From: Cystobasidiopsis lactophilus
Taxonomy: Eukaryota; Basidiomycota; Agaricostilbomycetes; Agaricostilbales; Chionosphaeraceae
NCBI GenBank assembly: GCA_001599975.1
Contig: BCIO01000001.1
Location: forward strand, 2,762,733-2,826,732
Length of the DNA stretch: 64,000 nt
Direction of reading: 5' to 3'
Of this stretch, positions 1 to 64,000 are shown piece after piece. Position numbers and translations under genes: made by a program. The notes beneath the pieces were generated by a model, which worked only from the letters and a program-made list of their open reading frames with translations, had not been told where the DNA came from and did no database searches. Within the stretch, counting starts at the first letter, position 1, and the number at the start of each line of letters is the position of its first letter.

Positions 1-169
1 ACGCCACGGCCGCCTCAAACCTCATGAGCCACCTTCTCATCACCATCACTCCACCAGTCAGGGTTTTCGCAGCTGTGGTGATTCGATTGAAGCCTGATCT
101 AGCATCCTTGATTCAAGATCCTTGGCGCAGAAATTTTGCATGTGCGTTGCTTGTCTTCTCTGTTCGGTT

Positions 170-402
170 TACGCTGCCAATGGACTCTAGTTGTGCAGCT
201 CGCTTTGGTCGAATTTGATGGTATGCAAGGCCACTTTGTCGTAATGCACCGAGTTGCAGAGCGCCGCAGACTCAAGTGACAACAGCTGTTTGAAGAGCTG
301 GACCCAGCCAAAGCGTCGGAGCTCGCGCGTTTTACACAGATGGCGCAGGCCTCACCAATTACTACGAGGTCGGCAGTGGCGAAGTGGCAGCGACTCCCCT
401 AG
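170..402 (+). CDS. 3' end of an unidentified gene (partial, runs off the left edge)
   Basis: A short reading frame, LFEELDPAKASELARFTQMA and on to a TAG at 400-402, looks protein-like and helical. It begins after a plausible acceptor (caacag, exon from 286). The exon before it would end in ATG at about 221 with a GTATGC donor, phase 0 on both sides. If the intervening 64 nt are not an intron, the same residues lie just after an in-frame TGA. No domain is recognised. The gene model depends on sequence left of the window, so only the presence of a C-terminal exon is claimed. Confidence 0.35.
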
Positions 403-709
403 TCTGGAACTCTTTCAAGCCGAGACAACTTGGTTCAGCACGGCATCGGCTTTCGACGAGTTCAAAGGGAACAGGGGCCATCATTAGCGGATGTCTTTAC
501 ATGCACAACGTTTCCAAACTTTTCTCACCCGAAGGGCGGCATGCTTCGGCATTGCCGCTCCCACCCAAAAAAAGTTCGTGCCACACTGGCAGCCGCGTCG
601 CTTGGCGGCGCTTCCTCTATCAGACGCCTTTTCGCCCCTTGTCCCCCATCCAGCAGTTTAACAGTTCAAGGAGCTGCTTCGTTTGCGTTTCTCGACCAAA
701 GCGCCAAAT
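403..709. other. Intergenic / 5' region of the carrier-like gene
   Basis: No convincing exon was seen. Overlapping open frames on the + strand lack recognisable motifs. The stretch just before the ATG at 710 is pyrimidine-rich, as is common for fungal promoters and 5' leaders. Confidence 0.4.
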
Positions 710-2187
710 ATGGCCGCCCAACCTGCCACTTCCTCGGAGACAGCGCCCTTGCTTGCACAGCAAGATGGGTCAAAGCCCCAGTACCAGTCGTTGCCCAGAA
801 CAGAAGAGCCGGTAAAGGACGTCGAGGATCTGCCTGAAGGCGCTACCGTCGACCCCGAGGCTTTGCCAGATGCGAAGTCAGCAGCCGAGCGCCGCGCCAG
901 CTTGATCCGCTGGTCGCTGTTCTACACCGTCCTGGCTATCGTTGTCGCCATCCTGCTGTTCTTCGCATTCAAGGACGGGAAGGTGAATCGCCTCTCGCGA
1001 TTCGAAGGGTAGAAGACGCTGACCAATTTGTGTCTCCGATGATAAGGGCGAATTCGACTGGAAGGGCGCGCTTAAGAAGGCCGGCGGAGGAGGACTCAGC
1101 GGGGCCATGGCTATGATCATCCAGGTCTTTGCTTTGATGCCTCTCCGAACGATCATGAACTATCAATACGTGAGTCGTTGCTTCTTCCGACCAACTTTCC
1201 CCATCCAAGCCAGTCTAACGACTACCCTTTTGTCAGCGGTACGGCGGTACAATGGTCGCTGCTACCAAGCACTTGCATGCACAAGGGTGGGGACGCTTCT
1301 ACGCCGGCCTGGGGCCAGCGCTCTTCCAAGGCCCGATCGCTCGATTTGGCGATACTGCTGCCAATGCCGGCATTTTGGCCCTTCTCTCGTCCAACCCATT
1401 CCTTAAGCAACTGCCGAGCCCCGTTAAAACCATCTTTTCGTCTATCGCGGGCGCTTTGTTCCGCATGATCCTTGTTCCAAGTTAGTTTTCGTTCAATTTG
1501 TGGACTGCCCTTCGATCTTACTGACACTCCATACAATTGCAGTTGACACCTTGAAGACGACCATGCAAACGCAAGGACCGTCTGGTGTCAAGATCTTGAA
1601 GGACCGCGTCAAGGCATATGGGGTTGGCACGCTTTGGGTAGGCACTATACACCCTTCTTCTTGAAAAATCTTTTCCTGAATGTGATGTTGCATAGTATGG
1701 TGCCTTTGCCACGGCGGCGGCGTCATTCGTGGGCAACTTCCCATGGTTCGCCACCGTGAGGCTGCTTTAGTCCCTTTTTGTCCCGCTACATATTCTGAGC
1801 GTGTCGCAGTATAACTGGCTCCAAACAACTCTTCCCGTGCCGGACCACACTGGCACCCGTCTTCTTCGCCAAGCGTTTATCGGCTTTGTGGCGTCGGTTG
1901 TCAGCGACACCATCTCCAACTCCCTGCGGGTGCTCAAGACCTACCGCCAAGTCAACCAAGCCAAGATCGGTTATAAGGCGGCTGCCAAGAAGATCATCGA
2001 GACGGAAGGCTGGACTGGCTTGTTCGGACGTGGTCTGGGCACTCGCATCCTGTGCAATGGCATCCAAGGCTTGATGTTTTCCGTCCTCTGGAAGCTGTTC
2101 CAGGACCTGTACGTTGCTTTTCATCTCGGTATTTGCACTTTATTCTTACAATGTGGCATCTGCAGCATCGAGAAGAAGAAGGTCTAA
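710..2187 (+). CDS. Mitochondrial carrier (SLC25)-like membrane protein, divergent
   Basis: Seven exons join in frame (710-982, 1047-1169, 1237-1480, 1543-1637, 1696-1755, 1810-2108, 2166-2187), giving 371 residues. One clear carrier signature of the form P-x-D-x-x-K is visible (LVPIDTLKTTMQ, spanning the 1480/1543 junction). The equivalent sites of the other two repeats are degenerate (LMPLRTIMNYQY and SDTISNSLRVLKTYRQ). Family motifs such as GxxxxGRGLGTR and GWGRFYAGLGPAL support a three-repeat carrier fold. Unusually for this family, about 70 N-terminal residues rich in charged and small residues precede an extra hydrophobic segment (SLFYTVLAIVVAILLFFAF). Substrate unknown. Carriers move metabolites across the inner mitochondrial membrane, but the degenerate signatures and extra membrane helix could indicate another membrane or a non-transport role. 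Confidence 0.82.
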
Positions 2188-2400
2188 AAAGTCGGGGAAC
2201 ATGCAGATGAGTGTGGCCCAATGGACGGAGCTCCTTTGCCCGCTCCCACCACAGCATAGACTTGTAACCGGCATTCTTGTGCATTTTGGCGACCACATCG
2301 CTGTCGCTGCTACTATGGACGATCAGCGGCTCACGCTCGGTTCACAAAAATTTTGAGATCTTGAGGTCAAGGAGCTTTGTTCGTTAGCAACCGCGACATC

Positions 2401-4787
2401 ATGGGCCGGGCACCTCGCAAAAAGAAGATTAGGGAGGCCAGGGAGGCAACGACGCCCCAGACCGCCAAGCCGGCTTCTGGCTCGCAGACCAAGCGAGAAC
2501 ACGATGTGCTGCCCATGATCCAGCAGCTCACCGCCGAGACCTCCTCGGCTGACGACCGCATGTGGGCTTGCGCTGCTTTGTCACATCTACTCAGCGACAG
2601 CGACAAAGCCATGCGCCGAATGGTTGGCAGCCAAAAAGTCGTCGACTTGCTGATCGCCCGCTGCAACGTCCAAGGCATCGAGGCGGACGTTCACGTTCGA
2701 GCGGAGGCACTGGGAGCCCTCAGAAACTATGCTGTGGAGGCGGGAGCAGAAGTCTGTGCAGAGGTAAGGTGGCCTCTAGGCCCGCATTGGAATTTCGCTA
2801 AATTTTTGTTTGGACTGCATTGGACAGATGTACAACAAGGGCCTCTTGCCGGTGCTCCTGGCACAACTGCCTTTGATATCGCATACCATCTCACAGCTGA
2901 TTCCAAGCGGTCTGGCGGCAACGGGGAATGGCGAGGACCAGGACGGCACCGAACAGCGCAAGGCCATTGTGTGGGATTGGACAGAGAATGTCCTCACATT
3001 GCTTTGGTGCTTGGCGTCAGTCGAGTTTTGCTGCTTGTTTAAAGCGGTGTAGCTAAACAGAGCTCTCTCACACCGCAGCGAATCGGCGCCCAAATCGCTG
3101 CCGTCCATTTCTGCCAGCCCAGCCCTGGCGCCCTTCTTCCTTTCGCTCGTCCAGCTTTACACCGACCATACCAAACTTGTTCCACCTATGCCTGCGGCCG
3201 TACCACTGGCCGCCCTCCACTGCTTCTCTGCTTTGACCGACTCCAACCCTGCCTTCGCTCTCCCGTGCTTGCACCTCGATCTCGAACCTCTTTTGACCCT
3301 CATCCGGACTCCTTCGCGCTCTAAAGAGAAGCATTCTGCCACGAAGCATCTTTTGCGAGTCTTGGCCGTTTCCATCTTGCTCAGCATCGTCAACGCCGCC
3401 TCCTTGCCGCTTTCCGAGTCTAAGGCTGCGACCGACCCCGAAGCCGCCGACCCAAAGGAAGAAAAGAGGCAAAAGAAGCAAAACGACTTGCTGGCTGGCG
3501 AGCTCAAGACCCCTCTGGATTCGGGCGCGCTTGACCTGCTTGTTTCCGGTCCCTCAGGAGGCGCGCTGACCGAACAAACGTTTGAGACGGAGGACGACTT
3601 CCAAAATGTGCAGATTCAATTGGAGGTACTTGGACAATTTTGCCTGAGCTTGGATGGATTGCACGGGGAGGAGGAAGACGAGTGGCAAGGCATCCCCGGC
3701 GGTGACGACGAGGACGAGGAAAACGACATGGAGATGGACCAGGAGCCGGCAAACGGGGACGACGTCGAGATGAACGGGCTCGTGCACCAAAATGGGGATG
3801 CGGCGAAGCTGGCGAGCAACGTCAGCTCCAGCATGGCCCAGGTTCTACTCCAGTCCAACCTGGTCTTTCGGTTGCTCGACTTGACGTCTTCTGTCCAGCC
3901 TACTACGAACCCAGACCTGATTTCCACCGCCACCAACAACACGCTGTCCCCTCTCGACCAAATCAAGAACCTGGTCCGCCTGCGCGCGGCCGAGGCGCTG
4001 AACAATCTGCTTTTCACTTTGGCTCGGGCCCATCTTGCCTCCCCCGACGCACCTTGTGTTCTTCCAACTGATACACTACAACAGCTCTGGGAAGCCACGT
4101 TCACCTTGCTCGCCTCTCCGAGCGCCGATGGCTTCTCGGTGGACCTCAAGGTGGCTCTCATAGGATGCGTTCTGGCTCTGATCCAAATTGCACAAGAGGA
4201 CCTCAATGTGGGAGCCGGGGAGACGCCGTTCTTGCTCGGCGTATTGGGCCAGGGCGCGGGGGTGGAAGAGGTGCAGGTGCGGGCGGTGGCGGCTCTGGCT
4301 TTGCTTGGCGCCCGACCTTCGGTGTCTGTCGAAGAGAACCAGGTACGTCTCCTTGCCTCTTTTAGATTCAGGGTGCATCGCTCATCCCGATGTTCGATCC
4401 ACAGAGCATTGGTTTGGCGCTCATCGCGCCGTTCAAAAATTTCACACTAGCTCAGCAATCCATCACGCCCGCTATGCACCCTCAGCTGTCGGTTTTAGCT
4501 CAGGCCTTGGACTCGCTGATGGACCTCTACGCGGACGAGACACGGCAGTACGACTCTGTGTTCGCGACCCAAGGCTTTCTGCCCGTTTTGAAGAGCGCGT
4601 TGCCTGCCTTCAAGTCTGTGGTAAGCGGCTTTTTCTCCCTATTCACGATAGCAGTAGACTAAGCGGCTGTGCCGACCGATAGGCCAAGAAGGTGGACAAG
4701 CGCAAGTTCACCGAGCTCCGCTTCCGATGCGACGGCGTCACCACCAACTTGGCAGCGTTCATCCAGTATAGACAATCCCTGCGCTAG
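2401..4787 (+). CDS. SYO1: Symportin SYO1 / HEATR3 homologue, ARM/HEAT-repeat import adaptor
   Basis: Five exons (2401-2763, 2828-3015, 3079-4342, 4405-4620, 4683-4787) give 711 residues, close to the usual SYO1/HEATR3 length. The start MGRAPRKKKIREAREA is a basic tail like that of family members. ARM/HEAT helices follow: ALGALRNYAVEAGAEVCAEM matches the conserved first repeats (AxGALRN...ExC), then WDWTENVLTLLWCLA. A strongly acidic loop lies near 3661-3770 (EEEDEWQGIPGGDDEDEEND). SYO1 binds the kapbeta importin and co-imports ribosomal proteins uL18 (Rpl5) and uL5 (Rpl11) for 5S RNP assembly; the acidic loop and superhelix are the known binding surfaces. Assignment rests on the N-terminal repeats and overall layout. 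A generic ARM-repeat protein is the alternative. Confidence 0.82.
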
Positions 4788-5009
4788 CCTTGCATCGAGG
4801 CTTCATACACATACCCTCTATGCATTTCGGATCCCATGTTTCGGGCCAGGACCCTTACCCATTTTAGCCTTCGCACCTTCCTCCCTTTGCTCTGGGACAA
4901 AACCGAGGTTTTGCGCGGTTGCCCAAACTGGAGGACACAATGAGGTCAAAGCGCTCTTATCACCTGCTAGATCGATTCCTGGGTTGCTGAGGCTCCAAGA
5001 TCTTGCAGC

Positions 5010-5880
5010 TTGCCGCAGTTCGCTCTGCCCCATTTCCCCTGGTCGACCGCCTCCAGTTCGCCCACCGGCGCCGTCACTGGGCCGCCTCGGCTGCACCACC
5101 AATTCGACCCAACTGCTTCCACCTCTTTGCTCCCGTCGCTGACCGTCGCAGAGACCCCGAGTGCGTCCCAGCGCCTTGCTTGGCTTCATTAGCGTTTTAG
5201 ATCGCGGGCGGGAAGCTGACCGGCGAGCGCTGCTCCTCAGTCGACGACGGCCCTTCTACTCCCAAAGGCAAAGGCGGCAGACCTCGCGACTTTGTGTGGA
5301 ACTAGTTGAGTCGCCAGGGCTGTTGCACACTCTTGCCAAGCTTACGCCCAAATCTCGCCTCGCTCACGCAGCTTCAACGGTGCGTGAACAGCGATTTAGC
5401 TTGTCCACTCAAAAGTTTCTGAGCTGACCAGGACCTCGTCATTTCGCAGGCGACAACCAGCGAGCGACGTGCAAGTACTGCAACTGGCAAACGGACCGGC
5501 CTAAGGCCTTTCGCATGCGAGCGCACCTGTTGACTTGCCCGTCTTGTCCCCAAACCGAGCGCGACCGCATCCACGCCATCCAAGAAGCCAAAGAGCTCTC
5601 CTCCGCCGCCAAAGAAGCCGAGCTCCTCGCCTTGTCCAACATCCCCGTCGACCCCACCAGCTCGACGCCGCTGCAAAACTCGCCAGTCCCCGGGTCTTCC
5701 TCCGCCACTCCGATCCGACCTCCTTCCTCCAACAACCACGGAGGCTCTTCTTCTGCCAACGGCGCTGACGAGTATCTCGTCGAACCTCAGACTCGAAAGC
5801 GCAGGCTCGAATCCACCAAGTGGGTATCCTTCTTCAGACCTCGGAAGTCCGATGGGCACCCGTGTCTCATTGAGGTGGTA
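5010..5880 (+). CDS. BED-like zinc-finger reading frame, exon structure unresolved
   Basis: Pieces of a fungal BED-type finger are visible. A linker ends GKGGRPRDFVW at about 5270-5312. After an intron ending cgcag at about 5451 comes GDNQRATCKYCNWQ, followed by FRMRAHLLTCPSC (C-x2-C ... H-x4-C). The frame then runs into a Glu/Ala helix and a Ser/Pro-rich tail (to KRRLESTK, about 5820). The FVW frame meets a TAG right after the Trp-Asn codons, so a donor inside that motif (GTGGAA) or a degenerate gene must be assumed. A small exon CTTCAACG (about 5371-5378) before a GTGCGT donor would bridge the parts. No ATG was found for the 5' exon. Such fingers usually head hAT-type transposases, but no transposase follows. 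The frame continues without a stop into exon 1 of the hydrolase at 5890. Confidence 0.45.
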
Positions 5881-5889
5881 CACAGAGCC

Positions 5890-6453
5890 ATGTCTACTTC
5901 CAAATCCAAAACGCCGGCGCCCGCCTTGCGCTCGCCCATCACCTGCCACGGTTCGTGGGACCCTACTCCGACTTTTGCTTTCACAGAAAGCTGATTTGCG
6001 CTTCTGAGCAGTCCTCGATGCCACGTCTGGCAAACCAGCGGGCGGCATGAACTGCCGATTGGACCGCCTGACGCCCACTGGCTTTCTCCTCTTAGCCTCT
6101 GGGTTGGTTTCTCACCTCTTGTCCATCTCCGCTTGTTAACGGACTCGCACGGAAATTGAAACAGAGTGACGGACCTGGACGGCCGGTGCAGCAACCTGCT
6201 CACGCCCTCGGCCACGGTCGAGACGGGCATCTACAAGATCACTTTCTTCACCCAAGAGTTCTTCAACCTCCGCTCCGTCGCTTCTTTCTACCCCTTTGTC
6301 GAGGTTTGTGGCCTTCTCCTGTTCATATCAGCTGCGAGGATCTAAAGTGGCTTTCTCGACCAGATCACTTTTGAGATTAAAGAGGAGGACGCCCACTACC
6401 ACGTTCCCTTATTGCTGTCGCCTTTTGCCTACTCGACCTACCGGGGCTCCTAG
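5890..6453 (+). CDS. 5-hydroxyisourate hydrolase (transthyretin-like)
   Basis: Four exons (5890-5950, 6012-6102, 6165-6303, 6364-6453) give 126 residues, the family size. The N-terminal signature reads [18 protein letters not shown], with the catalytic His and the LD-x-x-x-G-x-P-A motif. It is followed by TDLDGR, then [18 protein letters not shown] at the very C-terminus; the YRGS tail is the diagnostic active-site end of HIU hydrolases and is absent in vertebrate transthyretin. The enzyme converts 5-hydroxyisourate from uricase into OHCU during purine degradation, usually in the peroxisome or cytosol. No PTS1 is seen. The ATG at 5890 is chosen because it gives a normal-length enzyme; the same frame is open upstream through the BED-like finger region. 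Confidence 0.93.
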
Positions 6454-6871
6454 GCACCACTGTGTGGTTTCATGGTATAATATCACGATTTTGTAGAGCC
6501 GCTGTGTTGCTCAAATGGAATCGCAATCGAGGAAAGTGGGAAATCAAAGTTGTTACAATTGTTTGGTCCTTCCTCCCGTTCGCGCTTTGCGTCCTGGCGA
6601 AGGGAATCAGAAAGCTAACTAGAACATAGTCAAGGGGCGTAAAAGAAAGCTCTAAAGGATGCCGCCCGTCCTCGCCACACCTGTTGGGGTTGTGTTCCAT
6701 CTATTAAGCAGTCGAGGGGGTCGCTTGGTCGGGGTGGGTTATACTCTTGCTTGCGTGAGGAAAAGAGAGGGAAGGGGAAAGGTGGGGGGAAATGCAGAGG
6801 TGTGTGTGGCCGGGTGGCGGCGCGCCGGGAGTCGAATAAGCCGGGAGGGAAGCAGGCCATTTGGCTTTTGT
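6454..6871. other. Convergent intergenic region
   Basis: This 418-bp gap lies between the stop of the hydrolase (+) and the stop of UBC12 (-). It should hold both 3' UTRs. A G-rich stretch occurs near 6760-6800 on the + strand. No exon or structured RNA was recognised. Confidence 0.5.
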
Positions 6872-7839
6872 TCATTTCAACACTCTGTGCGTAAGAAAGA
6901 GTGAGCAAAAGCTCCCATGAGAGAAGGGGATAAAGAGGAGGGATGACTACGCACCTATCAAAAGTCTCGCTCTTGACCGAACCGCCTTTGAGGGACTGCT
7001 TGACGTTGGCGGCGAACTGGGCTCGGTCTCGCCTCAAGTCTTCCGCTGCCTCTGCATCACCTCGATATATTTCAGCACCCAGCCACACGAACGAGGAGCA
7101 GGGAGATTTGGAAGGACAAACCTTTGTTGAGCGGGTCGTCGGCGTTGGGCTCGAGGAAGAGGTACTGGAGGCCGACCATGACCGAGTTGAGGTTGAGGAC
7201 GGGCTTCCAGTCCTCCCTGAGGATGTTCAAGCACACGTTGCCTTCTAGGTCGAGGTTGGGATGGTAGATCTGCGAATGGCCAGATCTTCAGCCTTTGTGC
7301 GACACAATGCTGAAGCGATGCGACGGACCTTTTGGGTGCACTTGACCTTGGGCGGTTCGTGAGGGTAGTTGGAGTTGATGGTGAACTTGAAGAGGAAGGC
7401 GCCGCCCTTGTACATGCCTGGGTGTGGTTCGTGGTCAGCTTGTCACTCCGCTGTCTGCCAGTGACCCGATCCGCGCACCCTCGTCTGGCGTGATGGTCAG
7501 GTTGAAGTTGAGGAGGTCAGCTGGGTCCGGGAAGTTGGTTTGCATCGTCGACGGCAGGTCCAGCTCCGTCAAGTCTTTGTGTGTCTCGACTCCATCACCC
7601 ATCCTCCTCCTCACAGGCAAGCCACAGCGCACCTTTCTGAACCCGGATTTGAGCAGCGCTCGTCTTGGGCTTCTTCTTGGCCGCCGCATCCTCGTTCTTC
7701 TTCATCGACCAGATCTATATCCCAAAGCGTGAGTGGCAGCTCTCCCCCCTCGTTTCTCTGGACCAAACCCACTTTGATCACTGTCCAAGCCAAGCCCTCA
7801 GCATGTAGGCCTTGACAAGCCAGAGGACTAAGGCTCACT
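6872..7839 (-). CDS. UBC12: NEDD8-conjugating enzyme E2 (UBC12 / UBE2M)
   Basis: Exons on the minus strand (7839, 7773-7780, 7633-7714, 7479-7574, 7329-7417, 7122-7269, 6955-7051, 6872-6884) join to 177 residues. The protein begins MIKIWSMKK, the UBC12-specific N-terminal docking peptide for the NEDD8 E1. It then has [28 protein letters not shown], and the active-site block [20 protein letters not shown] with catalytic Cys, ending in FDRVLK. It charges NEDD8 from the NAE1/UBA3 E1 and passes it to cullins through RBX1. The initiation codon is split: A at 7839 precedes a GTGAGC donor, and TGATCAAA at 7780-7773 is an 8-nt exon. If that splicing is wrong, a GTG at 7781 or the Met at 7705 would be the start. 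Confidence 0.93.
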
Positions 7840-8251
7840 TTTGGGCAGGACAGTTCTCTGAAGGGGGAAGGTGCGAACGATGACCACGGCTTGGGAGCAA
7901 GAAGCAAATAAATCATTTCACTCCCACCCCTGTTCGGCCACTCCGAAACTCCGACTTTTGGATTCTCAAGTCTTGCTTCCTATTTGGCTCTGCAGTCATT
8001 CCGAGTGCTGTATAAGAGGTCCGAGTGCGCCGCTTTGGGCATTTGCCACTAGCCTTCGCGCCCCGACTTGCCGGAAGTCGCGTGCCTCCGTGAACACACA
8101 CACTCCACAGGACGTGAAAGCAAGCAGAATGAGACGCTGCAAAAAGCTGCAATTGGAATCATGGCAATCCGCCCTTTCTGGGGTATACCTCTCTAGAATT
8201 CCCTCAATTTGCCCACTGATAAATCGTTCGCGTTGTGAAAACCCACTTGAC
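7840..8251. other. Intergenic between SMC6 3' end and UBC12 5' end
   Basis: This 412-bp gap lies between two minus-strand genes. It contains the UBC12 promoter and the SMC6 3' UTR. The open frames on both strands have no motif and overlap each other. Nothing further is supported. Confidence 0.5.
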
Positions 8252-11200
8252 TCAGCCAAACTGCAAGCGGCCTTGGTTGCGCTCCGGGTCGTCCAGCCGC
8301 AGCACTTTGACCGACACCCGCTCGGCCAGGTTGGAGGGAATCGCATTCGGCGTGACTGTCCGCGCCCTCATATTGAGCAGGTGGTCAGACCAAGAAAAAG
8401 GAAAGAAAGGAGCCCACTCAGGATGTGCTGCTTGTCATTGGTGTTGGCCGCCGCGTCGCACTGTTGCCACCAAAGCGTCAGAGGACGGTCTTGGCAGTAC
8501 GCCCGCATCTCGAAGAGTACTCACCAACAACCTCATGGAGGTGCCGCGGTTGATCGAATCTTGGAAGACCTATTGCACATGTCCTCTTTGAGACCAAGAG
8601 CGACTCAAACAAACAAGGGGGATCCAACGCACGTCGAACTCGTCCAAACCACGGATGGGGCAGCCGACGGCCTCCCACAGGGTGAGCAGCAAGGCGACCG
8701 TGCTGAAGCTCTTCTCGCCGCCGGACAGCGACCTAGCGTCCTTCTTGCTGGCAGAGGCCGCCTCCTCCGTCTTCACTTGGATGTCGAGTTTGCCTGCGCC
8801 CAGCCAAACGTCAGCCTTAGCCTCAAAAATGAGGACACAAAGGAAGAGGCGTACGTTTTGAGTGGCTGAACTTGAGCCGGCCCTCGTAGTTGCGGGTGGC
8901 GGTGATGTTGAGGAACAAGATGCGGCTGCGCAAGGAGATGTGCCGGCGCAACATGTCCCAGTGGTCATTGCGGACTGAAATCGAGTTCTTGAGGATCTGA
9001 AACGTCCGATCCACTTTAATAAAAGAGCGCCGCGGCAGATAAGGAAAGGGAAAGCGCACGCCCAGCACCTCCTTGAACTCGGACACGCTCGCTTTGGCAA
9101 ACTCGTGGCGCTCGTTGGCGACCTTCATCAGCCGCTTGGCCTCGTCGAACGAGATGCCGTGCTGTCGGTTCACGCGGTCCAGGATCCGCTTGGCCGCCTC
9201 GAGCTCCTTGCCGATCTTGTCCGGCCGGCCCACCGACTCGCCCAGGCTCGCTCGGTCTGCGAAGACCTCTTCGGCTTGCTTGGTGATCGTCTGAGCAAAC
9301 AAACAGCCAGGTCTCAATCTGGGCAGTTCGGCTCAGGTTCTCGAGGGAAAAAGGTGAACTCACATCCACTTGGGCTTCCATCTCGGCCCGAGTTTGGGTC
9401 AGGCCAGCCACCTTCTCCTCGACCTTCTTGAAAAGACCCTGCCAGTGCTTGACGTGGTTGGCGTGCTCGAGGCGCTTGGCAGAGATGGCCGCAACCTCGC
9501 TCTGTTTGGAACTCGTGAGTGTGGTCCGCGGCGTGGACCCTAGTGAAACAGACGCACAGCTTTGGCCTGACTGATCTCCTGCTTGGCTTGCACTTCAGCG
9601 TTGAGCGCTTGGCGCCGGTGGATGAGCGGCTGGTTGTCGTCGGTGAGCTTCTTGATCTGCTCGGCTGTGTTGGCGAACGACTCGGCGAGGGCGCGGATCT
9701 GATCCTCGGCCAACCTCTTTGCCTCTTCAGTGTGCGCGACATCGCTGGGCTGCAAGACAGAGAGATCGTATTCGGCTTTGGCGATGCCGCGGCTGAGCTG
9801 GCTCAGGGTTTGCTCCAGTCTTCGCTTCTCGTTCTATGCCACTAAGTCAGTCGCTGGAGCGCCGAAGAATCGCACAAAGGCATGCGCTTACCTCCCAGCG
9901 TGGTTTGCCGGCCTCGAGCTGGCGGACGGCCATTCGAGCTTCTTCTGCAGCCAGCTTCGCGGTGCGCTCAGCTTCGCGGGCAACATCCAGGTTCTGTTCG
10001 CACTGCCTGTGAAAGCGGTGATCCTGATAAGGAGAGAACACAGACTCAAAAAATCAACATGCACTCACCGAATGACAGCAGTCTGATCCTTCGAAAGCCG
10101 AGTCGGCCCGCCGTAGAGCTCACGACCTTGCGACGATTTGCCCCTCATGCCCCTCATGCCGATCTTGAAAGCATAAGTGTCGTAGCAGCTGTTGACGTTG
10201 TAGGGCTCGTTCTGCATCAGCTGGTCACCCTCCCGTCGGTCGCGAACCAACACAGTGCCTTCAATGCGAGCCGAGTTGACGATCGCAATCTTGACGTTGT
10301 TGTCCTCGAATCGAAGGGCTCGGTATATGGTCATCAAATGGTCCGCCGGCTCGCCAGATCGGCAGTCGAAGGTGGGATCAGGTTGGATTTGAATGATGCG
10401 CGAGGAGCTTTCACTGTTTGTCAGAAGACCAGGAAACGGACGCAAGGGAAGCTCTCACCATCGCACCCGCCTGGCCAGCTGGGACAGCTTTTGCCGATCG
10501 GGCGTGGTGGTAACGAGGAATGAGTTCAGTTGAGCCGACAGAATCGTCTCGATGGCGGGAGCCCACTGTGGGTTCAACAGCTTGATGAAGGTGCCAAGCG
10601 GGCCCACTGGCCTGAGGCCAGTCCAGGACTCGCGCGAGATTGCCGCCACGAGCTCCTCCACGCCCTGGCCAAAGGCTCGCAAAGGATTGTGCTGCGCTCT
10701 CTGGGCTTCATTGAGGGCATTCTCGGCGTGGCGGGCGGCGCTGGTGGCCTTGGCGGCGTTTTGCTGGGCCTCGTCGGCCGTTGCCTTGCTGTCGCGCACG
10801 GCACGCGCCACTTCTTGCAGTTGGCGCTCGGCTTCCGCCTTCTGCTCAGTGGCCTCGTCGTGCCGAGCTTTGAGGCGGGTGACTTCTTCGTTCAGCGCTT
10901 CCATTCGGGCAGTCTGTTCAGTCGAGCGCAACTCGGCCTGTCGGACTAGCTCGGCGTCGCAGGCGGCAATGGCATCTCGCTGAGCCTTGTTGGCCTCGGT
11001 CAAGCTGGCCTGCTCATTCTGTGCAACGCTCGCCAGTTAGTCACGCGCAGTCGAGTTAGACAATCGACCGCACTCTGAGCTCTTTGACTCGTCGGGTGTT
11101 GCCCCTGATCTCGTCGGCGAGCTCGTTGAACAGTTCAGAGGCGGCGGTCGTTTCGGCATCGGCAGCCGCCATTTCGGCCTCGAGCGCTCTGACCTGGGCG

Positions 11201-12724
11201 TCCGCGGCGTCAAAAGCAGCCTGAGCCGTCTCCACACTCTCGGTGATGGGTGCCAGCTTGGCCTGCTCTGTCGTCTCCTTTTCGACTGCCTGCCCAAGCT
11301 TTTGCTCCGCGATCTCGACGTGCGACCACAAGAGTCTGTGCTTCAGGGTCTCTATCTTTTGTGCGACGTCCTTCGCGTTCTGGAGCTCCTTGAACCGCTG
11401 CGTCGCCTCGGCTGCGTCCGACTTGAGTTCCTTCAGGGAGTCTTGCTGGGATGAGACGGCGGCGTCGATCTCCTTGGCCATTTCCGCCAACCTGGAGTAG
11501 TCCTCAAGCAGCTGCTGCAAGAGCGTGCCTTTCATGAAGAACTCGTATTTTTGGCGGGACGTCGAGTTGGCAAGGAAGGATCTGGCGGAGTCTTGTGAAA
11601 GGAACCTGCAGTGCGCAAGTTTTTTTAAGCACAGTAGGGGACCCGGCTTCTGGCAATGCACATACGATATCGGGTTGTCCACCGAAATGTTGAAGTGATC
11701 GCAGATCGCCATGAGCTCCGCTTTGGTGCCGGCGACTTTCTTGCCCTTGCTGTCAGAGAGCAGGTAGGAGCCGCCTGCGTTTTCCCTGTTGATGGTCCGG
11801 GTGATGCCGATGTGGTCGCCATAGGCATCTGGGCGAAAAGCGTCGGGCCCCTTGTTCGCGAGACGGATCTTGACGACAGCCTTGGTCACTCCTTCGGCGG
11901 ACCGAACCAGTTCTTTCAGGCCAGTGCCTCGTCCCGTCGAGGAAGCCTTGCCGCCAAGCGCGACCTGCACGTCAGAGTTGAGGCATATTAGAAATGGGCA
12001 AGTTAACGAAAATCTTCTGACCATCAACGCCGTTAAGAAAGCGCTCTTGCCGCTCCCGTTGTGGCCGACGACAAACTGACAGCAAAATAAGCAGCAAATC
12101 AAGTGCAAGTAAGTGATGCGGTGGTCCACATACGTTCAGTTGGGGTCTGGGATGTCGATTTAGGCGATGAGAGACGGCGTCTGGCAAAAGGGATCAAGCT
12201 GCTCACCCAAAGTGTAGAGTCGTGTGGGAGTGATTCATGAAGTCGATGAGCCTGCACACACAAGCTCAGTGATTGAGGCAAAAGCTGTTTGAGACGCTGC
12301 GAACTCGACTGATGTGACGATTCCGGATTGGGCGACCGACTGCGAGCACAGGGCGTCAGAATCGCTTTGCAGCATGCTAAGCACAGGGCAACCTACAGCC
12401 TTTCGCTTCGCCTTGCTGGCCTCGGCTTGCTGGATCCGCTTCAGCTGCTCTTGATCGGCGGCGCCATCCTCGTCTTCAAAGTCAGACTCATCGTCCTCGG
12501 CATTGTTGTTGGGTTCGCTCCTGGTCGCGCGGTCCGTGGCGAAGCGCTGGCCGTAGGGGTCCGGATCAGACCTCACGCGCTTGCTCTGCGAAAGTAATTC
12601 AGCAACCGTGCGCCGGTCCTGCGAGCCCAAAGCGCACCCGGTGGGCTTCCTGGCTGCCGTTCTGAAGCTCATCTTGGTCTTCGCTGTCCGAGTCGGCGAC
12701 GACTGTCGCGCGTTTGCCGGGCAT
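8252..12724 (-). CDS. SMC6: SMC6, subunit of the SMC5-SMC6 DNA repair complex
   Basis: A multi-exon minus-strand gene. The N-terminus MPGKRATVVADSDSEDQDEL is acidic. After an exon ending in VEL it continues IDFMNHSHTTLHFGPQLN, then the Walker A motif FVVGHNGSGKSAFLTALMV. SMC6-specific blocks follow: FNISVDNPISYLSQDSARSF and KYEFFMKGTLLQQLLEDYSRL. Long Ala/Glu/Lys-rich coiled coils flank a hinge at about 10100-10600. The C-terminal head has SLSGGEKSFSTVALLLTLWE (ABC signature), GLDEFDV (Walker B region) and ends LDDPERNQGRLQFG. SMC6 pairs with SMC5 and NSE proteins to resolve recombination intermediates and restrain replication stress. Near the 3' end a 41-nt intron (GTACTG...CTGAC...CAACAG) is needed to keep frame. 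Confidence 0.95.
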
Positions 12725-13123
12725 CGCGCCAAATGAGCTGCTGGCAGGAATCAAAATACAGTAATGCGCGCCGCAAAGTCAGCGAACAGGCGCCAGTCTG
12801 CTTGAGTGCTCGCTTACTCGGTGACAGCAGACAGCAGACAAGGGCGCGCTTCGCTGCTCCAAGGGGCTTGGTTGTCATTGAAACCTCTCTTTGTTTGTCT
12901 CGCAGGGCATCGAACTTGGCACCACCACTTGCTCCTTGAAATTTTCCCAGCGGACGAACTTCATGCACCGTGCACGGACGGCGTCATTTCACCACTTCAC
13001 TTCATACCTTGAGCAGAAGGCTCCCTAGCCAGCAAGCGACCAAAGACCTGAACGAGTGAGTCAATCCGAGGCCGGACTTGGCCGACTACAAAGGTCGGAG
13101 CTCTGACCCGGAGTAGGCCAGAC
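12725..13123. other. Divergent promoter region SMC6 / DUF2985 gene
   Basis: A 399-bp region between the SMC6 start (-) and the ATG at 13124 (+). Open frames here are short and carry no motif. It presumably contains both promoters; no TATA box or named site was recognised. Confidence 0.45.
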
Positions 13124-15860
13124 ATGGCTGCGCCAGAGTCTACGGTCGGGCTCGCGCACCCTGTCCAGCTCGATAATGCTCAGACGACTCCGAGCATTAG
13201 CTTTTCGACGCCGAACCCCAACGAAGAGTCGCAGCAGCAAAGGCCGGTGCTAGGCTCGTCGCCCTCCATGACCAGCAGGCTGTCAACCCCGGGCAGCTCG
13301 CCCCGAGTGCCATCCGTTCGGATTCGACGCATGCGGTCTGGGACAACAAACTCGGTCCTCTCGTCATTGGGAACGCCGCACCTCCAGGCGGTTGCCGAAG
13401 GGGAGCCATCTCAACCTGGCATCACGACAGAAGTCTACCCTCCAACGGCCCTTCTCAGCCCACCTCAGGCAGCCGCGGTAGCGTCTGGTCGATCCAGGGC
13501 AGGGTCGTCGCCAGCTCCCAGGTGAACAAGACCTCCACGGAGACTCCGGCCAGCTTATCAAATCGCTGAGCGCTTGAGCACAGAACTCCAATGTTGGACC
13601 ACTTGGCAACCGCGTCTGTGCCCAACTCACCTGCAGGACCAAGCCTAGCGAGACCGTCCACGGTAGCTGGAGCCGGGGATGGATCGCCACGGGGTCGCCG
13701 GCGAGCCTTCACGTCCGCTACTCCCAGCTCTTGGCGGTTTCCCGGCCTCAGCAAGCCCACCGGTGACAACTCTGACCGGGTCTCGCTCAGATCAAGCGGT
13801 GCCAGAAGCGGCAGATCAGATGACGACGAACTGATGTATGATCAGCACTTGGTCGACCTGCTGGACGTTATCGACCCGGAAGTGTCGACTGCAACGACTC
13901 TCAACAATGTCCAGAACAGGTGGATTGCATCATCTCTAGCTTCTCCCTCCGGCCCTGACAGCCTGCTCTTTAATTAGCCTGTTCATCCCAAACTTTGGGC
14001 GTAGCCGAGCATCGACAATCCGGCTGTCGCCGCGCACATCAGGGGCTGCAGAACGATACTCCCGCATGATCGATGATGTTTCAGATGAAGAGAAGCAAGC
14101 AAACAAATCCAGCAAATCGGGAGACAAACCACCCACGTCCCACCCTGACTCCTTCACTGACCAGCGTGCCGACCTACACCGCGCCGCGTCCGAGCACTTA
14201 GTCGAATCGGTTCAGAAGGGAAAGTGGGCGGTGATGCCCGAAGACGTGGACTGGAGCGAATGGACGGAAGAAGAGAAGAGTGAATTAGATGACTACGTCC
14301 GGGTGAGCCAATTCTCAACAGCATCTCACCGATCTGCCTCAACGCATACACGCCCAGCATCTGCTACACTCAAGAAAAGAACAAGCTAGGCGCCGATGGA
14401 AGGGCTTTATCCAATTCGCGAGTCGGCGTGAGCGCCTCACTCTGAATGGACCTTTGCGTCCTAAACTCACTGACTACATATGCCTGAAGCCATGGGTTTC
14501 TTCGTCACGGTCTATGGCATCCTGATCACCTTTTGGGGAACGGCCTGGGTGCTTTTTTTGATCGGTTGGATCAACGTAGGCGACAGGAAGGAGTACTTCA
14601 TCAATATTGTGCGTGTTCCAAGCTTGCGGGCAGGAGCTCGGTCTAAGTTTTGCATTCAGGCGGATCAAATTCTGGTGGCGTGTGCGTTCTTTGATCCCTA
14701 TCTCTGCATTCAAGCGCCTTTGCTGAGGTCTGCTGCAGTGTTCTGCTTGGTCGGACGTGAGTGAGAACTGTCGTCTTCCGTCCCTTGATCGAATTCATAA
14801 AAGCCGCACCTTTTCCAGTGGGAATGGCACCGTAGGCCTTGTGCTGGGTGGTTTGGCAAAACACTGACGATGTGGCTCTCGAGACAGGTTCAGAGCTGTG
14901 GACACTTATCACATGTGCTATATCGCTCACTTCCACCGACTTTCGCTGCGTCTGCGCCGCGAGCAAGGCCTGCCTAAGCTCAAGGACGACAATGATTTGC
15001 CAGAGCCGATTACTGTCGAGTGTGCCGAAGCTGGCGCGGTTAACAAGACAGACGACGCCGTGCTCTCGCCGGAGCAAGAAGCCAAGTTCCTTCACCACCA
15101 GGCCAAATTCTGTGTAAGCTCGGTCTGGTGGCGCTTGTCTGAGCACAGCTTGATGCTCGAACAGGCATCGCACACTTTTTACAAACCTCACGAAACGGCG
15201 ACGCACTTTGTGGGTGTCATCTGTCCTCGCTGATGGTTTTTTGTAGCTAAAAGGTGTTTTGTCTTGGCCTTCGACAGGCGTTCCCGCTAGATCTGTTGAT
15301 TGTCATCGTCTGCCTACTAGACTGCCACAGCTGCTTCCAGGCTGCTCTTGGGGGGTGCACATGTGCGTCTCGTGGCCGCTCGCATCTGGGCAATAACTCA
15401 TGCTAGGCTCGCAGGGGGCATCTCTTATCACGTCCGTCCGGCAGCTCTCACTGCCTCCATTCTCTGCTGCTCGCTATCTTGCAACATCACGGCGGGCATT
15501 TTGATCAGCTACGGCGACAAAAAGGTCCGCAAGAAGGATGTGGTTGAACGGATGCTGCGGCAGGCTCTCACCGAAGAAGCGATCAAACGGAAAGCGATGC
15601 AGCAAAAGGTCTCCTCGCGCAAACAGACGGAAGAAGAAGAGCAGCTGGCTCGCAAAGGCCTCAAGGAAATGCAGAACGAAAGCAGCTTGATGGTGGCGGC
15701 CGACCCCTCCCAGCCGAAGGACGAAGTCGAGCACCCTGTTGGCGGTCTTCAGTGGCAAGACGCAGCCGCCAAGATCAGACGCCGCGAGCTGTCCTTGATC
15801 GGCCAAGAGCGTCCGGCCGATTTCCCGCCTGCAGCCGATCTCGCACGACGACATCTATGA
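13124..15860 (+). CDS. DUF2985-family integral membrane protein
   Basis: The N-terminal half is Ser/Pro-rich and likely disordered (about 13124-14050, with several introns), with a conserved-looking patch RSDDDELMYDQHLVDLLDVI. It leads to WSEWTEEEKSELDDYVR and a basic juxtamembrane stretch (KWRRRWKGFIQF-like). Hydrophobic helices follow: GFFVTVYGILITFWGTAWVL at about 14494-14553, then helices near 14650-14850. The conserved loop after them reads RAVDTYHMCYIAHFHRLSL. Further helices near 15280-15500 (DLLIVIVCLLDCHSCFQA) precede a charged C-terminal tail with coiled-coil character (RKKDVVERMLRQALTEEAIK), ending at a TGA at 15858-15860. The arrangement matches the fungal DUF2985 family, whose function is unknown. 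Exon borders in the membrane region are approximate. Confidence 0.75.
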
Positions 15861-16166
15861 TGGCCTTTGGCATGGTTTGCAGTTGCCTTTCATTGTACTT
15901 TATTTGAGCAGCTGGGATTGCATTACAACGTCCATGATCATGCGTTCGCTTGCACCTGCACGTAAAATGCGAGTCAGCGTTATCCACCGCGTGAAGGAGG
16001 ATTGGAGAGGGAAAATGTCAGACAGAAGTGAGAAGATTGTGATTTGTAGGCCGGTTGATCAAATCAGGTCGCGCAAGTTGTGAGAGATGCGCTCAGTTGG
16101 CCCCGGCAGCTCATCCCAGAGAACAGAAGCGGCGGAACTGATCAGAGCGGTCGCCTTACTCGGACA
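15861..16166. other. Convergent intergenic region
   Basis: About 300 bp lie between the stop codons of the DUF2985 gene (+) and msrA (-). This is 3' UTR sequence; no exon was recognised. Confidence 0.5.
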
Positions 16167-17218
16167 TCACCAGTGAAGCCTGTGGCTGGGGCATTCGTAT
16201 CCACCAGCTGGGTACAGTCAACCAATTAGGAAGCAACAGCTGAACTCGTAGAGCGAAACTCACGATTGTTGTCCAAGTATCTGCACGAACATTAGCTTCG
16301 GTGCCAAAATACCATGGGTACAAAACAGCCCACTCCTGATGATAGTCTTCTGCTTTGTACCACACTAGGTCGGCGCCCTTTTGAATAGCGGTCACGATCT
16401 TCTTGCCGGCCGGATCGAAGTGCTTCTTCTGGACCTGATCCGTAACATCGCGAGCAACGGTCTCCTGCTCGTCTGAGTTGGTGACGATCAAAGAGCGGTA
16501 CTCTGACAAGCTTCGGTTTAGGTTGTGCAGGCACCTATAGGACGTGAACTCACGAGTGCCACGGTCAGGACCTTGGTAGTTCAAGGTCGTGGGGTCGTGC
16601 ATATTATAGAAGAATCTGTCGATCGAGTGAGCCATGCAGTCGGTTCAAGCGGGATGAAAGCGCTTCACTCTACGAGGTCGGCATAAGCAACTTGACTGGG
16701 ATCGAATGTCAACTTGACGGCTTCGGCATGTCCCGTGGCGCCAGTGCTGCCTCCGGCTCAGCATGTATTCCCACTACCTGGCAGCATCTTCAGGAGCTCA
16801 CCAGACCTGGGAATGGACTGAGCACCAACGGGCTTTACGTCAAGGTTGCGAAGGCTCACCTGGCGGTAGCTGGGCGACGTCGCCGTGCCCCCGATGTACC
16901 CAACCTCGCTATCGATGAGACCTTTGTTCTTGTAGTACTTGTCAAACATGTGCTGAGTGCCCCTGTGTGTCAAACGAGAGATATCAGGCCCCGTTGCTAT
17001 TAATCAGCAGGCGAAGGGGCGCTGCTCACCAAAAGCACTGCAATCGAGTGCTTCAGCTCAGGTTTCGGACGGAGATATTTGAAGCAAAGACTCACACCAT
17101 TGGCAAAGATCGCTACACCAAAAAGTGAAGAGTGAGCGCTGGGTGACAATGGCTCGTGTGACGGAATCGAGACCTCACCTGTCTCAGAGTTGGCTCCATT
17201 GGCGCTGGCTGCGGACAT
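16167..17218 (-). CDS. Peptide-methionine (S)-S-oxide reductase MsrA
   Basis: Minus-strand exons starting at the ATG 17218-17216 (MSAASANGANSETG) splice into AIFANGCFWGTQHMFDKYY, where GCFW carries the catalytic Cys. Then come EVGYIGGTATSPSYRQV, FFYNMHDPTTLNYQGPDRGT and YRSLIVTNSDEQE. The conserved AEDYHQEYLDNNP block follows, ending GYECPSHRLHW at a TGA (16169-16167). These are the full MsrA motifs, including GTQYRS. The enzyme reduces the S-epimer of methionine sulfoxide in proteins using thioredoxin. No targeting peptide is evident, so it is probably cytosolic. Several introns fall inside conserved motifs (for example between GCFW and GTQ), which explains why no single reading frame shows the whole enzyme. 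Confidence 0.95.
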
Positions 17219-17373
17219 CGTGTGGTGTCGGACTGAAGAGCTTTCTTTGAACAAAAGAGCGGGCGAAAGGGACAAAAGCCTCTTGAACATGGACGAAGAG
17301 AGGCAACCCGCTCGATTTCTGGAAAAGCCCGGGCCCAGAGCCGGGTGGCGTTGGCAGGCTTTGGTCACACATT

Positions 17374-19059
17374 TCACAGCCCATGATGCCTGTCCCGCCC
17401 TGCCAAAGGGCTGCCTTGGAACGGAGCAGCGTCTAACAACGCGCCTCCGTGTAGCGTCTCCATGTCCGAGGCGCCTTTGAGAAAGTGCGTCAACTTGGTC
17501 AGCCCCTCTTCTGGCCGCCTCTTGGTCCCGAAAAGCGTGTCGGGGTCTACTTCGTCCGGCACTCCAAATGAGACCGATTCGTCCTCGTCTTCCTCGTCGC
17601 CCACAGAGTCGTCCTGCTCCTTGAGCGTCAATTGCGATTCCTCGGCGTAAGACTGGCCCCATTCGTCTTCTGCCTCCTCCCCTTCGCCGTCGTGCAACGA
17701 GTGTTCAATGATGGAGTCGTCCTCGTCCACCACTTGGTGTTTGGCCAGATGCGCGGGCGCAAAGGGCGGCTGTACCGGCGGCTGTCCCAAGCCAAAGTCG
17801 CCTGACCCGCCATAATTCCTGGTATGCCAGTTCTTCATGACGCTTGGTGGCTCCAGAGCTGGGCTATCGAGCACGTCGCTGTCAAAGAAGGCAGAAGGGG
17901 CGCCATGGAGCACATCCCGCGCCACTCTGGAAGCCGCCTCCTTGCCAGGCGTCCGGACAAAAGTGTGGCGGAGGTTTGAAGACAGGTTGTGCAGCAGGGT
18001 GGCCGGCGGTGACTGGGTGTCTTGGCCAAAGTTGAACGAAAGAGAGTCGGGCATCGAGGGAGACTTGTAGGCAGACAAGGGCGTTTTTGACAGGTCGGCC
18101 AAGCCGTCCCAGTCTTGAGGAATGGCAGAAGGAAAGCGTGTGGTCGCGCCAGAGGGGCGGGCAGGCGTGGACGCAGAGGGCCCAAAGCTTTTCTTCTTTT
18201 TGCCCAAGGACTTGCGCGATTGCCCTATCGGCGGCCGGGACGGCGATGCTGGTTCTTCAGCCAGAGCCCGGCCTTTGCCTTTGTTCGAGATGTCGCCCAG
18301 GGATAGCGTTTCGAGCTCTGGGCGGAGCACATCCGGCGAGTCAAAGCTCAAATCCCGTAGTCTCGTCCGTTTGCCCGTCACCACTGACGGTATCTCTGTC
18401 GTAGAATCAGCCGAGCTGGAGTCGGCCAGGTTGAAGGGCGACTTGGGCTTCAGCCTGTTGTTCGAGTTGTCGGCCGCCGCAGAGCTCTGCACAGTCACAT
18501 CGCTGCGATCAACGTACTGTGTTGATGGCTCGTCGTCTTCCTCTGCCTCCTCTTGCTGCCCGTTGTACAAAGCATTAGGGTCAGCCAGCTTAATGCCGCT
18601 GTTTTGGGAGCATGTCAGGCAAATCCTCTGCTTGACCATCGAAGACAACGCACGCAGCTACCTCAAAGAAGGTTTTGAAGAACTTGATGCTGTCCCAAAT
18701 CTCTTGGCTCGCCTGCCCGTAGCCGTCCACGGCTGGAAGTACACCCTCCGTAATAGCTCGGGTCGCCTGCAGAAAGTTGGCATCTGCCGGCCGCCAGTCG
18801 CGCATTTAGTCAGGGGTGGAGCCTGTAGGACACTGACAAGAAGTGCGGCACACCTATTGATTGGAGCGTGGTAACGAGCTGCTGGTCGAGCTCGTCGATG
18901 AATTGCTGGCATGTTTTGGCGTCCAGCAGGCGCACTTGCTCCTCTGTCAGCAGGTGCGGGTGCTAATCGGCGCTTCAGCCACTGCCAGCGACTGCAACTG
19001 CGACACAAGAAGGACGAGCGCACTATTTGCGGCGCTGAGCCAGGCCGAGGAGGTAGCAT
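17374..19059 (-). CDS. ASK1: DASH/DAM1 complex subunit ASK1
   Basis: The ATG at 19059 gives MLPPRPGSAPQI, spliced in phase to HPHLLTEEQVRLLD and then CQQFIDELDQQLVTTLQSID. Next comes the core ASK1 signature ANFLQATRAITEGVLPAVDG with QEIWDSIKFFKTFFE. A long final exon (from about 18600 down to 17374) is acidic, Ser/Pro-rich and disordered, with EDDEPSTQYV, RLRDLSFDSPDVLRPELETL, EDEDESVSFGVPDEVDPDTL and a C-terminal basic tail GRDRHHGL. ASK1 is a subunit of the ring-forming DASH complex that couples kinetochores to microtubules, and its tail is a CDK target in yeast; SP/TP sites are plentiful here. The gene lies 155 bp upstream of msrA on the same strand and is divergent from the HPPK gene. Confidence 0.87.
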
Positions 19060-19202
19060 GAGGATCGTCGTCGTCCTTAGGCAAGTTGAGCCTTCGTTCT
19101 TGCTCGAGCAGCCAACTCACATTTCATATTATTAATATACTGCTAGCTGGTCCCCAAAACAATTGATCAGAAGTCCTGTGTCGTCGCCTGCATGCTTTGG
19201 GC
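19060..19202. promoter_or_regulatory. Short divergent promoter ASK1 / HPPK
   Basis: Only 143 bp separate the two start codons. An AT-rich element, catattattaatatac, lies at about 19123-19140, the only such stretch in this GC-rich neighbourhood, and could serve as a TATA-like or nucleosome-free element for both genes. Confidence 0.4.
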
Positions 19203-19847
19203 ATGGCCATGACCAAGGTCGCTGAAAAGATGGTGCATGTGGCGCTCTTAGGCCTCGGGACCAATGTCGGCGACCGCTTGGGGCACCTCCACGCCGCACT
19301 GCGTTGCTTGGATCAGCGCGCAGACACAAAGGTGGTCGACACCAGCAACCTGTACGAGAGCGAGCCTATGTACTACCTGGATCAGCCTGCCTTTCTCAAC
19401 GCGGTTGTAAAGGCGAGTTCGGATGTCCGTGAACAAGAGCGACAGATCTCAAGAGGGTCGAACAGATTGAAACTAGCCTCTCGCCACCAGCTCTCCTGCG
19501 GGCAGTCAAGGAAATCGAGCACGAGCTGGGCAGGCGCAAGACCATTGAGAATGGACCTCGCGAAGTCGACCTCGACCTGCTGTTCTTTGACGATCAAGAA
19601 TACGTGTCGGAGAGTGGGGACCTCTTCATCCCTCATCGCCGCATTGCCGAGCGACAATTTGTGCTCCGCCCACTTGCTGAGTGAGCCGAGACCTCTTCGA
19701 CCCTGATTGACCTCGAATGCTTACGTCCGGGATCGTACAAGGCTGGTATCGAGCTGCGCGCCGCTGTCGCCGCTGTCGCCCGCAGCTTTGTTGGGCAGCT
19801 TGAAAGAGCGGGCTCAACTCAAACGCTATCGCCACCCATTGGTATAG
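19203..19847 (+). CDS. Stand-alone HPPK (6-hydroxymethyl-7,8-dihydropterin pyrophosphokinase)
   Basis: Three exons (19203-19412, 19454-19680, 19742-19847) give 180 residues, the size of a bacterial FolK. Motifs in order: ALLGLGTNVGDRLGHL, TSNLYESEPMYYLDQPAFLN and VKEIEHELGRRKTIENGPRE. VDLDLLFFDD follows, carrying the two Mg-binding Asp residues of the D-x-D-L-L block. PHRRIAERQFVLRPLAE completes the fold, and the protein ends QLKRYRHPLV. The first intron uses a GC donor (AAG/GCGAGT, 41 nt). HPPK transfers pyrophosphate from ATP to 6-hydroxymethyl-dihydropterin in folate synthesis. In most fungi it is the middle part of trifunctional FOL1 (DHNA-HPPK-DHPS). Here neither partner domain is encoded next to it: ASK1 lies upstream and an opposite-strand RING gene downstream. 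Confidence 0.92.
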
Positions 19848-19953
19848 GCGCTCTGCAACAGACACCTCCTAGGGGCAACGGCACAAATTGGGGAACAACA
19901 CAGGCTGGGGTGCAGCAGTCCGAAGCAGGCAGAGAAGACATTGCAAGAGCGAA

Positions 19954-22060
19954 TCAAGCCCCTCGAGCGGCTCCGCCCAACGAGATGGTTACACCCTTCT
20001 TCTGCTTCCTTCTTGGGGTCGGCACACCACTGTTGGCCGAAGAAGGCGACTTCAGCTGTTGCTCCAGGCGTTCTTTCATCGCTCGGTGCTCGGCGTCGGC
20101 CCACGCCGCCTCCAGCCTCCAGCTTTGGTCGTCGTCGTCCGAGTTCCCACCGCCCCGCTCTGCTCGGGCCACCGGCTGCGACGAGGGCGTGACTTTTCGG
20201 GTGCCCCAAATGGTGCGCTCAGAGGCGGGCAGGTCAGCCGGCAGGAAAGAGGGTGAAGGGGGCGAGCCGGCCGAATCGTTATCAACGTCGTGTAGAGCTC
20301 GTCGGTCCAAAGGTAGCGCCAGCTCGGACCTGGTGGGCGGGGAGGACGGGACCATCAGAGTGCGATCAAAAGCGGCGCGCTCCTTCTCCTCGCTTCGGAC
20401 CTTCGCTCGGTCCTCCTTGCGGGCCTTGTCGCGCCGACGGTTTCGCCGTTGCTTTAGCGCCGCCATATACGGCTCCAAGCCTTTGGTGCCAACGATGGAC
20501 TCTAGGTCCACTTCCAGGAAGGTGACGTCGGCCGACGCGGGCAAGTGGGACAGGTACTTGCACCTCCTCTTGAGATCCTCGTTCATCGACCCCTCGTCGC
20601 GGCCCTCCACCTTGACGCGGATGGTGTCCGGAAAGGCAGCGTAAGAAGCAAAGTGCTGCTTGAGAATCCGGATGTCGAGCGGGTGCAAAAAGAGATGGGA
20701 GCCGGTGGCGCTTTGATAAAAGAAGAAAGACGTTGAATCTGGCGGCGCAGGGTTGATGTTCTTGCGCGACTTGTTGAGCGAGTGAACAGGTGGTAGTGGT
20801 CGGTCTTTGGCAAAGGCCAGCCGATCGCCCTCGTCGGCCGAGGCGCAGGACGAGGTGGAAGGCTCCGGCAGGTTTCCCTGAGCGTCCAAGGCCTGCGACG
20901 ACCGGGCTTTGCGGTCCTCGTCTACAACCTCGTGGATGGCTCTGAGGCTCCTCTTCTTTGCAGTCAGCACTGCAGTGGTCTTGAGGGCCTCCGCCTTGTC
21001 CATCTGCTCGCGGATCTTGACCTTCGCCGCCAAGACGAAGGACTGGTCCAGGTCGCTTGGGTCTTCTTTGGGAAACAAGGCGTCAAGCTGCTGCCTATCT
21101 TGGGCGAGCGCTGCCAGCATGTATTCCGGCGTCGCCAGCATGAAGCGGGCAAAGTGATATGCGTCTGGCGAAAAGTGCCAGGGCGTCGACAAGTGCGGCA
21201 CGGCGTCCGAAGGCCACGTAGGGGAGCGTGGCAAGGCCAGCGTCGTAATTTGAGGGCGCTCGACCAGGCGCAGAGTGATGGAGTCGCCTTGATCGGATGC
21301 CGGGCTGGCGGGATCGAGCGGATCGGGCGGCGCCGAAACGAAAGCGACGGACTTGCAATCCTTGTGCGTGATAGAGGCCGCACAAACCGGACACTTGCAC
21401 CATTTGCCGGTCTCGGAGAGCGAAAAGAGGTGGAGCAGGCAGGGATAGCCTATGCGCGCAGCGGTTTCCGTCAGCCACCGTCTCATGCGAGCACATGCAA
21501 AAGGGGAGTCAAAACGCACAAAAGGTGTGGCCGCACTTGGTCATTCGGGGCGCCGACGGCTCTGAGAGACAGATGGGGCAAAAGTTCTCTTGCAGCTCGG
21601 CCTCTGAGAGGGTGGCTGCTGACGCATTCGGGCGGGATTCGACCAAGACCTGGAGGACCGAGGGCCAATTGAAGTGAATGTCCGAGTCGGCAAACACTGC
21701 GGGCAAGGCCATAAGCGCTCGATGTGGGAGCAGGCGGCCCATTGGAGCTAGCTCACTGGCGGTGTAATCGCCGGAGGGCGTCAGAACGTAGCGATATCGG
21801 GCGTGCATGAAGCGATCTCTGCGATTAGGAGCTGGTTCTCGGTTGGCCTTGGAGATGTGCCGGCGTGCCTGGACGGGCTGGCGAGGAGGCAGGGAGAAGG
21901 CCAGCAGCTGTTTGCGTTGCGATTAGCTCTCCACACACGCCCGAATCGATAGCAGGCGGGAACATGCATGGTCCACGTTCTCTGTGCGCTTGCGCTTGGC
22001 CAGCTTTCCTTTTGAAGGCTCGTCAATGCCCATGTTGAGGCTTGGCTTGAGGTTGGGCAT
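19954..22060 (-). CDS. RING-finger protein of the RNF10 / MAG2 type
   Basis: The ATG at 22060 starts MPNLKPSLNMGIDEPSKGKL, then AKRKRTENVDH. A second exon has LLAFSLPPRQPVQARRHISK and FMHARYRYVLTPSGDY. HFNWPSVLQVLVESRP precedes the RING: ENFCPICLSEPSAPRMTKCG, then HTFC spliced to YPCLLHLF, then WCKCPVC. All eight zinc ligands are present (C3HC4). The long C-terminal exon is charged and ends in FG/G-rich basic residues (KKGVTISLGGAARGA) at 19954. The layout (unstructured N-terminus, HFxWxxV motif, RING, long tail) is that of RNF10 and yeast Mag2. RNF10 is known to ubiquitinate 40S proteins uS3 and uS5 on stalled ribosomes. The gene overlaps nothing and converges on the HPPK gene with a gap of 106 bp. 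Confidence 0.85.
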
Positions 22061-22583
22061 CTTGCTGGGAGCAGGAAGCGCTTCAGAGAAACAAGCGAGA
22101 AGGGCGTCAAGTGGGGGCCTTCTACTACGGCGTCTGGCGAGAAGAGTCGGATACGAATAATAAGCAAAGGGGGAGGAGCCAGGCGATGGCCGCTACCGAG
22201 GAAGGAGGAGGAAACTGGCAGCATTGACTCAAGGGCAAGCACGTTGGCTCGCGGTAATAAACAAACAAACAGCAGTCTGGCATTGCATCTGAAGGGTCCA
22301 TGAGCTGCTGCTCGGTAGCTACTTGGGTTCTTCTTATGCCAACCGAAGCGAGGGGCCTCAAAGGAAAGGAGAAGCTGGGAGTTGGTGGCAAATGCCCCTT
22401 CGCTGCCCATCGACTTTGTGGAGCCTGGAGCAGCCTGGGCGTTCACCATGATAGCTTATGACTAGAAGATATTACAGAATTCGCTTTGAGGCAGGTCATC
22501 CCACAGGCCGGTATTGTATACCGGCCGTTCGGTGAAAGGGGAACCGCCCCTTCTTGTCGCCCCGCCAGCCCAATGCACTGAGA
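22061..22583. promoter_or_regulatory. Divergent promoter region RNF10-like / TAF2, with a 21-bp palindrome
   Basis: This 523-bp region lies between two divergent start codons. At 22506-22526 there is a perfect inverted repeat with 9-bp arms (GGCCGGTAT and ATACCGGCC) and a 3-nt spacer, 58 bp upstream of the TAF2 ATG. It contains CGG-N9-CCG, the half-site arrangement bound by Zn2Cys6 dimers. Use as a regulatory site is inference. Confidence 0.45.
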
Positions 22584-25500
22584 ATGCCGCTCTCCGCAAG
22601 AGGGTTTCTCATCAATCATCGTTCGTGCATGCCTCCACGAGGCCGCTGTGCAAAATCGCTGATGTTGCGCTGTCTGCCCGGCCACAGAGAAGCTCACACT
22701 TGCCGTTGACCTCCATGGCTCTCTCAAGGTCGGTGGACCTGCCCTCGAGGCATGCCTGGCGGCTACACAGTGCTGACAATTGACACACAGGGCTCGGCTG
22801 AGCTCACCTTGGTCCCCGTCACGGCCCAACTCAGAACCGTCTTCCTGAATCTTAGGCAATGTGGTGCGTTCGCCGTTGTCTTTCGGCTTGCGTCCTTCTC
22901 AAGTCCGCGAGCGTACGCAGTGGTCACCAAGGTCTCGATTGTGGGCAGTGATGCCGAGCTCGCCTTCGCCCACAAGGACCCTCTGGCTGAACAAGCTGGT
23001 AATCCCACCTTCAAGCCCACGGATCCGACCGACCTGCAATCTGCCTACCCCGAGCTCAAGCGCAAGCTATACACGGCTGTGAATGAGGGCAACGAGGGCG
23101 AGCTGGCCATCTTGCTGCCGCCAGAGGTCATCAAGGAAACGGGCGACGGCTCGGAGGGCTACAGCTTTGACCCGGTTAACATTGCCATCGAGTACGAGCT
23201 GCAGCACCCACGGGACGGGTTGCGGTTCGCAGGTCTGGATCCCGATGTGCGTTTCTTTTGCCTTGGATCGCCCACCTGCTTGTGCGCGAATTAACGCTAC
23301 CCAATGCGGTGCAGGAGCTGCCACACGTCTACACCCACTCGGGCTCGGCCGACGCCGCCCGATGCTGGATGCCCTGCGTTGACACTCTATGGGACCGCTG
23401 CACCTGGGAAATGCTGCTCATTGTCCCCCGCGCCGTCAAAATCGTCGCCGAAGCTGAGGCCGGCCCATCCACGTCGGAAGCGCCCGCCACGGTCTTAGAA
23501 GAGTTGCCAATCATCGCCGTCGCATCGGCTGAGCTCGCCGAGCAGATTGCGCACCCCCAAGACCATCGGCTAGTTGTCTGGCGCTACGAGCAGTCTGTGC
23601 CAACGTCGCCCCAGCACATGGGCTTCGCCATCGGCCCTTTCCACATCTTGGATCTTTGCCCGCCCGGCATGGAGGACGCACCGGTGACGGAAGACGGCAA
23701 GGCCAAGCTGCATGCCTTCTGCTTGCCCGGCTACGAGGCAGAGCTCGAGAACTCGGTCTCCTTCATGCGCCAGTCGCTCGACTTCCTCACCACCGAGTAC
23801 GGCTCTTACCCGTTCGGTAGCTTTAAGATGGTTTTCATTGACGACCCGGACTTTGCGGTTGGCACGCCGGCCGTGCACAACACCGCGACCCTCGCCACCT
23901 TCACTTCGGACCTTTTACACCCCACCTCAATCATCGAGGCGGGCTTCGAAGCTCGCCAGATTCTGTGTTACGCTCTCGCTAGCCAATGGTCTGGCATCTC
24001 CATCATCCAAAAGACCTTTGCGGACACCTGGCTGGTCAACGGCATCGCGCTCCGCCTCGCCTCCCTGGTCCTGCGCAACCTCTTAGGCATCAACGACTAC
24101 CGCTACCGCATTAAAAAAGATGTCAGACGCTGCTGCGAGGCCGATGTGTTGCAGCCGCCGTTGTGCGAGCCGGGCGTTGCGCATCCGCCGCACCCCGACG
24201 TGCTTGCGTTTATGAACCTCAAGGCGCCGCTCGTCCTGCACATCCTCGACCAGCGCTTGGTGAAGACCGGCTCATCCCACGGGCTTTACCGTGTGCTGCC
24301 CAAGATCTTCCTGTCGGCCATCTCCGGAGAGCTCAAGGACGGCCTGCTCTCGACGCACACGTTCTTGCGCAACTGCAAGAAGTTTGCCAGCGTCGACTTG
24401 CGTCTGTTCGCGGAGCAGTGGATCTATGGGTCCGGCTGCCCCTCGTTCAAGGTGTCCGCCAATTTTTCCCGCAAGAAGATGGCGGTCGAATTGCAGGTGG
24501 AGCAAACGGTGCCGGCCTGGATCAACTCGGTCGCCGCACCCTGGCAAGAGGTCGCCCAGGTCAACCCTGTCCAGATTTTTGAAGGCCAGATGACGATCCG
24601 GGTGCACGAGGCCGATGGCACGCCGTACGAGCACGTCCTCGACATCCGGGAAGGCTCCAAGCGCCACGACGTGCCCTTCAACACCAAGTACAAGCGCATA
24701 AGAAGACAGACCAAGCGCTACCAAGCCCGCGCCGAGGCCCTCAAGTCGGGCGCCATGCAGGTGCAAGCGCAGCAAGAGGCCGAGGAGGAGCTCCACCTCA
24801 TTGACATGGCGTACGGCCTCGATCTGTGGGAGGACGATGCCTCTAGGCTGGAGTGGCGCCTGGCAGAGTGCGATTGGGGGGACGAGGACGAGCAGCGGAT
24901 GGCGCAAGCGACGTACGAGTGGATCCGGCTGGACGCCGACTTTGACTGGATCGCCACCTTTGATTTCAGCCAGCCCGACTTCATGTGGTGCTCGCAGCTT
25001 GCTCGCGACCGCGACGTTATTGCACAGGTCGAGGCGATTGAAGCGCTGCAAAAGATCAAGAACAAGCCGGTGTCGTCCACCCTCGCAAAAACAGTCCTAA
25101 CGAGCAATTACTACTATGGCATCCGGGTGGACGCCGCGATGGCTTTGGTCCATGTTAGTGGCTATGTACTTTTGTCCAGCTGAACTAACGGTAACGAACG
25201 CCCAGACTTGCACCGCTTCGCTGGATTGGATTGGCTTGTTCTTCCTCTTCAAGATCTACCAAACCCGGTTCTGCTATCCTCCGCCGGCCAACGTTTACGA
25301 CCCCTTTGCCATCCAGCCTAACAGCAAGCCCAACAACTTTTCCGACTTCCCGGAGTATTTTGTTCGGCTGGGGCTCATCACCGCACTATCGCGCGTGCGG
25401 ACCTCCGAGGGCCACGCCATGCCGCACGTTGTGCGCTTCTTGGTTCGCCTGCTCACACTCAACGACAACTCTGCGAATCCCGTGAGTAGCGGTGAATTCG

Positions 25501-28500
25501 TTGTGTGGAAGCCACTCGTGATTGTTTGTGCGCGCCCAGTTCTCTGACAGCGCCTACTTGGCGACCATCTTCCAAAGCTTGGCCGACATTTTTATTTCTT
25601 CCAAGCCTATCGTCGACGAGGGCCCGTCCGAATTTGGCAACGCGCAGAACGAGCAGCAGGCCTTGATCGAAGGCTTCATCACCAACGCGTTCGACGAAGT
25701 GTCCCGATACACCGGACTCGACCGCCTGGTGCCGTCATATCGGAATGCAGTCACCTTGGCCGGCTTGGAGGTGAGCTGTCCATGCTTCCATCTCAAATCG
25801 AGGGCGACAGCTCATTCCTTCTGCGCAGTGGAAGTTCAAGATGATGTTTTCCGGTTTAGTGCCGGTCGACTACAAACTATTCTTTGCCTACAGTCGGTGC
25901 GTGTCGGGGCCTTGCTCCTCGCGCGCCTCCCTTGACTCTGCGTTCTGCGCAGGGAAGGCAACTATCCGCCTGTTCGAGTGCTGGCCCTGGAAGCACTGCT
26001 CCTTCTCAAAGGACTTAAAGACCCGTTGCTTGTCCAGTACCTCCTCTCGGTACTCGCCAGCGACCGGGCGCCTCTGGTCAAACAGCGACTGGCCGAAGGC
26101 GCTGTGGCAGCATTGCCCATCCTGGCAGCCACGCTCGAAGGCCATGCCTTGGCTCTGCAGCCTGAACCTGGCTTGGTCTTCATCGAAGAGGACGCCTCGC
26201 TCATCAAGCCTGTCACGGTGCCAGCGCCCCGTCGCTCCGCTGGACAGGCCTTCAGCGTCCAGGATGCCGTACTGGATTTGCGCGCAGAGTTTGGCGAGGC
26301 AATCGCCGCGCTGCGGCAGAGTTTGTTGCAGCTACTTAGGTCAGTTTCTAACCTACGATCCTGCTTGTTAGTGGCACCTGCTCACACAGGGGCGGCCGGT
26401 CCGACTATAGTGACCCTGCTGTCGATCTGGCCTGTCGCACGTGCTTGCTCAAGGTCTGCGAAACGCTGTACGAGGCTCACAGCGAGCCGCTGCCCAAGAT
26501 CAAGTTCCGAGTGCCGTTGGCGACCTCCACCTCGGCTGCCAGCAAGCCGCCTCCTGCCAATGCCCCTTTGCCACGGATCAAGCTTTTCGCAGGAGCGTCC
26601 AAGCCACCGAATCTTGCCCCTGCGCCCGTTGGTCAAGAAAACATCCCAGCCGTCAACTTTGCCTTCGGCGGTCCCAATCTGCCTAACAGGGACGTCTCGC
26701 CAGAGGTGCCGCTGCACCTGACCTTTCACCGTCCGCAAGGGCTGGGCAAAAAGGAGAAGAAGCCAAAGAAGGCGAAGGCGCTCAAGAGCCAGGCGAATGG
26801 CATGTCCCTTGACGACGTCAAGGCCTGTCGCAACAGCTTGAACAAGATCATGAACGACAGGACGTCAGAGATGTTCCGCTATCCGGTCGGCGCGTTACCG
26901 CCATCCCCCTGCTTCTTGCAGTCAACACTGACGCTGGGAAGCTGCACAGATCCGAACCGAGACCACGCGCCGAACTATCTCGACATCGTCAAGCGCCCCA
27001 TGGACCTCATGACAGTGAACGCTTCGCTGGATAATGGCAAGTATTCGTCGCGCGAAGAGTTTCGGGCCGACATCAAGCAGATTGTCATCAATGCGCACCT
27101 CTACAATGGTCACAGATCTATCATCGGCGACGAGGCTTCCAAGTTCGAGGCCAAGTTTGACAAGACATGGGCCAAGATCGAGCAGACGTTGCGCTCCTCG
27201 CAGGAGAAGCGCAACCGCAAGGCGGCGACGCAAGCCCTCGCTCCCGAATCTGCTCCGCCGCCAGCCGAAGCTTTTGCCCCCATGCCCAAAGCACCGCTGA
27301 ACTTCAAATTGAAGCTTTCGACGTCAAAGGCTGGCCCAGCTACCGACGCGCCGCTGTCCTCTACCTCGACGTCCCCTGCCCTACCCAACTCGATCCGGCC
27401 GACCATCAAGTTGTCGTTGGGCGGCAGCAAGAAGAGCGAGAAGAGAGTGAAGATTCAGGACGATCCGGTGGCGTCGCCCTCGCCCCTTTCGGGTCCTGCC
27501 CTCACTGCGCCGGTTGAGGCTTCTTCGCGCTTGGCTTCGCCTCTTCCTGCTGCAGCGTCGCCGCCAGGCCAGCCTTTGCACCTCGCCGTGTCGCCGGTGC
27601 CGCCGCCACCGCCTGCTATACGCTCCCCCATGCTGATTTCGCCTCCGGCCGCGCCTCCCCATATGCACCCGCATCAAAATGGCGCCACAACTCCGCCGCC
27701 ATCTCAGGTACCCTCATCGTCACCGGAGATCAAGTTGAACGGCCTGTCAGCCCCCAAGGGCTCCTCCTTCAAACTGGTCGCCAAGCCGCTCATGCAAGCG
27801 CCACTTCCCGGTGTCGCCGAATTGCCAGCGTCCCCGGCCACCGCTGCTGTGCCTACCGCATCGTCGCCTGCTCCGGAGGTCAACTCGACGCGGCCTGTCC
27901 TCGCTGCCAGCTCGACCAAGGCGCCAGAGCCCACCAAAGTGAAGCTGCTCTTCAAACGCCCGAAAGAGCAACCACGGTCACCCGAGCCGCTTCCCTCGGC
28001 CACCCGCGTTATGGTGGAAGGCAGCCCGCTGCCAGAGCTTACGCCTTCGCCCCGCGCCGAGTCGGTGGAGTCTTTTGGCACCTCCGCTGCTCAAGGGCCG
28101 CCTCCATTGGTTTCCCGCACGCCTCTGGACAGCGAGAAGGCCATTGCCATTCTTGCCAAGATCTACGACCGCGAGGAAGCGGCCTGGTTCCGCCAGCCTG
28201 TCGATGTGGTCGCTGCCAACTGCCCCACGTGTGTTGCTTCTCCTTGCGCTCTTGCGTGGCTCTGAGCTCACCTGCGGGCAATAGATACTATGACGAGATC
28301 AAACACCCCATGGACTTGTCGACCATGTGGAACAAGCTTGAAGCCCACCGTTACCCCGACTTCGAAAGCCTCAACGCCGATTTCGAGCTCATCGTGGCCA
28401 ACTGCCACCAGTTCAACGCGGCAGGCTCTATGCCCTGCCTGTATGTGGACAAGCTCCATTTCTATTGGAACTCTGAGTGGGCCGCCGCCAATTCGGCCCG

Positions 28501-29034
28501 TGACGGCTTGGCCGCCAGCGAGAAGAAGGGCCTTCAGTCACTGTTGCGGCAGGTGACGCTGGATGATCGGTGCGTTTTCGTCTGCCTCTTGTGCCAGTCG
28601 AAGGCTGAAAGCCGATCGGGGAACCAGCGACCACACCGGCGGCATCTTTCAAGCGCCCGTCGACCCCATCGAGCTCAACATCCCGCACTACTTCGATGTC
28701 ATCCCGAGAGAGACGGCGCGCGACCTCAGGACAATCAAGGGCAAGCTGGATGGCGACGCCTATAAGTCGGCGGCCGAGTTCAACAGCGACGTCCACCTCA
28801 TGCTGGACAACGCCCTGCGCTTCAATCCCGCCGGCGATTGGATCCACGAGACTACGCTTTCCTGTGAGCATGTTTCCTTGAGCTTTGAGGAGATGCAGCG
28901 CTGATGGGCGCCCCAACTTTGCAGTCCGCGCTCTGTACGAGAAGGCCTGGAAAGCTCACGTCGGGAAGGGGCTCAAGCGGAGTCGGGGTCAAGGCTCGCA
29001 CTCGCAAGGGGGCAGCAAGAAGGCTCGACACTAA
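22584..29034 (+). CDS. TAF2: TFIID subunit TAF2 with three C-terminal bromodomains
   Basis: Exons 22584-22620 and 22688-22728 give MPLSARGFLINHQ then KLTLAVDLHGSLK, the conserved HQK-x-x-L start of TAF2, continuing AELTLVPVTAQLRTVFLN. The aminopeptidase-like M1 core follows (about 23300-25150; for example DFLTTEYGSYPFGSFKMVFI and DTWLVNGIALRLASLVLRN). It lacks the HExxH zinc motif, as expected for TAF2. HEAT-like repeats follow to about 26560. After a Pro/Ser-rich spacer, three bromodomain-like units appear: YLDIVKRPMDLMTVNASLDN (about 26975), YYDEIKHPMDLSTMWNKLEA (about 28286) and DPIELNIPHYFDVIPRE (about 28660, weaker). Each is followed by a helix with N-x-x-x-Y/F-N. The basic tail ends KKARH at 29034. 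TAF2 recognises the Inr element within TFIID; bromodomains would add acetyl-lysine reading. Confidence 0.92.
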
Positions 29035-29427
29035 CTGTGGTCATTTGAGAGCAACGTGTATATGAACGCGAGTGAAATCCAGATGGACGTGGCAAGCCAA
29101 ATTTCCTCCGAATTTGCCACCGTCCCTGCCCGGCTTTGCCGCTTTGGTTATCTGCTGTTTTGAGTGGATACACTAGAGCGTGAAAGATGGCCAGGGCAAA
29201 GGTCGCAACAGCGAGAGCGAGGTTAATTTTACAAGGGAACCGACCGCTTGCGTTAGATGGCCGCGAACGCTTAGGGTGCCTTGAGGTTCGCTCTACCCGT
29301 CCTCCCGAGCGTTCCGGGCCCATTTTGACCAGCTCTACGAGCTGACCTGCTTGGGCGCCGAGCAAGAGCAGTGGTCGTCTGAAAGCTCGGGTGGTCTGGC
29401 AAAGCCCAAGGATCGCCCGCCGGTGCT
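29035..29427. other. Convergent intergenic region TAF2 / URM1
   Basis: 393 bp of 3' flanking DNA between opposite stop codons. No exon was recognised, and frames crossing it have no motif. Confidence 0.5.
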
Positions 29428-29940
29428 TCAGCCGCCATGCAGAGTCGATATAAAGAGCACCGAGTCGCCGCGCTGCAAGGCGTAGTCGAGCTCCCCCTCC
29501 AGCTCCCAGTCTGTGTCGTTAATGAGCACCAGGATGCCAGGTCGGCTGTCGCGCCATTCAGAATAGCGCAAAGCCACAGTTTGCGCACCAGGCGTGCTCA
29601 CATTGTGGAGCTCTGGAGGAACAGATCCGGCCTCTGCTTGTCCGTCAAGAGGCAGAAGCGCAGCCAGTGGATCAGGTACTTGATGTCGGTCGGCACATAC
29701 GCGCCGTCGCTCCCCGTGCGCTGTCCACCAATGAAATCCTCCTCAGAAAGGCGGTTCGGGTCGTATGCTGCCGGCAAGAAGACGAGGTGCTCCTTGTTGT
29801 TGTCAAAAAGGAGTTCCAAGCCGCCGCTTCAGAATTTAAGGAGTGAGTGTTTTTGCGGCACACACACAACGCATCAAAGTCTGACAGTACCTGAACTCAG
29901 CCTTGACTTTTAGAGGCCCGGTTGGAGCAGTCGAAGCCAT
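29428..29940 (-). CDS. URM1: Ubiquitin-related modifier URM1
   Basis: The start at 29940 gives [17 protein letters not shown]. After one intron comes [13 protein letters not shown], an insertion reading [20 protein letters not shown], then [11 protein letters not shown] and [10 protein letters not shown] second intron ends at gacag. The conserved C-terminal half follows: [20 protein letters not shown], then [18 protein letters not shown] and a stop (29430-29428). The terminal Gly-Gly is the thiocarboxylation site. URM1 is a sulfur carrier for thiolation of tRNA wobble uridine and a protein modifier, charged by the UBA4 E1. The 20-residue insertion between strands 1 and 2 is common in fungal URM1. 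The gene is 123 bp upstream of nothing coding on its own strand and lies just downstream of KAP114. Confidence 0.96.
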
Positions 29941-30063
29941 GAGGGTGGTAGGGAACTTGGCTTTGTGCAAAATGTGTTCGCGCAAGTTGCGAGGTGGCGT
30001 GGCATGAGGCTCGTGGGCAAGACTCAGCGCACAGCGCTGGGAGTGCCTCTGGTGCTGGCCATT

Positions 30064-33000
30064 TCATGCATTGAAACCCAAAACTTGACGCTCGACAGGC
30101 GTGAGATGCGCCGCCAGCGCCCCAATGCGACTGCCATCCTGCTCCACCGCCGAGTGCAAGCACTGCCGAATCGCAAGGGCTATGTCTAATTGCGAGATGG
30201 GGTCATCCGCAAACTCGTCCGTGTCGGGCCGCGCATCGTCGTCCTTCAAGAAATCGGCGCCGGTGAGGCCCAGTTGATCTGCATAGTGGGTAGTTGAGCG
30301 CGATTGAACAGGGCATCGAGGGACGTGGCATTACCAATCAAATCGCGCTGTCCACTGTCAAACTCTTCCTCTTCCCATTCCGCGCCACCCTTCAGAAGCA
30401 AGAGCCACGAATTAGGCGGGCCGCAAGCGCTGTTGCCGAAAAACGGCAGCCTCGAGCACCTACCTCGTCATCTGAGCCAGCATCGACAGCGGCGTCATAG
30501 CCCTGTTGGCCAGCGTCGTTTTGCAGTTCTCCGGCCATCACCTTGAGAATCTTGGCGGCGAAAGGGATCTGCTGAAACTGGTCGGGGTCTGCCCAGGCAA
30601 CGGGCCGAATCACATCAAGTCTATTGGGTTCCGTGCACTGCGCTTACTGTTCCGAGATTTTGAGCGGGTCACGATGCCTGAGCGGCAATCGTCAGAACTC
30701 GCCGCCGATCTTAAGAAAGCCCGCCCACCAGAAGTTGGGTTGACGATGACATCGCCTTTCACAATCACCGCATCAAGGCTTGGCCTCTGCGCCATAAGGA
30801 GCTGGCCCAAAGCAAGCGTGCTGGATCGGTCGATATTCAGCCTTGCTCAAGTGGCAGGGTGGGTCACGATGTCCACAGACCTAACGCGGACAGCCCAAAA
30901 TCCCTGCGACGACGACAATTAGGTGAGGTCATTGTCAAGGCAAGAAGGACAAGAAGCCGCACCTGCAAGGTATCCACGTTGTCCGCCCACCTCGTCGCCA
31001 AAATGTGGGCGGCGGTCTCGTTTGCCTCTGGAAGAGTCCCCATGCCATCGACCAGGTCCAACACGGCGTCTCGTTCCAGGTATACCAACAGCGCAAAAGG
31101 CATAATGAGGGACTGTGCATGGGCAATCTGTGAGCTCTAGGCCCCACACGAGCGCGCGCCTCTTCGCTTGCCTGTGTAAAACTGGCCGTCTTGGCGGACG
31201 CCATTCTTAACACCAAGGCCCGCAAAAGATCTGGGAGGATGGGCATGATGGCCTGCCCAGCGTTGCGGATGAGGTGCACGATGAGGTCGCCAACGAACAG
31301 GCCGCCCGCTTCATCAGCCTCCGGGCGCAGGGTCTTGGCGATCACGTTGAACACGGCCTGCAAGCCATAGCTTTGGGGCGCTGCCAGAATCTGATCGCAC
31401 CCCTTTTTGACGAACGAGCTTAACACATCCAAGCCTTGTTGGATGATGCCGCCACTGTCGGTCTGGGCGAGAAGCGCAAGCAGCGGTGTTCCGACACACG
31501 CATACGCTGTCGGAAAAAGGGGTGACGGCGCGCTGTTCAAGATGTGGTCGACAATCTCCAAAGCGGCGGCCGGCAAATGCTCATCTTCGGCACTGGTGTC
31601 GACCAAATGGGCGCTGAGCCGCGGCAAAACGTGCTCGAACACGACTTGGCGAGCAGCGGGCGATGACAGCGCGGCCATACTGCCAAACAGGTCGGCCACT
31701 GCCGCGTTGACAAGCGGATCTGCAGCCAGCCGCCAGTTGAGCCTGCGTTGCCAGCAGGGCCGGGACATCCACTCACCATTGGCTTGCCTGGCCCACGCAG
31801 CCAGACAGCTATCAGCCAAGCTAGCGTAATCCTGATTGCTGAGAGCGCCTGAAGAAGGCCGCATCGCGTACTCGATGGCCTCGAGCACGAGCACCAAAGT
31901 CGACTGAGACGCTTGCGGCAACAACGGCACAAAGGCGGAGAGCGACTGGGTGCAGTATCGTTGTAGCAGTTCCGTATTCGCGACTAATCGAAAGCAACTG
32001 CATTAAATCCGGGTCAAGCTCCTGCACGCCCAAAATGACGGGCGAGACGCTCACTTTGCGATGGCACGGACTGCTGCCAATTTGACGGCCGGTGCGGCTT
32101 CAGACGATGCCAGCATCAAAAGCGCCTGGGATATGAATTGCTCAGTTGTGTGGGGTGATAAGATGGCGGCGAACTGGCTGGAGAAGATGAACGCTCGGCT
32201 CTGGAGGTAAGGTTGGGCTACGAAGGAGGTCAGCGAAAGGAGCAGATCGAGAGAGGGATGGATTGACCGGTTGCAGAAATGTTGGGAAATGCAATCTGCT
32301 CGAACAGCGAAGACAGGTCAAAGCTGGGCGACCGGGCGGCCGCGACATCGTTGCGGTACCATTCGATAACATCGGTGGAAATGGCACCCGCTGCGTTCAT
32401 CATGGCTTCCAGAGGCTTCCACCTGCAACAAACGGTAAGCCCGAGCCTCACAGGGCCTCAGATCCGCTGAATGCACACGGACCAATTTTCGTCTTCCTTT
32501 CTTGTGGCGATGACCGCTAAGGGCGCTACAGCCTCTGACAAAGGTTTGCAGATGGCCAATCCAAACTGGTCCGCGAAGCACTGCGAGCCACCTTTGTCTG
32601 AGGGGAACCGCCCACTCGGATGGGCAAAGCAACAAACCACGAGCGAGTCCAGGGAGGCGTCGCGAACCGTAAATCTGGCGCCCTCATCATCTTCCTCGGC
32701 CAGAAAAGTGTTAGGATCTTGCCAGCTCTCTTCCTGGAAGAGGCGTCAGTTGACTTGGCAGCCACGAGGTCGCGATCGAACCCACATCCTCCGCCGTCAC
32801 TTGGCTGAACTGCAAGATGGCCGCGACGCAGTCCAACAGGAGCGGTGCAGCTTGTCCAGATACCTTGTCGACAAAGATGAACTTCGCCCACGGCTTCCTA
32901 GCCGCATGTTGCACGAAGTCGAAAAGGTGGCCGAGCAGTTTTGGCAGCCGACACGAGATATCGGCCCCTTCGTCTCGCAATTCGGGTTCGATATCGTCCG

Positions 33001-34089
33001 AGTCCGCCAAATAAAGGGATGTAAACGGCCTGTGGAGGGTCTTCAGGTGGACGATGCAGCTTTCGAGGATCGGCGCCACGGTGGTGGCGAGCGCCTTTGG
33101 GAAAGTGGACAGAATGGCGTCGAAGGCCTTGAGGCATTCGGTGCGGACTGCGATATTGGCCCACGAGGTCTCGTCCTGCAAATCTTGGGTGCAGTCGGTG
33201 GCCAGATAGCGCTGCAAGACATCCACCCATTGGGGTAAAAAGGAGCGCGCTGCTTCGCTGACCGCGGCCGGGTACTGGTCCTTGACCATAAAGAGGGTGT
33301 CCAGGCACTCTCTGAAGACTGCAATGGCTCTTGCTCGCGAAGCAGCGTTGAATTTTTGGGCGTCGCAAACGATGGACAGCAGGACAGGCAGCATTTCCCT
33401 GGCCAAGGGGATCAACTGGTCTTCGGTGAGGTCAGTCTTGACGAGCTCGGTGAGCACGGCCAGGGCGCCGTGCACTGGGTCTGGCTGGCCGCTCGATAGC
33501 TGCGCCATGAGCAAGGATAGCAGGTCCTCCCATTCGTCCGGCCAATCGTAGTGCGCGATCTCAGAGATGACAGCCGCTGCCAGCGTGCGCATGGGACGAG
33601 AGCTGGATGACAGGCCTTTTCACCACGGGGGCTGTGAGCAGGCATCGCCGGGTTAAAACGAATGGAGAGACGCACCGTGAAAGACAGCAGCCCTGATTGG
33701 GGCCTTCACTTCGCTGCGGCAAGGCGAGGCCGCCTTGAAGGTATCGACTGCGGCTGGGGACCAGTGAGTCTTCGTGTAGCGCCTTAGAGCGAGCCCTGCT
33801 GCGTGCAAAGCGGAGCGGTCAGCCTGGTTTCTTGCCAATCGCGCCATGGTAAACAACTCATCTGGCGAAGATGGAGCGGCGCTTCTGTGCTCATGCTGAT
33901 TTGAGCGAGGTACAAAGCACTCTCTGTTCATCCATGGCGGCTCCGAATGAGGGGCGCATCCAGCGGCTGGGAGCCCTGGGACGCACCATCACGGTCGAAC
34001 AGACTGCTCAACGCCAATTCCGCCGTCACTCTGGCGTTGCGCTCTGGCGAGAGCGTGGCTTGGAGCACGGTGGCAAGCTCCTCTGCCAT
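30064..34089 (-). CDS. KAP114: Importin-9 / KAP114 karyopherin
   Basis: The ATG at 34089 gives MAEELATVLQATLSPERNAR, then TAELALSSLFD. A GTGCGT donor and a cgccag acceptor join this in phase to DELFTMARLARNQADRSALH and AAGLALRRYTKTHW, the importin-beta N-terminal domain. Then comes AVISEIAHYDWPDEWEDLL (the W-P-x-x-W-x-x-L-L signature). HEAT repeats run through the rest (QYPAAVSEAARSFLPQWVD, FIFVDKVSGQAAPLLLDCVA). The end is typical of importin-9: FQQIPFAAKILKVMAGEL, an acidic stretch (about 30395-30240), and PISQLDIALAIRQCLHSA to VERQVLGFNA. KAP114/importin-9 imports TBP, histones H2A-H2B and ribosomal proteins. Several introns were joined by eye, and internal borders are approximate. Confidence 0.9.
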
Positions 34090-34262
34090 TGTTGGGACTC
34101 GGATCGCAGCGAGGTTTATTGCATTGGCTGCTACAGTTCAAGCTCTATTCTAAGGACATCTTGCCTCGAAGCCGGACCAGCCTCGCAGCCCTCTTCAAGG
34201 CGGCCACCTCGCTGCAAGCAGCAAAAAATCTCAGTTTTCCGTAAGCTGATGGCTAGGGCAAC

Positions 34263-37200
34263 CTACGGCAGGTCACCTCCAGCTTCGCGACCGGCCAAGT
34301 CATCAATCCAGCTCGAGTCGCGTTCCAGTCTTTGGACGCTGAGGACGCGTCGTTGAATGCAGTCCTTATAGCCAGAAAGTGTGAGGATGCTCCACAGGGA
34401 GTCCGACTGCAGCCATCGTCAGCCAGAGGAGGGTGTCGAACTGAGGCCGCCTCACCTCGATCTCCGAAGCAGCCTCGGCGATGATGGCGCGGCTTCAGCG
34501 TCCCATGAGCACGCGCAAGACTTGAAGAAGATGTCGTGGTACGCACTGGGTCTGTTCCGTCATGTCGGGGGAGTCCACTGCCGCAAAAATAGCAGCTGCG
34601 ACCGCGTCTTGTTAGTGTTTGAATCGCTCTGCACCACGGCAGCAAGAACGCGCCTTCCTGCTTTCGGCTCCTCTGCCCATACTTGCTCATGAGGGCCCGG
34701 CACAGACTGGGGTCGATCATGACCTTCTTGCGGTTACTCGGAACTGGGCAGCGGACGCACTGCTTGTCAAGCGACACAACGGCTTCGTCCCGCACGATCT
34801 GTGGCACATTTTTGCTGGAATCCTCGGCGGTCGGGAGCAGAGTGACGCGGCGGGGAGGCGAGGGATGCGTAGACGCTGTAAGGACCAAACTAGGGTCAGA
34901 GGCAGCCAGCTTGGATTAGACTAGGCTTACAGGAGTTTTCATCAGCTCCTTTCAGCCTGACGGCCTCTCTAGGATTTGCGTTGGGGCGAAACGGCGCCTT
35001 GTGCGTGAAGATCTTGCGTGGAACGGTGGAGGCTGGGGCAGGCGCGCCGTCAAGCTCGCTAGACCTAGGTACCGCGGCAAAAAGGTTGGCTGGGCGCTGA
35101 AGCGGAGAAGGAGGATTGTAAAGCTTTGGGGGTGAGAACCTCGGGCGCTTTGCAGACAGCTTGGGTGCCGCAGGCTCCGCCAACACTCGCTTCTTGGTCG
35201 GAGCCGGCGAGCTTTGCTGGTCCTCGTCGACGGCCTCGAGAATGGGCCCCAGGACGGGAGAGCTGAGGCCTTCAAACACACCAGAGTCGGTGTCGTCTTC
35301 AAGCTCGCGCACTGCCTCCCTCTGGATGCGCTGGGTGGCGGCTGGACTGAACATGACCTCTGTTTCTCGGAGGCTCTGGCTGGCTTTCTGCGGCTCTTTG
35401 CAGATATCACAAAAGCGGTTGCATAGCGAAGGCGCGTCTTCTTGGGTCACTTCTTCGCCAAAGTACCGACCTGCAAAGAAGGGCTCTCAACTTGGGTTGG
35501 CAGGACGTGAAGCGGCCCCTCGACTGACTTATACCGACGTGTCGGCATGTTTGTGTATCTGAACAAGCGGAAAGAGACCGGGTCTGATCAGCCCGATAAA
35601 TGCCCGCACTCAGCGGCTTGTTACCTTTGATGAACTCAATCAGCTGGGCGAAGAACCGCTCAGACCTGACTTGCCCGAGCTCTAAAAGAACCTTACCTTT
35701 TTAACGCTCTCTGACGCGTGTCTGGAAAGTGGGCCAGATTCCCCGTTGGCTTTGGCAGCTCTCTTGAGGCTCTCGGCAGTTTTGCTGGCCAGGAATGTGA
35801 CCCGCTGTTCGTCATCTACTCCACGGATTCAGCAAGCAGCAAGTCAGTTGCCGTGTTCAGGCAGAGGTACCTACCGGGCGAGTAGTAGAGCAAGACTGAA
35901 TCGGGAGCGCACTCAGCACAGGTGGCATCTGGCACCCAAAGGCTAGATTGCGCCCACCTCTGGAAGCGTGCCCATCCCGGCCTACAAACAGCGACCAAAG
36001 CTCAGCTCGATTAGTGTGGCAACCACAGCACGAGACTCTTACCTGCTCTGCCGGCTTGCTGGTAATAGCTGGAGGTCGTGCTGGTTTTGAGAATTGACCG
36101 GACCGAATAAAATCGGAGCAGACGCACCCCTCGAAGGTCTGAGGAATGTCGTGGTGGATAACGTAGCGGCAATTTGGCTTGTCAATGCCCATACCGAACG
36201 CCACCGTGGCGACAATGCAATCGACGTGGGGCAGCTTCTTGCTGCGCAAGGCGTCATTGTTGATCCAGCGCTCTTGGGTGGCCTGGGCTAGCTCTGGCTT
36301 CAAGCCTCTACAAGCGGGTCGCTTGAGCGAACCGGGCGTTTAAAAAGACATCAGGCGGGCACGCACCGATGACTTGGCCGAAAATCGTAGTGTCACTCAG
36401 CTTGTCGTACCAAGACCGAACAAACTGCTCACTAAGGGGCGGCTTGGATACCCTTCTTCTTGAGGGAGTCCGCAATAGCGTCGCACGCGGCCTTGGCGCG
36501 AGCGTAAATGATGCCACTGACGGGGAGAGGCCCAGCGTGCGCCGCGCTCCGCTTTTCAGCTTCCAGCTGGTACAACTTGCGAATGAAGTCGATCGTGTCT
36601 TCGCAGCGCTTTTCTGGACCAGCGACGTAGCGGACTTCGTAAAAAAGGTTGGGCCGGCTGAAGCTATGGGTGCACTTGAACAGGTAGTCGCGGTCCATGT
36701 CCAGAGAGTCGATAATAGCCTCGGCGACGCTTTCGGTTGCAGAAGCAGTCAATGCCATGATGGGCACTTTGGGGTAAAGCTGGCGCAGAAGGCCGAGCTG
36801 CGTGTAAGACTTGCGGCTGTCGCCGCAGAGTGAGCGGTTTGCGCTGCGATGCCACTGTGCGGATACTGACAAGGTCTGCCCCCACTCCTCTATACAGTGG
36901 CTTTCGTCCACCACAAAGCGCGCCAGCTCGTTTTGCTTGTAGACCAGTGCCAGACGCTTTCGGAACGACTCGGTGCCAATGCGCTCGGGCGTCACATACA
37001 GCAGGCGAGTCTTCGGGTGGCCACAAGCCAGGTCTTTGTAGATCTACGACAGGCCGCAGCGTGAAATCGCGCTCTGCGTGCTTTGCAAGCAGGCCTGGCC
37101 CGATACTCACTTTGCGGGCTTCATCTTCGGTCGTGTTGCTCGTCAGCATGGCCGCGGGCAATTTGAGCTTGCGCAAAGCTTGGATCTGGTCTTCCATGAG

Positions 37201-37789
37201 AGCTGATGTTGCCACGTTGAGCTCGACCCGAGGTTTTGTCAAGGGGGTTGTTCTCACATATCAGGGGGCAGATGACGATCTGAGGTTATGATCAGCAAGC
37301 CCTGCCTCAAACCCAACGAGGAGGAGGTGCACAGTGACTCCATGCTTATCCGCAATTGCTGGGCATTGAAAGCAGAGCGATTTGCCGAGACCGGTGGGCG
37401 CAATCACCTTGTTTGCACGCCACTGAGCAAGTCTTGGAAAGCAGGATTCAGCAGCCCTTACGAGAACGTCCAAGCCCTGTATTGCCGCCTTCATAATATC
37501 TTCTTGCTGCCCTCGAAAGGTGGTCTTGCCAAAGATGTGCTTGAGCGTAAATGCGACGTCGGTGTCGGGCTAGCAGATCAACGAGCCTGAGTGCTGATCG
37601 ATGCAGACTCGCTGGAGCGCTGGTACGCACGCTAGGGACTCGACGGAGCTTCCATGCCTTCTGCTTCGCTGGCGCCTTGAACTTGGGCGGCCGGCGCTGG
37701 GCTTCGGCCTGCTCGTGCTCCGGGGGAGTGACCAAGGGGGACAGCGTCGCCCGCAGTGGCCGTCCTCCACCGGGCTCCTCGTCCTCCAT
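34263..37789 (-). CDS. RecQ-family DNA helicase
   Basis: From the ATG at 37789 (MEDEEPGGGRPLRATLSPLV) the protein continues through FTLKHIFGKTTFRGQQEDIM to a Walker A APTGLGKSLCFQ. Motif Ia is VVISPLLALMEDQI. Motif II is RFVVDESHCIEEWGQ, followed by FRKSYTQLGLLRQLYPKVPI and MALTASAT. The second RecA domain has SGIIYARAKAACD, VATVAFGMGIDKPNCRYVIH and QQAGRAGRDG (motif VI). A zinc-binding end follows: LCNRFCDICKEP. A disordered basic/Pro tail leads to KKVMIDPSLCRALMSKYGQR and, with very short introns, to a possible end SSWIDDLAGREAGGDLP at 34263. RecQ enzymes unwind DNA 3' to 5' in recombination and fork repair. It is shorter than BLM/Sgs1 and resembles the RECQ1/RECQ5 layout, but the subfamily is not settled and the last 500 bp are uncertain. 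Confidence 0.9.
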
Positions 37790-37956
37790 TCCCAAGAGCT
37801 GTTGGCGAGGGTTTCGGCCTCTGTGGTGGTGCTTGAAGAACCAAAAAAACAATCGCACTTTCAAACTGTGATTGGCCGTTCGCCTGTGAAAGTTGAACTT
37901 TCACGCACAACGCGTGAGCACTGAGGATTCGACGACTCCTGCGCTGACGACGAACG
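37790..37956. promoter_or_regulatory. Divergent promoter RecQ / TOF1
   Basis: Only 167 bp separate the two ATGs. A short near-palindrome, GAAAGTTGAACTTTC, lies at about 37887-37901. This is a compact bidirectional promoter by position; the role of the palindrome is inference. Confidence 0.4.
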
Positions 37957-40900
37957 ATGCCACGTCGCGAGTACGACAGTGACAGCGGAGATGATGGGCG
38001 CGACGCCCCGGAGGAGCTCTACGAGTCGTACAGCGCGCCGATTTTCAACCTAGTGCATGCTTTGTCCGTCGCCATTGTTCCAGCCTGCGTCCGCAAACCT
38101 CGCGCTGACGCGCTGTCTACAGAGGCGGCTTCGAAGACTCGGTCGACGAGGAAGGAACGGTGACGCGTTCGTACAAGCTGGGCGACGAGTGCCTTGCCTG
38201 CCTTCGAGACCTCAAGCGCTTTTGGAAGCTCGACGAGGAAGATGACTCGCGCACCATCGCCCGCATTTTCCACGAGTCCAAGTTGTTACAGAACGACTTG
38301 CTACCCATCCTGCAGTCGAACGTCGGCAAAGGCGACCGTGGCCAAAAGCTCGCGTTGGCTTGCGGTGGGTGCCTTCCGTCTTCGCCCCAGCGACGCGTGC
38401 CCTGAATTACAGGTCACGGTTCTCAGCCGACTTGATCATGGCTATGACCTGGCCGATCGACGTGGTGGAGGAGCTGCGAGAGGCTGCCTTGAACGACGAC
38501 CGGCGCAACATCGACTACTCGACGTTGAAAGCCATTCAGCTGTCGTACAAGGCGGCCATCATCCGCGCCAAGGCGGTCCCCGACATCTTCTGCATCTCGT
38601 TCCCTGCGTTGGAGAAGAACAAGCTAACCCGCACGGCCAAGGACAAGAACATCATTTCTCTCGTGCTCCATCTCATTCGCAACTTGGCCGCCATCAAGGA
38701 CAGGCCGGCCTCCACCCACCACTCTTCCGAATCACTAGAGAAGGCGTCCCTGCAGGTTCGGCTCTTTCCGCATTCTTCACAGCAAGAAACCTTTTGTGAC
38801 ATTTCGGCCTCATCCAGAGCGAGCTGATAATCCAGCTGCATCAAGGCGGTGTTTTCGACTTCTTGGTCGGGCTGACTCACAACATCGAAGGCATCGAATT
38901 CAGAGACTGGAACATCATCGCGCTAGACATCCTGCATCTCATTCTTCGCAACGTACGGCCGCAAGAGCTGGTGAAAACGGTGCAGGAAGTGCGGCGCAAC
39001 GATCTGGCAGACCTCCTAGCGAAGGAAGGAAAAGCAAAAAAGTCAGACGCCCGCAAGGGTGCCACTCGCCACTCACGCTTTGGCACGACCGTCGCCATCT
39101 CATCGGGCGACAAGCGGTACATCATGCACAAGCAGGCTGCTGTCTTCAAGTCGCCTTCTAAGGTGTTGGACGAAGTCAAAAAGGGGAAGAAAAAGAAGTC
39201 CAGGCAGGAGGACGATTTGGCGCCGCCCATTGAGCTGACCGAAGACGCCATCGACTGCCTGCGCACCTTTGTGTGGAATTTCGTAGAGTCGGGCTTTAAT
39301 CGTGGGACCCCTTTGGCTGCCTGCTGGTTTCTTTTATGTCGACTGACACAGCTGCTGCTCATCAGAACTGGCCAATAGCGTCCTCAACGACATCCGCCGG
39401 GAGCGGCCACAAGTCACAGAGCTCGACAATGTGCGCCTCATGGTCTTGTGCGCCTTTGTCATGGAGTACTTCCAGCACCTCAAAGCCAGTCCGACGGGCA
39501 AGGACGCCGAGTGGGGACTCATTGGCGAGATGACCGACCCGAACATGATCGCCTACTTGATGAAGCGCCTTCTGGTGGCCATGGACGAAAAGCCCATCAA
39601 TTGGACCGAGGTCCATGCTGGCATGAATATCTTCACTCAGATCGTACGTGCTTTCGACTGCCTCTTGCAAAATGGGAGCAGATGCTAAAGACCAGCGGCT
39701 GCATGCTGCTTGGCAGATGCTCACAATTGAGAAGCTGCTGCTAGACCCTGACGACAGCAACAAGGAAGAGGGCGACGCTCTACAGGCGCGCATCTTCTTC
39801 ATCGAAGAATATCTCGACCTTTTCGCTCGTCTTTTGGGCTGCTACAAGGAGCAATCGCGAAAGTGAGTGCCTGATGCTGTCCAACCTCTGTGTCGGCCCT
39901 TAAGGAGCATTTCCAGGTTCTTGGACGCCGTCATCAACTTCGCATACGTTATGCTGCGCATGCTCGAGAAATACACCAAGTCGAACGTCGTCATCAAGGT
40001 CAAAAAGAAGAAGAAGGCGCCACGCCAAGGCGGAGAGGGCGACGCCCAGGACGACCCGCGCCAGCACAAGAACATCAAGACCAAGGACAAGCACTTCCAG
40101 TTTGCAAAGTTCCAAGAGGTACGATGGGCGCCTTGAGTGCCACACCGTCTCATACAGTGCTGACCGCGTCTGGTGCCCCCCTCTGACAGAAATTTGCGAC
40201 GGAGAATATCCTAGCGACCTGCATGACCTATCTGGCGTCGTACCGCACTTTCGAAAGCGAAGAGCAGCTGAAACGCATTGTCAGCTTGATGCATCGCCAG
40301 GCCATCAAGACCAAGTCCGAAGAGTTGTTTTGGAAGGTTTCCGTCTTCGCCCTCTTCCGCCAAATTCTGGACGACGTGTCGACGGGCAAGCTGCCGCGCA
40401 CCCAGCCTTCCACAGATTTGGTAAAGTTGATCGACTACGTCCTGAAGGGTTTCTTCAAGGCTGCCCAAACCCGACCCGTGCTCTTGATCGAAGCCTTCTA
40501 TCCGCGGCGCGTGGGCGACCTCACCAAGGCCCGCAAGGGCATCGCTCCCGATGCCGAGGAAGAGGAAGACGTGCGGCTCTTGTTCTTCTTCGCTTCGTGT
40601 GTCCGAATGCTGAAAGGGGCGCTTAGACGCGCCTTCGGATGCCGGCAGAGGTCCAACTCCGCGATGAGTCGCTGTCGGAGACGCAAAAACTCGGCATTGC
40701 CATCGCTGTCTTGCAAGAGGGCAACATGGAATACCTGGTAGACTGGATCAAAGACGTCGGTGCTTTGCCCGTCCAAAAAGGGCCTGCGCTCACCTCTGTA
40801 TGCTCTGCACAGGCGTTAAGGTTGACGATCGCAGCCCGCACCGAAGTGGTGCTGAGTGTGGACGGTCCGCCGGAGCCGATCTCCAACATCGACCTGGGCG

Positions 40901-42028
40901 CGGACGAAGACGATGCCAACCTGGTCCGGTCCCGCTTGGAGCCGAAAGCCCCGTCGGAGGAAGCGGTGGCCAAGTTCAGCGCTTACAGTGAGGCATCGAT
41001 TTTGCAGCCGCGAGGCGGAGCTCTCCTGACAATGCTCTCTCTTCTCAGAGGTGCCGTACGACGACGAAGAGCAAAAAAGCGCGGCGACTCGAAATCCGAG
41101 ACTCAAGCTGCTGCTTCGCCTGCTGGAGTGGCAAAGCGAGGAAGGTGCGCTTCATTACTATTATTCCTCCCACGAAGCGGTGGCCCTTGGGCTGAAACAC
41201 GCTTGCCTTTTGAATAGACATTGAAGACCAGTGCCTGCATTGGACGATCCAAGCCGAGCGCCTCCCGTCGCAGCTCACATCCGACCTCAATATAATCGAC
41301 GGCTTTCTTATCAACCCTCTGGACATTGAGACAGGCAAGAACGCGTCCGATATGATTAAGAAGCAGGTCAAGAAGCGCCCCAAGGCACTCGTGGCCGATG
41401 GCGGTTCGTTGTCGGATGCCGAAAAGGCGCTGGACAGTCAAAAGCCTGGCAAGAAGGCGGGCGGCAAGAGGCGCAAACGAGGGGCTGACGAAAGCTCTTC
41501 GGAGTCCGACGACGAAGGCGCCATTGCAGCAGCAGCCAAGCGCACAGCCAAGCGCAAAGCCGAAGCTGTGGCAGCGTACAAGAGCGCTCAGTTTGTGGAC
41601 TCGGTGCGCTCCCCTGTCCCTCTCCTCTCTGCCACTGGATCTAACACTTTACACAGGATGACGACAATGACGACGAAGAACGCGACCGAGCCTTTTTCGC
41701 CAAAGAGAAGGAGGAATCTGACCGCCGAAAGCTCGAGCATGCTGCCGCCGCTGCCAATCCCGCTTCCAGTCAGGCGCCCAAGCCCAAGCCCAAAGCGAAA
41801 AAGCGAAAATCGGATGCCACAGCAGCTCCGGAGCCAGAAAAGCGCAAGAAGAAGGCTCGCCGGGACTCGACGCCCACACTCGTCGATGGGTCAACTGGCA
41901 CGTCGGACAAGGTCCGCACGCCGTCCGACGCTGAGATGGCCGATGTGCCTGCGTCTGCGTCCGAGTCAGAAGCTGCGCCTGCGCCGCGCAAGAGGCAGCG
42001 GGCTATCATTCCGGACAGCGATGAATAG
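37957..42028 (+). CDS. TOF1: TOF1 / Swi1 / Timeless replication-fork protection protein
   Basis: MPRREYDSDSGDDGRDAPEE is acidic. A spliced exon gives LGDECLACLRDLKRFWKLDE and SRTIARIFHESKLLQNDLLP, the conserved Timeless N-terminus. LIMAMTWPIDVVEELREAAL, ISLVLHLIRNLAAIKDRP, GVFDFLVGLTHNIEGIEFRD and RHSRFGTTVAI follow, all hallmarks of the family. The middle contains VRLMVLCAFVMEYFQHLKAS and FLDAVINFAYVMLRMLEKY. The C-terminus is Lys/Ser/acidic and ends RQRAIIPDSDE at 42028. The protein works with CSM3/Tipin to pace replisomes and activate the S-phase checkpoint. About ten introns are implied, each recognised where the frame jumps within a conserved block. Confidence 0.94.
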
Positions 42029-42452
42029 GGCCTTGAAACGTCGTGGTTGCGCGGTTGCCGCCTCTTTTGTTTCTCCCTCCTTATCATAGCACTCTGTTGC
42101 TGCTCGTCCCGCTGTAAAAAGACATGCTTGTCATACATTGGCGCTTTTGAGGTTCGGTTGACGCCGCGGAAAGCGCCCTTGGGTTATGGCGATGTTAGTA
42201 CTACTTAGTAGGATCTTGCTGCTGACACGCCACCGGCCTGGTCCCTGTTTCAATGCTGGCTTCTCAGATACTTCGTTGGACTGCACTCTTGTCAACCATT
42301 ATCGACGAGGATAGGAGCTTCCTTTCTTCTCCTTGGCAGGCAGAATCAGTTCCGTCGTGCCGTCTGAACATTCGCCTTACTTCGGTGAATACCTCCTGAA
42401 GACGGTCCATCTCTTGCCTGCGCTGGTCTTGCCTTTGGGTGGCAGCTCTGGC
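42029..42452. other. Intergenic region TOF1 / protease-like gene
   Basis: 424 bp between tandem + strand genes, holding the TOF1 3' UTR and the downstream promoter. No exon was supported; the frame upstream of the Met at 42453 is open but not conserved. Confidence 0.45.
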
Positions 42453-44217
42453 ATGAGGCTGCTCGTCTTTCTGCCGCTGGCCAGCTGCCTGGCTCAGCAA
42501 GCGGCGCCCATCCTGCAAGTGCCGCAAGCGCTGCAACAATACAGCATCAACCTGACCGTTGGCTCTACTTTAATGAACGTTCTCCTCGATGCGGGTTCTG
42601 GCGCTCAAGCCCGTAAGTTATCCGTTGTAACTTGTTTCTGTGGCCTCCTTCGAATCTCATCCATTGCTACGCGCAAGTTCCAACCAAGAACTGCACGACT
42701 AACGGGAGCGTAAGTGAGTTAGCGTGCTTAACCTTCATCGTTTACAGCTGGTATTTGCAGTGCCAAATTAGCCCGGGCGTCGAAATCTACGACCCCATCA
42801 TGTCCGGAGCAATCATCTATAGCAACGCCTCAAAACCAGCCTGTGTCAGTTATGGTAGCGGAGGACCAGATTCGACGTATTGTGGCTGGTACACCCAGGA
42901 TCTGGTGCAGCTGCAGGGAGGAGAAGGTGGAGGGACCCGAATGAACTTCACCTTCACCGGTAACTGGCAAAACCCCGGCCTCATCACCTTCAGAGACGAA
43001 GCCAACTTCGGTCTGGGACGAGGAGGCGGCGGTCCAGGAGTACTGACTCTTCCCCAAGCGTTGGCTCTTTCTTGCAGCAGGGCCAGACAAACAGCTGAAT
43101 GTCAAAGCCACCAGATTTTTCGCGAACCGTCTCATTGCGCGCCCCACCGTCTCGCTCCGTGTTGATCCCAAAGCCACTTACGATGACCAGCACGGCAATG
43201 TCTTCGTGGACTCTGGGAGCAGCTGGGTCTCGCTAGGAGCAAGCCCACCTTTAGGTTCGGTACTTCAGGTGAGTGTGGCGGGGCCTTTGTGCGTGGACCT
43301 TGCATTGAAGCCAGAGCTGCACCAGGCCATGAATGATTCAGATGTATGATGCTTTGTTTGTTTCAACCCTGTCGGCGAACCCGCCCATGACCATCGGGCT
43401 CAGAGTCAGGGCTATTGGTTCCTCAAGATCAGCCAGTTCAAAAGCGGCGACACGGTAGCAGTCAAGTGCTTGCTGGACACCGGCGGACAGGGCCTGTCCT
43501 TCACCGAAAACCTCGGTACGTCGGCTCCACACTCCGGTGTCATAGCGCGCTAACCAAATACATAGGCCCCGCTATCTACTCGTCAATTGGACTATCAAAT
43601 GACCAAGCCAGCCGCTGTACAGTAAACCCAGCTGAATGCATACCGCCGAGCTTGGCAAATGCCACACTCGACATGATTTTTGAAGGCTCCGACCAAGTGT
43701 TCTCCGTCCCAGCGGCGCTCGGCACGCAATGCACAAGCTCTGGATGTCCGCCTTCTTTTTCAGTCGCCGGAAATGCCACTTATATGGAGGATGGGCGCGT
43801 CAGTGGCAACTGCTTTATGGGCGTCGATTTCCTAAAGGTGTGCGCTCTCCCCCTTCGATTACTTTGTGCGGCTGACTGCAAGCTGGAAACAGCACTTCAT
43901 TGTCACTTTCGACTTCGCTGATTACAGCATCTCCCTCGACGACATCGATAACGAACCCCCGTATTCACCCGTGGGCTCGCCAGCTCCTTCGACTTCCGGT
44001 AAGCTTTCTGCCAATTTTGGCTTGACTTGATGACTCATCAGGAGCTGCCTTTACAGCTGACAGCAGCCCCGCGTCCCATTCGCTCAGCCCTTCAGGCGCA
44101 GTGCCCTCCACCCCGTCTAAATTGACTCTATCGGTATCCAGCGACGACGATGTCCGCCTCAGCAGCTTATGGACGTTTGCCATTGGGTCGTGTGTGCTGT
44201 GGACTTTCTTGTCGTGA
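42453..44217 (+). CDS. Secreted, membrane-anchored aspartic-protease-like protein
   Basis: The start MRLLVFLPLASCLAQQ is a clear signal peptide. It is followed by LQQYSINLTVGSTLMNVLLD and an A1-type first motif degenerated to DAG-SG. Two further D-x-G motifs occur: NVFVDSGSSWVSLG (about 43200) and KCLLDTGGQGLSF (about 43470). Cys residues and N-glycosylation sequons (NLT, NCT, NFT) are frequent. FDFADYSISLDDI resembles the last strand of pepsin-like enzymes. A Ser/Thr/Pro-rich stalk leads to a terminal hydrophobic segment SLWTFAIGSCVLWTFLS (stop 44215-44217), consistent with a GPI anchor signal. Yapsin-like enzymes process cell-surface proteins. Because the first Asp motif is DAG rather than DTG/DSG, activity is uncertain. 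About five introns; borders approximate. Confidence 0.7.
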
Positions 44218-44331
44218 CAAAAATCAGGATGGGAAAGGGACAGCCTGATTGAGAAGGATGTCGAGTTGCCACCGCTTCGTTGCTCCAGCAAAAAGGATCG
44301 AGCTTGAAGCAAAAAAGTGTCAATAAACGCT

Positions 44332-44439
44332 GTTCAGAAGGGGATTCGAACCCCTGCCACCGAAGTGATTGGGATTTCCTGAATTCAGGGAAGACAAATG
44401 CTTGAATCCAACGCCTTAGACCGCTGGGACGCATCGAAT
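44332..44439 (-). tRNA. tRNA-Leu (anticodon CAA) with intron, acceptor stem poorly paired
   Basis: On the minus strand an A-box-like region with AGCGGTCTAAGGCG (Leu-type D arm) is followed by TTGGATTCAAG (anticodon CAA), an intron of roughly 25-30 nt, the 3' anticodon strand CCCAA, a variable arm CAC-TTCG-GTG, and a perfect T arm and B box (GGGGTTCGAATCCCC). A T6 run lies 16 nt downstream (44316-44311), a normal Pol III terminator. Leu-CAA tRNAs carry introns in most fungi. The acceptor strands at the expected places (ATTCGAT and TCTGAAC) pair at only about four of seven positions, and one anticodon-stem pair is A-C. It may therefore be a tRNA pseudogene or the ends may be edited or misjudged. 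Confidence 0.65.
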
Positions 44440-45655
44440 TCATGAGTTGCTGGCGCAAAATACAGATTGAGGGCAAAGTAACACACCTCGGCCATCTGAA
44501 CCTAGAAGGGTGCCGATTCCGCAATTGCGTTTGTATAGGTTTGTTGAACGTCGCCAAAACGGAGTTAACCGTATTTACGGGCCAAATTCTTAACGCGCTC
44601 TAGAGCTCCTACAGCGAGCTGGGAATGTTCGAGAGCGCTCCTGAAAGAAGCAAAGAGGTCGTATGTATGATCCAATGAGACTGCAAATGAGAAAAGGTCG
44701 GTCTAGCTTAAAAAGTCTACCAGTGGCCCTGGCATCCTCTTGCTGAAAGAGCCTACTATCCCAGGCGTCGTGGGCCGCGGGAAGCATTTCAAAGGCCCTG
44801 GGTGTGCCTTAACGCGCCGCCAACTGCTCGCCATCCCAGCTGGCGTTAGCCACATAGGGTCTACGATCGCTCGTAGTGCTGGTTTGTTCCGTCCCTTGGG
44901 GCCATGGAGGTGAAGGCGAGGGGACGAAGTGGGTGCTCGAAAGAGAGCTCGCTCGCCACAGCAAGCCACGTTGAAATGGCGTGCAAGGCGTTGAAAAGTT
45001 GTTAAGCCGTGCTCTTGAACTTGTTGAAATGGAACCAAGAGCGTATAGATGTCGTCAAAGTCGTTAGTCGTGGTGGTAGCTGGTGAATGATAGAAGAAGA
45101 CCAGATGTTGATGACTGCATTAAACGAAGGAGAGCATTGATGATGAAGGAGCCCCAAGATCAGCAAGAAAGATGCTGAGATCTAACCACAAAGTATGCAC
45201 TGCTGGGCCATATAAACGTGGCAGGCCACCCTTGTTGCGCTGCTGAGGATTGTGAGCATGCCGCAAGGCATCGAGCCTCAACCGCGCCACCTGAGGCTGG
45301 TGAGCCCAAATGCAAACGAAGGCTCCGCCCAGGTGGCACGAAAGCGCCTGGCCATCTAGACATGTGAAGTCGAAGAACCACAGACAAATGCACGACGGGT
45401 GGGCAAGCCGGCATCATGTACCTTGTGGCAGACGGCAGACAGGTCAAGTTGAAGTCAAAAGAGAGGATCCACCTCGCAAGAATGCGTCCAGGTTGTGCAA
45501 CAAGTCAAACGTGGGCACAGCGCTCGCTTGGAGATGGGCGGCAGGCACCAGAGAGAGAAATAACCTGCTCTCAGCTGCGCCACAAGCGTAAGGCGATGAG
45601 GCTGCCAAGTCGTCGCCGGCTGCCAACGACTCTTGGAAGCGAACGACCGCTCGCC
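44440..45655. other. Large intergenic stretch without recognised gene
   Basis: About 1.2 kb separate the tRNA from DCP2. Frames on both strands are open for up to about 110 codons (for example 44703-45038 on the minus strand) but show no motif, and they overlap each other. The part after about 45400 is presumably the DCP2 promoter and leader. A long non-coding or structured RNA cannot be excluded by eye. Confidence 0.45.
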
Positions 45656-47440
45656 ATGACCTCCCAATCCCAATATAAGGGCCTGACGCTCGAGCAGATC
45701 TTTGCAGACCTAGCTAGGCAAGTGCAATAGACCTGACTGCCCGGCTACGAGCGCGCGCTGACGGCGGGCACCCAGCCGCTTTGTGATCAACATGCCGGCA
45801 GACGAGCTCGCCTCCATCGAGCGCATCTGCTTTCAGGTGGAGCAATGGCATGTCGCTCCTCGGTGGGAATGCCCTTCTGACCGTGACCTCTTTGCAGCCA
45901 CTGGTTCTACGACGACTTTGTGCGGCCCAAGCGACCTGACCTGCCTGCTTTGACGCTGCGGCGCTTCTCCCAGCTCTTCCTGAGCCAATGCTCGTCGCAT
46001 CTCTCCGCCTTCTCCTTCGATCCGGACACCGCCTTCGATGCATTTGTAGAATACAAGTCTAGCGTGCCGGTCCGGGGCGCCATCCTTCTCAACAAAAAGT
46101 GGAACAAGGTTGTGCTGGTCAAAGGGTGGAAGAGCAACGCCACCTGGGGCTTTCCAAGGGGCAAAATCAACCAGAACGAGGAGGACCGGGACTGCGCGGT
46201 GCGTGAGGTGCGTAACAGACTTGCCTGGCCATGCTGCACAAGCCATTTCGGCTCAATCGCTAGCTACCTTGGGTGCCAGGTTTGGGAAGAGATTGGATAT
46301 GATATTTCGCCACACTTTGACCCCGCGAGGGTGCGCCGGCAGGACGGGGATGATCCACCCGCGCCCTTTGGGCCGTCCGACATGCAGCTGGCCGACGCCT
46401 CCATTGAAGTCACGGCCCACAAACAACGGGTGCGCTTATTCATCATCACCGACGTCGAAGAGGACGCCATCTTCGTCACCCACACCCGCAAAGAAATCTC
46501 CAAGATTGCGTGGTTCCCGCTGAAGGACCTGCCTGGCTGGTCCAAGACACAGACGGCGACCTCGACTCTGGTCACCGATGCCAATGGCAACAAAGAGACC
46601 GTCGCTCTTTCCAAGGTTTACATGATTACCCCCTTCGTTCGGTGAGGTTATGACCCGATGCGCAGCCTTCGGCCGTTGCTGATAGTCTCCGTGCATTCAC
46701 CACACCCCAGGCTGTTGAAGCAATGGATCAGTCAGCAGCCCAAACCTGGCACCATCCAGCCAGCGGCAGCAGACACCAAGGTCGAAACGCAGAGGGAGGC
46801 CGCGCCCAAGTTTGCTTCGCTGTCCGACGCTTCGAAAGCCTTACAGGACTTTTTTCTTGGGGCCGGTGCCCCCGCGGCTGAAGCGGGTGAGGGCTCAGGG
46901 CACAGTCTGCAGGAGGTAGGACAAGAGAAAGCGCGGCCGGAAGAGTCCAGAGATCAGGTAGCGCAAGAGAAAGCGCGGCCGCAAGAGTCCAGAGATGACC
47001 TGCGCGCCAAGCTGCTGGAAGAGCTGGGAACCATTGCAGAAGGTGCCCACCCGCCCGCGCTGTCGACAGCGCAACCCACGCCTTCGTCTCACATATCCCC
47101 GCTGGATGCTCTGTTCGCGAAAGCGAGCACGCCCACTCAACCCTCGCCCATGCCGGCGCCTCCAGCTCTGCCAACATCCGCCGTGAACAGCCCAATGCCG
47201 CTCTTCTTTGCGCCGCCCCCTATGCCACCGCCGCCGCCACCGCCGACATTCCTCGTCCCGCCGCCACCGCACCTCTCGTACCCAACGCCTGTTCGCCCGA
47301 TACAATTCTCGTTCGCGTCGCCCCTACCGATGCCGCCGCTACCGCCGCCGCCTTTCCAGCCACAGCCTCGCGCAGGCCAGTCAGCGGCTCTCTTGGGCTT
47401 GCTGAATGCGCACCAGCCGGCAGGGCAGATCCATTTGTAA
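45656..47440 (+). CDS. DCP2: mRNA decapping enzyme DCP2 (Nudix hydrolase)
   Basis: MTSQSQYKGLTLEQIFADLA is spliced through a GC donor (AG/GCAAGT) to SRFVINMPADELASIERICF and then HWFYDDFVRP, the Dcp1-binding regulatory domain. The catalytic part has VPVRGAILLNKKWNKVVLVK, TWGFPRGKINQNE and CAVREVWEEIGYD, a complete Nudix box (G-x5-E-x7-REVxEExG). Box B and later strands follow (KQRVRLFIITDV, EISKIAWFPLKDLP, FYMITPFVRxLKQWI). The C-terminal part from about 46740 is low complexity, with a tandem 14-residue repeat and a long proline run. It includes short hydrophobic motifs such as ALLGLLN near the end, which in other fungi bind Edc3/Pat1. DCP2 removes the 7-methylguanosine cap to start 5'-3' decay in P-bodies. 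Confidence 0.96.
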
Positions 47441-47642
47441 TCTACAACGTTGCAAGAGTGACCGTGAAGCCCCGCTGCACCATCTGCAGGATGCGGCTTC
47501 CGTCCTCCTTACAAGCCCCCACCCTCGCCGTCTAGTGGCGCGCGCCGCTTGCTCTCCGCAGCCGTCTTGTTCTCTTCCTGTTCGGTGTAGTCCCTGCTCC
47601 CGCGATATCAGTCTCTGGCTGGCGGCAAAGAGACCGAAGTCC

Positions 47643-49132
47643 TTACATTTTAATGGCTTCGCTGAACGGAACTGCGTCAAAGCTGTGGTGGCAAGCTTGG
47701 CCGTAAGCACTGTATTCAGTCCGTGTAAAGCAGCCCCGCGGGCGTACAGATAAGAAATGGATTCGCCGTAATGGCTCCGGCGAATGGTTTCAGCAAGCAC
47801 GGGGCTGACATCGACGCAGTGGACCTTGGTAGATTGTTTGAGGTTGCGAGTCTGTGGGATTGTGTTGGTGACGACGAGGCGTTCCAAAGAGCTCTCGGAC
47901 AGGCGCGTGAAGGCCGGGCCAGACAGAATGCCGTGGGTCACCAAGGCAATGACCGATTCGGCGCCGGCCTCGACCAGCTTGGTCGCGGCCATCACAAGGG
48001 TGCCACAGGTATCGGCCTGCAAAATTCAGTACGAAGACCCGATGTGAAAGCTCGGCCCGGGGCCGCTGCTCACCATGTCATCGATCAAGATGGCCGTCTT
48101 GCCCTTGACATTGCCGACCAGTACCATTCGCGCCACTTCGTTGGCCTTCTTGCGCTCTTTGTGAAAAAGCGCAAAGTCGAGATCGAGTCTGGCGGCCAAA
48201 GACGAAGCTCTGCAGGCCATCCGTTGTAGGGATTCTGTGTCTGGCGAGCGTTCTAATTTGTAAAGGCACACACCGCTTTGCACCGCCCGCATCTGGCGAA
48301 ACGATGACCGAATTCTTGACGTCTATCGACTCTCGTAGATACTGCGTCATCGTTGGCTCGGCATACAAGCTGGACCACGCCATAGTCAGCGAGGACCTTT
48401 CGAGCGGCAGAGTGTCTGTTTACTTGTCTACTGGCACATCGAAGAAACCTTGGATCTGTGAAGCATGCAGGTCCATGGTCTGCGTACGAAACAAGCGTAT
48501 CAAGGTCAGCTGCTGCAGATACACAAACAATAATGCAAACGGCTGCGAAACCCACAATAACATGCTGCACGCCAGAGCAAACGAGCATGTTTGCCACTAG
48601 TTTGGCTGTAATTGGTGCCCTCGACTTGTCCTTCTTGTCCTGTCGAGCATAAGGAAAGTGCGGCAACTGTGGCCCCGACTTTACTCAGCCAGAATGCCCT
48701 GCGCCGCGATCCTCGCTACGCACCACTGCAGTGATTCTCCCAGCGCTTGCAATCTTGCACGCATGCGCAATGATCAAGGTCTCCATCAGCGCCGCATTGG
48801 TGGGCACTGAGGTAGAGGACGCGGTGCTGCGATTCCCGAACGGCTTTGTTAGAACTGTGCCTGTGGCGGCTATAAGGAAAGAGAACCCTCACTTGATAAT
48901 ATAGACATCTGCCTCGCGCACACTTTCCTGGAGGTCGAGCGAAATCTCTCCCGACGGCGTTCTGAGGCAGTCGACTTTCGCCAAGGGCACCCCAAGTCTG
49001 GCCCCGAGGGGTTTTAAAGAGGTCTCAGATGGCTTGATGCGAGCTCTGGCCTTACCTGCGTGATACAAGGTGTGCCAACTCTGAGTGCGACGAGCCCGCG
49101 AACAGCTTCAGGCCGGAGAAAGAATTCGACAT
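47643..49132 (-). CDS. Ribose-phosphate pyrophosphokinase (PRPP synthetase)
   Basis: The ATG at 49132 gives [20 protein letters not shown] and HLVSR, spliced to [20 protein letters not shown] and [10 protein letters not shown] family-atypical insertion (about [15 protein letters not shown]) precedes [40 protein letters not shown] is the PRPP synthetase signature. [32 protein letters not shown] and [11 protein letters not shown] follow, then the PRPP-binding loop ILIDDMADTCGTL and [13 protein letters not shown]. The end reads [10 protein letters not shown]. The enzyme makes PRPP from ribose 5-phosphate and ATP for purine, pyrimidine, His, Trp and NAD synthesis. Fungi have several PRS paralogues that form heteromers. 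The last exon is inferred (stop at 47645-47643). Confidence 0.93.
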
Positions 49133-49527
49133 TTTCGAGCCTGAAAGGGCCGGGCAGCGCGGGCTTGGCCGGCGCTTGGACTCTGAGATGCAGTTGTGTT
49201 GGCGCTTCGTCAGGTGTGCGCACTACGTTTCTGAGCTCGACGTCGCTGTGGACCCTTCGATTTATGGAGCACCCTCTTTGTGCACTGGAGTCTGGAGCTA
49301 TAAAGTTGTGGTTTCTGGCGGTGCGGCTCCTCGAGCGCGAGAGCCTCTTGAAGGTCAAGTGTGGATCGAGGCCACCTTTCGGAAGTGTGGCATCGCTGCA
49401 GCATCATTGATTCTGATTGCCTGCAGCGCGGCGATTTTTACAAGTTTCAATCCACAGCGACGACCATTTCCCTGTCCCTTGCCTTGCTTGTTTGCTCTCA
49501 GGCCTGCGGATTGGATCGTTTCGCGCC
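49133..49527. other. Divergent promoter region PRPP synthetase / NUP159
   Basis: 395 bp between opposite start codons. Open frames on both strands have no motif. It presumably contains both promoters. Confidence 0.45.
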
Positions 49528-52500
49528 ATGGATGGCCAGCAAACGACCATCCCAATCACAGAGGCCCAGGTTGGTGTCGCTTTCGCCCGTCTTTGAAAGT
49601 GGCCAAGCTTGTGACTGAATTGCTTCGTCGGTCGCAGTTCTTGGGCTTCCATCAACTTCAACAAGGCGTGCAACTGCGCATATCGGGCCCATTCGATGTC
49701 AGCGCACTCCCGGCAGACGTGAAGCTATTGGCTCTTTCGAACAAGTTTGGCTATTTGGCAGCTGCCACGGCCCAAGAAGGCGGCCAATACAGTGAGATGC
49801 AAGAGTTTTGTTGCAAGACGACTGTACTGAGCTAGGCCCTGGACCCTCAAGGCTTGATTCTGGCCGAAATGCGCACCATTCGCGCTGCTGTGGCTGAAGC
49901 GGAGCGCGGCCAAGTGGCCGATTTCGAAGCGCCAATTTCAGTGCGCCTTGAAGAAAAGCCACTTTTCGTAGCGTTTGCCCAGGGCGACGCAGCCATCTGC
50001 GTCCTCCTGGAGTCCGGCGAGCTTCTGCTATTCAGCTTGGCAGAGTGTTTGCGCGGCACGGTCGTAAGCAGCCACCGTTCTACCATTGAGGTCGCCGCAT
50101 TGACCAATCAAACAAAGGAGCCCGCCTTTCGTCTGCCTGGGCTCGGTTTGACTTGCCCAGCGGCCAATCCTGGCGACCGGCCTGAGCTCATTGCATTCAT
50201 CACCGCAGCCAGCCAAGTGGCCGTATTCAACGCCGAAGCAAGGGCTATTGTGGCAACATTCGGCTCGGATGTTACTGCCATCAGCTGGTCAGTCCGGGGC
50301 AAACAGGTCGCTTGTGGCACCCGAAGCGGAGCAATCTCTCAGTTCACGCCTGAAGGCGAGCAGAAGGCAACGATACCCCTTCCCTCGAGCCTCCTAGCAC
50401 CGCACCAAGTCATTGACGTGCGGTGGCTCGAGAACGACCTCTTCTTCGTTGTGTACACTCCGGCCCACCGGCAGCCCGATGACGACCTGCCACCAGAGAC
50501 GCCGACGGTGGTGCTCACCCGCTCCAAAATCGCTTCGTCCGCCGCCTTGTTGGAAGACGACCAGACCGCTCCAATGGGGCTGTTCGAAATGCGAACGCCC
50601 AGGCGATTCTCCGTTTCTGTCAAAAACTGGCCGCCCATGAAGCACCTCGTATTGACCTGTAGCAACGCGGGCTCCCAAATCGCTGCGATCACCATGTCCG
50701 ACGAGGGGCGCTGGGCCGCCCTTGACCTGGACGAAGCCGCGCGCCCATCCTTGCCAGTCTCTCCCGACGATGGCTCCGATACATGCCCTCTTGGATTCGA
50801 TCTCGACCTGACAATGGTGGAGCCAAGTGGCGAACGTCGGCCGGCACCGATACTAACGGCCTACACCAATGCGGGTATGCTTTGCTTGTGGACCGCCGAA
50901 GGCAACTCTCCCTTTCCGACACTTCACCCGGCCGAACCCATCTCAGCTTCTCCTTCGATGCAACCTTCCAGCAGCATGTCTGGACTCGGGACTGCTGCGC
51001 CACCGCCGTCAACGGCATCTCCATTTGCCGCCTCTCCAGCACCTTCGAAACCCGTGTTCGGTGCAAGTGGTGGCGGTTTTGGCCAGAGGAGCAGCTTTGG
51101 ACAACCCGGCGGCTTCGGTCAGCCCAGCGCATTCGGTCAAGCGGGGGGCTTGGGGCAGACCGGCTTTGGCTCTTCCTTTGGAACGCCAAAGACAGCCACG
51201 CCAGCCTCAACGCCGGCGACTGGCCCATCTTCCTCCTTTTCTTCTTTCTCTCGTGGATCCGGTGCGTTTGGATCAGCGGGATCCTCCGCTAGCGCCGCTG
51301 CCCCGTCCGCTTTTGGCACGTTCGCCCCCAGCAAAAACTCGTCTGCCTTCGGTTCGTTCAGCACCGGTTCGCCTGCGGTGTTTGCTTCGAGCGCCCCCTC
51401 GACCAAGCCCGCATTTTCCAGCTCATTGGCAGGCTCGATGGCTGCCGCGCCCCGCCAAGTTGATAGCGATGAAGAAGACGAGCCGGCCGTCAAGGCACCG
51501 CAGCCCGGCTTGCTCAACGACGACGATGACGACGAATCCTCTGAAAATCGCCCTATGCAGAGTGAAACTAATACGGGACTCCTGTCGAGCCTCAGTTTTG
51601 GCGGTCCTCCCTCGCCGACTGTGGGTGATGTTACCCCGTTTAACGCTGCCAATAACGCCACGCAAAAGCCTTCGCCTTTCTCGCTACCACCATCACAGAA
51701 TCCCCAGCTTGACCAATCGAGAGCGGCTCCGCAGCGACAAACGGCGCTCGCCTTCTCGCCGTTGGCACCAGGGCCACTCAAGCCGCCCACGCCATCGCCT
51801 TTGTCACAACCGACCTTTGGCGCCTCACCGCCGGCATCCATTCAGACTTCTGCATTTGGTCCAACCTCCTCGGGCTTCTCCGCTTTTGGGACTAAGAGGG
51901 AGGACAAAGGTGCAGGCCCACAGGCTGCCGGGATTAGTGCTTTTGGCAACACGTCTGGTGCGTTCGGTGGCGCACCTGCGACAGGATCGCCGTTCTCGTT
52001 AGGTGCCACGACGCCGGGTGCGCTTGCCGGACCAGCGCCCTCCCCCTTTGGCGCGTTCGCACCTTTCAGTACAAAGCCCGCCGACAGATCTCCTGCGGAC
52101 GCGCTACAGCCGGCCGTCACGCCCATTCCAAAGGAGGCAGGAAGCGCCAGCCAAACTTTTCCATCTGCTTCCTCTGCAGACGGGCCCACTCCAGGCGCCT
52201 CCACATCCCAGCCCCCTGGCGCTTCGCAGGCGCCTTTACCTTTCGCACCGCCTTTATCAAAGCCTGTCGCTGCGGTTGAGGAGCCTATCCAGACTGAAGG
52301 GACCCCGGCAGCACTCGCGCGGCCGACTGTGGCCCCAGGCGCCTTCCCCATCACCTCAGCCAGGCGCCTTTCGAGGGAGCCGAACGCCCCATCCAGGCCG
52401 AATCACCAGTCAGATCCGCCAATGGAGCACTCAAAGCACCTAGAACAAGTCGCCGAGCCGCCCTCTAGCGAATCAGAAGCCGACAAAGCGATCAAAGCGC

Positions 52501-53559
52501 AGGCGGCCAAGTTGCTTGACAGCGTCAAAGTGGAACTTGCAACGGTATGTGCTTTTCAGAGGCCGGAATGTCCCCTTCTAATGCCCAGCGCAGCTGCGGT
52601 CAGAGCTTTATACCTCTCTTGATCGGGTGTCTGGCTGGCGAACGTCTCGACATCTCCCCGACTGGTTGGGCGTTCCCGAAGAGACGTGGGCGATTGACGA
52701 TGCCGACCGCCTCAAGTCCATCTGCTCCTCTTTGCAGCAGAAAGTTGACGGGATGGCCTCGCATACAGTGCGCGTGTCGGCCCAATTAGATGACCTCCAA
52801 CAAAAAGTCTACAAAGGTTTGTGCGCGAGGGAGACTACCATTTCAACAGTTTGAGGCTCATTTGATTTTCTCTCAGCGTCAGCCAAGGGCTCTGAGATTG
52901 GGGAGGTCTTGGAAGCAGAGTCCGATGTCCAGCTTCAGCACGCCCTGACCACCCGACAACTGGGGCCCGAGCAGACGGACAACCAGAAACGATTGCACCA
53001 GGCTTCTCAAGTGAGCACGCGGGCCTTCCCTGGCGCGACCGAACTGACGCGTGGGCACTCAGTCTGTCAACGACGATTTGGAGCGGTTGGAAGCACAGAT
53101 CGACCGGATCCGCTCAGCATACGTCGACGCCAGAAAAGGCCAGCTGTTCATGAAGTGGGTGTCCAAGCGTTATGCGCAGGGCGCGTCTACCTCAAGCCTG
53201 ATCTTGCATACTGCGCATTCTGCAGAACACCGTCGCTGGAGAGCATCAACCGCGCAATTCGAAATATCGCCCAAGCGGTTGACGGCCACTCAAGAGAAGT
53301 CGACAGTCTCAGGCTGCGCTACGACATGAATCAACTGGCGGTCCAGCGACCCGTCTCCCTTGCCTCTGCCGTGAAGGCCCAACCCAGGCGCTCGGTCGGC
53401 GCAGGAGGACAACCTCTCAGCCCTGCGGCCTCCAACCGGGCCAACGCCATTTGGCAAGGGAAGGATCGGCACACGCAGATGCGCCAGTCCTTTCACTCGT
53501 CCAGTCGGCAAGCGATCCTCGTACAAATCAGACCCTCTGATCCCAATACACCTCCATGA
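49528..53559 (+). CDS. NUP159: FG nucleoporin NUP159 / NUP214
   Basis: MDGQQTTIPITEAQ is spliced to FLGFHQLQQGVQLRISGPFD and LPADVKLLALSNKFGYLAAA. After a short intron, the seven-bladed beta-propeller continues to about 50870 (for example LFFVVYTPAHRQP and NWPPMKHLVLTCSNAGSQIA). FG repeats follow from about 51050 (GFGQ, SFGQ, AFGS, FGTF, GAFGG) with Ser/Pro/Ala linkers to about 52440. A coiled-coil C-terminus (LKSICSSLQQKVDGMASHTV, LERLEAQIDRIRSAYVDARK, LESINRAIRNIAQAVDGHSR) follows in several small exons. NUP159 sits on the cytoplasmic face of the pore. Its propeller binds the helicase DBP5 for mRNA export and its coiled coil binds NUP82/NSP1. The last stop is placed at 53559, but another splice could add about 20 residues. 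Confidence 0.9.
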
Positions 53560-53715
53560 TGCCAAGTTGGTGGACAGCACCAACCATTGCAACTCAATCA
53601 GCGTCGGCATGGACGTCGTCGGCTGCTGAACGGGGCACGTAGCTTTCCGGCACCTGGGACCAATCCACGAGGCGCTCCAAGTGCACCATCTAAATTTGTG
53701 TTCAAGCATGAGTCT

Positions 53716-54451
53716 TCAATACGGCGCGAATCGGCGGTTTTGATTGAGACGAACTCTGTTGCCTGTTGCCCCGTCATCGCCACCGCCCTCTTGATCGTCC
53801 TCGTCGGAGGGGTCGTCTGCTTGACTCGGAAAGAGCGAGGAGCAGTAGGAAATTTGAGCGAAAGCCCCGTCAACTGCTGCAAGTCAGGACAGCGGCGTCA
53901 TAACATGGAGCAATACGCACTGTCTGCTGTCCTGCGAGGAGTGATCACCAGCTCGACCGTGTTGCTCTCCGTTTCGTCGTCCGTCGCCTCTTCAAAATTG
54001 GGCTCATCCAGCTGGCAGAAGATGCACGGCCCGGTGTAAGCATCTGCGGATCCATTGACCAATCCAGCAGGCGCCGCCGGTGTCGAGGGATTTCGGGAGA
54101 TGGCATGCAGCGAGATCGAAGGGTAAGGTATTGAGACGCCTTTGCCCAATGACGGACTGAAAAGCAGCAAAGCTCTGCGTCCTCACGCCAAGGGTTTTTG
54201 AGCTGCAGCCCTTCGAAAGAATGACCTAGCGAGCGGTCAACTCACGCCTCTGAGATGAGGAGATTGACCAGAACGCCGTCTTTGGCCTCTTCGAAGCCAG
54301 CCGGGGCGGGGTTCATCGAGCACAACACATTTTCTTCTTTCCACCGCAACACCGGCGGGATGGCAAAGCTGGACGGCGTGCGCTCTTGGAAGACGTCGAG
54401 TTGAGCTGGTGTGGTCAGCTCAGGGAGCTGGCCGATCGGCGTGAAGATCAT
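53716..54451 (-). CDS. pICln (methylosome / nucleotide-sensitive chloride conductance regulator homologue)
   Basis: The ATG at 54451 starts MIFTPIGQLPELTTPAQLDV, then RWKEENVLCSMNPA. After introns comes the PH-like core SLGKGVSIPYPSISLHAISR with NPS, the pICln signature (YPSISLHAISRD). CIFCQLDEP and ETESNTVELVITPR follow. The acidic tail VDGAFAQISYCSSLFPSQAD then DDPSDEDDQEGGGDD ends LNQNRRFAPY (stop 53718-53716). pICln is an assembly chaperone that holds Sm proteins in a ring for PRMT5/SMN-directed snRNP assembly, and the acidic C-terminus is typical. It converges on NUP159 with a gap of about 156 bp. Size about 200 residues, normal for fungi. Confidence 0.87.
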
Positions 54452-54936
54452 CCCTGGAACTGGCGTGAGGTCTCTGGGGTGGCACAGTTCAGCCAAGGAG
54501 GATGGCGGAGGTGAGAGGGCGTGGTGAACTCGATCGACGTGGCCGCCAGAGAACAAGGAATTCATGCGCGCTCTTCTTCCGCAGCCCACCAAAGTCCCCA
54601 TACCCGCTGTCGCCTCTGTCCCCTGTGAGCTGCTCACCACTGACCCTGTGTGTTGTTGTGGCCCGGTCGACAAGAATCGGCTTCTAGAGGGTGCAAGTTG
54701 TCGCTGTGACGCCGGTGTGCCATCCAGAACGTCGTCTCCATTTGGGTACGGTAGTCTCGCAACCGGATTCAGCTTGTTGCCGCCGAAAGGTGGCCACCTG
54801 TCCAAGAGAGCTTGGCGCGAGTTCTCGGCCGCCCAGGTGCGCGCGAACCCTGAGGCCGACTGTTGGCTCTTGCATCGGTCGTACGGTGCCCTGTTGCGAT
54901 TGATCAACCGAACGGTCCAATCAGACGTCGGAAAAG
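54452..54936. other. Divergent promoter region pICln / TLC gene
   Basis: 485 bp between opposite start codons. A frame of about 150 codons is open here on both strands, but neither is conserved and the two are antisense to each other. Regarded as promoter sequence. Confidence 0.4.
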
Positions 54937-56057
54937 ATGGTTGGCGGCACTTTGGAGCGGCTGACTTCGAGCGTGGCAGAACCCTTGGTCAGCGGAGACC
55001 TCTCCCAGCCTTTGAACAAGTGCTCACAAATTATGAGCAGGGCTTGTCAAGGCTGCCAGAACATGCTCACACGATCACACTGAGCTTTCTCACCTGTTTC
55101 GCACTCGAGCTCATCGTCAGCCCGACGTTGTTCGGCCGCGTGCCTCAATATGCCGCTCTAAAGCCCAAGACCAGGTGGGTAGCAGACGCGACTGGGCTCT
55201 TCCGTTCCACGCTGATGCCCAATTGATTGCCCAGACGCGATTGGGACATTCGCATCGTCGCTTTCTTGCATGCCGTGTTTGCGACGATCGCGGCCGCCAG
55301 TCTTCAGCTGAATCCCGTGCTGTTCGCTCAGCTCAAAGCCGATAAAATCTTTGCATACGTTCCCGAAGCTGCAAGCCTGTACGCGGTGTCTGCCGGCTAC
55401 TTCTTATGGGACACCGCTGTGTCCACGGCGTCAATTTCTTCGCCCGGCGGGCCCGGTTTCTTTGTATGCGCGTCTCTCATGCGGTCAACTTTGTCCAGCC
55501 CCTAACAAATCGGGCAGATCCACGCCATCCTTTGCTTGGCGGTCTTCCTCTCCAGCTTCCGGCCTTTCCTCCAGTACTTTGGCGCCGTTTTCCTCTTGTT
55601 CGAAACTTCCTCCATCTTCCTCAATATCCACTGGATCTTGGACAAGGTCAACATGACCGGTAGCCGCCTTCAGCTTGTCAACGGCATCTTGCTTCTGGCA
55701 AGCTTTGCTGCCTCGAGGCTGGTGTACGGCTCCGGCGCGTCGTGGGAGTTTGTGAGGGAAATCAACAGGCCAGAAGTGAAGGCCAAACTGCCGTGGTTCT
55801 TGCCTTGGGCCATCGAGGCCAGCCTGTTCATTTTGATGTGTGCGTTTTGAACTCCGTTCAGTCGAATCCTGGCCCATACCACTTTTCCCGCAGGCCTCAA
55901 TGTCTATTGGTTCAACGCCATGGTCAAAGGTAAGGCTTCTTTACCTGCGCAAGCACGAAAAGCCATCAGTCGCGCCTGATGCCTTTTTTGGGTAGCCATC
56001 CGCAAACGCTTTGATGGCTCGAAACGACCGCCGGCGGCACCTAGAAAAGAGACCTAG
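54937..56057 (+). CDS. TLC-domain multispanning membrane protein
   Basis: MVGGTLERLTSSVAEPLVSG then DLSQPLN is joined through a 32-nt intron (55020-55051, GTGCTC...TCAAG) to KLPEHAHTITLSFLTCFALE. Then come IVAFLHAVFATIAAASLQLN, ASLYAVSAGYFLWDT, a spliced LCMRVSHAVNFVQ and FGAVFLLFETSSIFLNIHWI. LQLVNGILLLASFAASRLVY, AIEASLFILM and LNVYWFNAMVKAIRKRF follow, ending in KRPPAAPRKET (stop 56055-56057). The order of helices, the H(A)x2F and E-x-S-S-x-F-x-N motifs and the WFxxMVK end fit the TRAM-LAG1-CLN8 domain family. Members include ceramide synthases and lipid regulators such as TLCD4/TMEM56. This protein lacks the double His of ceramide synthase (LAG1 motif), so it is more like the TLCD4 group. 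Function unknown, probably ER lipid handling. Confidence 0.85.
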
Positions 56058-56361
56058 AGGACACTTTGACCTTGGCACCGGCGCCACCGCATCGCAGTAG
56101 ATTGTTGGGCACGGGAGTGATGCGAGTAGACGGCTATTCGGTGGCGAGTGGCGGACGAGGCCAAGTCTTTCTTGGCTTCGGTGGATCATTTGCGTGTGCC
56201 TGCAGCGACACCGAACTGTCGCACTGTCCTGCATCAACCACCAGAAGCCCACGCCATGCTCCTTGCGGCAGAACCTCAAATATAGGATGAACCGCCGAAG
56301 CTTTGTCAGTCGATGCTCGACTTTTGCTCCGTGGTCGACAAGTGCTGCTTTTCAGTTATAA
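56058..56361. other. Intergenic TLC gene / oxidoreductase
   Basis: 304 bp of 3' UTR and promoter. A TATAAA sequence (ttataaatggg) directly abuts the oxidoreductase ATG at 56362; this is too close to be a classical TATA box for that ATG. Confidence 0.45.
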
Positions 56362-57900
56362 ATGGGGGCCAGCGGCAAACCTATTTTATTCCAGCCCTTA
56401 AGGGTCGGGCAGATGGCGCTATCAAACCGCTTAATCATGGCACCTCTCACTCGATTTCGCGCCGACGACGAGCACATCCATCATGGTAGGGCTAATCTAT
56501 CCCTCGTCAACACTCCCACACTTTTTCTAACCTCGTAAGTACCAGAAATCGCCGAAGAGTACTATGGTCAAAGAGCCCAGTTCCCGGGCACATTGCTCAT
56601 TTCGGAGGCCACTTTCATCCACCCAGCGGCTGGCGGGTACGAAAATGTCCCGGGCATCTACAACAAAGAGCAGATCGCTGCTTGGAAAAAGGTCGTGGAC
56701 GCCGGTAAGCGTTGTTGCTGCCATGGAATGGGAGGCGCACATCTGAAGCGTTGTCGCCGAGTCAGTACATGAGAAAGGCTCCTTCATCTTTCTGCAGTTG
56801 TGGGCACTCGGACGAGCTGCAGAAGGCTCGGTGATGGCGAAGGAGGGGCAGGACGTCGTCTCGTCGTCTGACGTGCCCTTAACGGGAGGGGCCAAGCCCA
56901 GGTCGATGACTCTGGAAGAGATCGAGGCCTTCAAGCAGCATTACGCCCAGGCCGCCAAGAACTTCGTCGAAGGGGCCGGTGGCGACGGCGTGGAGATTCA
57001 CGGCGCTGTGAGTGACCCAGCTTATCGTGAGTTGGAGAAAAAGGCTGACGATGGCCTTGCTGTGCGCTACCAGAATGGGTGAGCAAGCCTGCGGTTGCCT
57101 TCAGTGTCTGTTCGGTATCAAAAGCTGTGCTGCGAGCAGATACCTCATTGACCAATTCTTCAGCAAAACGTCCAACAAACGCTCGGATCGTTTCGGAGGT
57201 TCCGTCGAGAATCGCATTCGCTTTGGTCTGGAGGTAGTTGACGCCGTCGTAGCGGCCGTCGGCCCGCAGCGCGTGGGAATTCGCATTTCGCCCTATTCGC
57301 CGTTTCAAGAAATGAAAATGTCGCATGAAGACACTGTGGCCACCTTCAGTGCCTTCGTCAAGGCACTCAAGCAAGCGCATCCGGCCTTTGCCTATCTCCA
57401 TGCAGTGGCGACAAGGATCAGCGGCGGTGGCGATGTGGACGCAAAGGACCAGGCCGATCAAGAAGAGACTTTGGATTTTTTGGTGCGCCGGCAGCAACGT
57501 TTGGCCCGTTCTTACCTCAGTGAACCCTTCTGCAGCACAACATCTGGGCGCCTAGTCCCTTTCTGATTGCAGGTGGATTCTTGCGCGACACTGCCATCGA
57601 AGCGGCAGCTAAATTTGACAACTCTGGCATTGTCTTCGGCCGTTACTTCATTTCGAATGTGAGCCTGACTCTGCCTGCACACTGTCCTCTACCGTACTGA
57701 CAAACCGACCGGTCAGCCTGACCTGGTATATCGATTGGAACAGGGTCTCCCACTAGAGCCGTACAACCGCAAAACTTTTTATTTGAAGGGGCCCACTCAG
57801 CGCGAAGGTGAGAGTGGACATGATTCGTGGTTGACTCCCAAGTGATCTCTACGTGACAGGCTACACGACGTATGCGAACTACCCGCAGCAGAAGCTATGA
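56362..57900 (+). CDS. Old yellow enzyme family NADH:flavin oxidoreductase
   Basis: [34 protein letters not shown] is the FMN-binding start. Then come [48 protein letters not shown] and [20 protein letters not shown]. The HGANGYLIDQFF motif is followed by [27 protein letters not shown], and [20 protein letters not shown] then [15 protein letters not shown]. The end [13 protein letters not shown] stops at 57898-57900. This is the canonical OYE TIM barrel (about 370 residues). Its substrates are alpha,beta-unsaturated carbonyls, reduced with NAD(P)H; the physiological substrate is unknown. HGANGYL is assembled from three exons: HGA ends at 57007, Asn-Gly comes from a 5-nt exon at 57074-57078, and YL starts at 57140. 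The [10 protein letters not shown] segment has Trp-Ala where many family members have W-H-x-GR. Confidence 0.93.
57074..57078 (+). other. 5-nt microexon of the old yellow enzyme gene
   Basis: The bases AATGG are flanked by an acceptor (gctaccag) and a donor (GTGAGC). They restore Asn and two bases of Gly between ...GGCGCT (57007) and ATACCTC (57140), giving HGANGYL. Without the microexon the joined frame would lose two invariant residues and shift out of frame. Confidence 0.85.
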
Positions 57901-58923
57901 GAGCGCCCGCCGCTGGGCGTTGCCACTCGTTGCTCAAACTGAAGCGGCCGATGCTGCGCGCTTGGCAAGGATGCGCGGGAGTCTAAGGAAATTAAGAAAG
58001 ACGACGCATTGTAGAGCAACTGTAGCTAGTGAATAGACCGAATTCGGATGCTGCGCGATGCGGTGGCGGTCCGGAAAGACTTGGAGCCTGCCTGGATTGA
58101 TGGCTCGCGACAGTTGGATTGCGAGAGCCGTGTCTGACTCACAGCGGTTTGGGTTCAACGGAACTTAACGTGACTTCCAAACTAGCAAACTGGCCGCTGC
58201 ATCCACATCGGTGACCAATCAAACTTGGAAGAAGAAGATGATGATGACGAAATCCCATTTCAAGTCTTTGGCGGACAATGTACCCCGCATGTAGACCTCC
58301 GCATGTTGTAAAGTTCCCTCGTACCTTTGCTCACGTGAAGACGTTGGCGCAGGCGAGAGTGTGTTGAAAAAGAAAGAGGAGAAAAAATGGTGCCGAAAGG
58401 TGAAGAAACGGCGGCGAAAGGTGTAAAAACGGCAAAGTTGAGAAAGAAGACTGGGGTCATGTGACCTCCGATCGTAGCCTGGGGCCCGATTACTAGGGAG
58501 CTCTGAATTGAGCTTAGAAATGGCTGCCGCGGGGCGCTCAAAGGCGCCGGAGAGGGTTCCAGAGCCCCAGAGGGGATGTAGGGGTGCCCAAAGGGCTTGG
58601 ATGTATGGTCTCGGTTCTAAGTCTGCCAGGGATAGAATTTGGGGGCCTTGCGAGCCGTGGGGGATGGCGTTGTGCAAGGCATTTTGGACTTAGAATGAAA
58701 ATTGGGTGAGCTTTGGGGGACCACAAGTGGCCTGCGGGGTGTCTTTGGCTCCGTGAGGCCGGCGGATGGCTTTTGGAGGCCATCCGTACCAATCCCTCAG
58801 CTGTGGAACATGGGCAGCTCTACCTTGAACAAAAACGGCAGCGACTCCGGTCGTCTGAGGTGCGTGCCGGCGAGCTCGCGTGGCGCTCACGTCTGCTTGG
58901 CNATCGCCTAACTCATTTTTGAG
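57901..58923. other. Intergenic and retrotransposon-flanking DNA
   Basis: About 1 kb with no conserved frame. A short direct repeat of about 20 bp (GAAAGGTGwArAAACGGC type) occurs twice near 58395-58432. The frames from about 58700 onward read toward the ORF1-like segment that follows, and one ambiguous base is at 58902. Most of 58.5-58.9 kb may already belong to a mobile element. Confidence 0.4.
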
Positions 58924-59445
58924 ATCGGCGCAGGACCCCCCAGCGTGACGACCCCAACAAAGAGACCTTCAAGTTTATGGGCCAGTTGTTTGCCGCCGAG
59001 CGTTCTATGAACAGACTGGGCCGGGCGGCGAGCTCCCACAGAGCCGCTGCTGAAGAGGATCGCGGTCGCAGGGAGGAAGAAGAGTTGAAGAGCCGAGCCC
59101 GAAAGCAATACAGGCGCCGCCACGACGGAAGGAGGGGTGGCGACGAGCCTAGCGACCGCGACGACGAGGAGATGAGCCGGGGTGGCCGGGATGGAAGCCA
59201 AGAGTGGGACGACGAGGTGCGCCCGACCCCTTCTCCCCAGCCCACCACTTCGCTTTCCAGAGCCTCCGGCTCCGGCGCCGCTGCTCCCGCTGCCGACGCC
59301 CAGATGGCCGCCTACAAAGCCGCCAGGGATCACCTCGACGACCGCAAGCAGGCCTTGGCCGCCTTGCACCAGCGCAAATCTGGTTTGAAGGACGCCTTGC
59401 TCCGCTACCGCTTCTTGACAACCTTTTTCAACAGTGGAGGGGCGA
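58924..59445 (+). mobile_element. ORF1-like segment of a retroelement, interrupted at its 3' end
   Basis: An open frame reads TPQRDDPNKETFKFMGQLFA from about 58932 (Met at 58977). It continues into a highly basic, Arg/Glu-rich region (RGRREEEELKSRARKQYRRR), a Ser/Pro-rich spacer and a coiled coil (DDRKQALAALHQRKSGLKDA). It stops being protein-like at about 59440, where the tail of an oppositely oriented LINE begins. A basic coiled-coil protein beside LINE sequence suggests ORF1 (RNA-binding) of a non-LTR element; this is inference from composition and position. No CCHC knuckle was seen. Confidence 0.5.
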
Positions 59446-61010
59446 CTTGGCTTACATCATGCAACGGACGAGGAAGTCAGGCTTCGGGTCTGACCCAGTA
59501 ACGGGGAAACCGCTTAGTGGGCAGGGCAAAATTCAGAGTATGAGGGACCACTCTCGGGTTGGAGAGCAACTCCTTGAGGTCGCCGGCTCGCTTGGCTCTG
59601 ACCCGCCGCCTCAGAACACGCCTCGCCTCTTTGTGGAGGGGGCACACCATCAAGAAGTGCCTCCGAGTCTCTCTCGCGCCACACTTGCACTTGTCTGAGT
59701 CCACGAGCTTCATGGCGTACATGGGGGCCCGCAGCTCAGAGCGGTTGGTGCGCAGCTGGGTGAGAATGGCTGATTGCGGCTTGAGCAGCTCCTTGTGTAG
59801 GCCTGTGCGTTTGAATCCTCCAGTGATCATTGAAACCGCCATTGCCTGAACCTTGGTCATGAGCTTCTCCAGCTTCTTTGTTCCGTGCTTCCCTGGGGCG
59901 TGCCAGACTTGCGAGGCGTAGTCCAGGCGAGGGAGGACGATTGCCACGAAGAGCTGGCGGAAATATCTGTGAGAGACTCCCTTCGTCGTCTTCGCTAGCC
60001 TTGAGAGTGCTAAGAGGTACTCGGTGGCTTTGGCAGCCCTTTGAACCACATGCGCTTCAAAATTGAGTCGTTGATTGAGGACGACCCCGAGCAGCGTCGT
60101 CTCTTGGACCCTGGGGACGACTTCGCCATTCAAGAGCACGTCGAGCTCTTCCTCCTTCGGCAGCTTGCGCTGAGCTGAACAGTGCACCGACTTGAAGCCC
60201 TTCGAGACCTCGTATTGGGCTACATGCCTCTTGCCCCAGCGCTCTGTGAGCTCAGCCTTCGCTTGAGCGAGTAAATTGGCTTCCCTTAAAGTCTTGGCCC
60301 AGACGGCATTCGTTAGATCGTCGATCCAGCCCACCGACCGAGCGGACTTGCAGCGCCAGGCTTCGAGCAGGGGGGCCGTGTAGAAATGGAACAGCGGGCA
60401 GGACAGAGGAGACCCAGTAGGCACGGCGAAGTTCGGTGTCGTAACGATGGGGCTGGACTTGACGTCATCTACGCACAGAATCGTGCTCCTGTCTTCGAGA
60501 AAATTCTTTAGGTACGCCACCAGAATCGGTGGAATGCCCTTCCGCTTTAGGGTTCGCAGCAGAGACTCATGCCAAACATTAGGGAAGGCTCCCTGGAAGT
60601 CGACGCCCAAAGTGATCACCACGTCTCCTTGGCGCCACCTGTGCTTGATCTGGTCGATGAGGTCTAGAACGGCCTGCTCACAACTTCGACCTGGACGGCC
60701 GCCGTAATGCTCTGGCGGCAGCGCCCCGTGGTCTCCATAGTAAGCGAGTCGTCTGGCTACGACCTTTTCGAGGCCTTTGCTCAGGACGCTAAGCAGGGAA
60801 ACCATCCGGTAAGCTTTCGCCAGTGAGTAGTCTGCCTTCTTCGGTTTGGCCAGGACGACGCCTAAAGCCTCCTTCAAGGGGCGCGGGTGGTACTCCTGGT
60901 GAATGCACGCTCTGTAAAAAGGACAGACGAGGGCCTTGAGGAGCGGCCAGCCGACCTGAAGCACGAGGAAGGGATTGCCGTCAACGCCCAGCGCTTTTCG
61001 TGGAGCGACT
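59445..61010 (-). mobile_element. 5'-truncated non-LTR retrotransposon (LINE copy A)
   Basis: A minus-strand reverse transcriptase frame is open for over 500 codons from about 61010 to 59477. The 3' flank after the stop is short and no poly(A) was seen. The 5' border at about 61010 coincides exactly with the start of the 61011-61745 repeat, implying insertion or recombination there. A second copy of the last 70 bases of the same family lies in opposite orientation at 62873-62945. Confidence 0.85.
59477..61009 (-). pseudogene. LINE reverse transcriptase with C-terminal zinc knuckle, RNase H missing
   Basis: From the truncated 5' end (KALGVDGNPFLVLQVG) the RT blocks are in order: YRMVSLLSVLSKGLEKVVAR, YGGRPGRSCEQAVLDLI, motif A ITLGVDFQGAFPNV, motif B PTGSPLSCPLFHFYTAPLL, motif C SVGWIDDLTNAV (catalytic Asp pair kept, preceded by Trp-Ile rather than the usual Tyr/Phe-x) and motif D region YEVSKGFKSVHCS. 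The thumb LDYASQVWHAPGKHGTKKLE follows, and MITGGFKRTG then passes straight to QSAILTQLRTNRSELRAPMY. The zinc knuckle is CKCGARETRRHFLMVCP, and the end is FALPTKRFPRYWVRPEA. In related LINEs an RNase H domain sits between thumb and knuckle; here it is absent. Endonuclease and most upstream parts are lost, so the copy is not autonomous. Confidence 0.85.
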
Positions 61011-61745
61011 GTTCTGGAGTGTGCCAGGCGACCTGGGGGAGGCGGCCGAGGCCTGTGGAGCGAGTTTGGGCAAGCAGCAAGAGCAGAGCCTTCAGAGGCT
61101 CAAGTTGCGTCGTTGGCGGCTTGCTGGGTCGGCATCACGATGAGCAGGATACCACCACCGCTTTCGTTGTGGTGGCCCGTGCGTTGGTGCTGCAGGGAAG
61201 GAGATATTTGGTCTGGGGGCCACTCGTCTCGCCATTCTGCCAGCCGCTGCTATTCTACAAAGGTTGCACAGTTATCTACAGAGCTTTGGGCTAGACCGCT
61301 GAGGCATTGTGATCCAGATGCACCGAGGCAGAGGAGGAGGAGGCTTCCAGAGAAAGAGGGGCGGTGACGGCAGCAAGCAGGCCTCGAGCGTGCAGCGGGG
61401 CCAGCGGTCGCCCTCCTCAACGTTCAAACAAGGGGGCGTTCAGGCAGACGTCAAGCGCCGTTTGCGTGAAATGAAGGAGCTGAAAAGAGAGGAGGCTCAG
61501 CACGGCCGTCGTCTGGAGGATGAGAAGCGTGCGCGCGAGACCGACAAGGTTGCTCGGTACTGGGCAGAGGTGGAGCATGGCAAGGCTCTGGAGCAAAAAG
61601 TGGCCGACGGGGAGGCACGGTTGGCTCAGATCAGGGAGTGGTTCGACAGCCGCTACCCTGTCATTTTGCGAGGGTTGGACAACCTCAAGAAGTCATTTGC
61701 CGAGTGGGAGGATGAGCTGGCTGGTCTGAACCTGGTGCGCTTCTT
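61011..61745 (+). repeat. Repeat unit R, + copy, with a basic coiled-coil reading frame
   Basis: This segment is nearly identical, in inverted orientation, to 63130-63835. It carries a frame starting MHRGRGGGGFQRKRGGDGSK at 61318, continuing GVQADVKRRLREMKELKREE and WFDSRYPVILRGLDNLKK to about 61740, where it is cut by the tail of LINE copy C. Gly/Arg-rich start plus a coiled coil resembles ORF1 of a non-LTR element. Upstream of the Met is about 300 bp of leader conserved between the two copies. Confidence 0.7.
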
Positions 61746-61749
61746 GTTG

Positions 61750-62870
61750 TCCTTCATTCATCTGCATTGGCGAAGGGCTTAACCCAATACTCAGGGAAGC
61801 GCTTAGTGGCAATAGCAAAGTTGAGGGTGATTGGGATGATCTTGGGGTCGCCCAGAAGGCTTGCAATGTTACCAGCACGTCGCCCGCCGACTTGCTCTTT
61901 GAGCTCTTTCCTTTGGGCCTGGAAGCGTGGGCAGTGGAGTAAGAAGTGTTCTCTTGACTCTCGACGACCACACAGGCACCGGTCAGATTCAGCCAACTTC
62001 ATCTGGAACAAAGGCGCCGACAGCCGTGACCGCCCTGTGCGGAGTTGGGTGAGGAGCGAAGACTGGGCCTTCTGGAGGCCAGCGTGGAGTCATGCCATGG
62101 CTGGTCCTGGGTTGGACCCATCGACAAGGCGGAGTGCTTTGCCAGTAGCGTAGTGGCGCCAAGCGATGGTCCACTCGTCTGCGACCTGTTGCTTTAGGAG
62201 CTGGCTGACCGCTGATACAGACTTTGGCAGGTGCTTGGCCCATTCGTCTGTCTTGGCAATCGGTTCGATNTCCTTCAGCCAGCTGGCGGCAATGCAAGAG
62301 CCCGTGGTAACTTGGACTTCGTTGGCCAGCCGGGCAGGGGCCATTGGTGGGTAGAGGGAGCGCTGGACTGCCAGCTTGGCGTGCTCGTCTGCTTCCTCAT
62401 TGCCAGGTACGTCGCAATGGCCAGGGCACCAGAAGAGCACGACCATCACGTTCTTGCGCTTGAACAATTGCGCTCGGGCGGTTGTGTTGGTTCCCAAGGT
62501 ACGTCTCCGTGTTGTGCGGCAAGGCTAGCCTGAGGCCCATTTCCGCAAAGAACAGGACGGCTAGGTCGGCTTGTTCCTCTCTGGCCGCACTAGTCGCTCG
62601 TTCCGAAACGTCCATCCAGAGAGGATGCCAGAGATTGGAGTCACCGGACGCAAAGAGCAGCGTGCAGGGCGTCGAGTCGACGTGAGCCTGCTCGGAAAGC
62701 TGAGGAGTCCTCAGGGTCGTTGTGAAAGTTGTAGAGTCGTAGAGGGCCGCGCGCAGTTTGGAGCGTGACAGCAACCAGATCTGTTGTGGTGACGGTCGGG
62801 CCTTGCTCGCAGGTGTGTGCTGGCCACCTTTTGTGCACGTATGTTAGCACCCTTGCTCGCTCTCTCACAC
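61750..62870 (-). pseudogene. Deleted LINE copy C: endonuclease fragment joined to RNase H end and zinc knuckle
   Basis: Read on the minus strand from 62870: an APE-like endonuclease piece (TTDLVAVTLQTARGPLRLYN, then after a frameshift at about 62650 ASGDSNLWHPLWMDVSERAT and GLRLALPHNTETYLG). At about 62495 it jumps frame into the last part of an RNase H domain (MVVLFWCPGHCDVPGNEEAD, EHAKLAV). It then has the knuckle region LAPLFQMKL-like with CLCGRRESREHFLLHCP and the family end FAIATKRFPEYWVKPF. The whole RT and the start of RNase H are missing. Several frameshifts and one ambiguous base (62270) make it a pseudogene. Confidence 0.8.
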
Positions 62871-62872
62871 TC

Positions 62873-62945
62873 TAAATTTCGCCCTGTCCACTAAGCAGTT
62901 TCCCCGTTACTGGGTCAGGCCCGAAGCCTGACCTCCTCGTCCCCA
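62873..62945 (+). mobile_element. Very short 3' end fragment of a LINE A-type copy
   Basis: On the + strand the bases match the last codons of copy A (KRFPRYWVRPEA-type end, with a few changes including a stop) and its first 3' UTR bases. It abuts the endonuclease start of copy C head to head. It is either an extreme 5'-truncated insertion or a rearrangement remnant. Confidence 0.75.
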
Positions 62946-63129
62946 CCTGCCCTACAAGATCACCAGCGCATCAGCGGCAGCACGCAGTGACGCCTCGCCG
63001 GCGTCAACCTCCAGCTCCAGCTCCAAAGCGGTCTCCAAGGTGCACTTCCACTGTTATCAGCGGGAAGCGGGCCAATTTTGACGGTCACCGAAGGCCTGAA
63101 AGAGAAGGGCGCCATCGGGAGTGGTGGCT

Positions 63130-63835
63130 CCGTCGGCAGATGACTGCTTGAGGTTGGCCAACCCTCGCAGAATGACAGGATAGCGGCTGTCGAACCATTC
63201 CCCGACTTGCGCCAAACGAGCCTCACCATCGGCCACTTTCTGCTCCAGAGCCTTGCCATGCTCCACCTCTGCCCCGTACCGACCAACCTTGTCGGTCTCG
63301 CGCGCACGCTTCTCATCCTCCAGACGACGGCCGTGCTGAGCCTCCTCTCTTTTCAGCTCCTTCATTTCACGCAAACGGCGCTTGACGTCTGCCTGAACGC
63401 CCCCGTGTTTGAACGTTGAGGAGGGCGACCGCTGGCCCTGCTGCACGCTCGAGGCCTGCTTGCTGCCGTCACCGCCCCTCCTTTTCTGGAAGCCACCTCC
63501 TCCTCTGCCTCGGTGCATCTGGATTACAATGCCTCAGAGGTCTAGCCCAAAGCTCTGTAGATAACTGTATCACCCTTGTAGAATAGCAGTGACTGGCAGA
63601 ATGACAGGACGAGACGAGTGGCCTTCAGGACCAAATCTCTCCTTCCCTGCAGCACCAACGCACGGGCCACCACAGCGAAGCGGTGGTGGTATCCTGCTCA
63701 TCTTGATGCCGACCCAGCAAGCCGCCAACGACGCCACTTGAGCCTCTGAAGGCTCTGCTCTCGCTGCTTGCCCAAACTCGCTCCACAGGCCTCGGCCGCC
63801 TCCCCCAGGTCGCCTGGCACACTCCAGAACTTGTG
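63130..63835 (-). repeat. Repeat unit R, - copy, with a basic coiled-coil reading frame
   Basis: Inverted counterpart of 61011-61745. The frame starts MHRGRGGGGFQKRRGGDGSK at 63518 on the minus strand and continues through KRRLREMKELKREEAQHGRR and WFDSRYPVILRGLANLKQ. It then departs from the other copy at about 63135 (SADGATTPDG...). The leader (63520-63835) is also conserved. Substitutions are scattered and the frame is intact over the shared part, so the duplication is fairly recent. Confidence 0.7.
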
Positions 63836-64000
63836 GTGCGACCCAACTTAGCGAAAGTTCGCCCTATCTCAACCGGGAGCGATCCCCCAGCCTCGGGAAC
63901 ATTTTACGTGCTTCCCGAAGTTCCCTCGGCAGTTCCCCTGCCAAATCTCTTTCCATCACGTGACCTTTTTTCGACGACTTATGACCCTCTGACTTCAAAA
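63836..64000. other. Right-edge sequence beyond the repeat
   Basis: After the repeat boundary (about 63835, just beyond cactccagaac) the sequence is unlike copy 61011-61745 and carries no recognisable frame or motif within the window. Confidence 0.4.

Follow-up and report, generated by a model that had tools for sequence, protein, structure and literature searches.

A 5-nt exon predicted to carry the catalytic asparagine of an old yellow enzyme in Cystobasidiopsis lactophilus

The codons for the active-site motif of a predicted old yellow enzyme gene of the basidiomycete Cystobasidiopsis lactophilus appear to be interrupted by two introns only 5 nt apart. Can the five bases between them, AATGG, be an exon, and how might such an exon have arisen? 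The gene lies in the window, the whole stretch of 64,000 nt that was analysed (contig BCIO01000001.1 of assembly GCA_001599975.1, positions 2,762,733 to 2,826,732 of the forward strand), and was modelled with eight exons comprising 375 codons and a stop codon. Its features are given here in window coordinates; intron 1 and intron 2 denote throughout the pair on either side of AATGG.

56362-56485, forward strand: exon 1 of the old yellow enzyme gene, 124 nt, with the start codon
56546-56704, forward strand: exon 2, 159 nt; acceptor at 56545 preferred over 56539
56766-57007, forward strand: exon 3, 242 nt, with H-G-A at its end
57008-57073, forward strand: intron 1 of the pair, 66 nt, phase 0, gtgagt...taccag
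57074-57078, forward strand: microexon AATGG, 5 nt, from the sequence read, spliced alignment, shuffles and parse enumeration
57079-57139, forward strand: intron 2 of the pair, 61 nt, phase 2, gtgagc...gagcag
57140-57482, forward strand: exon 5, 343 nt
57536-57658, forward strand: exon 6, 123 nt
57717-57807, forward strand: exon 7, 91 nt
57860-57900, forward strand: exon 8, 41 nt, with the stop codon

Exon 3 ends ...ATT CAC GGC GCT at 57007. AATGG contributes the codon of the catalytic Asn and the first two bases of the next Gly codon, and exon 5 opens A TAC CTC from 57140, with the third Gly base followed by Tyr and Leu. The joined codons CAC GGC GCT AAT GGA TAC CTC read H-G-A-N-G-Y-L. Canonical GT-AG introns lie on both sides (gtgagt...cag and gtgagc...cag), and at 5 nt the exon falls among microexons, taken as internal exons of 15 nt or less. 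Intron 1 has a GCTGACG branch site 25 nt before its end, a length divisible by three and no in-frame stop; the branch-site candidate of intron 2 is a weak TATCAAA, 19 nt before its end. The first-pass annotation had given the coordinates and flanks of AATGG correctly in every detail on direct reading, and had claimed that the exon is required to rebuild HGANGYL. For the first intron of the gene (from 56486), one PDB query led to the acceptor at 56545 and the other to 56539; 56545 was favoured because of the HHE junction of the sister gene, L001 on contig C7.

The requirement for AATGG was borne out by several approaches. Two-intron parses were enumerated with GT or GC donors, AG acceptors, an outer donor at 57000-57069, a last acceptor at or before 57145 and introns of at least 36 nt, and a single parse gave the motif. 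One-intron parses were enumerated with GT, GC or AT donors, AG or AC acceptors and a minimum of 26 nt; none yielded it, and a single-intron reading, AT/AC ends included, was rejected. A custom protein-to-genome spliced aligner, which allows GT/GC-AG introns in three phases, was queried with two PDB proteins and arrived unprompted, with each, at the 5-nt exon and an identical pair of introns. The local alignment score fell from 173 to 143.5 when AATGG was masked. Dinucleotide shuffles of 57014-57133 (120 nt) reached a maximum of 165, and 0 of 1500 attained the real score. The profile score reported below agrees with these results, and no other junction giving the same residues, the finding that would have spoken against the exon, occurred among the enumerated parses.

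Few bases are involved, and NGYL was rebuilt by some parse in 7 of the 1500 shuffles, so AATGG could in principle be a chance look-alike in a broken gene or in one that uses another junction. This reading is extremely improbable, given a real score matched by no shuffle and a motif obtained from no other enumerated parse. All seven remaining exons are open, with GT-AG introns between them, and the comparison with L001 (70.6% identity over 367 aligned residues) gave a dN of 0.22 and a dS of 1.64 (NG86), a dN/dS of about 0.14. Judged from the sequence, the 5-nt exon is almost certainly real and functional.

The spliced protein matched PF00724 with 309.3 bits (cut-off 27) over residues 9-346 and profile positions 2-342 of 342. 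A PDB search, run with a 377-aa version that is two residues longer (acceptor 56539), returned 138 distinct sequences at E ≤0.001, 60 of them listed; the best match was 4qnw (chanoclavine-I aldehyde reductase, E 4.5e-91), and yeast NADPH dehydrogenases (old yellow enzymes) came next. In the four PDB alignments printed, HGANGY is aligned without gaps to HSANGY or HGANGY. The active-site pattern His-x-x-Asn-x-Tyr is present, and corresponds to H 192, N 195 and Y 197 of 37fx, which is the published numbering plus one. His191, Asn194 and Tyr196 of OYE1 are described as lying in the same active-site loop and contributing to substrate binding (PMC4002455). By alignment, the microexon Asn is the predicted equivalent of OYE1 Asn194, and the gene product is predicted to be a functional fungal old yellow enzyme (FMN ene-reductase).

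Around the enzyme gene, part of a gene for a TLC-domain (TRAM/LAG1/CLN8) membrane protein was found directly upstream at 55506-55850 on the forward strand (PF03798, 66 bits). A 540-codon open frame at 59480-61099 on the reverse strand carries a reverse transcriptase domain (PF00078, 73 bits) and is probably a non-LTR retroelement. The assembly base at 58902 is ambiguous (a single N).

Splice signals were ranked among 68 of the 72 modelled introns of the enzyme family, four outside 45-75 nt having been dropped. Because consensus donors and CAG acceptors are rewarded by the aligner, the whole set leans to consensus; branch sites played no part in the alignment. The donor of intron 1 ranks first, its branch site fourth and its acceptor 47th. 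Intron 2 has the tenth donor, the first acceptor (with ties) and a branch site in 65th place, the fourth-weakest. Of 47 introns (45 hand-picked plus the pair), 34 carry a CTNAY branch motif that lies 8-45 nt before the intron end, intron 1 among them and intron 2 not.

The consequences of other splicing outcomes were computed. When AATGG is skipped, the frame continues as ...HGAIPH and stops at the fourth codon after the skipped exon, giving a 178-residue protein. Keeping intron 2, or both introns, places a stop directly after NG. Because skipping gives a premature stop, inclusion of AATGG is expected, from the reading frame, to be constitutive in the mRNA. The same stop also suits a different reading, in which the outer donor and acceptor often pair and the transcripts lacking AATGG are destroyed, setting the enzyme level, or in which the 132-nt interval is one complex (nested) intron. 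The top ranks of donor 1 and acceptor 2 make the outer pair a plausible competitor, and in Aspergillus and Neurospora a stwintron has been shown to be linked to exon skipping (PMC6616335). Nevertheless, this reading is very unlikely: productive mRNA must keep AATGG as exon sequence because the frame requires it, the outer pair would depend on the weak branch site of intron 2, and the splice elements of each intron are left intact by the other. A stwintron had also been tried as a candidate structure for the interval and was rejected, since AATGG lies between two complete introns and its removal breaks both frame and motif.

Intron 1 is a separate case. Its retention alone keeps a full-length open frame of 397 aa with 22 extra residues between Ala and Asn, and the sister gene has intron 2 alone, both of which would fit a variant with a changed active-site loop, constitutive or regulated, from which intron 1 is removed partly or not at all. 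We regard such a variant as very improbable indeed. The intron-1-retained protein scored 291.9 bits against PF00724 (17.4 less) with the match broken in two pieces, and an insert at this point is seen neither in the four printed PDB alignments nor in the models of the 11 paralogs. The insert would part His from Asn, which bind substrate together. Intron 1 also has the best donor and a near-best branch site of the ranked set. As a rough estimate, 22 stop-free codons have a chance of about 0.4, and a length divisible by three one of 1/3, which makes the open frame unremarkable.

We therefore favour, with high confidence, an explanation in which a functional old yellow enzyme gene would contain two U2-type introns 5 nt apart and a constitutive AATGG exon with the catalytic Asn. 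Several observations count against it: the low ranks of the intron 2 branch site and of the intron 1 acceptor, the open 397-aa frame that retention of intron 1 would give, the lack of a paralog with the microexon among the 11, and the lack of any other exon of 16 nt or less among the 123 internal exons modelled in two families. Under the favoured explanation, the two ordinary U2-type introns inside the active-site codons would each be recognised by intron definition, because an exon of 5 nt leaves hardly any room for the factors of its two sides to bind together. Intron 1 would probably be removed first, because it combines the best donor with a near-best branch site among the family introns, and its removal would join AATGG to exon 3. 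The joined AATGG would leave a normal donor, and intron 2, with its weak branch site, would be removed second. Intron definition is described as the default for short introns and has been proposed for exons too small for exon definition (PMC8378409). For the 4-bp exon of MPC1, strong exon definition signals around the exon are reported instead (PMC9929638), and the mechanism is therefore not settled in general.

The origin of the pair was approached through the paralogs. Exon-level matches (24) in the assembly (22.1 Mb, 8 contigs) were grouped into 12 family genes including the window gene, the models of distant paralogs being partial, so that at least 11 other family members are present in the genome. 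The assembly also gave 37 matches to PF04082, a fungal transcription factor domain that is absent from all 14 control genomes, as expected of a fungus. The motif, which had been called invariant, is not: HSANGYL, HAANGYL, HCAHGYL, HGAHGYL, HCSHGYL, HGAAGYL and HAAHGFL occur in family members of the same genome. L001 lacks intron 1 and has intron 2, identically placed and in phase 2, as well as the remaining five introns of the window gene. In three distant paralogs, L015, L016 and L023, the exact intron-1 site is occupied and the intron-2 site is empty. The intron-2 site is filled in L001 and in L006, which has another intron 21 nt upstream of it. Conservation of the microexon in relatives had been proposed as a check on it; among the 11 same-genome paralogs as modelled, none has both introns and hence the same microexon, and each of the two introns occurs on its own, identically placed, in some of these genes. 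A viral contig scan found no relative. By its sequence, then, the microexon appears to be two ordinary introns, each found separately elsewhere, that lie 5 nt apart.

A tree of the 12 proteins paired the window gene with L001 (support 100/100). The intron-1 site needs four changes on it, at least three of them forced by well-supported branches, and the intron-2 site needs two. Since L001 has intron 2 and not intron 1, either the window copy gained intron 1 or L001 lost it. That introns were gained more than once at the intron-1 site is plausible. For a basidiomycete gene family (PMC3584928), and for fungi that carry introner-like elements (PMC4457414), it has been proposed that introns were gained in parallel; the former report describes parallel losses as much more frequent than gains, which makes a parallel gain here less likely. 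An introner-like element was rejected as a candidate source: each intron matched only itself in the 22.1 Mb at E ≤1, in a search that skips very common words and does not prove the absence of copies. A recent introner origin is unsupported because no second copy of either intron was seen; older copies would have diverged. Beside L001, an aldehyde dehydrogenase match (L032) lies about 2 kb upstream of the first L001 match on the same strand, the pair being located at C7:229199-232952, and the two possibly form a small metabolic cluster.

Intron sites proved to be dense at the motif. The 12 genes have 54 distinct sites, nine of them within one 36-nt stretch that encodes the motif. This stretch holds 15 introns in 11 of the 12 genes (L002 has none there). 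Introns of L006, L008, L019, L024, L021 and L003 occupy seven further distinct motif sites within these 36 nt, and leave small exons of 20 nt (L008), 21 nt (L006) and 32 nt (L019). Under random placement, some 36-nt stretch was as dense in 11 of 5000 trials; the test treats sites as independent, while neighbouring sites may be one shifted intron, and distant paralog models may be off by a site. As a control, nine aldehyde dehydrogenase genes were built from 20 matches (11 of 59 first-look candidates were scored, and the family may be larger). These nine genes have no exon shorter than 17 nt and at most 7 of 63 sites in any 36 nt, a density reached in 839 of 5000 placements and not significant. 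A control with neither tiny exons nor a cluster implies that the method does not create either everywhere.

Exon sizes were compared across both families. Among 123 internal exons the smallest are 5, 17, 17, 18 and 20 nt. Uniform placement of introns at the observed density (5.8 and 6.3 per kb) predicts 3.65 exons no longer than 5 nt and 11.3 no longer than 16 nt; one was seen in each class, although the aligner charges per intron and may miss poorly conserved tiny exons. With fewer tiny exons than expected, very short exons are avoided, and AATGG is an outlier. It is possible, if doubtful, that introns have repeatedly been gained and lost at the catalytic-loop codons of this enzyme family in this fungus, making them a hotspot, that the window gene gained intron 1 in parallel, at a site filled independently in distant paralogs, and that the microexon is a by-product of two hotspot sites being filled together.

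The finding is relevant to the annotation of fungal ene-reductases, since a gene model without AATGG lacks the catalytic Asn and is cut off or distorted at the active site. Both parent introns occur separately in paralogs of the same genome, which makes a gain/loss origin of ultra-small exons testable in a short-intron fungus. Less expected is how densely intron sites cluster on a single catalytic motif.

No report of a microexon in an old yellow enzyme was found in a literature search of titles and abstract openings. Exons of this size are known from other genes, and AATGG is a further example of them, not a new kind. The view that 5 nt is near the lower limit of recognition does not agree with published 1-nt exons (PMC4674806, PMC12940212). 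One is the constitutive 1-nt exon of Arabidopsis APC11, reported to have been tested in vivo with GFP fusions (PMC4674806); like AATGG it is ultra-small and coding, but it is a plant exon of a single nucleotide. Plant microexons of 1-15 nt are described as often missed by annotation, and include an RT-PCR-checked 5-nt exon in rice (PMC8831610). They fall in the size class of AATGG; their definition came from RNA-seq, and they are said to be conserved across species. The 4-bp microexon of MPC1 (PMC9929638) is similar in size, constitutive and not a multiple of three, but is not fungal. Among fungi, the P450 genes of Phanerochaete chrysosporium have a shortest reported exon of 6 bp (PMC1184071). 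As in the present family, small introns are frequent in a fungal enzyme family and their patterns vary within larger gene clusters; the difference is that these are P450 genes, described from assembled gene models supplemented by some cDNAs. PMC12940212 also cites, for the white rot fungus Phanerochaete, an 8-nt exon that lies in a P450 motif. A further likeness is to CYP621A of Fusarium, a P450 gene with a 1-nt exon in its PKG motif, for which transcript reads and 20 orthologs are reported (PMC12940212). In both cases, two introns surround an ultra-small exon in a conserved motif of a fungal enzyme gene, and the Fusarium exon was likewise inferred from the reading frame, together with an intronless relative. 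The Fusarium exon is 1 nt long and has transcript reads, whereas the exon described here is 5 nt long and predicted from the sequence. The proposed origins also differ: the Fusarium authors propose that bases were lost and a cryptic exon adopted, whereas the old yellow enzyme introns occur separately in paralogs, which suggests intron gain or loss.
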